Shown: one piece after another, positions 1 through 40,203 of the stretch | Numbering within the stretch: position 1 is the first letter of the stretch | Layout: the number at the start of each line of letters is the position of its first letter | Translations under genes and position numbers: made by a program | The notes under the pieces: generated by a model | Told to the model about the DNA's origin: nothing | Database searches by the model: none | The model's input: only the letters and a program-made list of their open reading frames with translations | DNA from: a virus | DNA length: 40,203 nucleotides | Virus record (IMG/VR): IMGVR_UViG_3300027763_000008 | Coordinates: 1 to 40,203 of that record | Strand: one strand, 5' to 3'

Positions 1-60
1 CAGATTAAAAATCGTAGGGGCACTCTTTTGCCCAACGGAGTCTTCAAAAAGGACATTTGA
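1..60 (+). CDS. 3' end of the MazG-like gene (duplicate of 40077-40136)
   Basis: This is the C-terminal piece of the MazG-like gene that is complete at 39831-40136. It is present here only because the circular genome was cut inside the gene and the ends overlap. It reads through QIKNRRGTLLPNG to a TGA at 58-60. It should not be counted as a separate or truncated gene. Confidence 0.93.
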   Translation, partial: QIKNRRGTLLPNGVFKKDI

Positions 61-127
61 CTGACACAAATTTAACCTAATATTTAATTGCAACAATTTG
101 TTGCGCTAACAGGGGAAAATTATGTAC
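1..127. repeat. Left copy of the 127-bp identical window ends
   Basis: Bases 1-127 are identical to 40077-40203. The repeat covers the last 60 bases of the MazG-like gene, the spacer, and the first six bases of the next gene, so it falls at a place with no packaging logic. An exact 127-base overlap is what assemblers with a k-mer of 127 leave at the ends of a circular contig. I infer a closed or circularly permuted genome of 40,076 bp, not a biological terminal repeat. Confidence 0.95.
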
Positions 128-316
128 GAATTGACAATTGAATTAGATTGGGCTTCCGATGAAACCCTTACCATCCACTCACATGATTTCGAAAAACTAC
201 AGATCATTTCTGAGTTTATTACATTCCAGCAGGAGCATGGCTGGGCGGTTGACTATGAAGCAATTGACAACTCTGAGGATGACACTGAAGAAGAAGAAGT
301 TATAGAAGAAGAATAA
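122..316 (+). CDS. Small acidic protein, last gene of the rightward early unit
   Basis: A 64-residue protein of unknown function. It begins with a short beta-like segment (YELTIELDW) and ends in a run of about 18 mostly Glu/Asp residues, so it is very acidic. GGGGAAAA upstream of the ATG acts as ribosome binding site. On the circular map it follows the MazG-like gene by about 60 bases, and its first six bases are repeated at 40198-40203. It is followed by hairpins at 319-336 and 363-402 and converges on the late unit. Acidic tails of this kind occur in phage DNA mimics and inhibitor proteins, but nothing here proves such a role. Confidence 0.8.
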   Translation: MYELTIELDWASDETLTIHSHDFEKLQIISEFITFQQEHGWAVDYEAIDNSEDDTEEEEVIEEE

Positions 317-318
317 GT

Positions 319-336
319 GTTGGCTATTTTGCCAAC
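319..336. terminator. Small hairpin between converging genes
   Basis: GTTGGC (319-324) pairs with GCCAAC (331-336) around a TATTTT loop, just after the stop of the rightward gene and over the stop of the leftward gene 324-467. On the minus strand it is followed by a T-rich stretch. It is a plausible weak bidirectional terminator. Confidence 0.5.
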
Positions 337-467
337 AGGTAAAGCCCCACGTTGCTAAACGCATAACCCGCATAGACAATGGCCATGTGCGGGTTATCTT
401 TTAATAGCTGCTCACCCGCAATATAGGCATAGATGCCCCCCGTCAAAATGATTAGCCATGCACTCAA
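324..467 (-). CDS. Small membrane protein (TTG start), last gene of the late unit
   Basis: A 47-residue product starting LSAWLIILTGGIYAYIAGEQ and ending SNVGLYLLAK. It has two hydrophobic stretches (about residues 2-19 and 28-45) with a short charged loop, KDNPH. The TTG start overlaps the TGA of the phosphoesterase gene (TTGA), so translation is probably coupled, with a weak TAGGTG upstream. I support it on its two-helix hydropathy and tight fit; the non-ATG start makes it easy to miss. It lies next to the lysis genes and could be an accessory holin or other membrane factor, but the function is unknown. The rightward terminator at 363-402 lies inside it. Confidence 0.65.
   Translation of the reverse strand: MSAWLIILTGGIYAYIAGEQLLKDNPHMAIVYAGYAFSNVGLYLLAK
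363..402 (+). terminator. Rho-independent terminator of the rightward early unit
   Basis: ATAACCCGCA (363-372) pairs perfectly with TGCGGGTTAT (388-397) over a 15-base loop, followed by CTTTT. It stops rightward transcripts coming from the MazG-like gene and 122-316. It overlaps codons of the opposite-strand small membrane gene. Confidence 0.65.
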
Positions 468-1456
468 AATGCACCTACATCAATGACTTCTCCACGGAAT
501 TGAATCTGATCTTCATCAAACTTGTGGACTAATTCCGGCCATAACAATTGGCCATTAAAAAAGTTAAGCACTGCAAAACCAGACCTGTGATTGTTTGGAT
601 TTATTTCAGCGTAAGTAAATTGAGGTCCGTCAGTTTCAGCCAAAGTTCCTGTATCTACCCCGTATCTACATCCGTTGTAGTCAGAGAATGGGGTGACTTT
701 TAAAGAGTGTAGATGGCCAGTAACAACAGACACACCAGCATTAACTGTATTGTTGTGTGTGGCATGGACACCCCCCTTATATCGGTGTTTGATAATGCAT
801 TGCTCAGTAGCCCATACTGCCCAACAGAAGTCCCAATCTGGGATGTGGTCTGTCAGCTTAAACCCTTGTACTTCTTTAAATTGTGGGGCGTGTTGCGCTA
901 AACGATTGCCAAACCGAATATCGTGATTGCCCCATGTAAACAGTAGCTTTACATTGTGTCTAGCCGCTTTAGCCACTTCCTCAATTTCACCTAACGCACC
1001 CTGACAAGCCTTTAGTTCTTGAATAACAGATGTCTGTGGTTGGTCAGTAATGTCATGGCGACTTATGGAAGCCCCGTCAAAGGCGTCCCCATTGCATATG
1101 ATCGCCTTCGGGGAAAACTCTTGGATAGCCCATAGAAGCCCTTTAAAGGCCGTAGATCGTTGACCAGGTATGAAATGGGCATCACTAAAGACTAGTATGC
1201 ATCCGTCCTCTATACCTAAATTTACTTGTTTTAATGGAGAAAAAGATTTTGGTCTGCTGGAATCATATTTGGCACTACGAGGGTCAACACCACCTAATTT
1301 GACTTTATGGTTTTCTTCCATACTACGTCTGCGATAGTTAACTGCTCTCTCAGTAATACCTAAAATCTTTGCTATTTTAGTAACAGACTGATGCTTGTCC
1401 CACAAAGCTATAAACTGCTCATCTGTACAAGAGTTAAGACCATTAGTCGATACCAT
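464..1456 (-). CDS. Calcineurin-like metallophosphoesterase with N-terminal helix-turn-helix
   Basis: A 330-residue protein. Residues 12-45 look like a helix-turn-helix (SVTKIAKILGITERAVNYRR). The rest carries the metallophosphoesterase motif set: D-x-H at 92-94 (SDAHF), GD at 123-124, GNHD at 176-179, His 231 and His 234, and GHLH at 247-250. All metal ligands look intact, so it is probably an active two-metal phosphatase or nuclease; the substrate is unknown. The family includes DNA repair nucleases and phage phosphatases. The gene overlaps the upstream metallopeptidase-like gene by 14 bases. The N-terminal DNA-binding-like domain suggests a nucleic-acid substrate, which is inference. Confidence 0.85.
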   Translation of the reverse strand: MVSTNGLNSCTDEQFIALWDKHQSVTKIAKILGITERAVNYRRRSMEENHKVKLGGVDPRSAKYDSSRPKSFSPLKQVNLGIEDGCILVFSDAHFIPGQRSTAFKGLLWAIQEFSPKAIICNGDAFDGASISRHDITDQPQTSVIQELKACQGALGEIEEVAKAARHNVKLLFTWGNHDIRFGNRLAQHAPQFKEVQGFKLTDHIPDWDFCWAVWATEQCIIKHRYKGGVHATHNNTVNAGVSVVTGHLHSLKVTPFSDYNGCRYGVDTGTLAETDGPQFTYAEINPNNHRSGFAVLNFFNGQLLWPELVHKFDEDQIQFRGEVIDVGAF

Positions 1457-1817
1457 GAGAATCCTTAGACAAAAGGTGTTCTAGCGTGTTAATTATTCGA
1501 TGCTCTTGCATTTCTTTGTCCTCATCAGAGGCTTGGCGGTCTGCTGTCACGCATAACAAGTCATATAGAAATATATGAAGTAACTCATGTAGTGCAGTTC
1601 TATCTAGTGAATCTGGTGTGATTTTTTCAGCACCAAAATCTCCTAAACGATAAACAGCAAGTCTTGCAGCAGGTGTAAACTCCACAGAAGCCATTGCAGA
1701 TTTGGCTGGCTTGCTACCCTTCTCTATTCTCCAATCACCCAGACTAAGCACTTGTTGCCACTTTCTGACACTTTGTGCAAACAACTTTGCGTCATCAGGG
1801 CTTGGAATATTTTGCAT
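1443..1817 (-). CDS. HExxH metallopeptidase-like protein
   Basis: A 124-residue protein with the zinc-metalloprotease signature HELLH at residues 77-81 inside a helix (DRTALHELLHIFLYDLL). It is small for a protease and has no signal peptide or membrane segment. Similar short HExxH proteins are common in phages and are called putative metallopeptidases. It sits between the lysozyme gene (5-base gap) and the phosphoesterase (overlap), at the end of the late unit. A lytic role on peptide cross-links is possible but unproven; it could instead be a SprT-like intracellular protein. Confidence 0.72.
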   Translation of the reverse strand: MQNIPSPDDAKLFAQSVRKWQQVLSLGDWRIEKGSKPAKSAMASVEFTPAARLAVYRLGDFGAEKITPDSLDRTALHELLHIFLYDLLCVTADRQASDEDKEMQEHRIINTLEHLLSKDSHGID

Positions 1818-1822
1818 GATTT

Positions 1823-2263
1823 CTACATGAAGTTACATTCTGCTTTTCTACGTTTATCAAGGCCAGCAAGCACTTTACCGCCACCCTTATTCCACTTCTT
1901 TAGTTCTTCTTTAGCACCTTCCCAATCTTGGGCATTTATTTTTCTCTTGAGAGTGCTGGTCTGCAACCTGCCAATCCCGAGGTTATAGCAGAAATCAACT
2001 ACAGCATTAAGTCTGCGCTCATCTGTTGCAAGAATCGGACAGTTCCGCAGTGCGCCAGGCAGGTAAGTATGTTGAAGTTCATACATTAACAGTGCCGATG
2101 CCGCAGGTTCATCCATTGGCGGGTCTTGTAGGGTCACTTTACGCCCATCCGCATAATAAGTAGACCCATAGCCTATGGTGGCCACACCTGCAGGACAGAG
2201 ATAGGGTTTACTTCTAAACCCTTCATACTGTTTACATAGTGAAGCGGCTATATCCAAGTTCAT
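1823..2263 (-). CDS. Endolysin, GH24 (T4/P22-type) lysozyme
   Basis: A 146-residue muramidase that cleaves the N-acetylmuramic acid-N-acetylglucosamine bond in peptidoglycan at the end of infection. The catalytic Glu is E14 (QYEGF). C23 and T29 (ATIGYG) complete the triad with exactly the T4 spacing (+9, +15); the middle residue is Cys where T4 has Asp, as in many phage homologues. The length matches the family. There is no N-terminal signal or SAR segment, so release should depend on a holin. It overlaps the upstream membrane-protein gene by four bases, in a lysis cassette. Confidence 0.93.
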   Translation of the reverse strand: MNLDIAASLCKQYEGFRSKPYLCPAGVATIGYGSTYYADGRKVTLQDPPMDEPAASALLMYELQHTYLPGALRNCPILATDERRLNAVVDFCYNLGIGRLQTSTLKRKINAQDWEGAKEELKKWNKGGGKVLAGLDKRRKAECNFM

Positions 2264-2754
2264 ATGCCACGCTTGGACAAAGTTCTGTCGAGGAACCAGT
2301 AATTAATTGTTCCTGATAACAAAGCAGAAAAGTCTGGTGTCATCATTGTCTTAAAGACTTCAGCAGCAGGTGCGCCCAAAAGCCATGCGTTATAGGCAAA
2401 CCAAACATGGATAAATGACCAAACGAATAGTACCCAATATGTGACCACAGGACGCACAGAAGCTGAAAGTGAGGCTACCCATCCACCTGCGGCTTTAACC
2501 ATCTCTGCTTGTTGTGTAATGGCATTGTTGAAGGCATCCATGACCCCTACATCAACTGCCGCTTCTCTTTGTGCGCCAATCTCAGCTAACTTCTGTTGGC
2601 CACGTTGAGCTTCCAAGTCGCATTGGAACTTAAACATATTAAGTTCATGCTCACGCTCATTCTTCTTATCCATCCATTTAAGGACTTCAGGAGCCATCCT
2701 AAAGATGCCACCAAAGATTGAACCTAGTAAACCGCCACTAAGAATATCAAGCAT
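2260..2754 (-). CDS. Membrane protein of the lysis cassette, holin-like
   Basis: About 164 residues from the ATG at 2754. I prefer this start because GGAG lies just upstream and only two bases separate it from the previous stop; an upstream in-frame codon at 2778 would overlap by 22 bases. A short N-terminal Gly-rich hydrophobic segment is followed by a charged helix (about residues 28-65), then two hydrophobic segments (about 100-128 and 142-157). The layout, with RPVVTYW before the helices and a final WFLDR, resembles three-helix phage/GTA holins. Its place directly before the lysozyme supports a holin or spanin-related role. Confidence 0.7.
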   Translation of the reverse strand: MLDILSGGLLGSIFGGIFRMAPEVLKWMDKKNEREHELNMFKFQCDLEAQRGQQKLAEIGAQREAAVDVGVMDAFNNAITQQAEMVKAAGGWVASLSASVRPVVTYWVLFVWSFIHVWFAYNAWLLGAPAAEVFKTMMTPDFSALLSGTINYWFLDRTLSKRGI

Positions 2755-2756
2755 AC

Positions 2757-3017
2757 TTATTCTCCACAATGTTTGCATTTATGGTGACTATCACCATGGG
2801 AAAGTTTGACACCCGCTAAAAGGCCAATAAAGCCACCAATGATGGTTTGAAAAGCAGGGTGAAGCATGGCAAAGATCTCGGCATTATCAACTTCCTTGGC
2901 CCATAAGCCTAAAAGAAAAGCCACAACCATTCCCAACACTGATAAGCAAAGAGTGGAGGCTACCATTAGGGTTACAGAGTAAGTCAACTTACCTACTACA
3001 TCAGTATTTTCATTCAT
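2757..3017 (-). CDS. Two-helix membrane protein, candidate holin
   Basis: An 86-residue protein with two clear transmembrane segments (about residues 12-38 and 52-72) joined by an acidic loop (KEVDNAEIF). The tail is His/Cys-rich and ends HHKCKHCGE, which could bind metal. Its start overlaps the upstream stop (ATGA). Size and topology fit a class II holin; with three other membrane proteins nearby, the actual hole former cannot be decided from sequence. Confidence 0.72.
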   Translation of the reverse strand: MNENTDVVGKLTYSVTLMVASTLCLSVLGMVVAFLLGLWAKEVDNAEIFAMLHPAFQTIIGGFIGLLAGVKLSHGDSHHKCKHCGE

Positions 3018-3253
3018 ACAAATATGTCCAGTTTGCGGTTAGTAAAAATCTCAAGACTTAGTTGATTGCGTTCTGCTTTCTTCACATACAACTGAAACTC
3101 AAGATCATCAATTTTGTCCTTAACTTTTCGCATCTTTAATGCTTGTGCATATTCTTCTTGTAAGCGTTCAGCCCTGCGCTCAAGTGCATCTGTCCTGTTT
3201 GGATAACCCTCCGGTTGAACCATCGGATACCATTTGTGTATTGGCGGGATCAC
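3014..3253 (-). CDS. Coiled-coil protein, possible spanin-like part
   Basis: A 79-residue product with a long charged coiled coil from about residue 22 to 68 (ALERRAERLQEEYAQ onward). The frame opens with a GTG at 3253 without a convincing ribosome site; an ATG at 3223 (MVQPEGYP) is the alternative. The 5' part overlaps the small membrane ORF 3180-3317 in another frame. The 3' end overlaps the holin candidate (ATGA). Together with that membrane ORF it would look like an inner-membrane spanin (anchor plus coiled coil), which is speculative. Confidence 0.6.
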   Translation of the reverse strand: MIPPIHKWYPMVQPEGYPNRTDALERRAERLQEEYAQALKMRKVKDKIDDLEFQLYVKKAERNQLSLEIFTNRKLDIFV

Positions 3254-3317
3254 TGTGAATAAAAATCCAATAGATGTAATTTAAAGGCACTGCCAACCAC
3301 AACAATACATCTATCAT
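3180..3317 (-). CDS. Small membrane ORF overlapping the coiled-coil gene
   Basis: A 45-codon frame with a hydrophobic N-terminus (VLLWLAVPLNYIYWIFI) and a short polar tail. Its ATG overlaps the upstream TGA (ATGA) and has a purine-rich site (AAAGGGAAAAGAA) just before it, like the neighbouring genes. It overlaps the coiled-coil gene by 74 bases in a different frame. The good start signal argues that it is translated. It may be a separate peptide or the anchor part of a frameshifted product. Confidence 0.5.
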   Translation of the reverse strand: MIDVLLWLAVPLNYIYWIFIHSDPANTQMVSDGSTGGLSKQDRCT

Positions 3318-3592
3318 TTCTTTTCCCTTTCCACAGCTTTAGAATAAAAGTAAAGAATCTTTCCTCTTAATTCAGCACTATCAGCAGTACCCGCCCACAT
3401 TGCTAGATTATTCCAAATAATTACCAATTGATCAGATGAACAATTATCTCCATTTATTGACAACCACATAGACAACTGTGAGTGTCTAAGACTTGGATCG
3501 CCAAGCGAACTAATTCCATAAAATTCTGTAATTGTGCATGGAGATTTTGCATTTACTAGAAGAACAAATGGAATCAATAATAGCCATCTCAC
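3314..3592 (-). CDS. Small exported protein of the lysis cassette
   Basis: I choose the GTG at 3592 because it overlaps the preceding TGA as GTGA; a TTG at 3604 is the only longer alternative. The 92-residue product starts MRWLLLIPFVLLVNA followed by KSPC, a textbook signal peptide with likely cleavage after Ala 15. The mature part has two Cys (at KSPC and DNCSS) that could form a disulfide, and ends in a basic helix (KAVEREKK). It could act in the periplasm during lysis or superinfection exclusion; no family is recognised. Confidence 0.65.
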   Translation of the reverse strand: MRWLLLIPFVLLVNAKSPCTITEFYGISSLGDPSLRHSQLSMWLSINGDNCSSDQLVIIWNNLAMWAGTADSAELRGKILYFYSKAVEREKK

Positions 3593-3681
3593 GGATACGC
3601 CCAAAGAATGATGTAACTACAGAAGATGACAAAACAAGTGATACAGGCTGCAGCAATAAATGCTTCAGCCCAATCTTTCAT
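3589..3681 (-). CDS. 30-residue single-span membrane peptide
   Basis: The product begins MKDWAEAFIAAACITCFVIF and continues to an aromatic WAYP end: one transmembrane helix with an acidic N-terminus. The ATG overlaps the stop of the XhlA-like gene (ATGA), and its own stop overlaps the next start (GTGA), so it is embedded in a chain of coupled genes. Function unknown; a small holin-like or antiholin peptide is possible. Confidence 0.62.
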   Translation of the reverse strand: MKDWAEAFIAAACITCFVIFCSYIILWAYP

Positions 3682-3902
3682 TTTTTAATCCAAGTTTGCC
3701 AAACTGCGCCAGCGGCCATGATCAACCCACCTATCCAAAGAATAGGCTTGGCGGCAGAAGCAATCCATCCAAGTACTTTAAAAGCTCCATCAAGGGCGTT
3801 TATAGCCTCTACAAGACCTTTTGTGTTCTTGTCTATGCTATCTACCTTGGTTTCAACTTCAATGAGTCTTTCATAGATTTGTTCGTGAGTAACTTCAGCC
3901 AT
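3678..3902 (-). CDS. XhlA-like membrane protein
   Basis: A 74-residue protein. Residues 5-38 form an amphipathic coiled coil (EQIYERLIEVETKVDSID) and residues 52-70 a transmembrane helix (AKPILWIGGLIMAAGAV), followed by a basic end, WIKK. This is the layout of the XhlA/haemolysin-like family found beside phage endolysins, where it helps the holin or tethers lysis proteins to the membrane. It opens the lysis cassette, two bases after the large virion-protein gene 3905-5452. Confidence 0.75.
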   Translation of the reverse strand: MAEVTHEQIYERLIEVETKVDSIDKNTKGLVEAINALDGAFKVLGWIASAAKPILWIGGLIMAAGAVWQTWIKK

Positions 3903-3904
3903 AT

Positions 3905-5452
3905 TTACCTCAAATAAGCAGATGGGGGAGCAATGCCACGACCAGCACCAACCTTACGAGCGTATGCTTCTTTTTCACGAAGTTTTTTAGCTTGTTCGGT
4001 TTGAGCATAAGGACTACCAAGCAGATTTATATTTTTTGCTTGTTGAATTTGCTCAAGAGAAAGAGTTGAACCAGCACCAACATCAAAAGGAGATAAACCT
4101 TGTTTAATTTGGGCAACACCAGGTATGTAATCTGTAGCTAAATCAGCACCTCTTAAACCAGCTTCAAGATAACTACCTTTTTGTGCGGCATTTGCAATGT
4201 CAGCTACAGCAAACAATGTTCCTGCGGCACCTGCAATTTTGACTCCTCTGCCAAAATTTGTATTTTTTGCATAAGTGCCAAAGTCAGAAGGGATTCCTTG
4301 TGACTTGCGTTCAGACCTGCTCAAAATAGTTTCAGGAATTTCAGACTGAAGTCTCTGAAAATATTCAGTTGTTAACTTAGACACATCTTTGTTTACATTT
4401 TCGGAATGTCCAAAAGGTTGTCCTCCGGTAAACATTTCACGAGCATATTGACGATGTTCTTTTCCAAGAATGTTGCCCATAGAACGATCAAGATTACCAA
4501 CATCTTTGCGAAGAACATAACCTTCAGGAATATCTGCTTCAGATTTAAAATTAAGTTCAGCTTTTTTATCTGCAAACTTTTGAGCAAAACTTCTAGATAT
4601 TTTTTGTTGTTCTTCTGCTTTTAAAACAGGCTCAACAGCTTGTTTAGAAGTATTTCCATTAGACACTGTTTGTCCATTAAAAGTACCTGTTGATGTTGGT
4701 GGAGTTAATTGTTGATTAACAGTACTAGGTAATTGTGTTTTATTTGCGGCAATATTGTCAGCAGTTTCAGTAGCTAAAGCAATATTAGAGGCTTCTTGTT
4801 TTAAATCTGGAAGTGATGTAGTTACATTAGGAGCTTGATTGCTTGTTGTGTATGTAGGTTGTGTAGATGGCACAACAGATTGCAAAGAAGGACCTTGTCC
4901 AAATCCAGCTTTTTGTTGTTGTGCTAATAATCTATCAGCAATAATTTGATCTGCAGGATCTTTAATCTTTCTACCTAAAACTTTTTCGGCTTCACTAAAA
5001 GTATTTTTAGTTAACCAATTTTCATGTTCAACTTTTGCTCTGTCAGTTTTAATTCTTTCACGCTCAAGCTTTAGTTTTTCCATTTCTTCTTGAGCAGGAC
5101 TTCTAATTGCACCAGATACTTTTTCATCAGGAGCAACAGGTTCTTTAGATTTAGTAGATTTATCATAAAGAATTTTTGCGCCCATTCCAACTAAACCAGC
5201 AGTTCCTCCGGCAATGGCCGCTTCTTTAGGACCAATAGTAGGAGCGCCACTAGCCATAGTTGCAGCTACTTGTGATGAAGGAGTTTCTTCTTTAGGTGCA
5301 GGTTTATTAAAGTCATCAATGTTTTGTTGATATCTTTTTAAATAAATTTGAATGTCAGGATCGTCAGTTTGTCTTAAATTATCAAAAATAATTTGAGGAG
5401 GAACTCCCGATTGCAATGCTTCAAGAATAATGTTATTGACACGTTCGGTCAT
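3905..5452 (-). CDS. Internal virion / ejection-type protein (unassigned)
   Basis: A 515-residue protein with no recognised domain. Residues 1-50 are helical (IILEALQSG, DPDIQIYLKRYQQ); 75-100 form a Gly/Ala-rich hydrophobic segment; 118-160 are charged and coiled; a Thr/Asn/Gln/Pro-rich low-complexity stretch follows (about 190-270). A second hydrophobic Ala/Gly segment (GAAGTLFAVADIANAAQKGS) lies near residue 405. Membrane-active segments separated by coiled coil and low complexity, in the last large gene before lysis, fit a podovirus ejection protein. It overlaps the upstream gene by four bases. Confidence 0.6.
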   Translation of the reverse strand: MTERVNNIILEALQSGVPPQIIFDNLRQTDDPDIQIYLKRYQQNIDDFNKPAPKEETPSSQVAATMASGAPTIGPKEAAIAGGTAGLVGMGAKILYDKSTKSKEPVAPDEKVSGAIRSPAQEEMEKLKLERERIKTDRAKVEHENWLTKNTFSEAEKVLGRKIKDPADQIIADRLLAQQQKAGFGQGPSLQSVVPSTQPTYTTSNQAPNVTTSLPDLKQEASNIALATETADNIAANKTQLPSTVNQQLTPPTSTGTFNGQTVSNGNTSKQAVEPVLKAEEQQKISRSFAQKFADKKAELNFKSEADIPEGYVLRKDVGNLDRSMGNILGKEHRQYAREMFTGGQPFGHSENVNKDVSKLTTEYFQRLQSEIPETILSRSERKSQGIPSDFGTYAKNTNFGRGVKIAGAAGTLFAVADIANAAQKGSYLEAGLRGADLATDYIPGVAQIKQGLSPFDVGAGSTLSLEQIQQAKNINLLGSPYAQTEQAKKLREKEAYARKVGAGRGIAPPSAYLR

Positions 5453-7029
5453 TTTGGTTTATTCCTTTCAAGTATTGATTTCATTATTGAATCAGGATCT
5501 GGCGTGTTTGTATTTTTAAAAGTACGAGCTGCAACACCTTTTTTCTCTGGTTTTTCTCCAGTAGGTAATGCTTGTCCACCAATAGATGTACCAATTAATG
5601 AGCCTTGTTTTGTTTCAGGCATTGCACGAGCTTCAATTTCTTGAATCTGTTTGGCGTACTTATCATTAATTTCTTTTAAGGTTGGTGCATCAGGACGAGT
5701 AAAAGCCGCTTCTAATGAACCTGCTGTAGGAGGATTTCCTGCGGTAAATCTTTTTGATTCTTCTGCAAAGAAATTTTGAAATGCGGCAACTTTTTCTGCA
5801 TTTGCTTGAGCAATCTTTGCACCAATAATTCCAATTTTAAAAGGATCACCAGCTTTATACGGAATGTCAGTTGTAATGATTGGCAATGCACCAACAGTAC
5901 TTGCAACATCATTTTTCAACATATGATTTGCTTGCGTAAGATTCATAATTTCACGCATTGCAACTTTGTCTTCCACTGGCAAAATCTTAAAAGCAGCAGA
6001 TTCTTCCAAAGTTTGTTTGTTTTGTTGATATTGAGAATTTAAAGTATTTTTCTTTAAATAATCGTTAACTTTTTGTTGCATATCTTGAGTGGAATAAGTT
6101 TTTCCATCTGAAGCAACAAATTGATCTTTACCAGTAACACTAACAATACTAGGAATGCCACCTCCACCAGTTAATGCTCTTAATTTTTCAGCACCTTCTC
6201 TGCGGCTATCATTTGACATACCCTGAAGCATTTGATTTACAGCGTCAGAAATCGTCTGTTCATTTGATAAAGTTTTACTGGTAATTGAATAAAGTTCATT
6301 CAATGTATCGTTTGATATGCCATATTTAACAGAAAACTTATTCCACAATTGCTCCATCTTTTGAGCATTTTGACCAATAGCAGAATAAGCGGCAGCATTA
6401 ATATTTGCCCGTTCAGCAGACTTTACAAATTCTTGAGCATTCTTTTTGACAACTTCACCTTCTGCTTGAACAAAAGGAGATTGAGCTGCATCTTTAAAAA
6501 GCTTAACGCCACGCTCACCATATTCTTTAAGAGAAATAGGTTGTTTTGTAATGCCATCGATAACTTGAAAAGGCGTATCAGGATTGTTTTGAGCATAAGC
6601 AGAAATAAGTGGTTTACCAAACTTATCGTACTCAACACGAGAAGTTTCTAATCCACGAGTCATTGACTTCCATGCATCAGGAACACCCATTAAAGTGTTA
6701 GCTAATCCTTTAACAAACCCTGTTTCAGGTTGTAATTGTTTAAACTCTGAAACAGTATTAGCAAAAGCCATGCGGCCATCTGGAGTGCTTAATCCTCCGT
6801 TGTCTTTAGCTTGTTGAAGAGCAGCTTTGGCAGGAACAGTATTTCTCTGCATTATTTCAGCAGATTGAAGAATTTTTGGAGCTAAAGATGTACCTGTTGC
6901 TTTTGGAAACAACTCATACATACTTTTATAGTCACCATTTGATGCGGCTTGGTCAAATTGACTTTTAAGCGCATCAGAAGGAGGAACAGCAAAGTTTGTT
7001 TCAGGAACAACAGGTTCAAGTATTGCCAT
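5449..7029 (-). CDS. Internal virion / ejection-type protein (unassigned)
   Basis: A 526-residue, mainly helical protein rich in Ala, Lys, Gln and Asn. Visible parts include FKQLQPETGFVKGLANTLMG, helical blocks around residues 170-300, and a Lys-rich C-terminus. No signal peptide, catalytic motif or transmembrane segment is evident. Position (after tail and fibre genes, before lysis), size and composition match the ejection proteins of P22-like phages, which leave the head and form a conduit across the cell envelope. This is inference from context. The stop overlaps the next start by four bases. Confidence 0.6.
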   Translation of the reverse strand: MAILEPVVPETNFAVPPSDALKSQFDQAASNGDYKSMYELFPKATGTSLAPKILQSAEIMQRNTVPAKAALQQAKDNGGLSTPDGRMAFANTVSEFKQLQPETGFVKGLANTLMGVPDAWKSMTRGLETSRVEYDKFGKPLISAYAQNNPDTPFQVIDGITKQPISLKEYGERGVKLFKDAAQSPFVQAEGEVVKKNAQEFVKSAERANINAAAYSAIGQNAQKMEQLWNKFSVKYGISNDTLNELYSITSKTLSNEQTISDAVNQMLQGMSNDSRREGAEKLRALTGGGGIPSIVSVTGKDQFVASDGKTYSTQDMQQKVNDYLKKNTLNSQYQQNKQTLEESAAFKILPVEDKVAMREIMNLTQANHMLKNDVASTVGALPIITTDIPYKAGDPFKIGIIGAKIAQANAEKVAAFQNFFAEESKRFTAGNPPTAGSLEAAFTRPDAPTLKEINDKYAKQIQEIEARAMPETKQGSLIGTSIGGQALPTGEKPEKKGVAARTFKNTNTPDPDSIMKSILERNKPK

Positions 7030-7031
7030 AT

Positions 7032-7415
7032 TTACCTCGGTGCAAATAGATATTTTGTGTAACTGTCAGTAGGTTGCATTGTTGGCTGACCTAAACTAGG
7101 CAATGTCATTGGAGCTGTAGGAGCTTGTTGATTAAACATTTGATAATTAGGCGCAGTCAAACCATTTGGCATAGCATTAGGATCTATTCCTGTCTTACTA
7201 GGATAAGACAATCCTTGCCCCATTCCCATTTCGGGAGCAGGTACAGAGCCATCAGGCGGTTGACCTGAAGAATTAAATTGCTCTAATAATTTTCCTGCAA
7301 TCATCATTAATGGACTTTTTGCTCCACCTGCTTGCTGACGAGCCATAGTTTCAGTAATAGATGGAAGACTTGTCCAATCAGCAAATTCCATCCCTGGTAA
7401 TGATTTTTCAGCCAT
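7032..7415 (-). CDS. Gln/Pro/Gly-rich small virion-associated protein
   Basis: A 127-residue protein of low complexity rich in Pro, Gly, Met and Gln (PTMQPTD, GSVPAPEMG), with an N-terminal helix (FADWTSLPSITETMARQQ). No family recognised. It is packed two bases before the next ejection-type gene and nine bases after the Gly/Gln-rich protein, so it is probably part of the same set of internal proteins. Confidence 0.65.
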   Translation of the reverse strand: MAEKSLPGMEFADWTSLPSITETMARQQAGGAKSPLMMIAGKLLEQFNSSGQPPDGSVPAPEMGMGQGLSYPSKTGIDPNAMPNGLTAPNYQMFNQQAPTAPMTLPSLGQPTMQPTDSYTKYLFAPR

Positions 7416-7424
7416 GCTATTTCC

Positions 7425-8375
7425 TTAAAGTTTAAAGCCCTTGCTAGAACTAGATGTATTTGCACCTTGTGTACCAGCAAAACTAGGCGTTGTAGAAGCT
7501 TGGGGTGTGCCGTAAATTACAGACGCATATTTATTAAATACATCTTGTGGTGTCTGAGCCAAGCCAACACGACTTGATGCCAATTGATTAGCCAATGATG
7601 TAGAGGCCAAACCTTGTGTGCCAAGATTGCCATACAAACCACCTGCTTGTTGCAATGCACCCTGACCACCACCAAACAAAGTACCAAAAGCACCTTGAGA
7701 TTGAGCAAGAGCACCTTGGCCTGTTCCAAGCAATGTATTAGCCGCTTGTTGACGTTGACCTTCTACAGAAGCAGAGGTTTGAGCCGCAGCAGACTGAAGA
7801 CGTTGTTGGCCAAGTTGTTGTAAGTTTCTGTCAGCCAAAGCCATACGGGATGAGCCTAAACCACCTGCCGCACCATACATGGCATTTTGGCCACCAAGTT
7901 GTTCACGAATTGCTTCACGGGCAGGTTGCAAAGAAGCTTGAATTTGCTCTTCTTTGTATTGTGGGCTAAACAAATTTTGTAGCTGATCACCACCAATTTT
8001 GCTTAATTGCTCACCACGATTGGCTTGATTCCAACCCGCTTGTTGTAAGCCAACAGCACCTGTACCAAGCAGATTCTGACCAACACCAGTTTGGTAAGTG
8101 GCTAGACCACCTTGGCCTTGGTTTCCGGCATACATACCAGATTCACCAACTGCTTGGCCAACATTCATGCCACGCTCTGCAACACCCAAAGCAGTGTTCA
8201 TGGCTGGCATAGCATTAGCCGCAGTGCCATAAAGTACATCTTTAGCACCCGCAATGGTATTTTGATATGCAGGTAAAGCGGTTCCCGTCAGGAAGCCTGT
8301 TTGTGCTGCAATTGCGTCTTTTTGTTCTTGCGTGACTATAGGAGCCGAAGAACTACTTCCTTTTCCACCGCCCAT
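7425..8375 (-). CDS. Gly/Ala/Gln-rich internal virion protein
   Basis: A 316-residue protein beginning MGGGKGSSSSAP and built from Gly-, Ala- and Gln-rich helical repeats (GGLATYQTG, LLGTGQGALAQSQGAFG, LGQQRLQSAAAQ). Short Gly-rich N-termini and this composition are typical of a common aquatic podovirus structural protein near the tail and ejection genes. I see no enzyme motif. A role as internal head or tail-lumen protein is inferred from composition and position. Confidence 0.65.
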   Translation of the reverse strand: MGGGKGSSSSAPIVTQEQKDAIAAQTGFLTGTALPAYQNTIAGAKDVLYGTAANAMPAMNTALGVAERGMNVGQAVGESGMYAGNQGQGGLATYQTGVGQNLLGTGAVGLQQAGWNQANRGEQLSKIGGDQLQNLFSPQYKEEQIQASLQPAREAIREQLGGQNAMYGAAGGLGSSRMALADRNLQQLGQQRLQSAAAQTSASVEGQRQQAANTLLGTGQGALAQSQGAFGTLFGGGQGALQQAGGLYGNLGTQGLASTSLANQLASSRVGLAQTPQDVFNKYASVIYGTPQASTTPSFAGTQGANTSSSSKGFKL

Positions 8376-8377
8376 GA

Positions 8378-8734
8378 TTAGACTCCTTTACCAGTTTGTT
8401 TGGACATTTGGTTTGCCAAGCCGCCCAAGCCTTTACCCATACCCGCTTGTGGTTGTTGGGCTTGATTATCCCATGGTTGTAAGGTGTTTGAATAGGCATT
8501 AGGCATACCTAATTTTGGTTGGCCACCTTGACCAGGCATAGTGATTTGTCCACCCATCATGCCAGTAGTAGGATCTATTGCCCCATCATTGGGTTGGCTC
8601 ATGCTGTTTTCCATCTTTTGGATTAACGGCTGTTGAATAGGATTCATGCCCAACTGATTGGCACTCAATCCTGCACCCTTACTAGCGGGACCTGAAACCT
8701 GATTAGGTTGTACTTGTGCTGAAAATCCACCCAT
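8378..8734 (-). CDS. Gln/Gly/Pro-rich small virion-associated protein
   Basis: A 118-residue low-complexity protein (LGMNPIQQPLIQKMENSMSQPN, then Gly/Gln/Pro-rich, ending MSKQTGKGV). It resembles the 7032-7415 product in composition, so the two may be related or share a partner. It is separated by two bases on each side from its neighbours. Function unknown, likely structural. Confidence 0.65.
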   Translation of the reverse strand: MGGFSAQVQPNQVSGPASKGAGLSANQLGMNPIQQPLIQKMENSMSQPNDGAIDPTTGMMGGQITMPGQGGQPKLGMPNAYSNTLQPWDNQAQQPQAGMGKGLGGLANQMSKQTGKGV

Positions 8735-8735
8735 A

Positions 8736-9008
8736 TTAAACCTTCATTAAATCAATAAAGTGCCACAAATCTTCATTAAAGTAGGTTCCGGCAGGTTTGC
8801 TCGGATGCCATGAAGGATTAGCGGAATTAAGCTCAACATACTGTTCGCCAGTAATCATGTACTCACGGCACTGGCTTGGAACAATAAACTCACCCTCTTG
8901 GGTAGTCACGCAGACAACTACTCGAACACTTTGGTTATCAGGTAATTCCTGCAAAGAGTAAATATCTTCATAAATCTGTTGTGCGGGTATATTAATTTCT
9001 CTTGGCAT
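8736..9008 (-). CDS. Small tail-region protein, unknown
   Basis: A 90-residue protein with a beta-rich core (SVRVVVCVTTQEGEFIVPSQCREYM) and an aromatic C-terminal part (TYFNEDLWHFIDLM). The ATG overlaps the stop of the S74-fibre gene (TAATG), so the two are translationally coupled. It may be an assembly factor or small structural part linked to that fibre. No family recognised. Confidence 0.7.
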   Translation of the reverse strand: MPREINIPAQQIYEDIYSLQELPDNQSVRVVVCVTTQEGEFIVPSQCREYMITGEQYVELNSANPSWHPSKPAGTYFNEDLWHFIDLMKV

Positions 9009-11212
9009 TATGTTACCTTTGCTTCCAATGCTTCTACTTTAGCAGTCAATTCTTGTATTGCCTTGGTTAAAACAGCAATATACGAGGGGTAATGGATAGT
9101 TTTAAAGCCTTTTTCATCACCAACTTGCCAATCTTTTTCAAAATAAACTAAAGATGATTCACCACCAATAAGTGTTTCAACTTCATCGGCAATAAATCCA
9201 TAGCCTTTTTGATGCCTTGGATCGGCTTTTAGCTTGTAAGAGACAGGTCGTAATTGTTTAACAAAAGCCAAACCTAAATCACTATTTGTAATTTCTTCTT
9301 TTAAACGAATATCAGAAGGGCTTGTGGTTTGTACACCAAAAGTAACAGTGTTACCCGAGCCTGATGTTCCAACATAAGCTCCAGCAATACCAGTAGCACC
9401 AGAGCCTAAAAGATTTAATCCAGCACCACCCGCATTGGCAGTGCCAGAGTTTGTTGGAAAAATCCTAGCCCACAATGATGGTGAATAACCACCTAAAGCA
9501 TTGGAATCAGAAGCAAGACTTGCAGTAGATGCGCTTCCTGCGCTTGTTGCATAAGTTGCGTTTGTTGCGTTTGTAGCATTAGTTGCATTTGTAGCATTGG
9601 TTGCATTAGTTGGGGTTCCTGAAAGGGTAAGCGTTACTGCACCTGTAGATGCAGAAGCAGATAGCGTTAAACCGCTAGAGCTATTACTTGTAGCAAGGCT
9701 AGTAACACCTGCACTAACAGATGGGGATGCCCATTGGCCATCATTACGCAAAAACGTACTTGTAGATCCAGAAGGGGTAGCAATGTCATAAACACCCCAA
9801 CGAATAATTCCATTAGAAATATACAAAGCAGGTAAAGCAAATGCGTGTTCAGCACGAATGGCATTGGCAGTTGCACCATAACAATAAGCTTGTAAGCCAT
9901 CGCCACCATAACCATGCGTCCACACACCTACTTTACCTGTACCGCCATTGGCTGAAATAGCATAGCCACCAGTTCCAGCATTGAAAAATCCACCACCAGT
10001 TTGGTTTCCTGTTTGGTTAATTACAATTGCGTAACCCGTACCACCTGCATTGTTATAACCATCAAACTGAGCAACACCACGGCCATAGATACTGTTTAGG
10101 AACATATCGCCTGTTGCACGTTGAATGTAGTATCCCGCAGTACCATACGTTGCAGGTGTTCCTGCTGTAGGTGGGTTGCTACCATTCCAGTTGTCAGAAC
10201 GTATATCTTGGAAAATAGAAGCAGCAGTAGGAACACCCCATTGTGTCTGTCCGGCAGGAATGCCACTGATTGTTCCGCTAGAAGAGTTGTACTGTCCAAA
10301 GGTATACCAAAGAACATTACCCACAGTCACGCTAGGAGCCGTTAAAGACCATCCAGAAGGAGCCGTAGCACCTGTAGTGTTACTTGGAGTAGCAGGAGCC
10401 GCAGTAGACTGACTTTGTGATCTGTATGCAGTAATGGCCGCTAAACCATTAGCACCTGCTACACCTGCGCCACCCGCAGGACCTGTTGCACCATTAGATC
10501 CGGCCACATAAATGGCGTATGAAGTATTAGTCCAATCCAATGTAGATGTGGTTGTAGTGGACAAAACTACCAAAGGAATGGTAATAGCCCACAAATATGA
10601 ACCCGCTACTGTGTTTATGGGCTGAGTAGTAGACCATCCTGAAGGAGCAGAATATGCACCTGTTGACCATGTATAAGTAGATGTTGTTGATGGTCTAGTA
10701 GGCGGGGTAGAGCTTGATGTCCATTGATAAATCGATGGCAAAGCACTGTTGTAAGAGGTTACTGCTACTGTTGTAGTAACAAAATCTAAGTCAATTGCAG
10801 GACCCGATTCCTGAACATAAGTTGTATCAGGTGCAGTTGTGCCAACATAAAAATTAATCTGTCTACCACCGCTTGTTTGATAGAAAAGAAACTTTGTTGT
10901 GCCAAATCCACCTGTAGCTTTGTACCAAATGTAATCAGCAAAATCTGTAGATTCCACAGTGCTATTGGTATTACGCAAACCATAGTACTGACGATTGGTT
11001 GGACTGTTACTAAAATTTACAGATCCATCAAAACTATCCGCATATTTGACCGCTAAATATTGGTACAAATAAGCAATTAAAACCCCTGACGGACCAGAAA
11101 TAATACCTGTCGTATTGTCAGCAACAAGGTTAGATCCAAAGTTGGCCAACAAATAGTTGATTGCTTCAGATATTTCCGATTGCGAAGGGTCATTGGTTAA
11201 AGCGAATGGCAT
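9008..11212 (-). CDS. Tail fibre with C-terminal S74 intramolecular chaperone domain
   Basis: A 734-residue fibre. Residues 1-150 may attach to the particle. Residues 155-240 and 260-320 contain two copies of a Pro/Trp-rich beta module (SAPSGWSTTQP, TAPSGWSLTAP). A short collagen-like stretch (GATGPAGGAGVAGANG) lies between them. A beta-rich region and an NAT tripeptide repeat follow. From residue 633 on is a peptidase S74 / endosialidase-type chaperone domain with the Ser-Asp start SDIRLKEEI, GYGFIADEV and a terminal coiled coil. In this family the domain trimerises the fibre and then cuts itself off before the SDIR Ser. The protein should bind the host surface. Confidence 0.9.
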   Translation of the reverse strand: MPFALTNDPSQSEISEAINYLLANFGSNLVADNTTGIISGPSGVLIAYLYQYLAVKYADSFDGSVNFSNSPTNRQYYGLRNTNSTVESTDFADYIWYKATGGFGTTKFLFYQTSGGRQINFYVGTTAPDTTYVQESGPAIDLDFVTTTVAVTSYNSALPSIYQWTSSSTPPTRPSTTSTYTWSTGAYSAPSGWSTTQPINTVAGSYLWAITIPLVVLSTTTTSTLDWTNTSYAIYVAGSNGATGPAGGAGVAGANGLAAITAYRSQSQSTAAPATPSNTTGATAPSGWSLTAPSVTVGNVLWYTFGQYNSSSGTISGIPAGQTQWGVPTAASIFQDIRSDNWNGSNPPTAGTPATYGTAGYYIQRATGDMFLNSIYGRGVAQFDGYNNAGGTGYAIVINQTGNQTGGGFFNAGTGGYAISANGGTGKVGVWTHGYGGDGLQAYCYGATANAIRAEHAFALPALYISNGIIRWGVYDIATPSGSTSTFLRNDGQWASPSVSAGVTSLATSNSSSGLTLSASASTGAVTLTLSGTPTNATNATNATNATNATNATYATSAGSASTASLASDSNALGGYSPSLWARIFPTNSGTANAGGAGLNLLGSGATGIAGAYVGTSGSGNTVTFGVQTTSPSDIRLKEEITNSDLGLAFVKQLRPVSYKLKADPRHQKGYGFIADEVETLIGGESSLVYFEKDWQVGDEKGFKTIHYPSYIAVLTKAIQELTAKVEALEAKVT
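9547..9612 (-). repeat. 9-bp tandem repeat encoding NAT tripeptides
   Basis: About seven imperfect copies of a nine-base unit encode the NATNATNAT run in the S74 fibre. The unit length is a multiple of three, so copy number can change without a frameshift and alter fibre length. Confidence 0.8.
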
Positions 11213-12825
11213 TAGAAGGCATCCTCAGTAACAGTGGCTTGCCAGTTCATGGCACTCATTTTCCAAGTATCAGTTGCATCATTTGAACTAAATTTCACTG
11301 CAACAGTACGAACAGAGTTTTGTTGAGTAGGAACCCAAGGCGTATCAGTATCAATATTGGTTACACCAGTATCACCATACACGGGTGTTTGAGCAGTAGA
11401 GTTAGCACCACCAACAGTTATATTGATCTTTCCAGTACCTGCAATCTCAGGCAGCAAGCGGTGGACATAAACTTTATTAGAGTAAGGAACAGGACCATTG
11501 GCAGTTTGCAAGGTTACATTGGTACGCTCAAATTGAGCATCAATGGCAGAACCTACAAAAGCATTGGTAATGGCAGTCTCAATTAATCTAGAACTAGAAA
11601 CACCACCCTTGGCATATACAGTAGCCCTAGAAGACAAATTAAAGTAGTCGGGCGAGCTATCTACCCAACGAGGTCCTTCAGTGCCCATACAAGCGTTTTG
11701 GATGTCTTTAGGGGCATTCCATACTTGGAGGTCATATCTCCAAGCAAGCATCTTATTACACCAACCTGTAGATGTCAGATCAGGATAGTAAATCTCAATC
11801 TGATACTTCTGAGTATTGTTGACCATGAACATCCGACCCGAATAAGTTAAGTTTAAATTGTTAAAGAAATAATCTTTAACTTTCTGGTTGCCCAAGGATG
11901 AAAATTCTGAGCCATTAAATACCCAAATATCACGGGCATCAATGCCGTAGACATTAGCATCGGTATTTGTCCAACAGTTATTGTTAAACAATCCACGGCC
12001 TTGGTTTAACAGTCGAACACCAAAGATAGGCGCAGTACTGTTTTGATAGGAAATAGGTGAGAAAACTACTGTATCCCAATAGGAACACACATAAAAGTTA
12101 CCACCAAGAAAGAATCCGTCAATCAAAGGTCCACGAACAGGAACTTCTTGCTCATTGGCCACGTTAGATAGAGTTGGTTCCCATGTAGCAGGAATACCAG
12201 TATTAGCAAAAGCTTGCGACCATCTTACAGTTGTGGGGTAGTTATAAGTCGTACCGCCAATAACTTTGGTCAAATTACCTGCAACAAGGATATTACCCAC
12301 GTTAGGTGAGCAGTAATTCCTGACAAAACCTGCCGTTGTTGAGGTAACACTAGGCTCGTAATTCCATGCAGCATTGCTAGTTACTGTGATTTCATTGCTT
12401 GTTGGCAAGAAATACATGGGGTTAGAAAGGGTGTCATTCATAAAAAAGACATTACCAACCCAAGAAAACGTGATATTTAGGTCTTCTGTATAACCTGAAA
12501 GATAAACGGATGGATTAGCCCCAACACCTGGCGTAATGTTGGTTATTCCCGTGGCAGTAATCATCCACCATTTACCTTGGCTAGATGAATTACGGGTTGC
12601 TACGATATATACCCATGATATCTCCGACCGAAAACCACCTTCAACAAAGATGGGCATATCGGTAATGGTTGAAGCTATTTGAATCTCACCAAAGATTTTC
12701 TTAATAGAACGTACATCGGCCTCTACATTTTTACCAATGTTGTACTCGTTTGGTCCCAAAGCATTGCTAGGGATGTCGGGAGTAAACGACATTGAGGTAA
12801 AAGGTGTTCGTAAAGGCGTATACAT
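11212..12825 (-). CDS. Tail nozzle / stabilisation-type protein (P22 gp10-like, tentative)
   Basis: A 537-residue beta-rich protein with regular blade-like segments and many Trp/Tyr-Asn/Gly turns (SWVGNVFFMN, LAWRYDLQVWN, DIWVFNGSEFSSLG). The opening TPFTSMSFTPDIPSNALGP fits the N-terminus of podovirus beta-propeller nozzle proteins, which extend the tail below the adaptor. It lies among tail genes, with its stop overlapping the S74-fibre start by one base. The family call is by layout and pattern; no motif is decisive. Confidence 0.65.
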   Translation of the reverse strand: MYTPLRTPFTSMSFTPDIPSNALGPNEYNIGKNVEADVRSIKKIFGEIQIASTITDMPIFVEGGFRSEISWVYIVATRNSSSQGKWWMITATGITNITPGVGANPSVYLSGYTEDLNITFSWVGNVFFMNDTLSNPMYFLPTSNEITVTSNAAWNYEPSVTSTTAGFVRNYCSPNVGNILVAGNLTKVIGGTTYNYPTTVRWSQAFANTGIPATWEPTLSNVANEQEVPVRGPLIDGFFLGGNFYVCSYWDTVVFSPISYQNSTAPIFGVRLLNQGRGLFNNNCWTNTDANVYGIDARDIWVFNGSEFSSLGNQKVKDYFFNNLNLTYSGRMFMVNNTQKYQIEIYYPDLTSTGWCNKMLAWRYDLQVWNAPKDIQNACMGTEGPRWVDSSPDYFNLSSRATVYAKGGVSSSRLIETAITNAFVGSAIDAQFERTNVTLQTANGPVPYSNKVYVHRLLPEIAGTGKINITVGGANSTAQTPVYGDTGVTNIDTDTPWVPTQQNSVRTVAVKFSSNDATDTWKMSAMNWQATVTEDAF

Positions 12826-12826
12826 A

Positions 12827-13873
12827 TTATTCCATCTGCTTCAAATTGTCCAAAAGACGGGCATCTGTAGGGTTAAATTCTAAAGCTTTCTTACAAAATT
12901 CGATAGCCTGATCTTTTAATCCAAGCCTCCAAGCGGCAATACTTGCATAATCATATGGTTTTTCACCCCAAACGCTTGGGTCCATGGTGTAAACGGCCTG
13001 TTTATCAATGATATTTAAAGCCGATAACGCTGCCCCATAACTTTCAGGCCACATATTGAGTCTGTAAGTAGAGATGGCCAACTCGCACCAAGGCTCACGG
13101 GTATTAGGAGCTTCAGCACAAGCCAATCTATACCACTTCAAACCCTCATGCACCATACCCAATTCATCATGGCATTTACCCAATAACCGCATGGCATAAC
13201 ATCTTTCATTAGGCCAAATAGCTTCAGGCATAGCTAGATACTTATTTAAAGCCTCTATAGCCTCTTGCCAACGATAATAAAAGGTTAGTTCCCGTGCGTG
13301 ATAAAAAGCGTTTCTAGGGCAATGTGGATCTTCTTTTACCGCCAATTCAAGCAGTGGCATATATTGGCCACGAGACTTTGTATTGTCTGGCAAATGGCTT
13401 ACCAAAAGCATATCCGTATGGGCATAGATTTCTTGAATTCTGCCATCAGGACGAGGATATTCATGGACGGGGTGATGCCAATGATATCCACTTCTGTGAT
13501 GTATCTTTTCATAAAAGAAAGCTATTCCAGAACCCCAATCAAATTTGTATCTCAAACGAGTCGTATTTTCTTGCCAAACACGTTCAATTTCTTCACGCCA
13601 ACCTAGCTCTAAAACTTCATCTAAATCTAGGCTAATGCAGACATCAAAATCAGGTGGAATAAGATTTAAAGCAGTATCACGAGCTTTATCAAAACGCCAA
13701 GGTTTGACAAAAACATCATAAACTTTTGCACCACATTCCAATGCTAGTTTTACTGTGTCATCAGTAGACCCTGTATCTGCGATCAAAATCAAGTCTGCAT
13801 CTTTTGCTGAATCACAAAAACGCTGAACAAATTGCTCTTCGTTCTTGGATATTGCATACACGGCTATTTTCAT
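12827..13873 (-). CDS. Family 2-type glycosyltransferase with C-terminal TPR helices
   Basis: A 348-residue protein. The N-terminal GT-A domain has AVYAISKNE (residues 4-12), ADTGSTDDT (32-40) and the metal-binding D-x-D, DLD, at 83-85 (ISLDLDEVLEL). Residues 180-345 are tetratricopeptide-like helix pairs (NAFYHARELTFYYRWQEAIEALN; AIEFCKKALEFNPTDARLLDN). It would move a sugar from a nucleotide-sugar to an acceptor. Its place inside the fibre/tail cluster suggests that it glycosylates a fibre or other virion protein, or alters host surface sugar; both are inferences. Two bases separate it from the nozzle-like gene. Confidence 0.88.
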   Translation of the reverse strand: MKIAVYAISKNEEQFVQRFCDSAKDADLILIADTGSTDDTVKLALECGAKVYDVFVKPWRFDKARDTALNLIPPDFDVCISLDLDEVLELGWREEIERVWQENTTRLRYKFDWGSGIAFFYEKIHHRSGYHWHHPVHEYPRPDGRIQEIYAHTDMLLVSHLPDNTKSRGQYMPLLELAVKEDPHCPRNAFYHARELTFYYRWQEAIEALNKYLAMPEAIWPNERCYAMRLLGKCHDELGMVHEGLKWYRLACAEAPNTREPWCELAISTYRLNMWPESYGAALSALNIIDKQAVYTMDPSVWGEKPYDYASIAAWRLGLKDQAIEFCKKALEFNPTDARLLDNLKQME

Positions 13874-13891
13874 TGCTATTCCAATACTATG

Positions 13892-14242
13892 TTAAAAAGT
13901 TATTTCAATCCAAGATGTTGTGGCTTCATTCCATGAATAGCGTTTTCCATCAGTAGGATATGGTGTAGGCGCATCCCATAAGCAAGTTGAATCATTTAAT
14001 GTCCATGAAACAAATGGTTGTGGTGGAATAAACGCATCACGAGTGCGGTCATATGTGTAACCAATACCTGCATAGTTTTTACGCAATGGTGTACCGCCAT
14101 TAGCATGAACACCACCATGTGTGTTGTATGAGGTTTGAATCCATTCGCCAGGACTTGTATCTACAAACGTGTTGAAAAATTCGGCTTCAGCAACAATTAC
14201 TTGCGTTACTTTTCCATCGGTTACTTTTGCAAAATGCCCCAT
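13892..14242 (-). CDS. Conserved small fibre-associated protein
   Basis: A 116-residue protein from the ATG at 14242, chosen because AAGGGGAAAATC precedes it; the longer frame upstream only reads the antisense of the Gly-rich fibre. It begins MGHFAKVTDGKVTQVIVAEA and contains WIQTSYNTHGG and LRKNYAGIGYTYD, a pattern I know from many cyanophage and other aquatic phage genomes beside fibre genes. Function is not established; a fibre tip or assembly protein is likely. Ten bases separate it from the Gly-rich fibre gene. Confidence 0.82.
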   Translation of the reverse strand: MGHFAKVTDGKVTQVIVAEAEFFNTFVDTSPGEWIQTSYNTHGGVHANGGTPLRKNYAGIGYTYDRTRDAFIPPQPFVSWTLNDSTCLWDAPTPYPTDGKRYSWNEATTSWIEITF

Positions 14243-14252
14243 GATTTTCCCC

Positions 14253-15383
14253 TTAGAAAGTGATGGTTCCGGAACCAGTAAATGTATAAATTCTATTTCC
14301 ACCAGATGTAATAGAAGTAACTGTGCCTGATGTAGTTGCAGGTGAATATGATGATGGATATGCAATTATCACAACGCCTGAACCACCATTTGCACCAGGC
14401 GATGCCGCAGGACCTCCACCACCGCCACCGCCACCTCCAGTATTAGCAGTTCCCGCAGTAGTACCAACAGCATTACTACCACCATTACCACCGCCACCTG
14501 AACCTCCAGTTAGCGTGTTGTATCCACCTTCAGCACCACCTGAACCTCCACCTGCATAATAAACAGATGTGCCACTAATACTATTTGCTAAACCAATTCC
14601 ACCTGAACCATTTGCTGAATTAGTAGCACTTCCACCTGCCGCACCCGCCCCACCACCACCGCCACCTGCATAAGTAGGTGAGCCATTGTTTGAGTTACCA
14701 CCTGCATTACCTTGGCCTGCAGTTCCTGAACCTGCTGAAGACCCTGAAAATCCCGTGCCACCACCAGAACCACCAGATAAACCAGTTCCAAAGCCTGTTC
14801 CACCACCACCGCCACCACCACCAGTAGAAATAATTGCGTTAAAACTACTGTTAGCACCTGAGTTTCCTGCAACATTACCCGAACCTCCCGATGCACCTCC
14901 TGCGCCTACTACAACTGTGTATGAAGTTCCTGAAGATATTGCAAGTCCAGTTGCAGTTCTATAACCACCCGCACCGCCTCCACCGCCTGAGCCTGAACTA
15001 GTTGAATTACTACCGCCAGCACCTCCACCTGCAACAATTAAATAATTTACTGTACTAGGTGCGCCTGTAGTGCCTGTTGCATACCAACCAAGCCCGTTGT
15101 AAGTTTCAACAACAATTAAATCAGTATTAAACCTAGTCATGCCTGTTGATGGGCTTGCAGGGCGTTGTGCCGTTGTGCCGCTAGGCAAATCAAAAGCGCC
15201 TGTACTTGTATTTGTTTGGTCGCTAACTGCCGCAGGGGTAACAGAAACCGCTTGCCAAGTTCCATCACCAAATAATGCAGTAGCAGATGTGGGTGTTCCT
15301 GTAGCATTGATACCAGCAACATTTAATTTACCACCCGAACTTACATTATCAGCAAGTGTGCTTAAATTGCGTGGAATACTCAT
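14253..15383 (-). CDS. Glycine-rich receptor-binding fibre protein
   Basis: A 376-residue protein. Residues 1-110 are a fibre-like N-terminus (FGDGTWQAV; TGMTRFNTDLIVVETYNGLGWYATG). Residues 115-335 are dominated by polyglycine runs of six to nine Gly split by short Ala/Ser/Thr/Tyr segments (TVVVGAGGASGGSG). The last 40 residues are beta-rich (VIIAYPS to YTFTGSGTITF). Gly-rich sandwich tips of this sort bind the receptor in T-even-type adhesins, with specificity set by loops between polyglycine helices. The same role is inferred here. Confidence 0.82.
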   Translation of the reverse strand: MSIPRNLSTLADNVSSGGKLNVAGINATGTPTSATALFGDGTWQAVSVTPAAVSDQTNTSTGAFDLPSGTTAQRPASPSTGMTRFNTDLIVVETYNGLGWYATGTTGAPSTVNYLIVAGGGAGGSNSTSSGSGGGGGAGGYRTATGLAISSGTSYTVVVGAGGASGGSGNVAGNSGANSSFNAIISTGGGGGGGGTGFGTGLSGGSGGGTGFSGSSAGSGTAGQGNAGGNSNNGSPTYAGGGGGGAGAAGGSATNSANGSGGIGLANSISGTSVYYAGGGSGGAEGGYNTLTGGSGGGGNGGSNAVGTTAGTANTGGGGGGGGGPAASPGANGGSGVVIIAYPSSYSPATTSGTVTSITSGGNRIYTFTGSGTITF

Positions 15384-15392
15384 GGTGCTACC

Positions 15393-15635
15393 TTAAATAA
15401 TTGTTTGTGATGCTTGGTAAGCCGCAATAACTTCAGCAGTCCAGACTGTATTGCAGATTGCAACAACATTAGCGGGTACACCTGTTAAGTCTTGTGAGGG
15501 TGTAAGGCTTGACCGATGGTAGGTTTGGCTAATTTGATTGCCATCTTCCATGATGCGTGTTGCTTCACGATAGAGAACAATGCCGTTCTCTTGAACAGTT
15601 ATTTGGTCAACAGTTGTGGTTTTGGTAAGTGACAT
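15393..15635 (-). CDS. Small conserved phage protein, unknown
   Basis: An 80-residue protein: MSLTKTTTVDQITVQENGIV, then a basic/polar middle (YREATRIMEDGNQIS), and a C-terminal helix (ICNTVWTAEVIAAYQASQ). Similar short proteins sit between fibre genes in aquatic phages. It may be a structural or fibre-assembly part. A 49-base gap with a hairpin precedes it. Confidence 0.7.
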   Translation of the reverse strand: MSLTKTTTVDQITVQENGIVLYREATRIMEDGNQISQTYHRSSLTPSQDLTGVPANVVAICNTVWTAEVIAAYQASQTII

Positions 15636-15660
15636 TATTTTCCTTTAAATTAAGTGTCCG

Positions 15661-15681
15661 TTTGCATTATTCCAATGCAAA
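15661..15681. other. Hairpin between two fibre genes
   Basis: TTTGCATT (15661-15668) pairs with AATGCAAA (15674-15681) around ATTCC, right after the stop of the collagen-like fibre gene. There is no T-run on either strand, so it is more likely a processing, stability or weak attenuation site than a strong terminator. Confidence 0.5.
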
Positions 15682-15684
15682 TAA

Positions 15685-18672
15685 TTAAATAGTATATGAA
15701 AAAGTAGCTTGAGTATAATTTTTGTCGCTGCCTGTAGACAAATCACTTACTTGACAAGTTGAGCTAGTTCCTGTTGATGTGGCTTTGTAATAAAGCAATA
15801 AGTAAGTTTGACTTCCTACCCCCAAAATTGCATTTGGGTTATTTGTTCCCCAATTACGGCTTACTATTCCACTACCAGGCGCACCAGCTGCTGGTGGTGT
15901 AAATGGAATTCCAGAAATTCTTACATCGCCTGATGCTGACCCAACAGTAATAGCGTCTGTACCAAAGGTAATTATTAAAGTTACTAAATTTCCAATTTTT
16001 GTATATCTTCCTACAACTGTTCCAGCGTAAGTAATACTTGTAAATGACCCACTTGCAGAAGTATAAGTGGGTGTCCAAGTCCCTTCTTCATAGTCATCTA
16101 GCGTATTAGCGTCTGATGATGCTGATTGAGTTGCGGGGAATGTGATGCCTGTGCCTGTTTGTGGGACTGCACCACCATCCAAAGCAAGAGAATAACCATT
16201 TGCCGTTGATAGCAAACGATTACCATCGCCATCAGAAATAACGGCATAGTTAGATGCTGTGCGAATGTCTAAGCCATCAGAATTACCACCATACCAACCA
16301 ATAATAGTATTTCGAGTTCCTGTGGTAATGTCTGTACCGCAATATCGACCAACAAAAGTATTTCGTGCGCCTGTCGTTGTGCTTGAGCCAGCACCAGTCC
16401 CAACAAAAGTGTTGTAATCACCAGAGGTTATTGCCACACCTGCTTGGTAGCCAAGAAATGTGTTTTCTAAGGCATCGGACAGATAACCAGCTCTGTAGCC
16501 TAAGAAAGTACAACGCCCATTGCCTGTGTTGGTGTATCCCGCTTGATAACCTATAAAAGTATTGTTAGTACCTGTATTTGAATTTCCTGTTTGATAACCA
16601 ACAAAAGTTAAATTAGATGTATCGGTTTTCCCATACACAGTACCCAATGCAGTAGGCGTAGCGGCAGAAGCACCCGAACCGCTTGCACCCGTTGGGCCTG
16701 TAGGTCCTGCAACACTAGAAGCCGCACCCGTGGGTCCTGTTGGTCCACTTGAGCCTGTAGGCCCAGTAGGCGCAACATTGACTGTGTAATAAGCAATTGT
16801 TTCAACAATAGAATTTAATGTCGCACCAGTTGCTAAAACAACAGATGTGCCGTTACTAGCGGTGTAATCTGTGCTATTTAACAAAACACCATTTAAAAAC
16901 ACTTCAATGAAACCAACTGTATAAGCAACAGTAAATGTTGTTTGTCCTGATGTTGCAGTAAAACTTGTGCGTGTGTATGTAGCATTTAATGCCGCACCTG
17001 TAGGTCCTGTGGGGCCTGTAGGCCCTGCTACAGTAGAAGCGGCTCCTGTAGATCCTGTCGGACCTGTTGGTCCAGCCGCACCATTTGTGCCCGCAGTTCC
17101 TGTAGGTCCCGTAGGTCCTACTGCGCCATTAGTCCCGTTAGCACCAGTTGGTCCCGTAGGTCCGTTAGTTCCTGAAGTTCCGTTAGCACCTGTGGGTCCT
17201 GTAGGACCATTTGTTCCATTTGTGCCCGTAGGACCTGTAGGTCCATTTGTCCCTGCAGCTCCGTTTGCGCCTGTAGGTCCAGTTGGTCCATTTGTGCCGT
17301 TAGTTCCCGTAGGACCTGTGGGTCCGTTAGTGCCATTTGTTCCTGTCGGGCCTGTAGGGCCATTTGCTCCCGCAGTTCCCGCAGTTCCTGTTGGTCCCGT
17401 AGGTCCTGAAGAACCTGTAGGACCAAGGTTGGTGTACATCACTTGGGCAGCAGTGAAAATAATAGATGGTGTTCTTGGATAACCACCACTTGCCGCAAGT
17501 GTTTCTAATTGAACACTTGTAGTTGCTGTTTGCCAATAAACCTGAATGTAATCAGAAGCTGCAAGTTGCAAAACAAAATTAACTGTAAAAACTTCTGATG
17601 AAAATGAACTTCCTTGTTTATCAGGAACATCGTAATGCGAATTAGTATCTGCTAAATTTGCGCCATTTTTACGCAACCAAATTTGAGTTGAACCATTGGC
17701 AGTACTTGTATTGGTAAATTGAATTGAAAATGTCAGGCTATAAACACCCGCACTTGAAAAAGTAACACGGCTACCTGAAACAACAGATACACCATTGTTT
17801 GCTGCATCGGCAGTATTTATGGTAATTGCTTGCGGAGTATTTATTGCTCCAACAGTTTGAGTTGTTGTGTCCCAAAAAGAACCCCAATAAGCTAAAGCTC
17901 CACCAGGTCCCGTAGGCCCAACACCGCCTGTGGGACCTGTAGGTCCTGTATTGCCTGTATTACCAGTTGGTCCTGTAGGTCCGGCAACCGATGAAGCTGC
18001 TCCCGTTGGACCTGTAGGTCCAGTAGCACCTGTCAAACCAGTTGAACCTGTCGGGCCAGTTGGACCTGCGACTGTGCTTGCAGAACCTGTAGGGCCTGTA
18101 GAACCAGTTGGGCCTGTCGGTCCAACAATACCTTGTATACCTTGTGTGCCTGTAGGTCCAGTGGGTCCTGTATTGCCGATTGATCCTGTTGGGCCAGTGG
18201 GTCCCGCAACTGTAGATGCGGCTCCTGTAGGTCCTGTTGGCCCTGTAGCACCAGTTGAACCTGTGGGTCCCGTTACTGTGCTTGCGGCTCCTGTTGCTCC
18301 CGTAGGGCCTGTGGGACCAAGACTACCTGTAGGACCTGTTGGTCCATTTTTTACCAAAGGTGCGGGTGTAGTCCAAGTCAATGTCGCAGTATTACGACTA
18401 TTAACAATAGAGATACAAAACCAAACAATGTTTGTTGGGTTTGTAGGTGGCGCAGTTGTCCAACCTGCAGGAGGAACTCCTACATTGGTTGTAAAGTTCC
18501 ATGATCCACCTGTCGGGGTTGCTGGCGCAGTGGCTGATTCTTGAAAGATAAACCATTCAAAATATGTGCCGCCAAAGTTTGTAGTATTTCCATACAAACC
18601 CGCAGTTTCACTGCCAGGCGATGCAATCAAACCACCTGTTGGGCTGCTTCCGTAAAGACCACTTGTTGCCAT
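15685..18672 (-). CDS. Collagen-like tail fibre with C1q-like and GYQAG-repeat domains
   Basis: A 995-residue mosaic fibre. Residues 1-108: attachment module with a Pro/Trp beta motif also present in the S74 fibre. 110-256: collagen-like Gly-X-Y, mostly GPTGPTG. 260-413: beta-sandwich resembling C1q/TNF-like heads ([22 protein letters not shown]). 417-560: second collagen-like block with [13 protein letters not shown]. 563-632: beta module common in aquatic phage fibres ([14 protein letters not shown]). 635-668: short collagen-like block. 689-800: about six YadA-head-like repeats (NTFIGYQAG type). 857-995: beta-rich tip starting [14 protein letters not shown]. It should trimerise and bind the host surface. 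Confidence 0.9.
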
Positions 18673-18681
18673 GACTTTTCC

Positions 18682-19668
18682 TTACTTGAAGCTGTAGCGA
18701 TAATTTCTTGGTTGGAATTCTGAAGTAAGGTGTTGGTCGCCTCCGAGCCATTTACCTTTAAAGTTTTGATCTTCAATCAGACCATAAGCATCTTCATAAC
18801 GTGCGCTCCATTTTTGAGCTTCATCCGTGTTTTTGTTCTTGTCGTAATACGCCCACAATGTGCCGTACATATAGCCTTCAGGAAATGAAGCTAAAGCCGC
18901 ATTGTTTTGCACAATAGGATTCAGCGCATCGTCTGTTGGCCCAAACAAAAATGGAAATGTGCGTTGGTAATACGCTTTAATGCTGACGTTTTCACCAGGG
19001 TTTGGCGTAAATATATATTTCCCACCAACCTCAGAAAATGAAGCACGAATAACCCGTGGCACACCAAATGGACGAACATAAAGTTGGTCAATCATGCGTC
19101 TGCGAATGATTTCTCGGTCACCAACTCGGTCATAAATAATCCAAGGACCCAAAGAAGCAGCGGGAGTGCCTGGCGCAACTGAACTATTAGGCGTTTCTTG
19201 AAAAAACAAGATTGGCTTGTTCATATCCGCAGGGATAGTGGCAAAACCATTGGAATCTGTCAGCAATGTTGAAGGAGTAGCACCATATGGGTCTGAACGT
19301 AAAGCTGGTAATTCAATAGTACGCATTTTTAGTTCGCACAATTGAATAGAAGACAGAATCTCAGACGTTGATTGCGTAGGCAACTTAAGAATGGCAGTAG
19401 GATAGGTTGTACCTGCCCAAATGCCTTCAATATCGCTTACTGTGACCGATGTACCAGAAACAGCTAAAACTGTTGTGTAGGGCTTTAGGATGCTTGTACC
19501 AATAAAGTCGCCAACCAAGATAATTCCATCTGCGGATGCTGAAGTTGTGATAACTCCAGTAGATGAATTAAATGCCGTAGCGTTTAAGGTTGTTGTGGTT
19601 GGAATGGCTCCTACCCATTGCGCTACTCGGCTAACAAGAGCGTTGCCAGATTGGATAAAAAGAGCCAT
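18682..19668 (-). CDS. Head-tail adaptor / tail tubular A-type protein
   Basis: A 328-residue protein, predicted as the connector ring between portal and tail nozzle. It has helices near the start (ALVSRVAQWVGAI), a beta insert (residues 25-90), a helical middle (EILSSIQLCELKMRTIE), and a C-terminal part with YIFTPNPGENVSIKAYYQR and ALASFPEGYMYGTLWAYY. The last pattern, a peptide on reaching the particle followed by a Tyr-rich helix, is what I expect from podovirus adaptor proteins (T7 gp11 / P22 gp4 role). Position after the capsid genes agrees. The assignment is by layout. Confidence 0.68.
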   Translation of the reverse strand: MALFIQSGNALVSRVAQWVGAIPTTTTLNATAFNSSTGVITTSASADGIILVGDFIGTSILKPYTTVLAVSGTSVTVSDIEGIWAGTTYPTAILKLPTQSTSEILSSIQLCELKMRTIELPALRSDPYGATPSTLLTDSNGFATIPADMNKPILFFQETPNSSVAPGTPAASLGPWIIYDRVGDREIIRRRMIDQLYVRPFGVPRVIRASFSEVGGKYIFTPNPGENVSIKAYYQRTFPFLFGPTDDALNPIVQNNAALASFPEGYMYGTLWAYYDKNKNTDEAQKWSARYEDAYGLIEDQNFKGKWLGGDQHLTSEFQPRNYRYSFK

Positions 19669-19677
19669 AAAAAGTCC

Positions 19678-20187
19678 TTACTTTGTCGGAACAATAGGAT
19701 TATAAGGTAGTGGAATTTTTCCGCTAGGGTGGCACACAAAATCACTGTAAAACTGATTAACAATGGCATAAAAAAGAATCTTGTCTTTTTTGTCCATTTT
19801 TATCAATTCCCAAGGTCGATTGTTAAACCACTTTGAGCTTATTTCATGAGCAAAACATTTAGGTAGATTCATAGCTTCAAAAGTACCCGCAAACATCGGG
19901 TTATCTGTTGTGCCAATCATCTTATAAAACTCTCTGCGATCTTTGCAATACTGCCTGACAGATTCCACGTTCTTTTGTTCATATTGAACATAACGCTCAC
20001 CATCAATAGCCCCAACTTTGTAGTTCATGTTGGGTGTGTTAAATGTTTGCGACCAAGTTCCCGATTTAACTTCGTTGAACATCTTGTCGTTCTTAATTAA
20101 CGCACCTTCCATGCCAGCTTCGAGAATACCTTTTGTGTAGTAATCCTCGTTTACTTTGGCTTCTTCATTATTGAGATTCAATTCCAT
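19678..20187 (-). CDS. Unknown protein between capsid and adaptor genes
   Basis: A 169-residue protein with many charged and aromatic residues (ESVRQYCKDRREFYKMIG; FAHEISSKWFNNRPWELIKM). No domain recognised. AAGGAG precedes the ATG. It begins after the terminator at 20203-20227 and precedes the adaptor gene by nine bases. A virion or assembly role is likely from position only. Confidence 0.65.
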   Translation of the reverse strand: MELNLNNEEAKVNEDYYTKGILEAGMEGALIKNDKMFNEVKSGTWSQTFNTPNMNYKVGAIDGERYVQYEQKNVESVRQYCKDRREFYKMIGTTDNPMFAGTFEAMNLPKCFAHEISSKWFNNRPWELIKMDKKDKILFYAIVNQFYSDFVCHPSGKIPLPYNPIVPTK

Positions 20188-20202
20188 GCTTTACTCCTTA
20201 CC

Positions 20203-20227
20203 AAAAGAGCCTCTAAAGAAGCTCTTT
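20203..20227 (-). terminator. Terminator after the decoration-like gene
   Basis: On the minus strand AAAGAGCTTC pairs with GAGGCTCTTT (10 pairs including one G-T) around a TTTA loop, followed by TT. It lies between the decoration-like gene and the rest of the tail genes, so it would lower transcription beyond the capsid block. Confidence 0.75.
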
Positions 20228-20239
20228 CAGTAAAGACAA

Positions 20240-21046
20240 TTAGTCTTTAGTGTTCATCTCAACCATGTAACCTTCAAGCACGATGTGATCTGTAGCAGTA
20301 GCAGTATCACCAGTGATGGTGATTGCTTTGTTAATAGATGTATCGATTGAAGTGTAAACGGCAGCAGATGTGGCAGCACCACCAATTAACTGGCTAACTT
20401 GAGCAGTCAAAATGCCACGATTGCGAAAAGCATTCATAGAGCTACCACCAGTAGAGGTAGTGTATGAAGATGCAGTACCAACAGCAGTGCCACCCAAATA
20501 AACAGTACCAGTTTTAGCACCAGCAGAGTTATTGCAAGCCCAGTTGGCCACAACACGGACTGAACCATTGTTGCCCAAAGAACCAGCAGGAAGAGTGATG
20601 TTGATCAGTGTAGTTTCAGTGGTAGAACCAGTGAAAGAACTGTTAGAACCTGTAACTGCAGTCAAAGTGCCTGTAGGAACAGCAGGTTGGAATGCAACAG
20701 AGCCGACACCATTTGCTACGCCATACTTGCCAGCGTAAACAACGCCAACAGTAGTGCTAGAAAACACAACATAGTACAAACCGCCAGTTGAATCACCGCT
20801 CACTGCAGAAGCAGGGAAGTAAACAAAAGCGTTTGCGTATGTAGTTGGGAGTGCAGTGCCCAAAGTTACTGTACCGCTAGTAGCAATAGTGCCACTGTTA
20901 GCAACAATAACGGGAATACCGCTTGAACCCAGAGTGCGGGGGAAGTATTGAACTTGTGCTTGTTCAGCAATAACGCCTGTAACGTCACCAGTTGTGGTGT
21001 CAGTTGTAAAGGCTGTGTTATATGGTTTGTATGTAATGGTTGCCAT
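20240..21046 (-). CDS. Capsid decoration-like / head protein
   Basis: A 268-residue, Thr/Ser/Gly/Ala-rich, nearly all-beta protein without charged clusters (TGTVYLGGTAVGTASSYTT; LVNITLPAG-type strands). It lies directly after the major capsid gene and is bracketed by two terminators, which suggests high, separate expression as for a surface protein made in hundreds of copies. Such proteins in related phages are capsid cement or head-fibre proteins. I see no immunoglobulin or enzyme motif. Confidence 0.65.
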   Translation of the reverse strand: MATITYKPYNTAFTTDTTTGDVTGVIAEQAQVQYFPRTLGSSGIPVIVANSGTIATSGTVTLGTALPTTYANAFVYFPASAVSGDSTGGLYYVVFSSTTVGVVYAGKYGVANGVGSVAFQPAVPTGTLTAVTGSNSSFTGSTTETTLINITLPAGSLGNNGSVRVVANWACNNSAGAKTGTVYLGGTAVGTASSYTTSTGGSSMNAFRNRGILTAQVSQLIGGAATSAAVYTSIDTSINKAITITGDTATATDHIVLEGYMVEMNTKD

Positions 21047-21066
21047 GATTTTTCCTTAAAAAGAGT

Positions 21067-21093
21067 AAAAAAAGGGAGTTTTTAGCTCCCTTT
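21067..21093 (-). terminator. Strong Rho-independent terminator after the capsid gene
   Basis: On the minus strand AAAGGGAG pairs with CTCCCTTT over a seven-base loop and is followed directly by seven T. It begins three bases after the capsid stop codon. Partial read-through would set the ratio of capsid to downstream proteins. Confidence 0.9.
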
Positions 21094-21096
21094 CGT

Positions 21097-22251
21097 TTAT
21101 GCCAAGTAACGCTTAACTTGAGCAGTGGGACGAGCAGTTGTCACCACAGCACCAGTAGTCATAGCAGCCAAAACAGCTACACCTGCGGGGTTGCGAACAA
21201 TCAGTGTACCTTCCATGATGTACTGATCCAAAGAAGCGTCAGCATTTGAGAACACTTCGTTGTTAGGACCAAGTTCACGCAAAGAACCCCACTGAACAAC
21301 ATCAGGATTCATAAACAGAATTGATGTGTTGTCGGAACCTGTTTGATCCATAACCCATGAGTCATCGATTTGATAGGTGTAGTTGAAGTCACCTTCGTAT
21401 GTACCAATTGTGTCGCCCTTGTCAGCAGGGTTAAAACGATTGATAGAACGGCTCTGAGGAATATTGTCAGAGATGGTGGTACGCAATGATGTTGGGACTA
21501 CCATGTTGGTAATCTTGGCATTAAAACGCTGTTCAGCAACAGTCACCAACTGCTTGTACAACACAGGGCTAAAAGCTTGCAGTGTTACACCAGTTGAGTA
21601 TGTGAAATAACCCAAACCTGCGTTAGACAAAACACCATTAAAAGGTGTGTTTGTATCAACAGCAGAAGTTGTGTCATTACCATCAGAAGTTGCCAAGTTC
21701 AACACTGAAGTTCCGTCTGTGTCATTGCCAGAACGTGTACCAGCAAAAGCAAACAAAGAACCAAATCTGCGACCTGTATTAGGAGCAGTTCCTTGGGTAG
21801 CGGCTTGACCAGAGTACTTGATAGAAGCACCATCTGCACGGAGCATCTGCAACTCAACGTCAAACATAATCTCAGTCAATTGCTTAACTTCTTGATAGGC
21901 TTGTGGGTCACCACCAGCTTGTTCAACAGCACGAGCAGTACCAGTTGCGCCAATAGTTGTTGTAAAAATCTGAGTGTAGTTACCCAAATTTGAACGTGTG
22001 TTGTTGTCAGCGGCAGAAGCCGTAACAGCAGCACCTTCCAACTTAGCATTCAGTGCGGGTACACGGAAGTAGTCGTTAGGCCAAATGTGCAAAGTCGAAT
22101 TGATTTTGCGTTTTTTGCTCATAGCCATGTTAGTAACCGGAGTGCGGTCTTTAACATAGTTTGAAACAGTCATGTCAAGGTCTTTGACAACGATATCGGT
22201 GGCGTATGCGCCATTACCATTACCTAGCGAGGTAGAGGTGATTGTAGACAT
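21097..22251 (-). CDS. Major capsid protein (SU10/DUF5309-like)
   Basis: A 384-residue protein that fits the SU10/DUF5309-type HK97-fold capsid family. Visible marks are the N-terminal region (NYVKDRTPVTNMAMSKKRKI), NYTQIFTTTIGATGTARAVE (residues 92-111), a long helix with EIMFDVELQMLRADGA (about 127-142), and a C-terminal block, GTLIVRNPAGVAVLAAM. Length agrees with that family. It is preceded by the scaffold gene and followed by a strong terminator. It would assemble the procapsid around the scaffold. No proteolytic N-arm site is obvious. Confidence 0.88.
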   Translation of the reverse strand: MSTITSTSLGNGNGAYATDIVVKDLDMTVSNYVKDRTPVTNMAMSKKRKINSTLHIWPNDYFRVPALNAKLEGAAVTASAADNNTRSNLGNYTQIFTTTIGATGTARAVEQAGGDPQAYQEVKQLTEIMFDVELQMLRADGASIKYSGQAATQGTAPNTGRRFGSLFAFAGTRSGNDTDGTSVLNLATSDGNDTTSAVDTNTPFNGVLSNAGLGYFTYSTGVTLQAFSPVLYKQLVTVAEQRFNAKITNMVVPTSLRTTISDNIPQSRSINRFNPADKGDTIGTYEGDFNYTYQIDDSWVMDQTGSDNTSILFMNPDVVQWGSLRELGPNNEVFSNADASLDQYIMEGTLIVRNPAGVAVLAAMTTGAVVTTARPTAQVKRYLA

Positions 22252-22265
22252 AAAATTCTCCTGAA

Positions 22266-23375
22266 TTAACGCTTGCGTTTATTTTGTGCAAGCATAGTTG
22301 CTAAAAGGTCACGAGCCGCATTCTTATCACCGCTTTGTGCTTTCTTTTGAAGTTCAACCGACTTATCTTCAGGTGCTGTCTTACCACGAGCCATTGGTTT
22401 ACTAGCCGCAGCCAATGAACCTCCTGCATTTTTCACTTTAGGACCTTCTCGGAATTTCATTCCATCCCGAATCAATCCAAAAATGAATTCATCACTAGAA
22501 ACCAAATCAATGTTTGGCACACCAGGGACAAATGTAGTACTTGCACCTTTCCAATCCTTAGACAACTTTTCCCGTAATTCAGAAAATGTTGCCTTGTTCG
22601 CCAATTCTTTGTCTGTAAACTTTTGGCGAGATTGTTCAAGCTGTTGCTTTACAAACTCACTTCGTTGATCAAAAAACTGTTGAACTTTCGGTCTGTTCGC
22701 CTGAATAAACTGTGACTTTTCCTGTATTAGCTCGTTGTTCTGACGCATTGCGGCTTCAGCTTCACTTCGTCTAATTTCATCAGGAGCGTTGTCGTAGATT
22801 TGCTTCCATTGCTGGTTATATTGTTGAATTTTTACTAATTCATCAGCCGCTTGTTGCAACTGAGGAACCATGGTTAATTCCAACCCTATTTGCAAACCAT
22901 CTAGTTCAGCCCTGCGTTTACTTTCGTATTCTTCAAAATCTGCTTTTTCGGCTTTAAGCTTACGAGCATTCTCATGGATAGCACTTCCTTGACCAAGAAT
23001 AGCAGCCGCCTTAGATACAGGAATCTCAATAAAACCGCCTTCGGCTTCCTTATTGGGAATTCTCCACATCATGTCAGGATTCTGCTCTGCAAATTCCAAG
23101 AAGTTAATTGGTTCGGTTACACCATCGGTGGCCTCATCCGTATCTTCAGAATCTACAGTGTCCGTAGTCCCATCAATACCATCTTCAGGTTCGATTCCCT
23201 CTTCAGGAGTCGCCTCGGGGGATTCAGCTTTCGCTTCTTCTTGTCCCGCTGGTGGTGTAACTGCTTCGGGTTGGGGATTGTTACGCCTGTTGGCGGCAAT
23301 CATCCCTGCGATAGCATCTACAGGATTCACACCAGTTTGCTCAGTGGCGGTCGCATTTGCGATTACGTCTGACAT
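22266..23375 (-). CDS. Scaffolding protein
   Basis: A 369-residue, highly charged helical protein. Residues 40-90 are an acidic Glu/Asp/Pro/Thr-rich region. Residues 130-270 form a long coiled coil (ARKLKAEKADFEEYESKRRAE onward). The C-terminus is Lys/Arg-rich (LLATMLAQNKRKR), the usual capsid-binding end. Position directly before the major capsid gene and after the portal fits a scaffold that shapes the procapsid and leaves before DNA filling. Confidence 0.85.
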   Translation of the reverse strand: MSDVIANATATEQTGVNPVDAIAGMIAANRRNNPQPEAVTPPAGQEEAKAESPEATPEEGIEPEDGIDGTTDTVDSEDTDEATDGVTEPINFLEFAEQNPDMMWRIPNKEAEGGFIEIPVSKAAAILGQGSAIHENARKLKAEKADFEEYESKRRAELDGLQIGLELTMVPQLQQAADELVKIQQYNQQWKQIYDNAPDEIRRSEAEAAMRQNNELIQEKSQFIQANRPKVQQFFDQRSEFVKQQLEQSRQKFTDKELANKATFSELREKLSKDWKGASTTFVPGVPNIDLVSSDEFIFGLIRDGMKFREGPKVKNAGGSLAAASKPMARGKTAPEDKSVELQKKAQSGDKNAARDLLATMLAQNKRKR

Positions 23376-23383
23376 ATATTACC

Positions 23384-23713
23384 CTATTTCGTTAAAGTTT
23401 CAACATTTTTGTTGGCTACCTTACCGAGATATTCAGTTCGTTCAATAAACTCAATGAAATCCCGTACTCCGGCAACACGCTGTGCATTATCAATTCGATT
23501 AACATCGTCCTTGCTTTCTTCTATCATTTCTAGCAAGTAAAACCTGTAAAGGTTAAATAACAATGCAAAATCATCATTCTTTAAGAGCCTTTTAGCGCAC
23601 TCTCCATTTTCTATAACCAGAGTCTTCCGAGTTACATTGGCCTCCTTATGACTGTCTATTACTTTTGTTCTTCGATTAAAATAATCACGGATATTCAATA
23701 CCAAGCTTTTCAT
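23384..23713 (-). CDS. Small helical protein between portal and scaffold
   Basis: A 109-residue basic-to-neutral helical protein (NDDFALLFNLYRFYLLEMIEE; GVRDFIEFIERTEYLG). No family recognised. Eight bases separate it from each neighbour. It may be a head-assembly or portal-associated factor. Confidence 0.68.
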   Translation of the reverse strand: MKSLVLNIRDYFNRRTKVIDSHKEANVTRKTLVIENGECAKRLLKNDDFALLFNLYRFYLLEMIEESKDDVNRIDNAQRVAGVRDFIEFIERTEYLGKVANKNVETLTK

Positions 23714-23721
23714 TGCAATCC

Positions 23722-25893
23722 TTAATCTATTTCAACGGCACTAAGTTTACCCCTCTTTGCCGCCAATGCCTCAAACATATTATCTGTATCAATATCTTCT
23801 GCTTTTTTAATGTTCAAAGCGGTAACTGATCCACTTTCCTGAACTTTTGCATTATTCAAAGCCACTTTGGACTGAGTTTCTTGTTGTTCAGCAGATGGTC
23901 CTTTTGCCGCTTGAGCTTGCATAATCTTAACTGCTTCTTCCATTGTCGGCAAATAGGCATCGACATCCTTAACGCCCAATACCCGCAAAGTGTCTTCAAA
24001 AGGTCTGCGAACCTTGATAAACATTTCAGGCACTTCTTGAGGAATCATCATCATGGCTTGGGCAAATTGCTGTTGAGCTTGAAGAATCATTTGTTGGCGA
24101 GTTAATCGGTTTTCCTCGGAAAGGAATCCCAAAGCCAAGTCAATGTTAATCATTCTGCGGTCAATAAACTCAAAGTTTTCAATAGATTTAGCATCTAAGA
24201 ACTCTTGGCCTTTTAAACAAGTAGCCGCCAATTGCTGAATATTGAAGTCATCAGAATACTGAATCAAAGTTTTCCAAGTAATGTAAATAACATCCCGTAA
24301 ACCAATGGCGCAGTTTTTGACCATTTCATCTTGGATTAACTGATTAGGACCCATGGCCAACTGGAGCTTAAAGCCTGAGTTTCCGTCTTTCATAACTTCA
24401 GGATTAAGCGTATCGCTTGGGCTAGTCATGCCAATCATGGCCATCTTGTCCGACTCAAAGCGGTTCATTGCAGATTCCACATATGCCAAATTACCCTGCA
24501 TAGGTTGGAATTCAAAGATGTGCTTGGTAGGATCAAATTTACGATCCAAAATAAACATAGCACTTACGCCACGTTGAATCTCCTCGGCATCCAAAAATTC
24601 AGGATTGACACCAATTCGAGGCGTGGAAGATTGCATGGCAAAAGACATTTCTGCCCTGCGAATTGCTGTTGCATATTCTTGTAGGGGAACCAAACGCTCA
24701 CCCAAAGAGTAACCAAAAAAGTTACCTGTAATAGGTTTGGGGCACATATTGGCCAAAGGAATAAAATCCACTTCTTTGGCGTACAAGATATATGAGCCTG
24801 AAAAGCAGCATTCCACAATTTCTTCTTCTCCGTCACCATCAATATCCCTACGCAACCAAGCAGTGGTCAACATAATGACTCGGCTATAGCGGTCTGCGCC
24901 TTGAGAGGCAATAACGCCTTGGCCTGGCACGGGGGTGGAATCACGGGCATGAAGGGCTAAATCGTTTTCCAACGCACCCGCCTGATACGCACCCGCAGGA
25001 CCATAAGCCGCATGGTCAGCCAACAATTCTAAATCCACAAATGGGAATTGACTCTTACATTCATGGATAGTCATTGGGTCATAAAACCCCACAAAGTCCT
25101 GATCCTGAATAGTATTAATGGTTGGATTGCAAACAAAATAATGTTGAGCAACGTGCTTAACTCGAATGCTTGTTTCGTAGCCAGTTAACTTGTACTTGGC
25201 ACGATAAATAGTGTTGTTGCGTAAAGCTTCTTGAAGCTCATCACCCGTAGGTTCTTGCATAGCCTCAGATTCATCAGGAGCCATAGCTTCTTGCATAGCA
25301 TTCTGAAGGTCTACGTCAATCTTACGCATATTTTGGCGTTTAGCCGTTAAACCTTTTTCACCCGCCAAAGTTTCAAATACCCGCAATTGGTCACGGGTTC
25401 CTTCAACTTCTTTATATTGCGTAATAGGGTTACGCACGGGAGAAACCATCACAATGCCGTTTTTATGCAGCAAAGAATCTTGCGCCCAATCCCGAATGAC
25501 CTGATAAGAATCATTCTTACTGTTGAGCATATATTTGACCATTTCAGTGGCTTGACGGGCTTGATCGCCATCCATCTCACTGAATCGTTCAAACTCAAAA
25601 TTGATTTTGCCATTGGGCATCAGGCACTTGGTGATAACGGCAGTAGCGTAGTCAATGCCAGGCGCAACAATAGGCTGAATGTAATCAATACCACGAATAG
25701 GTTCTGTGGAATTTGATACTGGAATGTTAAGGTAATGGTAATCAGTAAAACGATTGTATGTATTCTTGGACTGTGTAAGTCTCAAGTAATCTACCATTTT
25801 TACATATACTTCATGGCAGACTTGTTCGGTAAGGCCACGATTGCCAGATGAACTTGCAAGGTTTTCTACGATTACATTCTGTTTATCTAGCAT
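23722..25893 (-). CDS. Portal protein
   Basis: A 723-residue protein, close to P22 portal length (725). It starts with a helical region ending in NRFTDYHYLNIPVSNSTEP and includes LRRDIDGDGEEEIVECCFSG, which fits the wing, and IPLANMCPKPITGNFFGYSLGERL. A crown-like helical C-terminus follows, rich in Gln/Ala (LTRQQMILQAQQQFAQAMMM). The portal forms the 12-fold ring at one capsid vertex through which DNA is packaged and ejected. It follows terL with a two-base gap, the usual order. Confidence 0.88.
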   Translation of the reverse strand: MLDKQNVIVENLASSSGNRGLTEQVCHEVYVKMVDYLRLTQSKNTYNRFTDYHYLNIPVSNSTEPIRGIDYIQPIVAPGIDYATAVITKCLMPNGKINFEFERFSEMDGDQARQATEMVKYMLNSKNDSYQVIRDWAQDSLLHKNGIVMVSPVRNPITQYKEVEGTRDQLRVFETLAGEKGLTAKRQNMRKIDVDLQNAMQEAMAPDESEAMQEPTGDELQEALRNNTIYRAKYKLTGYETSIRVKHVAQHYFVCNPTINTIQDQDFVGFYDPMTIHECKSQFPFVDLELLADHAAYGPAGAYQAGALENDLALHARDSTPVPGQGVIASQGADRYSRVIMLTTAWLRRDIDGDGEEEIVECCFSGSYILYAKEVDFIPLANMCPKPITGNFFGYSLGERLVPLQEYATAIRRAEMSFAMQSSTPRIGVNPEFLDAEEIQRGVSAMFILDRKFDPTKHIFEFQPMQGNLAYVESAMNRFESDKMAMIGMTSPSDTLNPEVMKDGNSGFKLQLAMGPNQLIQDEMVKNCAIGLRDVIYITWKTLIQYSDDFNIQQLAATCLKGQEFLDAKSIENFEFIDRRMINIDLALGFLSEENRLTRQQMILQAQQQFAQAMMMIPQEVPEMFIKVRRPFEDTLRVLGVKDVDAYLPTMEEAVKIMQAQAAKGPSAEQQETQSKVALNNAKVQESGSVTALNIKKAEDIDTDNMFEALAAKRGKLSAVEID

Positions 25894-25895
25894 TT

Positions 25896-27488
25896 TTATA
25901 TCCTTTGGACTTTGCCTTCAGGCACTTCAATTCGCCTAAAAGCAAAGTTATTTGCCCTACTTACTACAGATTCACCATGACCTTGTATTAACGCTAATAT
26001 GCCAATACGGGCAGAATCAATGTGATCGTCTGGATCAGAAAACTTACCCGCATCATCAATAGCGTAATTTCTAGCCTCATCAAGAAATGCTTTGCATGAC
26101 TCGTTAATCATTAAAGTCTTACGTTCCATGCCCATACGCATTATATTGATTCCATAGGCTTTATGGTTAGTTACTTTGCCTTGATCGTTAGGTGGGTTTA
26201 ATATAGCACCTGAAATACAGTTTAGTCCATAGGAATCTTCAAAAACTTCCCGCACAGACTGTTCCGTCAAAGTATACCGCCCTGCCAACCCCGCATCGTG
26301 CGGTAGTGCAATAGGAACATCCCTTGATTCCCTGTCTAGCAAATAATGGACATATTCGTCAGGGGTTTCCCCGCTTGGAATGGTAATTTGCTTGTGTAGA
26401 TAAATAATTTCTTCCACAGGATTGCGGAAAAAGAAAGATATAACAGTAGGGTCATTCTTAATCCCCAAGTCAAAGCTAATAAGTCTTTCAAGTTTTTCAT
26501 TAACTCTAAGGTCAATGTCTTCAGATTTGTAAGTTGGCCATTCAAGCAAGGGAAACACTACGCCTTTGCCAACCAATGGAATGCCATTTATGCGGCAATC
26601 CCGTTCCCAAGGCATAAAATCTCGGGCTAATTGTTCTCGTTCTTTTTTGGGAAAGAATGCTTCTCCCCATTCATTGGTGTAAGGAATATCGTCCCAAGTA
26701 ACCCTGATGTGGCAGTAGCCGTCAATGTTGTCCCAGAACTTTCGGACAAGTCCCGAAAGACCTTTAAGTGGAGTGAACGAACAGATAACTTGCCCGTTTC
26801 TGGACGCTGTACGAACAACAAGTTCTGAGAAAGTCTCATCTGGTGGCTGCTCATCAAGAACCACGAGGTCCAATTCAAAACCTTGCAAATGTCGGACTTG
26901 TTGCGTATAGTTTGAAAAGTAAAGCTTAGACTTTCCTCCTGTTTCATGCCAGATTTCAATGGCAAGAACATTGGCTCCATCTGTTCGGATTGACTTGTCA
27001 TCAATGCACTCCCTTGGAATAGATCCCGTGCCTAACTTGTAACTTTGCTTAATATCGTCACAACCCAATAATTTGGACTGTAAAGTTTTAGCAACTTGTT
27101 CCCAAGATTCGCCTGAACACATGGCAATAATGGGTTTGTCCCACGTTACGCCTTTCCAATCTTTTGGATAACGTCCTGTCAAATGATAGGCAGTCTCGTA
27201 GGTAGAAGCAATTGTTTTACCTGCACGATTAGCCGCAATCATACCTCGCCTAGAGAACTTAGCCCCCATGTCAAAAAATTTTTGTTGGTACTTAAATGGC
27301 CGAAACCATTTGAGACTATTAAATTGCATATCTTCTGCAATTTTGTCTCTAGCAACTTTCATTGCTTTTAATTGTTCGGCAGTAAGATTTTTGATGGCAT
27401 CTTTGCCGCCAGCCAATTTAATTAAATGCTTTATTGCCCGATCTTTGTAAAGCGGAAGAATATAGTCACTGGCTTCACTTTTTGCCAT
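25896..27488 (-). CDS. terL: Terminase large subunit
   Basis: A 530-residue packaging motor. ATPase domain: Walker A AANRAGKT at residues 85-92, Walker B DLVVLDEQ with D212-E213, and coupling motif FTPLKG at 238-243. Nuclease domain: D340 (SFDLG), D398 (PHDAG) and D487/D488/D491 (DDHID). All key residues are present, so both packaging and cutting should work. Length is in the normal range. The start overlaps the preceding small gene by 14 bases. The small-subunit candidate is encoded upstream at 28982-29494. Confidence 0.94.
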   Translation of the reverse strand: MAKSEASDYILPLYKDRAIKHLIKLAGGKDAIKNLTAEQLKAMKVARDKIAEDMQFNSLKWFRPFKYQQKFFDMGAKFSRRGMIAANRAGKTIASTYETAYHLTGRYPKDWKGVTWDKPIIAMCSGESWEQVAKTLQSKLLGCDDIKQSYKLGTGSIPRECIDDKSIRTDGANVLAIEIWHETGGKSKLYFSNYTQQVRHLQGFELDLVVLDEQPPDETFSELVVRTASRNGQVICSFTPLKGLSGLVRKFWDNIDGYCHIRVTWDDIPYTNEWGEAFFPKKEREQLARDFMPWERDCRINGIPLVGKGVVFPLLEWPTYKSEDIDLRVNEKLERLISFDLGIKNDPTVISFFFRNPVEEIIYLHKQITIPSGETPDEYVHYLLDRESRDVPIALPHDAGLAGRYTLTEQSVREVFEDSYGLNCISGAILNPPNDQGKVTNHKAYGINIMRMGMERKTLMINESCKAFLDEARNYAIDDAGKFSDPDDHIDSARIGILALIQGHGESVVSRANNFAFRRIEVPEGKVQRI

Positions 27489-27663
27489 AGTTATCTCGTA
27501 TGTTTAACAAGACTTGTGCAGCATAGGAAAGCCAATAAACCTCATCTGGTTGAAGCTTCTGTGGTCCTTGTAGGTCTTTTTGCAACCACTCTAAGGCTTT
27601 ACGGGCACAGACTTCAGCTTGAGATGAAAGTTTACTTTGAAAGATTTTGGATGGGTCTTCCAT
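27475..27663 (-). CDS. Small protein directly before terL
   Basis: A 62-residue protein from the ATG at 27663, which overlaps the preceding stop (TAATG); a GTG nine bases upstream is less likely. It is helical and charged (QAEVCARKALEWLQKDL; DEVYWLSYAAQVLLNIRDN). The gene end overlaps terL. Such short proteins beside terL may assist packaging, but the function is unknown. Confidence 0.72.
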   Translation of the reverse strand: MEDPSKIFQSKLSSQAEVCARKALEWLQKDLQGPQKLQPDEVYWLSYAAQVLLNIRDNYGKK

Positions 27664-28304
27664 TACGCCCACGGATCAGCAATATTCTTTGCAGAAATGC
27701 TAACAATGTCTCTGTCAATTAACGACCAAACTCCACCGCCTTTTTCGCCCACCAAGAATGTGTATAAGCCACGGCCTTTTTCAGTCAAAGTACCATCAGC
27801 TCTACGCATTACAAGTTCTGGTGTGCGGGGATCAAGCCATGTATATTTTTCAGGAATTGTTTGACCATACTTATTAACTTTAGTGCCAAAAGGAATTTGC
27901 TCCAATGGACCCATAATTTGATAAGTAAGAACTCCGTTGTTGTACTTCTTAAAATTGATGTGAACCTTTTTATCCGATTGCGGATCAAGTGGGTGTGGCA
28001 TATTAGTAGCACCAAAGAAATGCACCAATGAATCTTCATCGGGCAAATCAATGTCACGTTTAGGAAGCTTCTTTACAGGGTCAGCAGGAATTTGATCCTT
28101 TTTGTCCACATAAGGATTTTCCTCAGTCAAATACTCTGAGGGAATTTTTTTACCCTCAAGAGCATTCTTAGCGACTGTGTATTGTTCCTCTTTGTTTTTA
28201 CCAACAAGGTCCAATGAAACATTTACTTTATCGTAAACAAACTGAGCCAATTCTTTTGCTGTCGGCAAATCTGCCTTGAGCGAGTCAATATCATACGTTG
28301 CCAT
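27663..28304 (-). CDS. Unknown protein upstream of terL
   Basis: A 213-residue protein with charged helices at the N-terminus (AKELAQFVYDKVNVSLDL), an acidic/Pro-rich middle and a beta-rich C-terminal half (KKVHINFKKYNNGVLTYQIMGP; GLYTFLVGEKGGGVWSLIDR). No family recognised. The stop overlaps the next ATG. It may be a head or packaging protein by location. Confidence 0.68.
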   Translation of the reverse strand: MATYDIDSLKADLPTAKELAQFVYDKVNVSLDLVGKNKEEQYTVAKNALEGKKIPSEYLTEENPYVDKKDQIPADPVKKLPKRDIDLPDEDSLVHFFGATNMPHPLDPQSDKKVHINFKKYNNGVLTYQIMGPLEQIPFGTKVNKYGQTIPEKYTWLDPRTPELVMRRADGTLTEKGRGLYTFLVGEKGGGVWSLIDRDIVSISAKNIADPWA

Positions 28305-28312
28305 GTTATTCC

Positions 28313-28531
28313 TTATACTTTAGATGGAACTGAAGGAGTTTTAAATTTACCTTTGTTACTGTTATTTGTCGTTTGATCAGACAAATTCCGAACAGTGAAT
28401 GCTTTACGCACTGCACCTGCTATTACTTCACGCCTAGAGTCTTCACCCGCATGAGCAGTAAGTTTATCGTTGATGCCTTTAGTGACACCTTTACGCATTT
28501 GTGCGCCACCATTGATTACTCGTCCGTACAT
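28313..28531 (-). CDS. Small basic protein, unknown
   Basis: A 72-residue basic protein (MYGRVINGGAQMRKGVTKGI; REVIAGAVRKAFTVRNL) with a Lys/Ser/Pro-rich tail. No domain recognised. It lies eight bases from each neighbour in the packaging-gene block. Its charge would fit DNA or nucleoprotein contact. Confidence 0.66.
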   Translation of the reverse strand: MYGRVINGGAQMRKGVTKGINDKLTAHAGEDSRREVIAGAVRKAFTVRNLSDQTTNNSNKGKFKTPSVPSKV

Positions 28532-28538
28532 ATTAGCC

Positions 28539-28835
28539 TCACTTTAAATAGTTAGTACGATCTGCATTCATGTAGCCAGTGTTTTTAGCACGACCATCAT
28601 AATCGCAATGAGTAACAACCATAACTTTTTGACCACGGCCAGAAGTTACAGAGCCACCAGTTTTAGGTGCGCCTTGGTTGCCAGTAGCTTGCTTTAAGCC
28701 ACCGCTGCCACCAACTACAGCAGTTGCGCCCAAAGGACCCGCCATGCCAGGCACACGCTTAGATTGATTACCTTTACGATTGGGGGCTTGAGCCATCAAT
28801 GTAGGGGCATTGTTGCCAGATGTATATCCACTCAT
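28539..28835 (-). CDS. Small Gly-rich basic protein, unknown
   Basis: A 98-residue Gly/Ser/Lys-rich protein, mainly disordered until a final GQKVMVVTHCDYDGRAKNTG. The ATG overlaps the preceding stop (ATGA). No family recognised; it may be a minor virion protein. Confidence 0.66.
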   Translation of the reverse strand: MSGYTSGNNAPTLMAQAPNRKGNQSKRVPGMAGPLGATAVVGGSGGLKQATGNQGAPKTGGSVTSGRGQKVMVVTHCDYDGRAKNTGYMNADRTNYLK

Positions 28836-28978
28836 TTTGAACCTTTACGTTTGTGTTCCGCATCCCGTTTCATTTGGTAAGCAATTGCCACGGCCTGTTT
28901 CTGCGGTTTACCCGCTTCCATCTCGGTCTTGACGTTAGAGGAAAAAGCTTTGGGACTTTTTGACTTTTTCAAGGGCAT
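28832..28978 (-). CDS. 48-residue basic protein
   Basis: The product starts MPLKKSKSPKAFSSNVKTEM, then GKPQKQAVAIAYQMKRDAEH and a basic end. The GKPQKQAVAIA pattern recurs in small phage proteins of unknown role near packaging genes. AAGGTG precedes the ATG and its stop overlaps the next start (ATGA). It is strongly basic and helical, so nucleic-acid contact is possible. Confidence 0.75.
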   Translation of the reverse strand: MPLKKSKSPKAFSSNVKTEMEAGKPQKQAVAIAYQMKRDAEHKRKGSK

Positions 28979-28981
28979 ATA

Positions 28982-29494
28982 TTACACCTTTCTTAGAGAT
29001 TCCATAAACTCATTTAACGCATCTTCTGCGTCACCTTCATCTTCCCTAGTGACATTTTGAATATGCTCTACGGAAATGATAGGGGCACGGCTAGATTCAA
29101 ACGGAGCCAGTTTATCAGCAATCTTGGCTTTGTCTTTGATATCTAGCTCATCTGACTGCATGGCATCAATCAAGACTTCCATGGCAGTTTTAAGGGGTGG
29201 CAGTCCACGAGAGGTGCGCTCATCGTTCAGTTTATTAAACAAAGCTCCATACTCGGTAACTTTGTTAACAATAGATTTTGGTCGTCCAGCTTTAACTTGT
29301 GATCTAGGCACAAAAGCGGTCATGTCAAACTCATCCACTACAGGGACAGTTTCAATGGCTTTAGGTTCAATCTGACCTGTGGCTAGTTTCATAGCTTTCT
29401 TTTGGGCACGTTTGGCTTTGGCGTAATCACGGGCTTTCTTCTTGAGTTCTTCAGAAGTAACTGTAGAGCCTTCGGGTCTTATTTCTTCAAACAT
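28982..29494 (-). CDS. Possible terminase small subunit
   Basis: A 170-residue protein. Residues 16-40 form a very basic helix (KKKARDYAKAKRAQKKAMK). Residues 70-125 are helical (GRPKSIVNKVTEYGALFNKL; TAMEVLIDAMQS), and the segment KIADKLAPFESSRAPIISVE resembles the C-terminal ends of many small terminase subunits (a helix, then a proline turn before a SxxE segment). The small subunit recognises the packaging site and hands DNA to TerL. Position in the block before terL supports this, but the intervening genes make the order loose. It overlaps the GNAT-like gene by 16 bases. Confidence 0.5.
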   Translation of the reverse strand: MFEEIRPEGSTVTSEELKKKARDYAKAKRAQKKAMKLATGQIEPKAIETVPVVDEFDMTAFVPRSQVKAGRPKSIVNKVTEYGALFNKLNDERTSRGLPPLKTAMEVLIDAMQSDELDIKDKAKIADKLAPFESSRAPIISVEHIQNVTREDEGDAEDALNEFMESLRKV

Positions 29495-30021
29495 TCCAAA
29501 CCCTTTTCAGTTCTAATCCAAGCATATGAGCCATTCACACTAAACCCACGTTTCTTGTGAATTTTCATAAACCCATCATGTTCGGCACGAATAGAAGTGG
29601 AACATACCACTGGTATATACCATTGGCTTGCCCACAGTATATGTTGGTCAATCATCTCATTTATCAAGCGCACACGCAAGCGGGGACTCAATTCTAAGTC
29701 AACATGGTGGAACTTGGCATTGGATATTTCTTCATTGGCATAGGTGGTATACCCGCCTCTGTCAAACCAACAGTAACCTAGCAGCGCATCATTAACTTCT
29801 GCTTGTCCTAGAAAAGTGTCAATTATTTTGGGTCCACGACAGACCGCAATAAACTCTTTGCTCTTGTCAAACAGTTGGACAGTAGTGGCCACAGTAACGT
29901 GTTTACGGAATACTGCTCTGTCTCTAGTGAGTATGCCATCAGCCTCATGCCCAAAGACTGAGTCTGCCATGTCCACAATATCGTCCACATCATGCAGTGG
30001 GTGTGCCAATGTCCATTCCAT
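29479..30021 (-). CDS. GNAT-like acetyltransferase-type protein, first late gene
   Basis: About 180 residues from the ATG at 30021, which has AGGA eight bases before it. A longer frame starting at 30138 would begin on the predicted -10 box, so I reject it. The C-terminal half fits the GNAT fold: a strand with LLGYCWFDRGG, a helix with RVRLINEMIDQHILWASQW, a strand IPVVCSTS, and HKKRGFSVNGSYAWIR at the end. Such proteins recur in podovirus late regions, sometimes named internal virion protein. The acetyl-CoA loop is poorly preserved, so activity is uncertain. Confidence 0.68.
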   Translation of the reverse strand: MEWTLAHPLHDVDDIVDMADSVFGHEADGILTRDRAVFRKHVTVATTVQLFDKSKEFIAVCRGPKIIDTFLGQAEVNDALLGYCWFDRGGYTTYANEEISNAKFHHVDLELSPRLRVRLINEMIDQHILWASQWYIPVVCSTSIRAEHDGFMKIHKKRGFSVNGSYAWIRTEKGLECLKK

Positions 30022-30137
30022 GCTATTCCTATATAAGATATTGGGACTCAATTTGGTCTTTGGCAAAGCAAGATGGAAAGCCAGAAAAAATCTTGCATCG
30101 ACATCCTTGAATGCTGGCTTAACGTCCCAACGAAACA

Positions 30138-30167
30138 ATTATAGCTACCCAAAAAGTTTTAAGTAAA
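30138..30167 (-). promoter_or_regulatory. Sigma70-like promoter of the late unit
   Basis: On the minus strand a perfect -10 TATAAT (30138-30143) lies 18 bases after TTTACT (30162-30167, four of six matches to TTGACA). The transcript would start near 30131 and give a leader of about 110 bases before the GNAT-like gene. It suggests late transcription by host RNA polymerase, in agreement with the lack of a phage polymerase. Confidence 0.7.
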
Positions 30168-30195
30168 AATTTTTATATAGGATTCTTATACAGAG

Positions 30196-30204
30196 TTATC
30201 CACA
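30196..30204 (+). promoter_or_regulatory. Perfect DnaA box
   Basis: TTATCCACA, the strongest DnaA-box sequence. A degenerate copy, CTATCCACT, follows after two bases. It lies about 30 bases upstream of the late promoter -35 box, in non-coding DNA. It may mark a host-DnaA-dependent origin or let DnaA act on the late promoter. Confidence 0.5.
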
Positions 30205-30219
30205 GGCTATCCACTTGCT

Positions 30220-30240
30220 ATAGGTAGAAACCCTAATAGA
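30220..30240 (-). promoter_or_regulatory. TATTAGGG dyad, late-side copy
   Basis: On the minus strand CTATTAGGGTTTCTACCTATAG forms an imperfect inverted repeat (CTAT-AGG/CCTATAG). TCTATTAGGGTTT is shared base for base with the copy at 37552-37563. It lies 53 bases upstream of the late promoter -35 box and points the same way. Confidence 0.5.
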
Positions 30241-30884
30241 ATGATTACGGGGCCATCATCCAGCCCTTGGGAAGGCAGGTAGCTTACCAACCCAGATAAA
30301 CGTACTGAATCCATCAGTCTCTCTAGTAAGCAATGAACGGGAACATACAGGTGGAGCCCATCAGGGTTAAGTTAGATAAACAAGGTGCTACTTCTTTAAA
30401 GAAGAAAAAACAGTGGATGCCATAGTTCGTCCACAGTTAACCATCACACAATCCCCACCAAGACAGTTACCTAAAGAGCAGTGTTGTTTGTGTACAACAG
30501 GAAAAGTTTTAGAGAAATTTCGGGGATGGGGGAGTGGGCCCCCCCTTTTTGAACCAGTTCCAGTGCTACCCCCCCCCCACCAGTGTGTGCCTAGTGTGTG
30601 CCATGGGGGGTTTGTGAATGAGAGTCATTCTCATTTAGGGGGTGTGAGGGCGCAGGGAAAAGGGCAACACTAGGGGCCCACTCACTTAGTCACTCTTAAA
30701 AAGCCTGGCAATGCAGACAAACCCAGTGCAAAGCCCTGTAAATACTAGGTCTGTGGTGTTCTAAGGTTATGCAATAAATGCATAGTTTGGGGCTTGCTTG
30801 CTTATGCCACTGTGTGCCAGGTTATGCCCTGTTGAAATTATCTTGAATAATCCCAAACAATCAAGTGTAATTGACTACTAACAT

Positions 30885-30940
30885 TGTATTAGGGTTAACC
30901 CTTAAGGGTTTAAAGCTGTGTTTATTAGGGTTTGTCCCTA
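30885..30940 (+). promoter_or_regulatory. Two TATTAGGG dyads upstream of the GP88 unit
   Basis: TTGTATTAGGGTTAACCC begins at 30885 and runs into the palindromes AGGGTTAACCCT (30891-30902) and AACCCTTAAGGGTT (30897-30910). A second copy, TTTATTAGGGTTTGTCCCTA, lies at 30921-30940. Both precede the first gene of the rightward unit by about 80-130 bases. They look like operator or activator sites; no confident promoter hexamers were found nearby. Confidence 0.55.
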
Positions 30941-31019
30941 GTGTTTTTTGTGTTTTGCAGCGTTATATTTACTGCAAGCCTGTAGTTCCAGGTGTTAACT
31001 AAGCCCGAAAGTAAATATC

Positions 31020-31358
31020 ATGCAAAACGTAAACCCTCTTATCGCTGCAGCACTCGCACCATTCGCACCTGCTGCCACTGATCCTACAATGCAAGCCCTT
31101 GTCGATCAGTATGGATCGCTAGATTCTCACATTAAAGCCCTGCAGGGTAATCTTGAAATGCTTAAGAGTGCCATTAAAGCGCAGGGCGCAGGTAAGCACG
31201 AAGGCTCTATTTATCGTGCCACTGTATACGAAAGCGCAGGGCGCACAATTACAGATTGGAAAGCTGTCGCAGAGCATTTCAATCCCTCTTATCAATTGAT
31301 CACAGCGCACACCAGCACAGGTGCTGCGACACTGACAATTAAACCCACAAAGATCTAA
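31020..31358 (+). CDS. Unknown protein, first gene of the GP88 unit
   Basis: A 112-residue protein. Residues 1-20 are Ala/Pro-rich; residues 25-55 form a helix (QALVDQYGSLDSHIKALQGN); the C-terminal half is beta-like (YRATVYESAGRTITDW; ITAHTSTGAATLTIKP). Similar ends occur in small phage proteins of unknown role. The start has no AGGAGG but carries CCGAAAGTAA (31005-31014), the same ten bases found before the GP88 gene. The gene is richer in GC words (GCGC, CTGCAG) than the late genes. Confidence 0.78.
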   Translation: MQNVNPLIAAALAPFAPAATDPTMQALVDQYGSLDSHIKALQGNLEMLKSAIKAQGAGKHEGSIYRATVYESAGRTITDWKAVAEHFNPSYQLITAHTSTGAATLTIKPTKI

Positions 31359-31368
31359 GGTGCGCACC

Positions 31369-31452
31369 ATGGATAAAAACGATATATACGATATTTTAGC
31401 CGCTGTGGCTGTTGGCCTAATGTTGGCCTTTTTTCTCACAATTAGGGGTTAA
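31369..31452 (+). CDS. 27-residue membrane peptide
   Basis: The product begins MDKNDIYDILAAVAVGLML and ends FFLTIRG: a single transmembrane helix with an acidic start and Arg end. AAGGTG lies eight bases before the ATG. It fits between the first gene and the next small gene, two bases before its start. Function unknown. Confidence 0.65.
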   Translation: MDKNDIYDILAAVAVGLMLAFFLTIRG

Positions 31453-31454
31453 AA

Positions 31455-31607
31455 ATGGCCTATACATTAAAGCGATCAATTACGGGCTTGTCATTCGAAG
31501 ATATCAAGCGCATATATGACAATAATCCCAATATGACATTAAGAGAATTGTCTAATCTGACAGGTTATGCAATCCCTTTTTTAAAAAACCTGCTGCTAGA
31601 TAAGTAA
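31455..31607 (+). CDS. 50-residue helix-turn-helix-like protein
   Basis: The product begins MAYTLKRSITGLSFEDIKRI and contains MTLRELSNLTGYAIPFLKNL, which reads as a helix-turn-helix (a small DNA-binding unit). AGGGG precedes the ATG by seven bases. It could regulate this unit or the neighbouring control region, but is unproven. Confidence 0.65.
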   Translation: MAYTLKRSITGLSFEDIKRIYDNNPNMTLRELSNLTGYAIPFLKNLLLDK

Positions 31608-31618
31608 AGCTTACCCTG

Positions 31619-31660
31619 CAGACACTAGATATCTGGTGTCTGTGCGGTGCGCTTTGCACC
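31619..31660 (+). promoter_or_regulatory. Two hairpins before the GP88 gene
   Basis: Bases 31619-31642 form a 24-base dyad, perfect except for one T-G pair (arms CAGACAC and GTGTCTG around AGATATCT). A second hairpin, GGTGC/GCACC around GCTTT (31646-31660), follows. Neither has a T-run. They are candidates for an operator, RNA-processing site or translational control of the GP88 gene. Confidence 0.55.
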
Positions 31661-31685
31661 CAAAACCTAGACCGAAAGTAACATT

Positions 31686-32351
31686 ATGCGAATTATCCCC
31701 ATTATCCCAATGACCAAAAAACAAGCTGCCACTGTCTGTGGCACTCTCACAAGCACAAGCAAAATGCCTTGTAACTCTTACAGTCTGCCAACAGAGGCTT
31801 GCATAACAGGTTTCAAAATGGCACAGATTAAAGGCTCTATTTGCTCTATGTGCTATGCGGATAAAGGTTTTTATAAAATGTATGCGAATAATATTAAACC
31901 TGCACAATTTGCCCGTTTAGACAGCATATTAGGCGCACACTGGGTTTCCGGTATGGTGTCGCATATTGGAAATGATGCCTATTTTCGCTGGCATGATTCG
32001 GGTGATCTGCAAAGCCTAGAACATTTTGAGAAAATTGTGTCTGTGTGCGCTGCCACACCCAAAACAAGTCACTGGCTGCCAACTAGGGAATACGGAATTA
32101 TTAAGGCATTTATTGAAAAACATGGAAAGAATGCAATCCCTAAAAATTTAACTGTGCGCTTGTCTGCCATGTACCCTGACAAGCCCGTTACTGTGCCTGT
32201 ATCGCTGCAGGGTATCGCTGGTGTGACTGTGTCTAATGTGCATACATCAAAACCCATGGGGAATGTATGCAAAGCCCCTGCACAGAATGGAGAGTGCAAA
32301 GATTGCAGATTGTGCTGGTCTAATGCTGTGGTGTCATATGCGCTGCATTAA
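31686..32351 (+). CDS. GP88-family protein (Cys-rich, function unknown)
   Basis: A 221-residue member of the phage GP88 family. Marks are SKMPCNSYSLP (residues 25-35), CSMCYADKG (53-61), FRWHDSGDLQ (100-109), HWLPTRE (129-135) and a C-terminal cluster with Cys 195, 204, 207 and 210 (C-x8-C-x2-C-x2-C). The Cys pattern suggests a bound metal or iron-sulfur cluster. The family is found in actinobacterial and many aquatic phages; no activity is established. The start uses CCGAAAGTAA instead of a normal ribosome site. A terminator follows. Confidence 0.85.
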   Translation: MRIIPIIPMTKKQAATVCGTLTSTSKMPCNSYSLPTEACITGFKMAQIKGSICSMCYADKGFYKMYANNIKPAQFARLDSILGAHWVSGMVSHIGNDAYFRWHDSGDLQSLEHFEKIVSVCAATPKTSHWLPTREYGIIKAFIEKHGKNAIPKNLTVRLSAMYPDKPVTVPVSLQGIAGVTVSNVHTSKPMGNVCKAPAQNGECKDCRLCWSNAVVSYALH

Positions 32352-32365
32352 TTAAATAAACCTTT

Positions 32366-32392
32366 AAAAGCCCGTTTTTACGGGTTTTTTTT
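32366..32392 (+). terminator. Terminator of the GP88 unit
   Basis: AAAAGCCCGT pairs with ACGGGTTTTT around TTTT, followed by further T for eight in total. It ends rightward transcription 15 bases after the GP88 stop. Confidence 0.92.
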
Positions 32393-32700
32393 GGTCTGCA
32401 GGTGCTGGGTTATCCCTGTGCCTGTTTTTCGCTTTGCTGGGTGTCTGGCAGGGCTTTGCTGTGTCTGTCTGTGTGGCAGGTGCTGTGCTTTGTCTGTGTG
32501 CCTGTTTTTAAGGGCTTGCAGGTGCTGGGTGTGTGTGCGCTTGTCTGTGTGCCTGGGTGTGGCTTGTCTGTGCCTGTGGTGCGCTGTGTGTGGTGTCTGT
32601 GTGCCTGTAGTGGCAGGTTTTGCGCTGTGTGGTGCTGCAGGTGCTGCGCTGTGGTCTGCGCTTATGCGCTGCGCTGTGGTGCTTGGGTGTGCTTTTATCA
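32393..32700 (+). repeat. A-depleted GT-rich block with internal repeats
   Basis: About 300 bases with roughly 12 A on the plus strand, including 60 bases (32521-32580) with none. TGTCTGTGTGCCTG occurs exactly at 32491, 32542 and 32594 (period 51-52), and TGCAGGTGCTGGGT at 32397 and 32517. Open frames through it on both strands are Cys/Val- or His/Thr-rich and lack ribosome sites, so I treat it as non-coding. It lies directly after a terminator and before iterons. The block could be an origin, a pause or termination zone, or a source of a G/U-rich RNA. Confidence 0.75.
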
Positions 32701-32771
32701 ATAAAAACAAGGGTTTACAGCATTTTTTAAATGAAATGGATTATATGAGAGATAATATACCCATTAACTTT

Positions 32772-32834
32772 TTGATTATCTCGATTATGTGCCCGCCACT
32801 TTTCGATTATATCGATAATATTATGTCGATTATC
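32772..32834 (+). repeat. Nonamer iterons TCGATTATN
   Basis: Five copies of a nine-base unit: TTGATTATC (32772), TCGATTATG (32781), TCGATTATA (32803), TCGATAATA (32812) and TCGATTATC (32826). Copies 1-2 and 3-4 are direct tandem pairs. The stretch is AT-rich and non-coding. Clustered short direct repeats in AT-rich DNA are typical of initiator or partition-protein binding sites. Confidence 0.75.
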
Positions 32835-32856
32835 TCGTGTTCTGCCAATTTGCAAA

Positions 32857-32895
32857 AGGACCCCCCCCTCAAAAAGTTTTGGGGCCTCTTTTTTT
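32857..32895. terminator. Likely bidirectional terminator between converging units
   Basis: A C-run (AGGACCCC) pairs with GGGGCCT (bulged A) over an A/T loop, followed by seven T on the plus strand and TTTT on the minus. It lies just beyond the last gene of the leftward early unit. Confidence 0.7.
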
Positions 32896-32906
32896 GTCAG
32901 GGTTAA

Positions 32907-33266
32907 TTATGGAAATCTCAGAAGATAAAGTGTCGAATCTATTAGCTGCTGGATTTCATCTGCAATGTTCTGTATCTCAGAATCCTGCGGTAATACTTTG
33001 CGCTTTTCCTCAAAGTACTCTGACAACTCATGCAACTCACGTTTGCCAGTGTCGGCAGGTGTGTGGTATGTCGCAGGGAATTCTAGAGTTGAATCAAACT
33101 TGCCTTGGATGGCTTCGACTAGATCATCGACCTTGCCTGGTAACTCTTCGTAAAATGTGCCAAGGGCTTTATGTTCCGCATAGGATTTTGATTGCCAATG
33201 CAAAATGTGGGTGTTGGTCGCAGAGTGCAACAAGGTCAGGATTAGATCACCAATTTCATTGTCCAT
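32907..33266 (-). CDS. Ferritin-like helical protein (DUF5856-type)
   Basis: A 119-residue helical protein. It contains LLHSATNTHILHWQSKSYAE (residues 12-31), HKALGTFYEELPGKVDDLVE (32-51) and EIQNIADEIQQLIDSTLYLL at the end. The repeated His/Glu in a helical bundle resembles small Dps-like phage proteins. It could bind iron or protect DNA, but residue-level metal sites are not clear. It is the last gene of the leftward early unit and overlaps the nuclease gene by 11 bases. Confidence 0.72.
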   Translation of the reverse strand: MDNEIGDLILTLLHSATNTHILHWQSKSYAEHKALGTFYEELPGKVDDLVEAIQGKFDSTLEFPATYHTPADTGKRELHELSEYFEEKRKVLPQDSEIQNIADEIQQLIDSTLYLLRFP

Positions 33267-33660
33267 ATGGGACTCCCAAGTGGGTTAAGACACGCCTTGC
33301 TGCTTCTCTGCGCCAAGGTCGCAGGGTTATATTATCTGCTAAATCCATCCATGCGTGAAGTTGTCTTTTGTAGGCTTCCTGAAATGCTAGATTTTTGGTG
33401 TCGTAATCGGTATTTGAAGAGTCTAACCATGTGTGGCAATGGTAGCACCCCCACACGGAATGATGGTCATCTGCCTTAATTGAGCGACCTTTGCCATGAA
33501 TTAATAGGTTGGAGTGACAAGCTACAGTTGTGGAACCCTCCCCCCCCAAACAATTTTTGGCCACCTGTAAAAGACAAGGCTCACCTTCTGCCAATTCTAG
33601 AAGCTTTTTGTCTCTGTAATATTCATGCTTTCCAAAGCCACGTTTGCGCCAACCGCTCAT
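33256..33660 (-). CDS. YbcO/DUF1364-type nuclease
   Basis: A 134-residue protein resembling YbcO, a lambdoid HNH-like nuclease. Marks are KKLLELAEGEPCLLQ (residues 18-32), Cys 29 and Cys 37, TTVACHSN (44-51), a GKG-x4-DD segment (56-65) and CYHCH (72-76). In lambdoid phages this gene sits near RusA-type resolvases and takes part in recombination or repair; the same neighbourhood occurs here (RusA at 34925). It overlaps the small gene upstream (ATGA). Confidence 0.8.
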   Translation of the reverse strand: MSGWRKRGFGKHEYYRDKKLLELAEGEPCLLQVAKNCLGGEGSTTVACHSNLLIHGKGRSIKADDHHSVWGCYHCHTWLDSSNTDYDTKNLAFQEAYKRQLHAWMDLADNITLRPWRREAARRVLTHLGVPYGQ

Positions 33661-33752
33661 CTGGGGGCATCCTCATGGTTATCAGGATTGAATTTAGCTT
33701 TGCGCTGGTCTTTATGTTTTGGATTGGGAAATGGTGGAAATGGCCATGTCAT
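33657..33752 (-). CDS. 31-residue Pro/Lys-rich protein
   Basis: The product starts MTWPFPPFPNPKHKDQRKAK and ends NHEDAPR. Both ends overlap neighbours as ATGA, which is the main support. It is Pro-rich then basic and disordered. Function unknown. Confidence 0.6.
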   Translation of the reverse strand: MTWPFPPFPNPKHKDQRKAKFNPDNHEDAPR

Positions 33753-33967
33753 GCTTGTCCCTTTGCTCGGATGGCTTTAGAAAGTAGTGCACCATCTGCG
33801 CCCCACTCTTGCCATGATTCACACACCTTTGCACACGCCTCACGCTCATGCTGTGCTACTAGCTTGGCAAAGCGTTCTAGGTACTTGTATTGGCTAAACT
33901 CAAAGATATGTTCGTCATCTCTGACTCCAGCCTGTCTAGCCATCTCAATGATTTCATCTTGTGTCAT
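33749..33967 (-). CDS. Conserved small phage protein (ACAKVCE type)
   Basis: A 72-residue helical protein with a HEREACAKVCESWQEWGADG block, a pattern common in early regions of many phages of Proteobacteria. The start overlaps the previous stop. The role of the family is unknown. Confidence 0.8.
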   Translation of the reverse strand: MTQDEIIEMARQAGVRDDEHIFEFSQYKYLERFAKLVAQHEREACAKVCESWQEWGADGALLSKAIRAKGQA

Positions 33968-34281
33968 AGCTTCATCTCCACACGTTTTGTGTACTCTTCA
34001 GTTTTCCACACTTCCACCCGTAATTTGGCAGCCTCAAGCTTCCAACGCAATTCCTCTTCTTCAGCAATTGCATCTTTGATCTGAAATAGCAGTGCCACAT
34101 AGTCCGGATGGGCATAGGCATACATCTCTTTTGCACCCAATGACCCTTCTTCTTCAGAAGCCAGTATGGCCTTTTTTGACTTGCGATACTCTTCTAATTG
34201 CACCCTAGTAGCCTTAGATTGGGCATATTTAGGTGCGTTTGTCAGAATAAAGTTGATTGCTAGATGTGCGGGATTTTCCAT
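33964..34281 (-). CDS. Conserved helical early protein
   Basis: A 105-residue protein with a basic N-terminal helix (KYAQSKATRVQLEEYRKSKK), a middle turn (AYAHPDYVALL) and a C-terminal coiled coil (AIAEEEELRWKLEAAKLRVE). Similar coiled proteins are frequent in phage early regions; some contact recombination proteins, but the role here is unknown. It overlaps its neighbours at both ends. Confidence 0.76.
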   Translation of the reverse strand: MENPAHLAINFILTNAPKYAQSKATRVQLEEYRKSKKAILASEEEGSLGAKEMYAYAHPDYVALLFQIKDAIAEEEELRWKLEAAKLRVEVWKTEEYTKRVEMKL

Positions 34282-34550
34282 TACATTGCCTCGTTGATTA
34301 ACTTTTCTATGCCTTTGTCTATGCTGCCATCACCCATTTCAGTCAAAACTTTCTTTTGAATTGAATTGAGTTCAAGCTTGGCCACAGTGTTGTAAGTCAA
34401 AGTTCTAGGCTTTCCTGCACCCTTACGCTTACCACCCCATGTGCCAACAGGTCTGCCCAATTTCTTAGACAGTGCCTCTTTGCGCCTTTGCTCCATAATT
34501 TCCCACGCTTGGGCTAGTGCTTCAGGTGGGATGTTGCTTATCAGGCTCAT
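34281..34550 (-). CDS. Small basic protein with GKRKGAGKPR motif
   Basis: About 89 residues from the ATG at 34550, which overlaps the TGA of the Cys-rich peptide gene as ATGA; the longer frame from 34583 would overlap that gene almost fully. Residues 30-52 hold RPVGTWGGKRKGAGKPRTLT, a glycine/basic motif common in small phage and transposon DNA-binding proteins. The rest is helical. It may bind DNA or RNA. Confidence 0.75.
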   Translation of the reverse strand: MSLISNIPPEALAQAWEIMEQRRKEALSKKLGRPVGTWGGKRKGAGKPRTLTYNTVAKLELNSIQKKVLTEMGDGSIDKGIEKLINEAM

Positions 34551-34627
34551 TTTCTCAGTGGACAGTTTCTGCCTTGATTGCAATTTCCATTACATGGTGG
34601 GCAAGTTTTAGGAATAGTTGTGTTCAT
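34547..34627 (-). CDS. 26-residue Cys-rich peptide
   Basis: The product starts MNTTIPKTCPPCNGNCNQGR and ends NCPLRK. The C-x2-C-x3-C-x5-C spacing matches a recurring short phage protein (CxxC...C..GRxCP) and could bind zinc. Its start and stop overlap neighbours as ATGA. Confidence 0.75.
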   Translation of the reverse strand: MNTTIPKTCPPCNGNCNQGRNCPLRK

Positions 34628-34860
34628 GGCTCGTAATTCTCCAATTGCCAAATCTTTTTCTCATTGATGGCATTGCAACCTTCAATTTCTAGTTCTGCAA
34701 ATTGCTCTGGTGAAATCAAACCAATTACTTCTACACCCTCAAATTTGACTGATTCAATGTTTTCATCATAAATTCCGTCAATGTCTTCATCGTATGACAT
34801 GGTGACTTGGACTATTTCGCTACCACCGCCTGTTGTGGCTTGAAAATCAATTGTGTTCAT
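34624..34860 (-). CDS. Small acidic protein, unknown
   Basis: A 78-residue acidic beta/alpha protein (VTMSYDEDIDGIYDE; LISPEQFAELEIEG). The start carries the full AAGGAGAAAGTAATG ribosome cassette shared with the rightward early genes. It follows a promoter at 34906-34933. Function unknown. Confidence 0.8.
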   Translation of the reverse strand: MNTIDFQATTGGGSEIVQVTMSYDEDIDGIYDENIESVKFEGVEVIGLISPEQFAELEIEGCNAINEKKIWQLENYEP

Positions 34861-34905
34861 TACTTTCTCCTTTAAAAACTTAAATATATCTTGAAATCTT
34901 GATTA

Positions 34906-34933
34906 TTTATATAGGGACTTACCCTTAGTCCAA
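34906..34933 (-). promoter_or_regulatory. Sigma70-like internal promoter
   Basis: On the minus strand TTGGAC (34928-34933) and TATAAA (34906-34911) are 16 bases apart. It overlaps the end of rusA and would boost the genes from 34860 leftward. The TTGGAC match is partial, so this is a candidate. Confidence 0.5.
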
Positions 34934-35353
34934 ATCTTCCCTGACCATAACTTCGACCATGCCGACAGTGCCATAGACCTTGGTGATGTGCAGGGTTAAC
35001 ACTTGGGAATCGTCATGGTAGACCGCACCATTCATGGCATCTAAAAAGCATTTGGAAATATTATCGATGTCAGGCTTCTTAATTGGCTTCTCAGAGCCGT
35101 TTAAACAGGCTTCTGTGCGCTTTTTGGAATAGGACTGAGGGATAGGTACTGTGATGTAGATTGCGACTGTTACAGGCGTTTCTAGGATTTCATTGCTTCC
35201 CATGGCTTTTCGAGCAGCATCATTTATTACAGTTTCGTAATCTCGGGTTTTGGTAGGGGTGTAGGTGGATACAAAGTTACCCCGCCTTGCAAACTTGGGA
35301 CGGCCTTTGCCAACTGGATTGCCTTCAACCATGTAGGTGAGCATAAATGTCAT
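34925..35353 (-). CDS. rusA: RusA-type Holliday junction resolvase
   Basis: A 142-residue RusA-family endonuclease that cuts four-way junctions made during recombination or replication-fork repair. Marks are GNPVGKGRPKFAR (residues 11-23), KPDIDNISKCFLDAMNG (93-109) with Asp 95 and Asp 97, and YHDDSQV (112-118) with Asp 114/115; these acidic residues bind the metal. Length fits the family. The ATG overlaps the upstream stop (ATGA). It works with the annealing protein and YbcO-like nuclease elsewhere in the early regions. Confidence 0.92.
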   Translation of the reverse strand: MTFMLTYMVEGNPVGKGRPKFARRGNFVSTYTPTKTRDYETVINDAARKAMGSNEILETPVTVAIYITVPIPQSYSKKRTEACLNGSEKPIKKPDIDNISKCFLDAMNGAVYHDDSQVLTLHITKVYGTVGMVEVMVREDLD

Positions 35354-35562
35354 GCAAGTGTCCCATCTTTAATTCGGTTCATGTAATCTCGGATTCTGTC
35401 TCTTGCTCCAGAGCCATAAATACGCTCTGCTCTCTCAAGTCGGGCACGGATAAGATCCCTGTTCTTACCCCATTCCCAATTGCGGTATAGCTCTCTGGCC
35501 TCTGCTTGCTCTAGGATGACCCTGTCGCTAGGACCTTGGATATTACGTCTGCTGAAAGTCAC
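35350..35562 (-). CDS. Small basic early protein
   Basis: A 70-residue, Arg-rich helical protein (RNWEWGKNRDLIRARLERAE; RIRDYMNRIKDG) with a GTG start and GGAG just upstream. Arg-rich helices suggest nucleic-acid binding. It overlaps rusA (ATGA) downstream and the small gene 35543-35656 upstream by 20 bases. Confidence 0.75.
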   Translation of the reverse strand: MTFSRRNIQGPSDRVILEQAEARELYRNWEWGKNRDLIRARLERAERIYGSGARDRIRDYMNRIKDGTLA

Positions 35563-35656
35563 CAGTAAGCTCCAAAGCCATCAGTATTATTTTTTCTGGG
35601 TAAGGCACTCCGTCTTTAACCTTATCCAAGATTCTGATTGCGTCTGCGTATGTCAA
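35543..35656 (-). CDS. 37-residue conserved peptide (TTG start)
   Basis: The product starts (as Met) MTYADAIRILDKVKDGVPYP and ends MALELTGDFQQT. GGGAG eight bases upstream makes a strong ribosome site for the TTG. The AIRILDKVKDG...LTGD pattern is familiar from small phage early proteins. It overlaps both neighbours. Function unknown. Confidence 0.75.
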   Translation of the reverse strand: MTYADAIRILDKVKDGVPYPEKIILMALELTGDFQQT

Positions 35657-35915
35657 GCTTTTCTCCCATAATTAAAAATTTAGCAGCCCAAAAAAAACCT
35701 ATTGCTTCATTATTTAATTTGTATTTGTTTAATTTTTCAGCTTTAAGTGATGCTATTTTTCTTTTATTTGATTCTTGTTCAAGTTTTTGTATACATTTTT
35801 CTTTTTCAAAATCTGCAATCAAAGAAGCAAAAGCTTGTATTCGCATATCAAATTCAGCATCTTGGGCATCCCATCCAGCTTCAACTGCCATGCAAATAAT
35901 GTCATTTTTATTCAT
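35622..35915 (-). CDS. Small early protein, unknown
   Basis: A 97-residue protein beginning MNKNDIICMAVEAGWDAQDA, then FASLIADFEKEKC and a Lys-rich helical region. Its 5' part resembles the HEREAC-type protein at 33749-33967 (IIxMAxxAG, FAxLxA-xExxxC), so the two are probably paralogues. It overlaps the replication initiator gene by four bases. The 3' half is more AT-rich and Lys-rich than its neighbours. Confidence 0.72.
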   Translation of the reverse strand: MNKNDIICMAVEAGWDAQDAEFDMRIQAFASLIADFEKEKCIQKLEQESNKRKIASLKAEKLNKYKLNNEAIGFFWAAKFLIMGEKLDIRRRNQNLG

Positions 35916-36682
35916 GCTTTTCTCCTTAACTCAGCCATCTTTGCCAATACCTCAAATGGTATGGGGGCAGCCTTTTTATCGTCTGCCTTTATCTTTTCCA
36001 AAGCAGGGTCAGGAAGGTTTGATGGTGCAACAGTTACCCTACCAATGTCGGCAGGGTTCATTTTGGGTGCGTTTGTGCTTCTCACCCAATTGCGCCATGT
36101 AGCTTCCCAATCAAGCTTCACACCCTTTTGGCCAGGTTGAGCAATCCAATAATCTTTGAACTTTTCAAAAGTCTGTAATGGCTCTAGATCTGGTCTTTCT
36201 TTTTTACAAAAAGCTAACCATTCACCTGTAAAAAGAAAATCTGAAGAGAGGCGTGAGCCTCGCTTGTTCTTATCTATTGGTTTATGGTTTATGGTTAGTG
36301 GTTTATGGTTAGGGTTATTTTGGCTTTCATTTGGTAACCCATCAATAACCGACTGGGTTTTCTTTGGCCTACCACCTAGCTTCCCATTGTTCTTGTTTTT
36401 CTCTACTTGCTCTTGGTAGTCCTTGATCTCCACTTCTATGCGCTTATGCACATACCCTGTTTTACCCTCTTTAAAGAAGTCAGACAGTACATTTTGTAGG
36501 GATGAAAACTCCATGTCAGAACCCAAACGTAACCTACGAGAAACCACTTGGGTTTCCAAAGGTATGGGCTTTTCATCAAGGTAATACCAATCAATTAATT
36601 GGCGATAAATACCATGCTCAATCGTTGAAAGATGACTAGTGTCTTTCCGATAGTCGGCTATGTTGAACTTGTAGTAGTGCAT
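35912..36682 (-). CDS. DUF1376-type replication initiator
   Basis: A 256-residue protein. Residues 1-90 match the DUF1376 domain (MHYYKFNIADYRKDTSHLST; IYRQLIDWYYLDEKPIP), found at the N-terminus of phage and prophage replication initiators (O-protein role). A basic linker with GKLGGRPKK (101-108) and NHKP repeats (125-134) precedes a C-terminal domain (WLAFCKKERPDLEPLQTFEKF; WEATWRNWVRS) of the kind that recruits a helicase or loader. No helicase-loader gene was found, so it probably engages host proteins. The gene carries heptamer repeats at 36279-36313, as lambda O carries its origin. Confidence 0.85.
   Translation of the reverse strand: MHYYKFNIADYRKDTSHLSTIEHGIYRQLIDWYYLDEKPIPLETQVVSRRLRLGSDMEFSSLQNVLSDFFKEGKTGYVHKRIEVEIKDYQEQVEKNKNNGKLGGRPKKTQSVIDGLPNESQNNPNHKPLTINHKPIDKNKRGSRLSSDFLFTGEWLAFCKKERPDLEPLQTFEKFKDYWIAQPGQKGVKLDWEATWRNWVRSTNAPKMNPADIGRVTVAPSNLPDPALEKIKADDKKAAPIPFEVLAKMAELRRKA
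36279..36313 (+). repeat. Heptamer repeats inside the initiator gene, candidate origin
   Basis: Five successive seven-base units: GGTTTAT, GGTTTAT, GGTTAGT, GGTTTAT, GGTTAGG. The period of seven is not a multiple of three, so coding constraint does not explain it; the DNA repeat itself seems to be selected. This mirrors lambda, where initiator-binding iterons lie within the O gene. Confidence 0.65.
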
Positions 36683-36726
36683 AAAATCCGCTTTTTAAAC
36701 ACCCTTTAAAGAAACTGCGGCAGGAG

Positions 36727-36764
36727 AAGGGTTAACTCTTTTCAGTGGGGTAGCTACCCCCCAC
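36727..36764 (-). promoter_or_regulatory. Operator-like palindromes in the initiator leader
   Basis: GTGGGG (36745-36750) pairs with CCCCAC (36759-36764), with the core GGGGTAGCTACCCC being a perfect palindrome. AAGGGTTAACTCTT (36727-36740) is a near palindrome similar to AGGGTTAACCCT at 30891. Both lie in the 5' leader between promoter 36783-36811 and the initiator ATG, where they could serve as operator or RNA hairpin. Confidence 0.55.
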
Positions 36765-36782
36765 CTAGCCGTGTTTCAAAAC

Positions 36783-36811
36783 AATATAACCTATTTTTGA
36801 CTACGCTTCAA
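36783..36811 (-). promoter_or_regulatory. Sigma70-like promoter for the replication genes
   Basis: On the minus strand TTGAAG (36806-36811) lies 17 bases before TATATT (36783-36788). The transcript would start near 36776, giving a leader of about 94 bases before the DUF1376 gene. Good spacing and near-consensus hexamers. Confidence 0.6.
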
Positions 36812-36988
36812 GCTTCTAAGCTTAGTTGTTGAATGGCCAATATGGAAAAATCCACATGATGGGCATTTGTATATCTGAAAAGAATTATCTCTTTTTTTAG
36901 AAATTGTGGATTCGGCTATGGTAAATGTTGGAAATGGATGCTTACCCACACACTGAACGGCAGGGTCAAACTTGTCGGTTGTTTTCAC
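36791..36988 (-). CDS. Small zinc-finger-like protein
   Basis: I prefer the GTG at 36988, preceded by AGGCGG, giving 65 residues (MKTTDKFDPAVQCVGKHPFP onward). An upstream ATG at 37054 would overlap the regulator gene by 89 bases and adds only antisense-like residues. IYKCPSCGFFHIGH is a C-x2-C...H-x2-H finger-like unit, followed by a basic tail. Early regulatory or DNA-binding role is likely. Confidence 0.72.
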   Translation of the reverse strand: MKTTDKFDPAVQCVGKHPFPTFTIAESTISKKRDNSFQIYKCPSCGFFHIGHSTTKLRSLKRSQK

Positions 36989-37346
36989 TAGAAACCGCCT
37001 TTGAATAGGTTGTAAAGGTGGGATTGCCCTTGTAAAAGCTTCTAGCATGGGCATTCATTATTCTGTACTCAGCAGGGGTAAATATACCCTTTGCGTTCCT
37101 GATATCAAAGGGGTTTAGTTTGTCTTCAGGCTCACTTTGTTTTTGCTCCCATATTGGGTTCGTTAAAGTGTACTCTGCCACCCAGTAGCGACCAAACTTG
37201 ACCTGTCTTGTTGTTAGCTCACCTTTGTAGCGTAATTTCTTGGCCGTAGACAGAACTGTAGACTTGGTCATACCAGTTAAATTGACCACCTCATAAGAGG
37301 TTAAAGGACCATTTTGTAGGGCATTGATTACTAACGCTTGGCTCAT
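36966..37346 (-). CDS. Winged-helix DNA-binding regulator
   Basis: A 126-residue protein with an N-terminal winged helix-turn-helix (residues 3-60): VINALQNGPLTSYEVVNLTG, MTKSTVLSTAKKLRYKGEL, then a wing around RQVKFGRYWVAEYT. The C-terminal half is polar and probably makes contacts or dimerises. The ATG overlaps the upstream stop (ATGA). As second gene after the divergent control site at 37548-37576, it is the best candidate for the regulator that binds the TATTAGGG dyads; this is inference. Confidence 0.8.
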   Translation of the reverse strand: MSQALVINALQNGPLTSYEVVNLTGMTKSTVLSTAKKLRYKGELTTRQVKFGRYWVAEYTLTNPIWEQKQSEPEDKLNPFDIRNAKGIFTPAEYRIMNAHARSFYKGNPTFTTYSKAVSSENNRQV

Positions 37347-37519
37347 TTGTACATTCCTGAAATGTTGATGGATTTATCGGTGTGAAGCTCTAAGGCTTTG
37401 CATAGTAAAGCAACAATGGCGGCATCTCTGTCGTCAGGTTGGCTATAAGTTATAACCAAGTTATAGGCGTAAGCCAATAGGGCTTGGGCGCAATCGTGTT
37501 CGGTTTGTTCAATGTTCAT
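37343..37519 (-). CDS. 58-residue first gene of the leftward early unit
   Basis: The product starts MNIEQTEHDCAQALLAYAYN, with helical continuation (DDRDAAIVALLCKALELH) and end NISGMYK. Its stop overlaps the regulator ATG (ATGA). The start lies only 8 bases from a TAATAT element and the ribosome site is weak, so the mRNA may have a very short leader. Function unknown; early small proteins of this position often target host functions. Confidence 0.76.
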   Translation of the reverse strand: MNIEQTEHDCAQALLAYAYNLVITYSQPDDRDAAIVALLCKALELHTDKSINISGMYK

Positions 37520-37547
37520 ACGCAGAATATTAGTGTTGTTTTTTTGT

Positions 37548-37576
37548 TTGTCTATTAGGGTTTATCCTAATACAAA
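37548..37576. promoter_or_regulatory. Divergent promoter with TATTAGG/CCTAATA operator
   Basis: TATTAGG (37553-37559) and CCTAATA (37566-37572) are a perfect inverted repeat around GTTTAT. For rightward transcription, TTGTCT (37548-37553) and TACAAA (37571-37576) are 17 bases apart, so the dyad fills the spacer exactly. For leftward transcription, TAGACA (37549-37554) lies 16 bases before TAATAT. A protein bound here could control both early units at once. Confidence 0.6.
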
Positions 37577-37622
37577 TAATTTAAAAGTCGTGGCACATTA
37601 GAGGCTCTTTAAGGAGAAAGTA

Positions 37623-37823
37623 ATGGCAACACTAAACGGCAGAAACGTGGTAGACATCGAAGTAGATGGTGTCGATAGTAGGGATTATCCTGATTTTTCA
37701 GATGCGTATTTCAGTTACGCTTGCTACGAGGATGGCACTCCATTGACAGATGATGAGCTTAACAAACTCACAGAAGACAATGGCGACCTCTTGTATAACA
37801 AAGCATATGATTCACTTCACTAA
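37623..37823 (+). CDS. Small acidic protein, first gene of the rightward early unit
   Basis: A 66-residue acidic protein starting MATLNGRNVVDIEVDGVDSR, followed by an aromatic/acidic segment (YPDFSDAYFSYACYED) and a short C-terminal helix. AAGGAGAAAGTAATG carries the start. The acidic surface with a beta-like opening could suit a host-protein inhibitor or regulator; this is unproven. Confidence 0.8.
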   Translation: MATLNGRNVVDIEVDGVDSRDYPDFSDAYFSYACYEDGTPLTDDELNKLTEDNGDLLYNKAYDSLH

Positions 37824-37835
37824 GGAGAAAGTAAA

Positions 37836-38009
37836 ATGACAAACTCAATGGAAATTGAAATAACAAAAGTTTTAGATATAGAAATCACTTCTATAGAAGA
37901 AAGAACTTTAGGCAGCTACAGAGAAATTTTTATTGAATCAGCAAATGGTAATTTAAGAATTAAACTGTACGCAAACAATGATCCAGCAGAAATCAAAGTT
38001 TTAATTTAA
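37836..38009 (+). CDS. 57-residue acidic beta-rich protein
   Basis: The product starts MTNSMEIEITKVLDIEITSI, continues with YREIFIESANGNLRIKLY and ends EIKVLI. AAGGAGAAAGTA precedes the ATG and follows the previous stop almost directly. Alternating polar/hydrophobic residues suggest a small beta-sheet protein. Function unknown. Confidence 0.8.
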   Translation: MTNSMEIEITKVLDIEITSIEERTLGSYREIFIESANGNLRIKLYANNDPAEIKVLI

Positions 38010-38019
38010 GGAGAAAGTA

Positions 38020-38190
38020 ATGAAAACAAAAACACTTATTCATGTTCGTCAATTGTTTATGACGTATGATGCACCCCCCCAAACAATTCGCAGCTACCAA
38101 CGTCAATGGATTCGCTCTGTGCGCTATCTTGGCGACAATTGGTTGTTGGCCAAAAAGGTAGAAAGACTTGAAACTCCAAAACCTATTTGA
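38020..38190 (+). CDS. 56-residue basic protein
   Basis: The product starts MKTKTLIHVRQLFMTYDAPP and continues QTIRSYQRQWIRSVRYLGDN to a basic end. It is rich in Arg, Gln and aromatic residues. The AAGGAGAAAGTAATG cassette overlaps the previous stop region. A nucleic-acid-binding role is plausible. Function unknown. Confidence 0.8.
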   Translation: MKTKTLIHVRQLFMTYDAPPQTIRSYQRQWIRSVRYLGDNWLLAKKVERLETPKPI

Positions 38191-38206
38191 TAGGCAGGGT
38201 GATATC

Positions 38207-38404
38207 GTGAACAACTACATCATCGAATACAAAGAAGAGTACGCCTATACAAAGTACTGCCCATATTGCGTTCAACCCAAAGGACAAAAGTTTGTCTGTT
38301 GTGGTGAGATGGATTGGGTAGATTTCAAAGACCTTGATGACAACACTCAACTAGAAATCATCAAGGAAGAATATGACAATGCATTCAAAAACCACAAGGT
38401 ATAA
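38207..38404 (+). CDS. Small zinc-ribbon-like protein
   Basis: I choose GTG 38207 (AGGGTG just before it) over a TTG at 38168 that lies inside the previous gene. The 65-residue product starts MNNYIIEYKEEYAYTKYCPY; CPYC-x8-CC-GE forms a probable metal site, followed by an acidic helical tail (QLEIIKEEYDNAFKNH). It is one base before the annealing-protein gene and may act with it. Confidence 0.75.
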   Translation: MNNYIIEYKEEYAYTKYCPYCVQPKGQKFVCCGEMDWVDFKDLDDNTQLEIIKEEYDNAFKNHKV

Positions 38405-38405
38405 C

Positions 38406-38975
38406 ATGACAGTAAATGACTTGCTCAAACTAAACGTAAACGAGCATACAGAGAAAAAAGGCAACCTGACATATTTGTCATGGGCTTGGGCATGGGATCA
38501 AGCTCTTAGGGCTGATCCACAAGCTCACTTCCAAGTACAGATGTTTGGTGACAAGTGCTATACAGAAATCAATGGCACTTACATGGTCTGGGTGACAGTC
38601 ACTATGTTTGGCAAACCTATGACCTGCCAACTGCCTGTGATGGATCACCGCAACAAGGCCATCATTGCGCCTGATGCGTTTGCAGTGAATACATCCATCA
38701 TGCGGTGCATGACCAAGGCTCTAAGCCTCCATGGCCTAGGACTGTATATCTATGCGGGTGAAGACCTGCCAGAGCTTGATACAGGGATTATTGATGCAGT
38801 GGTAGCTGCCATCAAAGAAAGATACGATGCTGGTGATGAAGCTGGTATGTATGGCGAATGGGAATCCATTACGGATAACGAAGTTCGCATCAGGGTTTGG
38901 GATACTCTCAAGCCAGACAGTAAGGTAAGGTCGGCTATCAAAGCCTATAAAGAAAAAATGAAGGAAAGTACATGA
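38406..38975 (+). CDS. DUF1071-type single-strand annealing protein
   Basis: A 189-residue protein from the ATG at 38406, with AAGG upstream and one base after the prior stop; the frame extends 33 bases further upstream without a site. LTYLSWAWAWDQAL (residues 21-34) and RCMTKALSLHGLGLYIYAGE (100-119) are the family hallmarks. Members (Sak3/DUF1071 group) anneal complementary single strands in phage recombination. The next gene, with a four-base overlap, is SSB-like, the usual partner. Confidence 0.88.
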   Translation: MTVNDLLKLNVNEHTEKKGNLTYLSWAWAWDQALRADPQAHFQVQMFGDKCYTEINGTYMVWVTVTMFGKPMTCQLPVMDHRNKAIIAPDAFAVNTSIMRCMTKALSLHGLGLYIYAGEDLPELDTGIIDAVVAAIKERYDAGDEAGMYGEWESITDNEVRIRVWDTLKPDSKVRSAIKAYKEKMKEST

Positions 38976-39247
38976 AACGCTTAGACGCAATTGCAACAGT
39001 GGGTGAATACAAAGACCCAAAAACTGGTGACATGAAGAAACGCTATTCCAAATGCGGTTCAGTGTTTATCAATGATGAGGGTAACATCTCATTCAAGATG
39101 GACACAATGCCCGTAGGTGCATGGGATGGATGGATCAATGCCCGTGAGCCATTTGATGGCGAGAAACCCGCCCGTCAAAGTTCTACTCCCACCCGAAAAA
39201 CTAAGGGCAGTGGTTTTGATGACATGGAATCAGATATTCCTTTTTGA
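38972..39247 (+). CDS. SSB-like single-strand DNA-binding protein
   Basis: A 91-residue protein. The beta-rich N-terminal part (IATVGEYKDPKTGDMKKRYS; SVFINDEGNISFKMDTMPVG) resembles a reduced OB-like fold. A linker follows, then the C-terminal tip DDMESDIPF, which matches the acidic SSB tip with final Phe that docks partner proteins. It is shorter than bacterial SSB (about 180) and lacks the usual long linker. Coupled to the annealing-protein gene by overlap, so they probably coat and anneal ssDNA together. Confidence 0.8.
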   Translation: MKRLDAIATVGEYKDPKTGDMKKRYSKCGSVFINDEGNISFKMDTMPVGAWDGWINAREPFDGEKPARQSSTPTRKTKGSGFDDMESDIPF

Positions 39248-39261
39248 TGTAAAGTAACCCT

Positions 39262-39318
39262 TGGGGGGAAAGCTGCGCAAAGGCATTTCAAGCTTGCGGA
39301 CGAACAGTAATCCCCCCA
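39262..39318 (+). ncRNA. Structured RNA element between SSB-like and winged-helix genes
   Basis: TGGGGGGA (39262-39269) pairs with TCCCCCCA (39311-39318) and encloses a CGCAA/TTGCG stem (39276-39280 with 39294-39298). Pairing of two G/C runs 40 bases apart is unlikely by chance in a 40% GC genome. There is no T-run, and the next ribosome site starts at 39324. It may be a leader RNA, processing or translation-control element for the next gene, not a terminator. Confidence 0.55.
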
Positions 39319-39334
39319 CCTTTAGGAGAAAGTA

Positions 39335-39625
39335 ATGTTTAATTTATTTAAGTTGTTTCGTAAAAATGCAAAAGACACCTCAATTGAGGCTGCTCAAAGC
39401 ATTATTCCCGCTTTGCCAAACATCGAAAACATGGTTTATGAATACGCTACCATGCGTGGAAAACTAGGGTTTACCGATGATGAAATGAATGAATACTTCA
39501 AAACCCATAAATCAACTTACAGGGCTAGACGCTCTACTTTGGTTGAGAAAGGGTTTATCGAAGACTCAGGACTGCGTGTAATGGGTCCTAATGGCCGCAA
39601 CATGACTGTATGGAGGATAGTATGA
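39335..39625 (+). CDS. Winged-helix-like early protein
   Basis: A 96-residue protein. After a basic start (FNLFKLFRKNAKD), residues 30-95 read as a winged helix: NMVYEYATMRGKLGFTDDEM, NEYFKTHKSTYRARRSTL, VEKGFIEDSG, then strands with MTVWRIV. A DNA-binding regulator is likely. AGGAGAAAGTAATG carries the start. The stop overlaps the next start (ATGA). Confidence 0.78.
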   Translation: MFNLFKLFRKNAKDTSIEAAQSIIPALPNIENMVYEYATMRGKLGFTDDEMNEYFKTHKSTYRARRSTLVEKGFIEDSGLRVMGPNGRNMTVWRIV

Positions 39626-39828
39626 AATCTATTGTTGATATCTTTTCTGGGCAGCTTTATACCGAAACGTCCATGATGCGTTTGACACAAGATGGGCGGG
39701 TATTTACTAAAATAGGCGATAATTACTTATCTCCTGATGGCGAATTAATTGTCAAACAAGGTGATTACTTACTTAATACCAAAACTGGAATAATGTCCAA
39801 CTTTGGTGATCCATTTTTGGAGGAATAG
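39622..39828 (+). CDS. Small beta-rich early protein
   Basis: A 68-residue protein from ATG 39622 (GGAGG six bases before, ATGA overlap with the previous stop); a frame start at 39610 lies inside the previous gene and lacks a site. Content: SIVDIFSGQLYTETSMMRLT, then FTKIGDNYLSPDGEL and LLNTKTGIMSNFGDPF. Repeated beta-hairpin-like units. Function unknown. Confidence 0.8.
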   Translation: MKSIVDIFSGQLYTETSMMRLTQDGRVFTKIGDNYLSPDGELIVKQGDYLLNTKTGIMSNFGDPFLEE

Positions 39829-39830
39829 CA

Positions 39831-40136
39831 ATGTCTTATGCCGATATAGAAATGAAAATAATCCAGTGGGCAGAAGCTCGTAAGATTATTCAAAACAGTA
39901 ATCCAGAGTCTCAATTACTCAAAGCTGTGTCTGAAATGGGGGAATTAGCAGATGCGACCATTAAAAATGACGAGGAAGCTATTGTGGACGCTGTTGGCGA
40001 TGTCATGGTCTGTCTTGTCAATTATTGCGCTCTTCAAGACATTAATTTGGTAGACTGTATGGAAGTTGCATACGATCAGATTAAAAATCGTAGGGGCACT
40101 CTTTTGCCCAACGGAGTCTTCAAAAAGGACATTTGA
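39831..40136 (+). CDS. MazG-like nucleotide pyrophosphohydrolase
   Basis: A 101-residue all-alpha NTP pyrophosphatase. Marks are WAEARKII (residues 13-20), QLLKAVSEMGELADA (28-42) with the E35-x2-E38 metal pair, and DAVGDV (53-58) with Asp 53 and Asp 57. The C-terminal KNRRGTLLPNGVFKKDI is conserved in phage members. It hydrolyses nucleoside triphosphates, or (p)ppGpp-related nucleotides in some phages, to monophosphates and may tune host nucleotide pools. Two bases separate it from the previous gene. Its last 60 bases recur at 1-60. Confidence 0.92.
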   Translation: MSYADIEMKIIQWAEARKIIQNSNPESQLLKAVSEMGELADATIKNDEEAIVDAVGDVMVCLVNYCALQDINLVDCMEVAYDQIKNRRGTLLPNGVFKKDI

Positions 40137-40203
40137 CTGACACAAATTTAACCTAATATTTAATTGCAACAATTTGTTGCGCTAACAGGGGAAAATTATG
40201 TAC
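40077..40203. repeat. Right copy of the 127-bp identical window ends
   Basis: Identical to 1-127. It includes the end of the MazG-like gene, the spacer and the first six bases of the acidic-protein gene 122-316, joining the rightward early unit across the closing point. Confidence 0.95.

Follow-up and report, generated by a model that had tools for sequence, protein, structure and literature searches.

Which regulator acts on the short inverted repeat recurring ahead of the main transcription units is the question raised by positions 30,220 to 37,576 of the window, i.e., the whole stretch of 40,203 nucleotides analysed here. The window represents a freshwater phage and forms a circular contig with a 127-bp terminal repeat and 40,076 unique bases. 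Among its proteins, GP88 (PF17338), a Sak annealing protein, the product of a DUF1376 replication gene, and MazG were recognised, and its terminase bears a likeness to those of podoviruses of 40–50 kb. The closest annotated record, MW202484 (Podoviridae sp. ctfne034; TerL 84.7%), contains neither the dyads nor the winged-helix gene discussed below and carries a Cro of its own.

All the inverted-repeat copies listed in the earlier note lie where it placed them. The sequence TATTAGGGTT has exactly four copies in the window (30229 on the minus strand; 30887, 30923, and 37553 on the plus strand), none of them inside a gene, and TTGTATTAGG-RT-W-AACCC is indeed common to 30885 and the minus strand at 37576. 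The general rule adopted for the dyad, TAGGG-N4/5-CCCTA with limited mismatch, was fixed after the sites had been seen, so that the relatives and a virus-wide scan serve as the independent tests. The set computed with this rule comprises exactly five sites in the window (30221, 30890, 30926, 34912, and 37556), all intergenic; as the intergenic share of the genome is 9.4%, the binomial probability of five out of five is 7e-6. Dinucleotide shuffles yield an expected 0.16–0.20 dyads. The motif search proposed in the earlier note, with its comparison of genes, intergenic DNA, and related phages, came out in favour of the motif, which is enriched intergenically (5 versus ~0.2) and occupies the same places in relatives.

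The early dyad, TATTAGGGTTTATCCTAATA (37553–37572, core 37556–37569), separates two divergent early units. Two dyads precede the GP88 unit on the plus strand, the promoter-proximal TAGGGTTTGTCCCTA at 30926–30940 and a second, upstream one at 30890–30904, 36 bp from the first. The fifth dyad, internal to the early region and reading AAGGGTAAGTCCCTA on the minus strand (34912–34926), was missing from the earlier list; it is located upstream of the ORF at 34624–34860 and overlaps the 3' end of the ORF at 34925–35353 by 2 nt. In the late-unit dyad (30221–30235, minus strand) one arm is imperfect: the window reads TAGGTAGAAACCCTA and relatives read TAGGGGTAAACCCTA. This dyad adjoins a DnaA-box-like TGTGGATAA.

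Relatives of the winged-helix protein are encoded in ~100 virus contigs. By the same rule, most complete relatives contain 3–5 dyads per genome against ~0.2–0.35 expected, largely at homologous places, and these places are shared with relatives down to ~46% identity in the adjacent protein. Records with the early dyad at the corresponding place number 97; they have either the 58-aa ORF (37343–37519, minus strand), which is the first gene of the leftward unit, or Cro-A, as we call the P22-Cro-like gene present in front of the winged-helix gene in place of the 58-aa ORF in some relatives. Nearly all records with one of these two genes in front carry the dyad ~229 bp upstream of the winged-helix start, and its variants among relatives are TAGGATAAACCCTA, TAGGGGTTTTCCCTA, and TAGGTGYTTTCCCTA. 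The other sites are conserved as well: in relatives, too, the internal dyad precedes the ORF corresponding to 34624–34860, most close relatives have the late dyad, and L004 and G001 have the GP88 pair. In G016, a close relative with a different Cro-type gene, the dyads are gone at the early and internal places. Several contigs with the motif only (e.g., L112 and L135), where the dyad lies within long terminator-like hairpins, were set aside. In the rightward early leader, the block GTGGCACATTA (37595–37606, plus strand) is conserved across both clades of relatives regardless of the dyad variant; a sigma54 reading of this block was ruled out, as the GC at -12 varies among relatives.

A -10 hexamer follows the end of the dyad by 23 nt, in the direction of transcription, at three promoters: the leftward early, the internal early, and the GP88 promoter. 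The predicted hexamers are TAATAT (37527–37532, minus strand, measured from the dyad core), TATATT (34883–34888, minus strand), and TATATT (30964–30969, plus strand), the GP88 promoter of the window reading TAGGGTTTGTCCCTA-23-TATATT. Scored with an E. coli -10 matrix, 28 non-redundant flanks give a peak at offset 23 (z 7.8), and the peak recurs in each class alone (58-aa-ORF z 4.3, Cro z 4.6, internal z 4.9). Two tandem dyads are present in L048, the proximal one at 23 nt, and L061 is likewise arranged. At the leftward early promoter the distance from the -10 to the ATG is 6–7 nt in most relatives and 7 nt in the window (ATG at 37519), which places +1 on the ATG, predicts a leaderless mRNA for the first leftward early gene, and puts the dyad centre at -42.5 to -43.5. 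The dyad spans -36 to -50 at the three promoters, outside the core promoter. A -35-like hexamer is clear at offset 1, beside the dyad, in the 58-aa-ORF class, and is good enough that activation there may not be obligatory; for the internal and Cro classes the hexamer scan beside the dyad showed no such signal. The rightward early promoter is predicted at 37548–37576 (plus strand) as TTGTCT-17-TACAAA, enclosing the dyad and weaker than the leftward one; its -10 is TATAAA in other relatives versus TACAAA in the window. The late dyad falls outside the 23-nt geometry, with no -10 at that distance and the nearest -10-like hexamers ~20 or 30 nt away. In L036, L070, and G015 (~21,430–21,450 in the last) another inverted repeat, TCAACATTTTGTTGA or CAAATAATTTATTTG, is present before Cro-A, between the dyad and the -10, and is possibly a Cro operator differing between lineages.

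The dyad with a -10 at 23 nt recurs beyond the relatives. In the virus-wide scan TAGGGTWWAYCCTA-N23-TATAMT was found in 20 virus contigs; the same arms with TATAMT at N18 or at N28, and scrambled arms at N23, were found in 0 contigs each. Grouping by common proteins and by flanks that are nearly identical reduces the 20 contigs to approximately nine groups, some of which may represent chance occurrences or terminators; a perfect TTGACA adjoins the dyad in L235, and L241 contains a longer hairpin. One of the nine groups consists of GP88 phages akin to L088 and L089, whose genes include one for a sigma factor and one for a different terminase. In G036, an unrelated GP88 phage, a dyad pair precedes GP88 with a spacing of 38 bp versus 36 bp in the window. 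No homologue of the winged helix, 58-aa ORF, Cro, or initiator of the window group was detectable in the unrelated GP88 phages.

On balance we lean, by a small measure, towards the dyad being a multi-copy site for a dimeric regulator, perhaps encoded by the host, that activates three promoters and represses the rightward one. TAGGG-N4/5-CCCTA would be the site from which a dimeric regulator works on sigma70-type RNA polymerase. Three promoters (leftward early, internal early, and GP88) would have it at about -43, just upstream of the -35 element or replacing it, a position from which the bound protein would most likely activate through contact with the polymerase; Mor at Mu Pm and cI at lambda PRM activate in this way. 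The divergent rightward promoter would have the early dyad, shared with the leftward one, between its -35 and -10, and binding there would most likely repress it. The outcome would be an early switch, rightward transcription coming first and leftward afterwards; the geometry agrees with a single operator repressing one promoter and activating the divergent one. The earlier note had proposed that one regulator coordinates early, GP88, and late transcription: a conserved element with fixed geometry is shared by the early and GP88 promoters, and the part of the proposal that finds no support is the winged helix as that regulator. To late transcription the proposal may or may not apply: the late dyad is conserved, yet it departs from the 23-nt geometry and adjoins the DnaA-box-like sequence.

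The closest described architecture is that of Mu Pm: a 16-bp element centred at -43.5 contains two 5-bp inverted repeats, and Mor bound to them takes the place of the -35 (PMC4390567). The window likewise has a short-armed inverted repeat of 15–16 bp near -43.5 at predicted sigma70 promoters, but its sequence is different, it serves several promoters per genome, and no Mor-family protein accompanies it (PF08765 in 0/16 genomes). Lambda OR is also similar in several respects: there, the divergent promoters PRM and PR share operators bound by cI and Cro, with the OR2 site near PRM. Common to both are the operator shared by divergent promoters, a site at about -42 (of the leftward promoter), a first gene that is leaderless (by prediction in the window), and, in some relatives of the window, Cro-like genes in the corresponding slot. 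However, the window has one dyad in place of three sites, and the same dyad is also present at distant promoters; no cI-like repressor was recognised beside the operators, the slot being occupied by the 58-aa ORF, which has no regulator match, or by P22_Cro-like proteins. The stoperators of the mycobacteriophages L5 and Bxb1 are asymmetric, numerous in each genome, and located downstream of or away from promoters; they too are a single regulator motif repeated at intergenic places, but the sites of the window are few, symmetric, and fixed in their spacing to the -10. In MarR-family autoregulation a palindromic site is found upstream of the operon encoding the MarR-like protein. A palindrome upstream of an operon with a MarR-type winged helix is present here as well, yet dyad and protein occur independently. 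A literature search for TTAGGG operators and class II leaderless phage promoters gave no match. If the activator reading is true, the dyad, 23 nt, and -10 make up a signature by which promoters under regulation can be predicted for many uncultivated phages, and the reading would point to a common regulator needed by unrelated phages.

In phages, a symmetric operator at a promoter is often where a repressor binds, and the dyads might be plain repressor operators serving shut-off only. The dyad within the predicted rightward promoter agrees with such a function, but at the three other promoters it occupies -36 to -50 at a fixed distance from the -10 and next to a mostly weak -35, which is the geometry of an activator, and we regard pure repression as improbable. 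Far less credible still is that the dyads are repeats of a replication origin or transcribed RNA hairpins. Arms of 5 bp with loops of 4–5 nt could fold, and a DnaA-box-like sequence adjoins the late dyad; against this, the distance to the -10 is fixed, the dyads are upstream of the predicted starts and hence untranscribed from those promoters, and they are scattered across 7 kb before separate units. The DnaA-box-like TTATCCACA and an AT-rich stretch next to the late dyad (30190–30215) possibly constitute a replication origin.

As to the binder, the earlier note had named the adjacent protein (36966–37346, minus strand) as the natural candidate, so that it would bind all the dyads and regulate its own unit. 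Its match to MarR_2 (E 1.6e-4) is below the Pfam cut-off, but the AlphaFold model is a winged helix (pLDDT ~87 over residues 1–60) whose PDB matches are MarR proteins, and by this model the protein is a true MarR-like winged helix. The fold is thus of a suitable kind, the gene belongs to a unit preceded by a dyad, and, of the 97 records that combine a dyad with the 58-aa ORF or Cro-A, 86 contain it. The remaining 11 records comprise G029, G030, G032, G033, and seven loci, of which some belong to the same contigs; in these the gene is missing, whereas the 58-aa ORF and the dyad are present. The uncoupling also runs the other way: G016-type relatives carry the gene and no early dyad, and Cro-B-type loci carry it with no dyad in the 1.2 kb upstream, where the locus extends that far. 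L009 and L010 encode an identical winged-helix protein and have different dyad variants, and the unrelated dyad-bearing GP88 phages share the promoter architecture without the gene. On co-occurrence this protein was rejected as the dyad binder, and the earlier view of it is left with very little probability; no relatives of it were found in bacterial genomes or GenBank phages. The gene adjacent to an operator need not be its regulator, and it is the comparison of ~100 relatives that tells the two apart.

Other proteins of the group fared no better. Cro-like proteins are unlikely to bind the TAGGG dyad, as their recognition helices vary and the dyad does not. The basic ORF at 38020–38190 is absent from one clade of relatives and was rejected as a universal binder. 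No dyad-bearing genome of the group lacks the ORF at 34624–34860; the product is acidic, though, and the ORF also occurs in the dyad-poor G016. The RHH-like ORF at 34281–34583 is limited to part of the group and has no Pfam match. A further phage-encoded binder, represented by different proteins or unrecognised homologues in each lineage, is in our judgement rather unlikely, with the dyad losses in G016 in its favour: G016-type phages changed the Cro-type gene and lost the early and internal dyads, as a linked regulator predicts, and MW202484, with its own Cro, is devoid of dyads. On the other side, no DNA-binding phage gene or family tracks the dyads across the compared genomes, and unrelated phages with the same architecture have no regulator in common. 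That last circumstance makes a host-encoded protein, used by several unrelated phage lineages, the leading guess for the putative binder. It remains a guess since two strict-pattern scans of bacteria, both of low power, gave no host signal: among 84,980 species there were 12 scattered matches, and in the class of an Aeromonas match 1 of 369 genomes, the matching genome itself. The full proposal, that an undescribed host activator recognising TAGGG-N4/5-CCCTA at about -43 runs the early and GP88 promoters of several unrelated lineages, is accordingly put forward as a tentative one, with the balance against it.

The earlier note had also described a reduced form of the motif at 36727–36740, in the initiator leader. 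The sequence, AAGGGTTAACTCTT, is present, yet it belongs to the second stem-loop of a structured minus-strand RNA (36702–36775) and is neither a copy of the dyad nor an operator. This RNA matches Rfam int-alpA (RF02996) over its full length with 26.0 bits (E 0.0013 over 221 bases), below the gathering score of 35.8 bits. Compensatory changes affect 6 of 13 pairs in 18 sequences, and ~40 distinct relatives with the covarying stem were found in this phage group. The conserved CTAG...GAAAAG core and the full-length structural match are shared with int-alpA RNA; the sub-threshold score and the location, between a Zn-ribbon-like ORF and the replication gene, are not. The replication gene here is the DUF1376 one, and its leader contains the int-alpA-like RNA. 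In the early region of G029, G030, G032, and G033 the C-terminal part of the initiator is common and the N-terminal part, which is DUF1376 or of unrelated types, is swapped between relatives; G033 shows this swap together with the loss of the winged-helix gene.

Some further features of the window lie near the units discussed above. Within the GP88 unit, a 50-aa HTH-like ORF (31455–31607, plus strand) is present in the window only among the compared genomes and has no Pfam match. The GP88 unit is separated from the leftward genes by an intergenic, G/T-rich segment (32390–32710) with recurring TGCAGGTGCTGG-like words. Several rightward early genes between 37610 and 39345 are preceded by an identical ribosome-binding leader, GGAGAAAGTA, of which there are 5 copies in the window.

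Follow-up and report, generated by a model that had tools for sequence, protein, structure and literature searches.

A GT-rich and nearly adenine-free block at positions 32393-32700 of a viral genome of 40,203 nucleotides (IMG/VR record IMGVR_UViG_3300027763_000008; "the window" below is this whole stretch) probably encodes, on its plus strand, tandem RNA hairpins rich in G·U wobbles, as judged from folding and from comparison with the closest relatives. We propose, with a probability of just under one half (about 0.48), that this array acts as a tandem-terminator insulator between two convergent operons, the production of RNA from the block and its role in termination or insulation being what the sequence leads us to infer. 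We establish for the block a strand-specific structure, covariation, an excess of terminator-like hairpins and a constant location.

Organization of the locus

The window is a podophage-like genome with portal and large terminase (TerL) genes, and among GenBank records MW202484, which represents an uncultured podovirus of Manatee Spring, comes nearest to it (TerL 85%). The block lies behind the GP88 gene (31686-32351, plus strand; PF17338, profile match E 7e-20, also supported by relatives), the last gene of a rightward operon. The intrinsic terminator of this operon, T1 (32366-32392, plus strand), which consists of AAAAGCCCGTTTTTACGGG followed by T8, was found by the terminator scan and is also present in relatives; the block begins directly after it, in agreement with the first-pass annotation, which had placed the block behind a terminator. 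No 300-bp duplex in the window is more stable than the block, and the AT-rich stretch that abuts it (32693-32772) is among the weakest 0.03% of the window's 80-bp duplexes. There follow ATTATNTCGATTAT repeats (32775-32833), which are iteron- or operator-like and are replaced or absent in other block-bearing phages, and a second rightward terminator, T2 (32861-32890, plus strand; scan match 32867-32884), a C-tract hairpin with a T-run that recurs where the DUF5856 operon ends. The DUF5856 gene itself (32907-33266, minus strand; PF19174, identified by profile match and relatives) closes the convergent leftward operon, which also encodes YbcO and RusA nucleases and a primosomal protein. Long C-tracts of the form GACCCCCCCC...TTTTGGGGCC occur at 32861-32890, where they form T2, near 33540 and at 30537-30580, and relatives, too, have the T2-forming C-tract at the 3' end of their DUF5856 operon.

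Composition and internal repetition of the block

The 308 bases of the plus strand comprise 13 A, 58 C, 120 G and 117 T. Of all 300-base segments of the window, the one at 32381 has the fewest A, with 11; the minimum outside the block is 35 (mean 83, sd 13), so that the earlier description of a nearly A-free, GT-rich and strand-skewed block holds by a wide margin. The positions of A within the block likewise confirm the A-free core that had been described, with no A from 32521 to 32608. As previously listed, two 14-mers are repeated, TGTCTGTGTGCCTG in three copies (32491, 32542 and 32594, at spacings of 51 and 52) and TGCAGGTGCTGGGT in two (32397 and 32517), and TGTGTGCC recurs in the 30-31 kb control region outside the block, at 30584, 30595 and 30811. 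A copy of the T1 tail and the start of the first hairpin is present at 32504-32530. Repeated 8-mer pairs within the block number 127, against 23 on average and at most 52 in 200 dinucleotide shuffles, in line with the suggested growth by repetition. The proposed 51-52-bp period survives in part: both spacings exist, but they are one among several (D1-D8), and there is no clean tandem array.

The base composition and internal repetition of the block are confirmed as real. Assembly error, raised earlier as a possible source of the block, is excluded because independent metagenome contigs (L001, L004, L005, L006 and L097) carry homologous blocks. The view that there is no gene here was also sustained when a conserved reading frame was looked for: most indels that separate the window's block from those of its close relatives have lengths not divisible by three (19/21 against L001, 17/17 against L005, 11/12 against L006 and 3/4 against L004), and this indel phase rules out a protein-coding gene. 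The open frames on both strands are trivial, since DNA free of A has no stop codon in any of its six frames: on the plus strand each would require an A, and on the minus strand a T.

Related phages carry blocks of different vocabulary at the same place

Relative loci were collected from viral contigs via GP88, DUF5856 and TerL. The search for the same block in related phages, as advised in the first-pass annotation, found a homologous block directly after T1 in the close relatives L001-L006 and L097, and most other loci of the TerL lineage that reach the site have their most A-depleted stretch directly behind the terminator, in different words. These vocabularies include GGCC/ATTGTGGGCC (L084, L085, L087, L094, L098, L101 and L174), GTGCGCC (L135 and L138), GTGCGCGTGCG (L132, L153, L163 and L177), GGTGCCTGGGTGG (L133 and L171) and TGCTTTGCCTG (L137), with further vocabularies in other loci, and block length ranges from 80 to 650 bp across relatives. 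A strong A-poor stretch lies on the operon strand in 33 of the 59 distinct loci with a DUF5856 flank and on the other strand (T-poor) in 3; the 26 weaker loci include near neighbours such as L082, and the post-terminator spacer was at the same place in all eight of those read out. Among the 51 loci where this spacer could be cut out, the operon strand has G>C in 48 and T>A in 49. The block is therefore the end of a continuum of post-terminator spacers and not a unique oddity.

Host words, such as Chi or uptake sequences, were considered as the vocabulary; vocabularies differ between phages whose DUF5856 proteins are 87-93% identical (TerL 93-98%). A TerL profile search of 84,980 genomes for a host or prophage gave no match, and a nucleotide-level search for relatives among GenBank phages returned none that was informative.

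Predicted folding of the plus-strand RNA into a row of hairpins

On computational folding, the plus-strand RNA of the window's block forms a row of hairpins: H1 (32399-32424, followed by TTTTT), H2 (32431-32454, loop GUGU) and H3 (32461-32483, loop UGUGU), all three of which align across relatives, and then the hairpins H4 (32494-32521), H5 (32547-32584), H6 (32604-32641) and H7 (32646-32682), which are predicted from the single sequence. In the eight closest sequences (the window, L001-L006 and L097), fold z relative to dinucleotide shuffles ranges from -2.9 to -8.2 on the plus strand and from -0.2 to -3.0 on the minus strand; T1 was mostly excluded from the folded segments, those of the window, L001, L006 and L097 starting inside the T1 3' arm and including a few T1 bases.

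For H1-H3, covariation was assessed in an alignment of six distinct, close sequences in which the hairpins are separated by spacers. Here 96.2% of cells are paired, compared with 36-49% when the structure is slid, and the covariation score is 0.189, compared with a slid maximum of 0.057. H1 has two-sided changes at three pairs; in three sequences, for instance, G-C has become U-A. H2 shows a matched double deletion, L001 and L002 both lacking one particular base pair, with its base gone from either arm. All one-sided changes that preserve a pair do so via G·U, and RNAalifold agrees with the H1-H3 helices. Pair-count measures among the six close sequences are modest relative to column shuffles (3 versus 1.9). 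Pairing in H1-H3 is thus kept through sequence change, as in structured RNAs, among few sequences. Compensatory evolution of terminator stems is documented in a published study (PMC5381666).

Outside the window's own block type, the evidence for structure is weaker. The plus RNA is stabler than the minus RNA in 48 of the 51 spacer loci, and mean z over all spacers is alike on the two strands (-1.8 and -1.6); z lies between -0.9 and -3.5 in GGCC-type blocks, and in the vocabularies of L133, L171, L155 and L132 structure is no greater than in their own shuffles.

The selected molecule is most likely the plus-strand RNA, because a G·U pair becomes A·C on the other strand and is poor in DNA. Since G and U have two partners each and A and C only one, selection for wobble-tolerant pairing would drive the sequence toward G/U and away from A, consistent with the base shares of the block (T and G ~38% each, C 19%, A 4%).

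Terminator-like hairpins and the proposed insulator

Downstream of T1, another 113 rightward terminator-like hairpins occur in the spacers, compared with 64.6 in shuffled sequence, and such hairpins are found in 42 of the 51 loci; in the same spacers, leftward ones number 14 versus 10.8. Because the rightward hairpins exceed the shuffles and the leftward ones hardly do so, we propose that the block is a tandem-terminator insulator. RNA polymerase escaping T1 would make the block RNA, whose successive hairpins between T1 and T2, with many G·U pairs in their stems, would pause and release the polymerase, at least H1 having a full U-tract; rightward transcription would thereby be kept from running antisense into the leftward replication operon. 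If only structure is selected, words could turn over and the array could grow by copied hairpins, and wobble stems would drift to a G/U-rich, A-poor state, giving the observed skew. The insulator reading agrees with where the block lies and on which strand its hairpins form, with how loosely its sequence is constrained, and with its growth by copying. T1 looks strong and readthrough into the block may be small, and the block may be a back-up barrier against runaway transcription that related freshwater phages keep in different words.

Like intrinsic and tandem terminators between convergent genes, this junction of convergent operons has strand-specific hairpins directly before U-tracts (T1, H1 with TTTTT, and T2). 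Unlike them, the block is a 300-nt array of about seven hairpins made mainly of G, U and C, most of them without a run of five or more U, and its vocabulary differs by phage subgroup.

The strand-specific structure with covariation, and the place between two terminators, as for an element made only on readthrough, would also suit a functional structured RNA, either a regulatory 3' element on T1 readthrough or a separate small or protein-binding RNA. The sib element of phage lambda is a structured retroregulator RNA beyond the terminator tI that is reached only on readthrough, and CsrB/RsmZ-type sponge RNAs are tandem hairpin arrays. The block resembles the former as a structured RNA that would be made only if the terminator, here T1, is read through, and the latter in its tandem hairpin architecture. 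It differs from sib in that nothing in the sequence points to processing by RNase III, to antitermination or to an influence on the gene upstream, and from the sponges in that no separate transcription unit is visible and in that GGA, which CsrA/RsmA sponges carry in hairpin loops, occurs 0 times in the block. Moreover, loops and sequence are not conserved across vocabularies, as a binding or pairing RNA would require, there is no predicted rightward promoter near the block, and none of 4227 Rfam families matched it at the gathering threshold or at a relaxed one. We therefore consider a functional RNA of this kind unlikely.

Vocabulary turnover, lengths of 80-650 bp and repeat growth could also be features of a spacer without selected function, growing by slippage and duplication under strand-biased mutation (A to G and C to T on an exposed strand), with hairpins as by-products; in agreement with this, purine content stays roughly constant while A drops and G climbs. 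However, fold z and terminator counts lie above composition-preserving shuffles, the paired deletions and two-sided changes point to selection on pairing, and nearby non-coding DNA (30001-31000) has no such skew, all of which makes the absence of function distinctly unlikely in our judgement.

The leftward strand as a possible Rho-dependent terminator

The minus-strand RNA of the block would be C-rich, G-poor and unstructured, and thus rut-like, which raises the possibility that the block is a Rho-dependent terminator that stops leftward transcription before it runs antisense into GP88. Rut sites sit in C>G bubbles without stable structure, and mapped Rut sites are U/C-rich (PMC12350095). The leftward RNA of the block has the first of these features: it is the window's strongest leftward C>G stretch at both 150 nt (39, versus 26 for the best separate site) and 300 nt (64 versus 34), in 18 of 19 relatives it ranks among the highest 2.5% of 100-nt windows, and it folds weakly, at -0.17 kcal per nt. 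A consensus scan of 32366-32907 also found no leftward intrinsic terminator. Unlike rut sites, however, the leftward RNA is nearly free of U (4% on the minus strand) and has no U/C-rich anchor motif, and many block-bearing relatives have leftward intrinsic terminators. We regard Rho-dependent termination here as rather unlikely; it could act alongside the hairpin insulator, because a single duplex can yield a hairpin-forming RNA in one direction and an open RNA in the opposite one.

We do not claim that the block stands in for a missing leftward terminator, because the anticorrelation seen with the consensus scan (Fisher p 0.001) vanished in an energy-based scan (Spearman 0.07, p 0.6).

R-loop and origin readings

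The first-pass annotation had suggested an R-loop or unpaired-strand state, as at an origin. This was not borne out: the RNA:DNA versus DNA:DNA energy of the plus-strand RNA lies at the 20th genome percentile, that of the leftward RNA being better at the 2nd, the duplex is the most stable of the window, and self-folding of the plus-strand RNA competes with an R-loop. There are no G-run clusters and no quadruplex pattern in the block, in which G runs do not exceed 3, and an R-loop or G-quadruplex region was rejected.

The iterons named as a neighbour of the block also failed to hold up as a constant partner, there being no constant unit: the repeats beside the block differ in L003, L153 and L163, and in L132 and L177 the block occurs without an iteron region and the C-tract lies ~30 bp behind it. 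Downstream of the operon terminator, palindromes such as AAGTGAGTGCTCAC or GTGAGTACTCAC replace the ATTATNTCGATTAT repeats in L007, L068, L079, L150 and others, and TAGGGTAAACCC stands at their place in L003, L059, L153 and L163; these elements are possibly exchangeable operators or iterons. A replication origin that includes the block, in which iterons and an easily melted duplex would flank the stable block and an R-loop would form on the GT-rich strand, would account for the abutment of the most stable 300-bp duplex on an 80-bp stretch that is among the window's weakest and is accompanied by ATTATNTCGATTAT repeats, but given the ordinary R-loop energetics of the plus-strand RNA, its competing self-folding and the absence of the AT-rich repeat region from L132 and L177, we consider it very improbable.

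The GP88 module shares the block vocabulary

Phage by phage, block 7-mers are enriched in the 2.2 kb left of the block (normalised density 22.7 for a phage's own 7-mers versus 11.2 for foreign ones), with no enrichment in the late genes (6.8 versus 6.5) or the leftward operon (8.7 versus 8.0). A GP88- or DUF7227-type protein is encoded in every module that was profile-searched (the window, L098, L163, L171 and L177). The GP88 cassette and the block might form one co-evolving unit with a private vocabulary, the block then being a new class of hairpin-array RNA with cassette-tied words and no generic terminator; its words could, for instance, be recognised by, or pair with, cassette products. 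We find this reading doubtful.

The shared private vocabulary occurs on both strands and in coding and control DNA, in the window at 30167-32351 and in the corresponding 2.2 kb of L107, L113, L145, L171, L133, L137 and others. About 2.8 kb left of its block, L171 has a short stretch of block vocabulary in reverse orientation, located in the control region that separates the late operon from the GP88 module. Hairpins were rejected as the source of the module vocabulary, as the module genes of the window are not unusually folded (plus-strand z -0.89).

Across 19 phages of the lineage, with a codon-shuffle control, GP88 does not avoid 6-bp palindromes (186 versus 191.6 expected), and in TerL they are strongly depleted (165 versus 352 expected), an avoidance shown by the structural genes of the phage. 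The early genes DUF5856, RusA and DUF1376 of the window also look palindrome-neutral. In CRP-2, CRP-4 and Mithridates (set L191, L194-L196, including MW202796), the GP88 homologue is located close to the annotated start of the genome, with a Dcm methylase as neighbour in CRP-2 and an antirestriction gene in MW202796. This position, together with the nearby Dcm methylase or antirestriction gene, suggests that GP88 belongs to an early, perhaps counter-defence, cassette.

Implications

Selection for hairpins that tolerate wobble pairs in the RNA of one strand could give rise to a composition as bizarre as 300 bp with almost no A. The combination of G>C, T>A and strand-asymmetric folding energy provides a simple signature for such elements in unannotated phage DNA. 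Relatives make it possible to test both the vocabulary that block and cassette share and the failure of GP88 to avoid palindromes. If the insulator reading is true, these phages would hold a natural library of differently worded hairpin barriers, useful for learning how termination depends on structure and not on sequence.

Follow-up and report, generated by a model that had tools for sequence, protein, structure and literature searches.

The window analysed here, a stretch of 40,203 nucleotides, is the complete, circularly assembled genome of a podovirus-like phage of ~40 kb. At the noncoding junction of two converging operons it carries an array of short repeats that cluster beyond chance, have a conserved, near-fixed spacing and are confined to this one place in the genome. 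Related phages retain an array at this place, though of differing sequence class. Judged from sequence comparisons, the array is probably a docking site for a protein other than the phage's own replication initiator. The existence of the array is the firm part of our results, whereas its role, an inferred mechanism, is put forward with modest confidence. We give a probability of roughly one in three to the reading that it is a dedicated cis-acting, putatively protein-binding array that would resemble SPP1 oriR in function, serving as a barrier to replication forks or as a late origin through a non-initiator and possibly host-encoded binder.

The phages sharing this junction are a large podovirus-like group known mainly from metagenomes. 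Among annotated records, MW202484.1, a podovirus from Manatee Spring, is nearest, and a search of bacterial genomes with terL found no relative. Terminase and portal genes were identified in the window, as were genes for RusA and for the annealing protein Sak. The first bases of the window recur as its last 127 bases; of eight close relatives examined alongside, five show the same, over 123-127 bases. The junction and the initiator gene comprise the following features:

31686-32351, +, GP88 family gene, left neighbour of the junction
32366-32389, +, terminator-like hairpin at the end of the rightward GP88-containing operon
32391-32694, +, G+T-rich, strand-skewed noncoding block, 77% G+T (by composition)
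32700-32736, +, A+T-rich flank with TTTACA/CTTACA, kept beside the array in most array-bearing relatives
32737-32744, +, extra GATTAT copy TGGATTAT, left of the five-copy array
32751-32756, +, GATAAT copy of this genome, at a position where class A relatives differ
32772-32779, +, repeat 1, TTGATTAT (one mismatch; motif match)
32781-32788, +, repeat 2, TCGATTAT (exact; motif match)
32803-32810, +, repeat 3, TCGATTAT (exact; motif match)
32812-32819, +, repeat 4, TCGATAAT (one mismatch; motif match)
32826-32833, +, repeat 5, TCGATTAT (exact; motif match)
32861-32884, +, C8 tract followed by CAAAAAGTTTTGGGG, terminator-like; a C tract is found at the junction in most relatives
32907-33266, -, DUF5856/phrog_858 gene, convergent neighbour, predicted Dps-like four-helix bundle
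35912-36682, DUF1376 primosomal/initiator-like gene
36278-36317, -, tandem 7-bp repeats AACCATA/AACCACT, four copies, in the linker of the DUF1376 gene

The octamers between 32772 and 32833 all lie on the + strand and form two pairs, with members 9 bp apart, plus one single copy. The preliminary description had listed five iterons here; their number and layout hold, but only three are exact and two carry one mismatch. Dinucleotide shuffling of the surrounding 206 bp, repeated 2000 times, never gave five copies within 63 bp, the largest number being three. Since the octamer is not enriched genome-wide (26 matches with at most one mismatch against 23.7 expected), the unusual feature is the cluster and not the octamer's frequency. 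The densest GATTAT cluster (5-6 copies per 120 bp) is located at the junction in seven of nine close complete genomes, this genome counted, and the clusters listed away from the junction in the same nine genomes hold at most two copies. When the period was left free, with the null given the same freedom, helical phasing was best at 10.0-11.5, with p values of 0.008-0.041 in four of six arrays and of 0.21 and 0.31 in the other two. At a fixed period of 10.5 bp, phasing was seen in just two of 12 rows, the class A ones. The iteron-like character proposed earlier is supported, and most classes are helically phased. An RNA element at the array was rejected: its folding is unremarkable (z -1.1 and -0.5; no stable fold) and Rfam gave no match within 30-34 kb. 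Because of this unremarkable folding the array would act, if at all, as DNA.

We then compared the junction among relatives found via the neighbouring gene. Scanning with the DUF5856 protein yielded 25 loci; three distant ones without such a junction by eye (L208-L210) were excluded before counting, and the 22 close loci left include three pairs with identical core sequences. The array is conserved in relatives: a GATTAT array is present at the same junction in 19 of the 22. By eye, these arrays fall into four classes: class A, that of the window, with repeats at offsets 0, 35, 44, 66, 75 and 89; class B, with 3-4 copies spaced 11 or 22 bp plus a distal pair that is direct or inverted depending on the genome; class C, with 5-7 mixed copies; and class D (L188), with ~23-bp units containing CCCATTAAC. 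The three relatives without GATTAT hold other motifs there, LexA-box-like and/or GGGTAAACCC-like: L187 has LexA-box-like sites with 21 bp spacing, L206 combines repeated GGGTAAACCC with one or perhaps two such sites, and both kinds of site occur in L194. LexA is a putative label for these sites in L187/G001, L206 and L194.

Within a class, the array is better conserved than the fourfold-degenerate sites of the adjoining gene. The class A array block shows 88% mean pairwise identity (n=8 sequences, two of which, L203 and L159, share the same core), whereas the adjacent gene reaches 64% at 33 fourfold-degenerate sites and 72% at third codon positions. Invariant columns make up 38 of 42 in the repeats and 49 of 81 in the spacers, and the 45-bp flank has 86% mean identity. 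In L189 and L191, ~600 inserted bases, near-identical in both, directly follow the C tract of the array and separate it from DUF5856.

The surroundings of the array agree with what had been described from the sequence: the rightward GP88 operon on the + strand converges on the DUF5856 gene on the - strand, and the neighbouring G+T-rich block is the highest-G+T 300-bp window of this genome. Such a maximum lies at the junction in eight of ten complete genomes, the exceptions being G001 and MW202484, and the sequence of the block itself varies among relatives. By eye, relatives show a similar hairpin and T run 3' of the left-hand gene. At 32.8 kb, third-position skew reveals neither a clear origin nor a clear terminus. 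The predicted structure of the DUF5856 protein is a confident four-helix bundle (pLDDT 92.6), and its best fold matches are mostly Dps proteins, with TM to query of about 0.65-0.73 and E of at least 0.03. A tract of C7-C9 (here 32861-32868) followed by CAAAAA(G)TTT is kept at the junctions of relatives, with a G run on the opposite strand; in some relatives the C tract has no evident pairing partner for a terminator hairpin.

Nearly as likely as the oriR-like reading, and ranking just below it, is an operator array, at which a transcription factor would control a promoter or block read-through between the converging operons (a roadblock or small-RNA promoter). The terminator-like hairpins flanking both sides would fit, as would a 10/12 sigma-70-like match on the - strand (32848-32820). 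However, class A relatives by eye do not preserve the -35 of this match, neither strand offers an obvious downstream gene that could be controlled, and the lack of an Rfam match in 30-34 kb likewise speaks against this reading. The GGGTAAACCC sites at the junctions of G008 and L194 resemble those at other noncoding promoter-like places in these genomes, and the LexA-box-like sites of L187/G001 lie 21 bp apart, both in favour of an operator. GATTAT, in contrast, clusters nowhere else in the genome, unlike the operator of a regulon, and no such cluster was found at other promoters.

The preliminary description had proposed an origin with initiator-binding iterons, naming the DUF1376 protein among possible binders. 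Several properties of the junction would suit a main replication origin whose repeats are read by the phage initiator: like iteron-type origins it has a number of direct repeats set in A+T-rich, noncoding DNA, with strand-skewed DNA alongside, and its noncoding place is conserved. Nevertheless, we regard this possibility as unlikely, and the DUF1376 protein did not hold up as the binder. GATTAT arrays accompany four initiator types: DUF1376, MANPWF-type, MLLQPKNW-type and a short form without N-domain. Conversely, the DUF1376 type occurs with GATTAT in this genome, L198 and L200 and without it in G001 and G008, where it goes with LexA-like/GGGTAAACCC sites. The repeat sequence therefore does not go with the initiator's DNA-binding domain, and it is mainly because array class does not track initiator type that we consider the array probably not to be bound by the phage initiator. 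Moreover, this genome's junction contains no DnaA box, while a perfect one is found at 30.19 kb.

The initiator gene contains repeats of its own, and those at 36278-36317 are a better candidate than the junction array for the initiator's binding site. By eye, relatives of the DUF1376 type have similar in-gene repeats. Initiators with a different N-terminus (L190, L202, visible only in part, and the genome of L203) carry GATACA repeats at the matching linker; G004 has a third initiator type, and G002, G005 and MW202484 have a short initiator consisting of the C-terminal part only, without the N-domain. The two repeat sets have no motif in common: no ACCATAA occurs in the junction, and one lone GATTAT/ATAATC in the initiator gene.

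For the binder itself, we searched for gene families separating array-bearing from array-lacking genomes. None of note emerged, the only one found consisting of ORFs of 55-57 aa antisense to a gene. DUF5856 was rejected as a sequence-specific binder, being 98% identical between this GATTAT genome and the array-lacking G001. A centromere or partition site, also raised in the preliminary description, is very improbable. Phased short direct repeats do resemble ParR/RHH-type sites, but the genome has no match to ParB_N (PF02195) or AAA_31/ParA (PF13614), the families to which this search was confined; nor does it show a phage integrase family or any sign of plasmid-prophage life. An attachment site was likewise dismissed, as no PF00589 integrase is present. 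Quite unlikely, too, is a role in packaging or recombination (a pac site or similar). The presence of a single dedicated site in each genome, the G+T-rich DNA and the circularly assembled contigs would be in line with it; however, the terminase gene lies about 5.3 kb away, the motif class varies among close genomes whose terL is 93-98% identical, and there are no known physical ends at the junction.

To cover the wider group we used a terminase scan, in which 59 of 78 loci were taken on and 40 with at least 6.5 kb upstream were kept; a DUF5856-like gene adjoins the junction in 39 of these 40. Together, this genome, the 22 close loci and 39 loci from the terminase scan gave 62 junction rows, reduced to 43 distinct ones after dropping eight without a C tract within 420 bp and eleven whose segment was already counted. 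Repeats are enriched left of the C tract (p<=0.01) in 30 of the 43 distinct junctions (18/19 close, 12/24 distant), whereas among the controls this held for 11 of 199 segments chosen at random and for 3 of 62 noncoding gaps elsewhere. The 13 junctions without enrichment at this threshold include 12 of the 24 distant ones, and of the 12 distant positives, two (L300, L345) have the look of low-complexity G+T DNA and not of discrete repeats. The junctions of L304 and L346 hold AGTNAGYRCTNAC-like palindromes, which cluster tightly: all 7 matches in G009 (L304) fall within 252 bases and all 5 in G010 (L346) within 274 bases. MW202484 has a third motif type, three copies of TAAAAAAGTGGCA, the third imperfect. 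In G012 (L017 record), two clusters of AGTNAGYRCTNAC-like palindromes (32667-32878 and 36308-36517) lie ~3.6 kb apart in apparently opposite orientation. Scans of viral contigs for octamer pairs and triple GATTAT returned mostly chance or unrelated arrays; some matches are the relatives themselves, some look DnaA-box-like, and L251/L257 and L086 by eye adjoin terminase-like genes. No paper on the array motif or on such junctions was found among the open-licence papers searched.

A broader proposal, which we consider rather doubtful, is that the junction houses a cassette of modular design, serving as a fork barrier or late origin. The word recognised (GATTAT, LexA-box-like, GGGTAAACCC, AGTNAGYRCTNAC palindromes, TAAAAAAGTGGCA) would be swapped at a fixed junction beside G+T-skewed DNA, independently of initiator and flanking genes, and would recruit different, probably host-encoded, proteins for the same job.

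Other conserved elements were noted in the genome. A strongly conserved, A+T-rich noncoding stretch at 30140-30420, upstream of the leftward late genes, contains the perfect DnaA box TTATCCACA at 30193, followed by a AAACCCTA element; TTATCCACA is found at about the same place in seven of the eight other close complete genomes. Near 30.27-30.39 kb, an RNA-like element aligns across 19 sequences with a predicted, covarying fold (43 pairs over the whole stretch, five with changes on both sides), and a search of Rfam gave no match for it. The stretch is a candidate structured RNA and/or DnaA-dependent origin. GGGTWWACCC/TAGGGTTTATCC palindromes occur at noncoding promoter-like places in several relatives and at 30889 and 37553 of the window; in G008 they also lie inside the junction array (32781 and 32797, rotated coordinates).

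Returning to the oriR-like reading, several copies of a sequence-specific protein would bind the array side by side, as suggested by helical phasing in four of the six arrays. Once bound, the proteins could turn this A+T-rich, transcription-shielded DNA into a rigid nucleoprotein block, next to G+T-rich DNA that is possibly recombination-prone. This block may act as a replication-fork barrier or late origin and help to switch from circle replication to recombination-dependent concatemer synthesis, alongside which the phage RusA and Sak annealing protein can be cited. The binder would be a factor other than the phage replication initiator, possibly of the host. If this is true, placement of the array is conserved while its reading protein is exchangeable, so that in phage replication or regulation the architecture of the site and the identity of its binder would be separable, and the junction would offer a testable model for the switch to concatemers in small phages. 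It also advises caution, since iteron-like repeats that adjoin a skewed block are not necessarily the origin used by the initiator when the initiator gene has repeats of its own.

Several known systems resemble parts of this arrangement. Mycobacteriophage stoperators are repressor sites in intergenic gaps that halt transcription and are scattered through the genome; our array, in contrast, is found at a single junction only. Short direct repeats in phase, set in noncoding A+T-rich DNA, likewise make up the iteron origins of plasmids and ParR-type centromeres, but here no matching Rep or Par partner was found, and the motif class is interchangeable among relatives. In phage lambda, the origin consists of tandem repeats within the initiator gene O, a likeness that belongs to the repeats at 36.28-36.32 kb and not to the junction array. 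The same holds for the in-gene origin in SPP1 gene 38, which is matched by the tandem repeats in the initiator-gene linker. SPP1 is the most fully worked-out parallel that we found. There, oriL lies within gene 38, the initiator gene, and oriR consists of intergenic direct repeats and A+T-rich DNA, flanked by transcription signals and adjoining moron genes; oriR is proposed to stall forks and start concatemer synthesis (PMC6316719, PMC3485210). One initiator protein binds both SPP1 origins. The phage studied here shares the anatomy of intergenic repeats with an A+T-rich element, transcription signals on both sides, variable genes beside them and a second repeat set in the initiator gene, as well as a phage-encoded Holliday resolvase and annealing protein. 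It differs in that its array does not follow initiator type and in the separation of the repeat sets (3.5 kb here vs 12-13 kb in SPP1). Because its two repeat sets share no motif, a defining point on which the likeness breaks down, the array may work like oriR without being a member of that kind.
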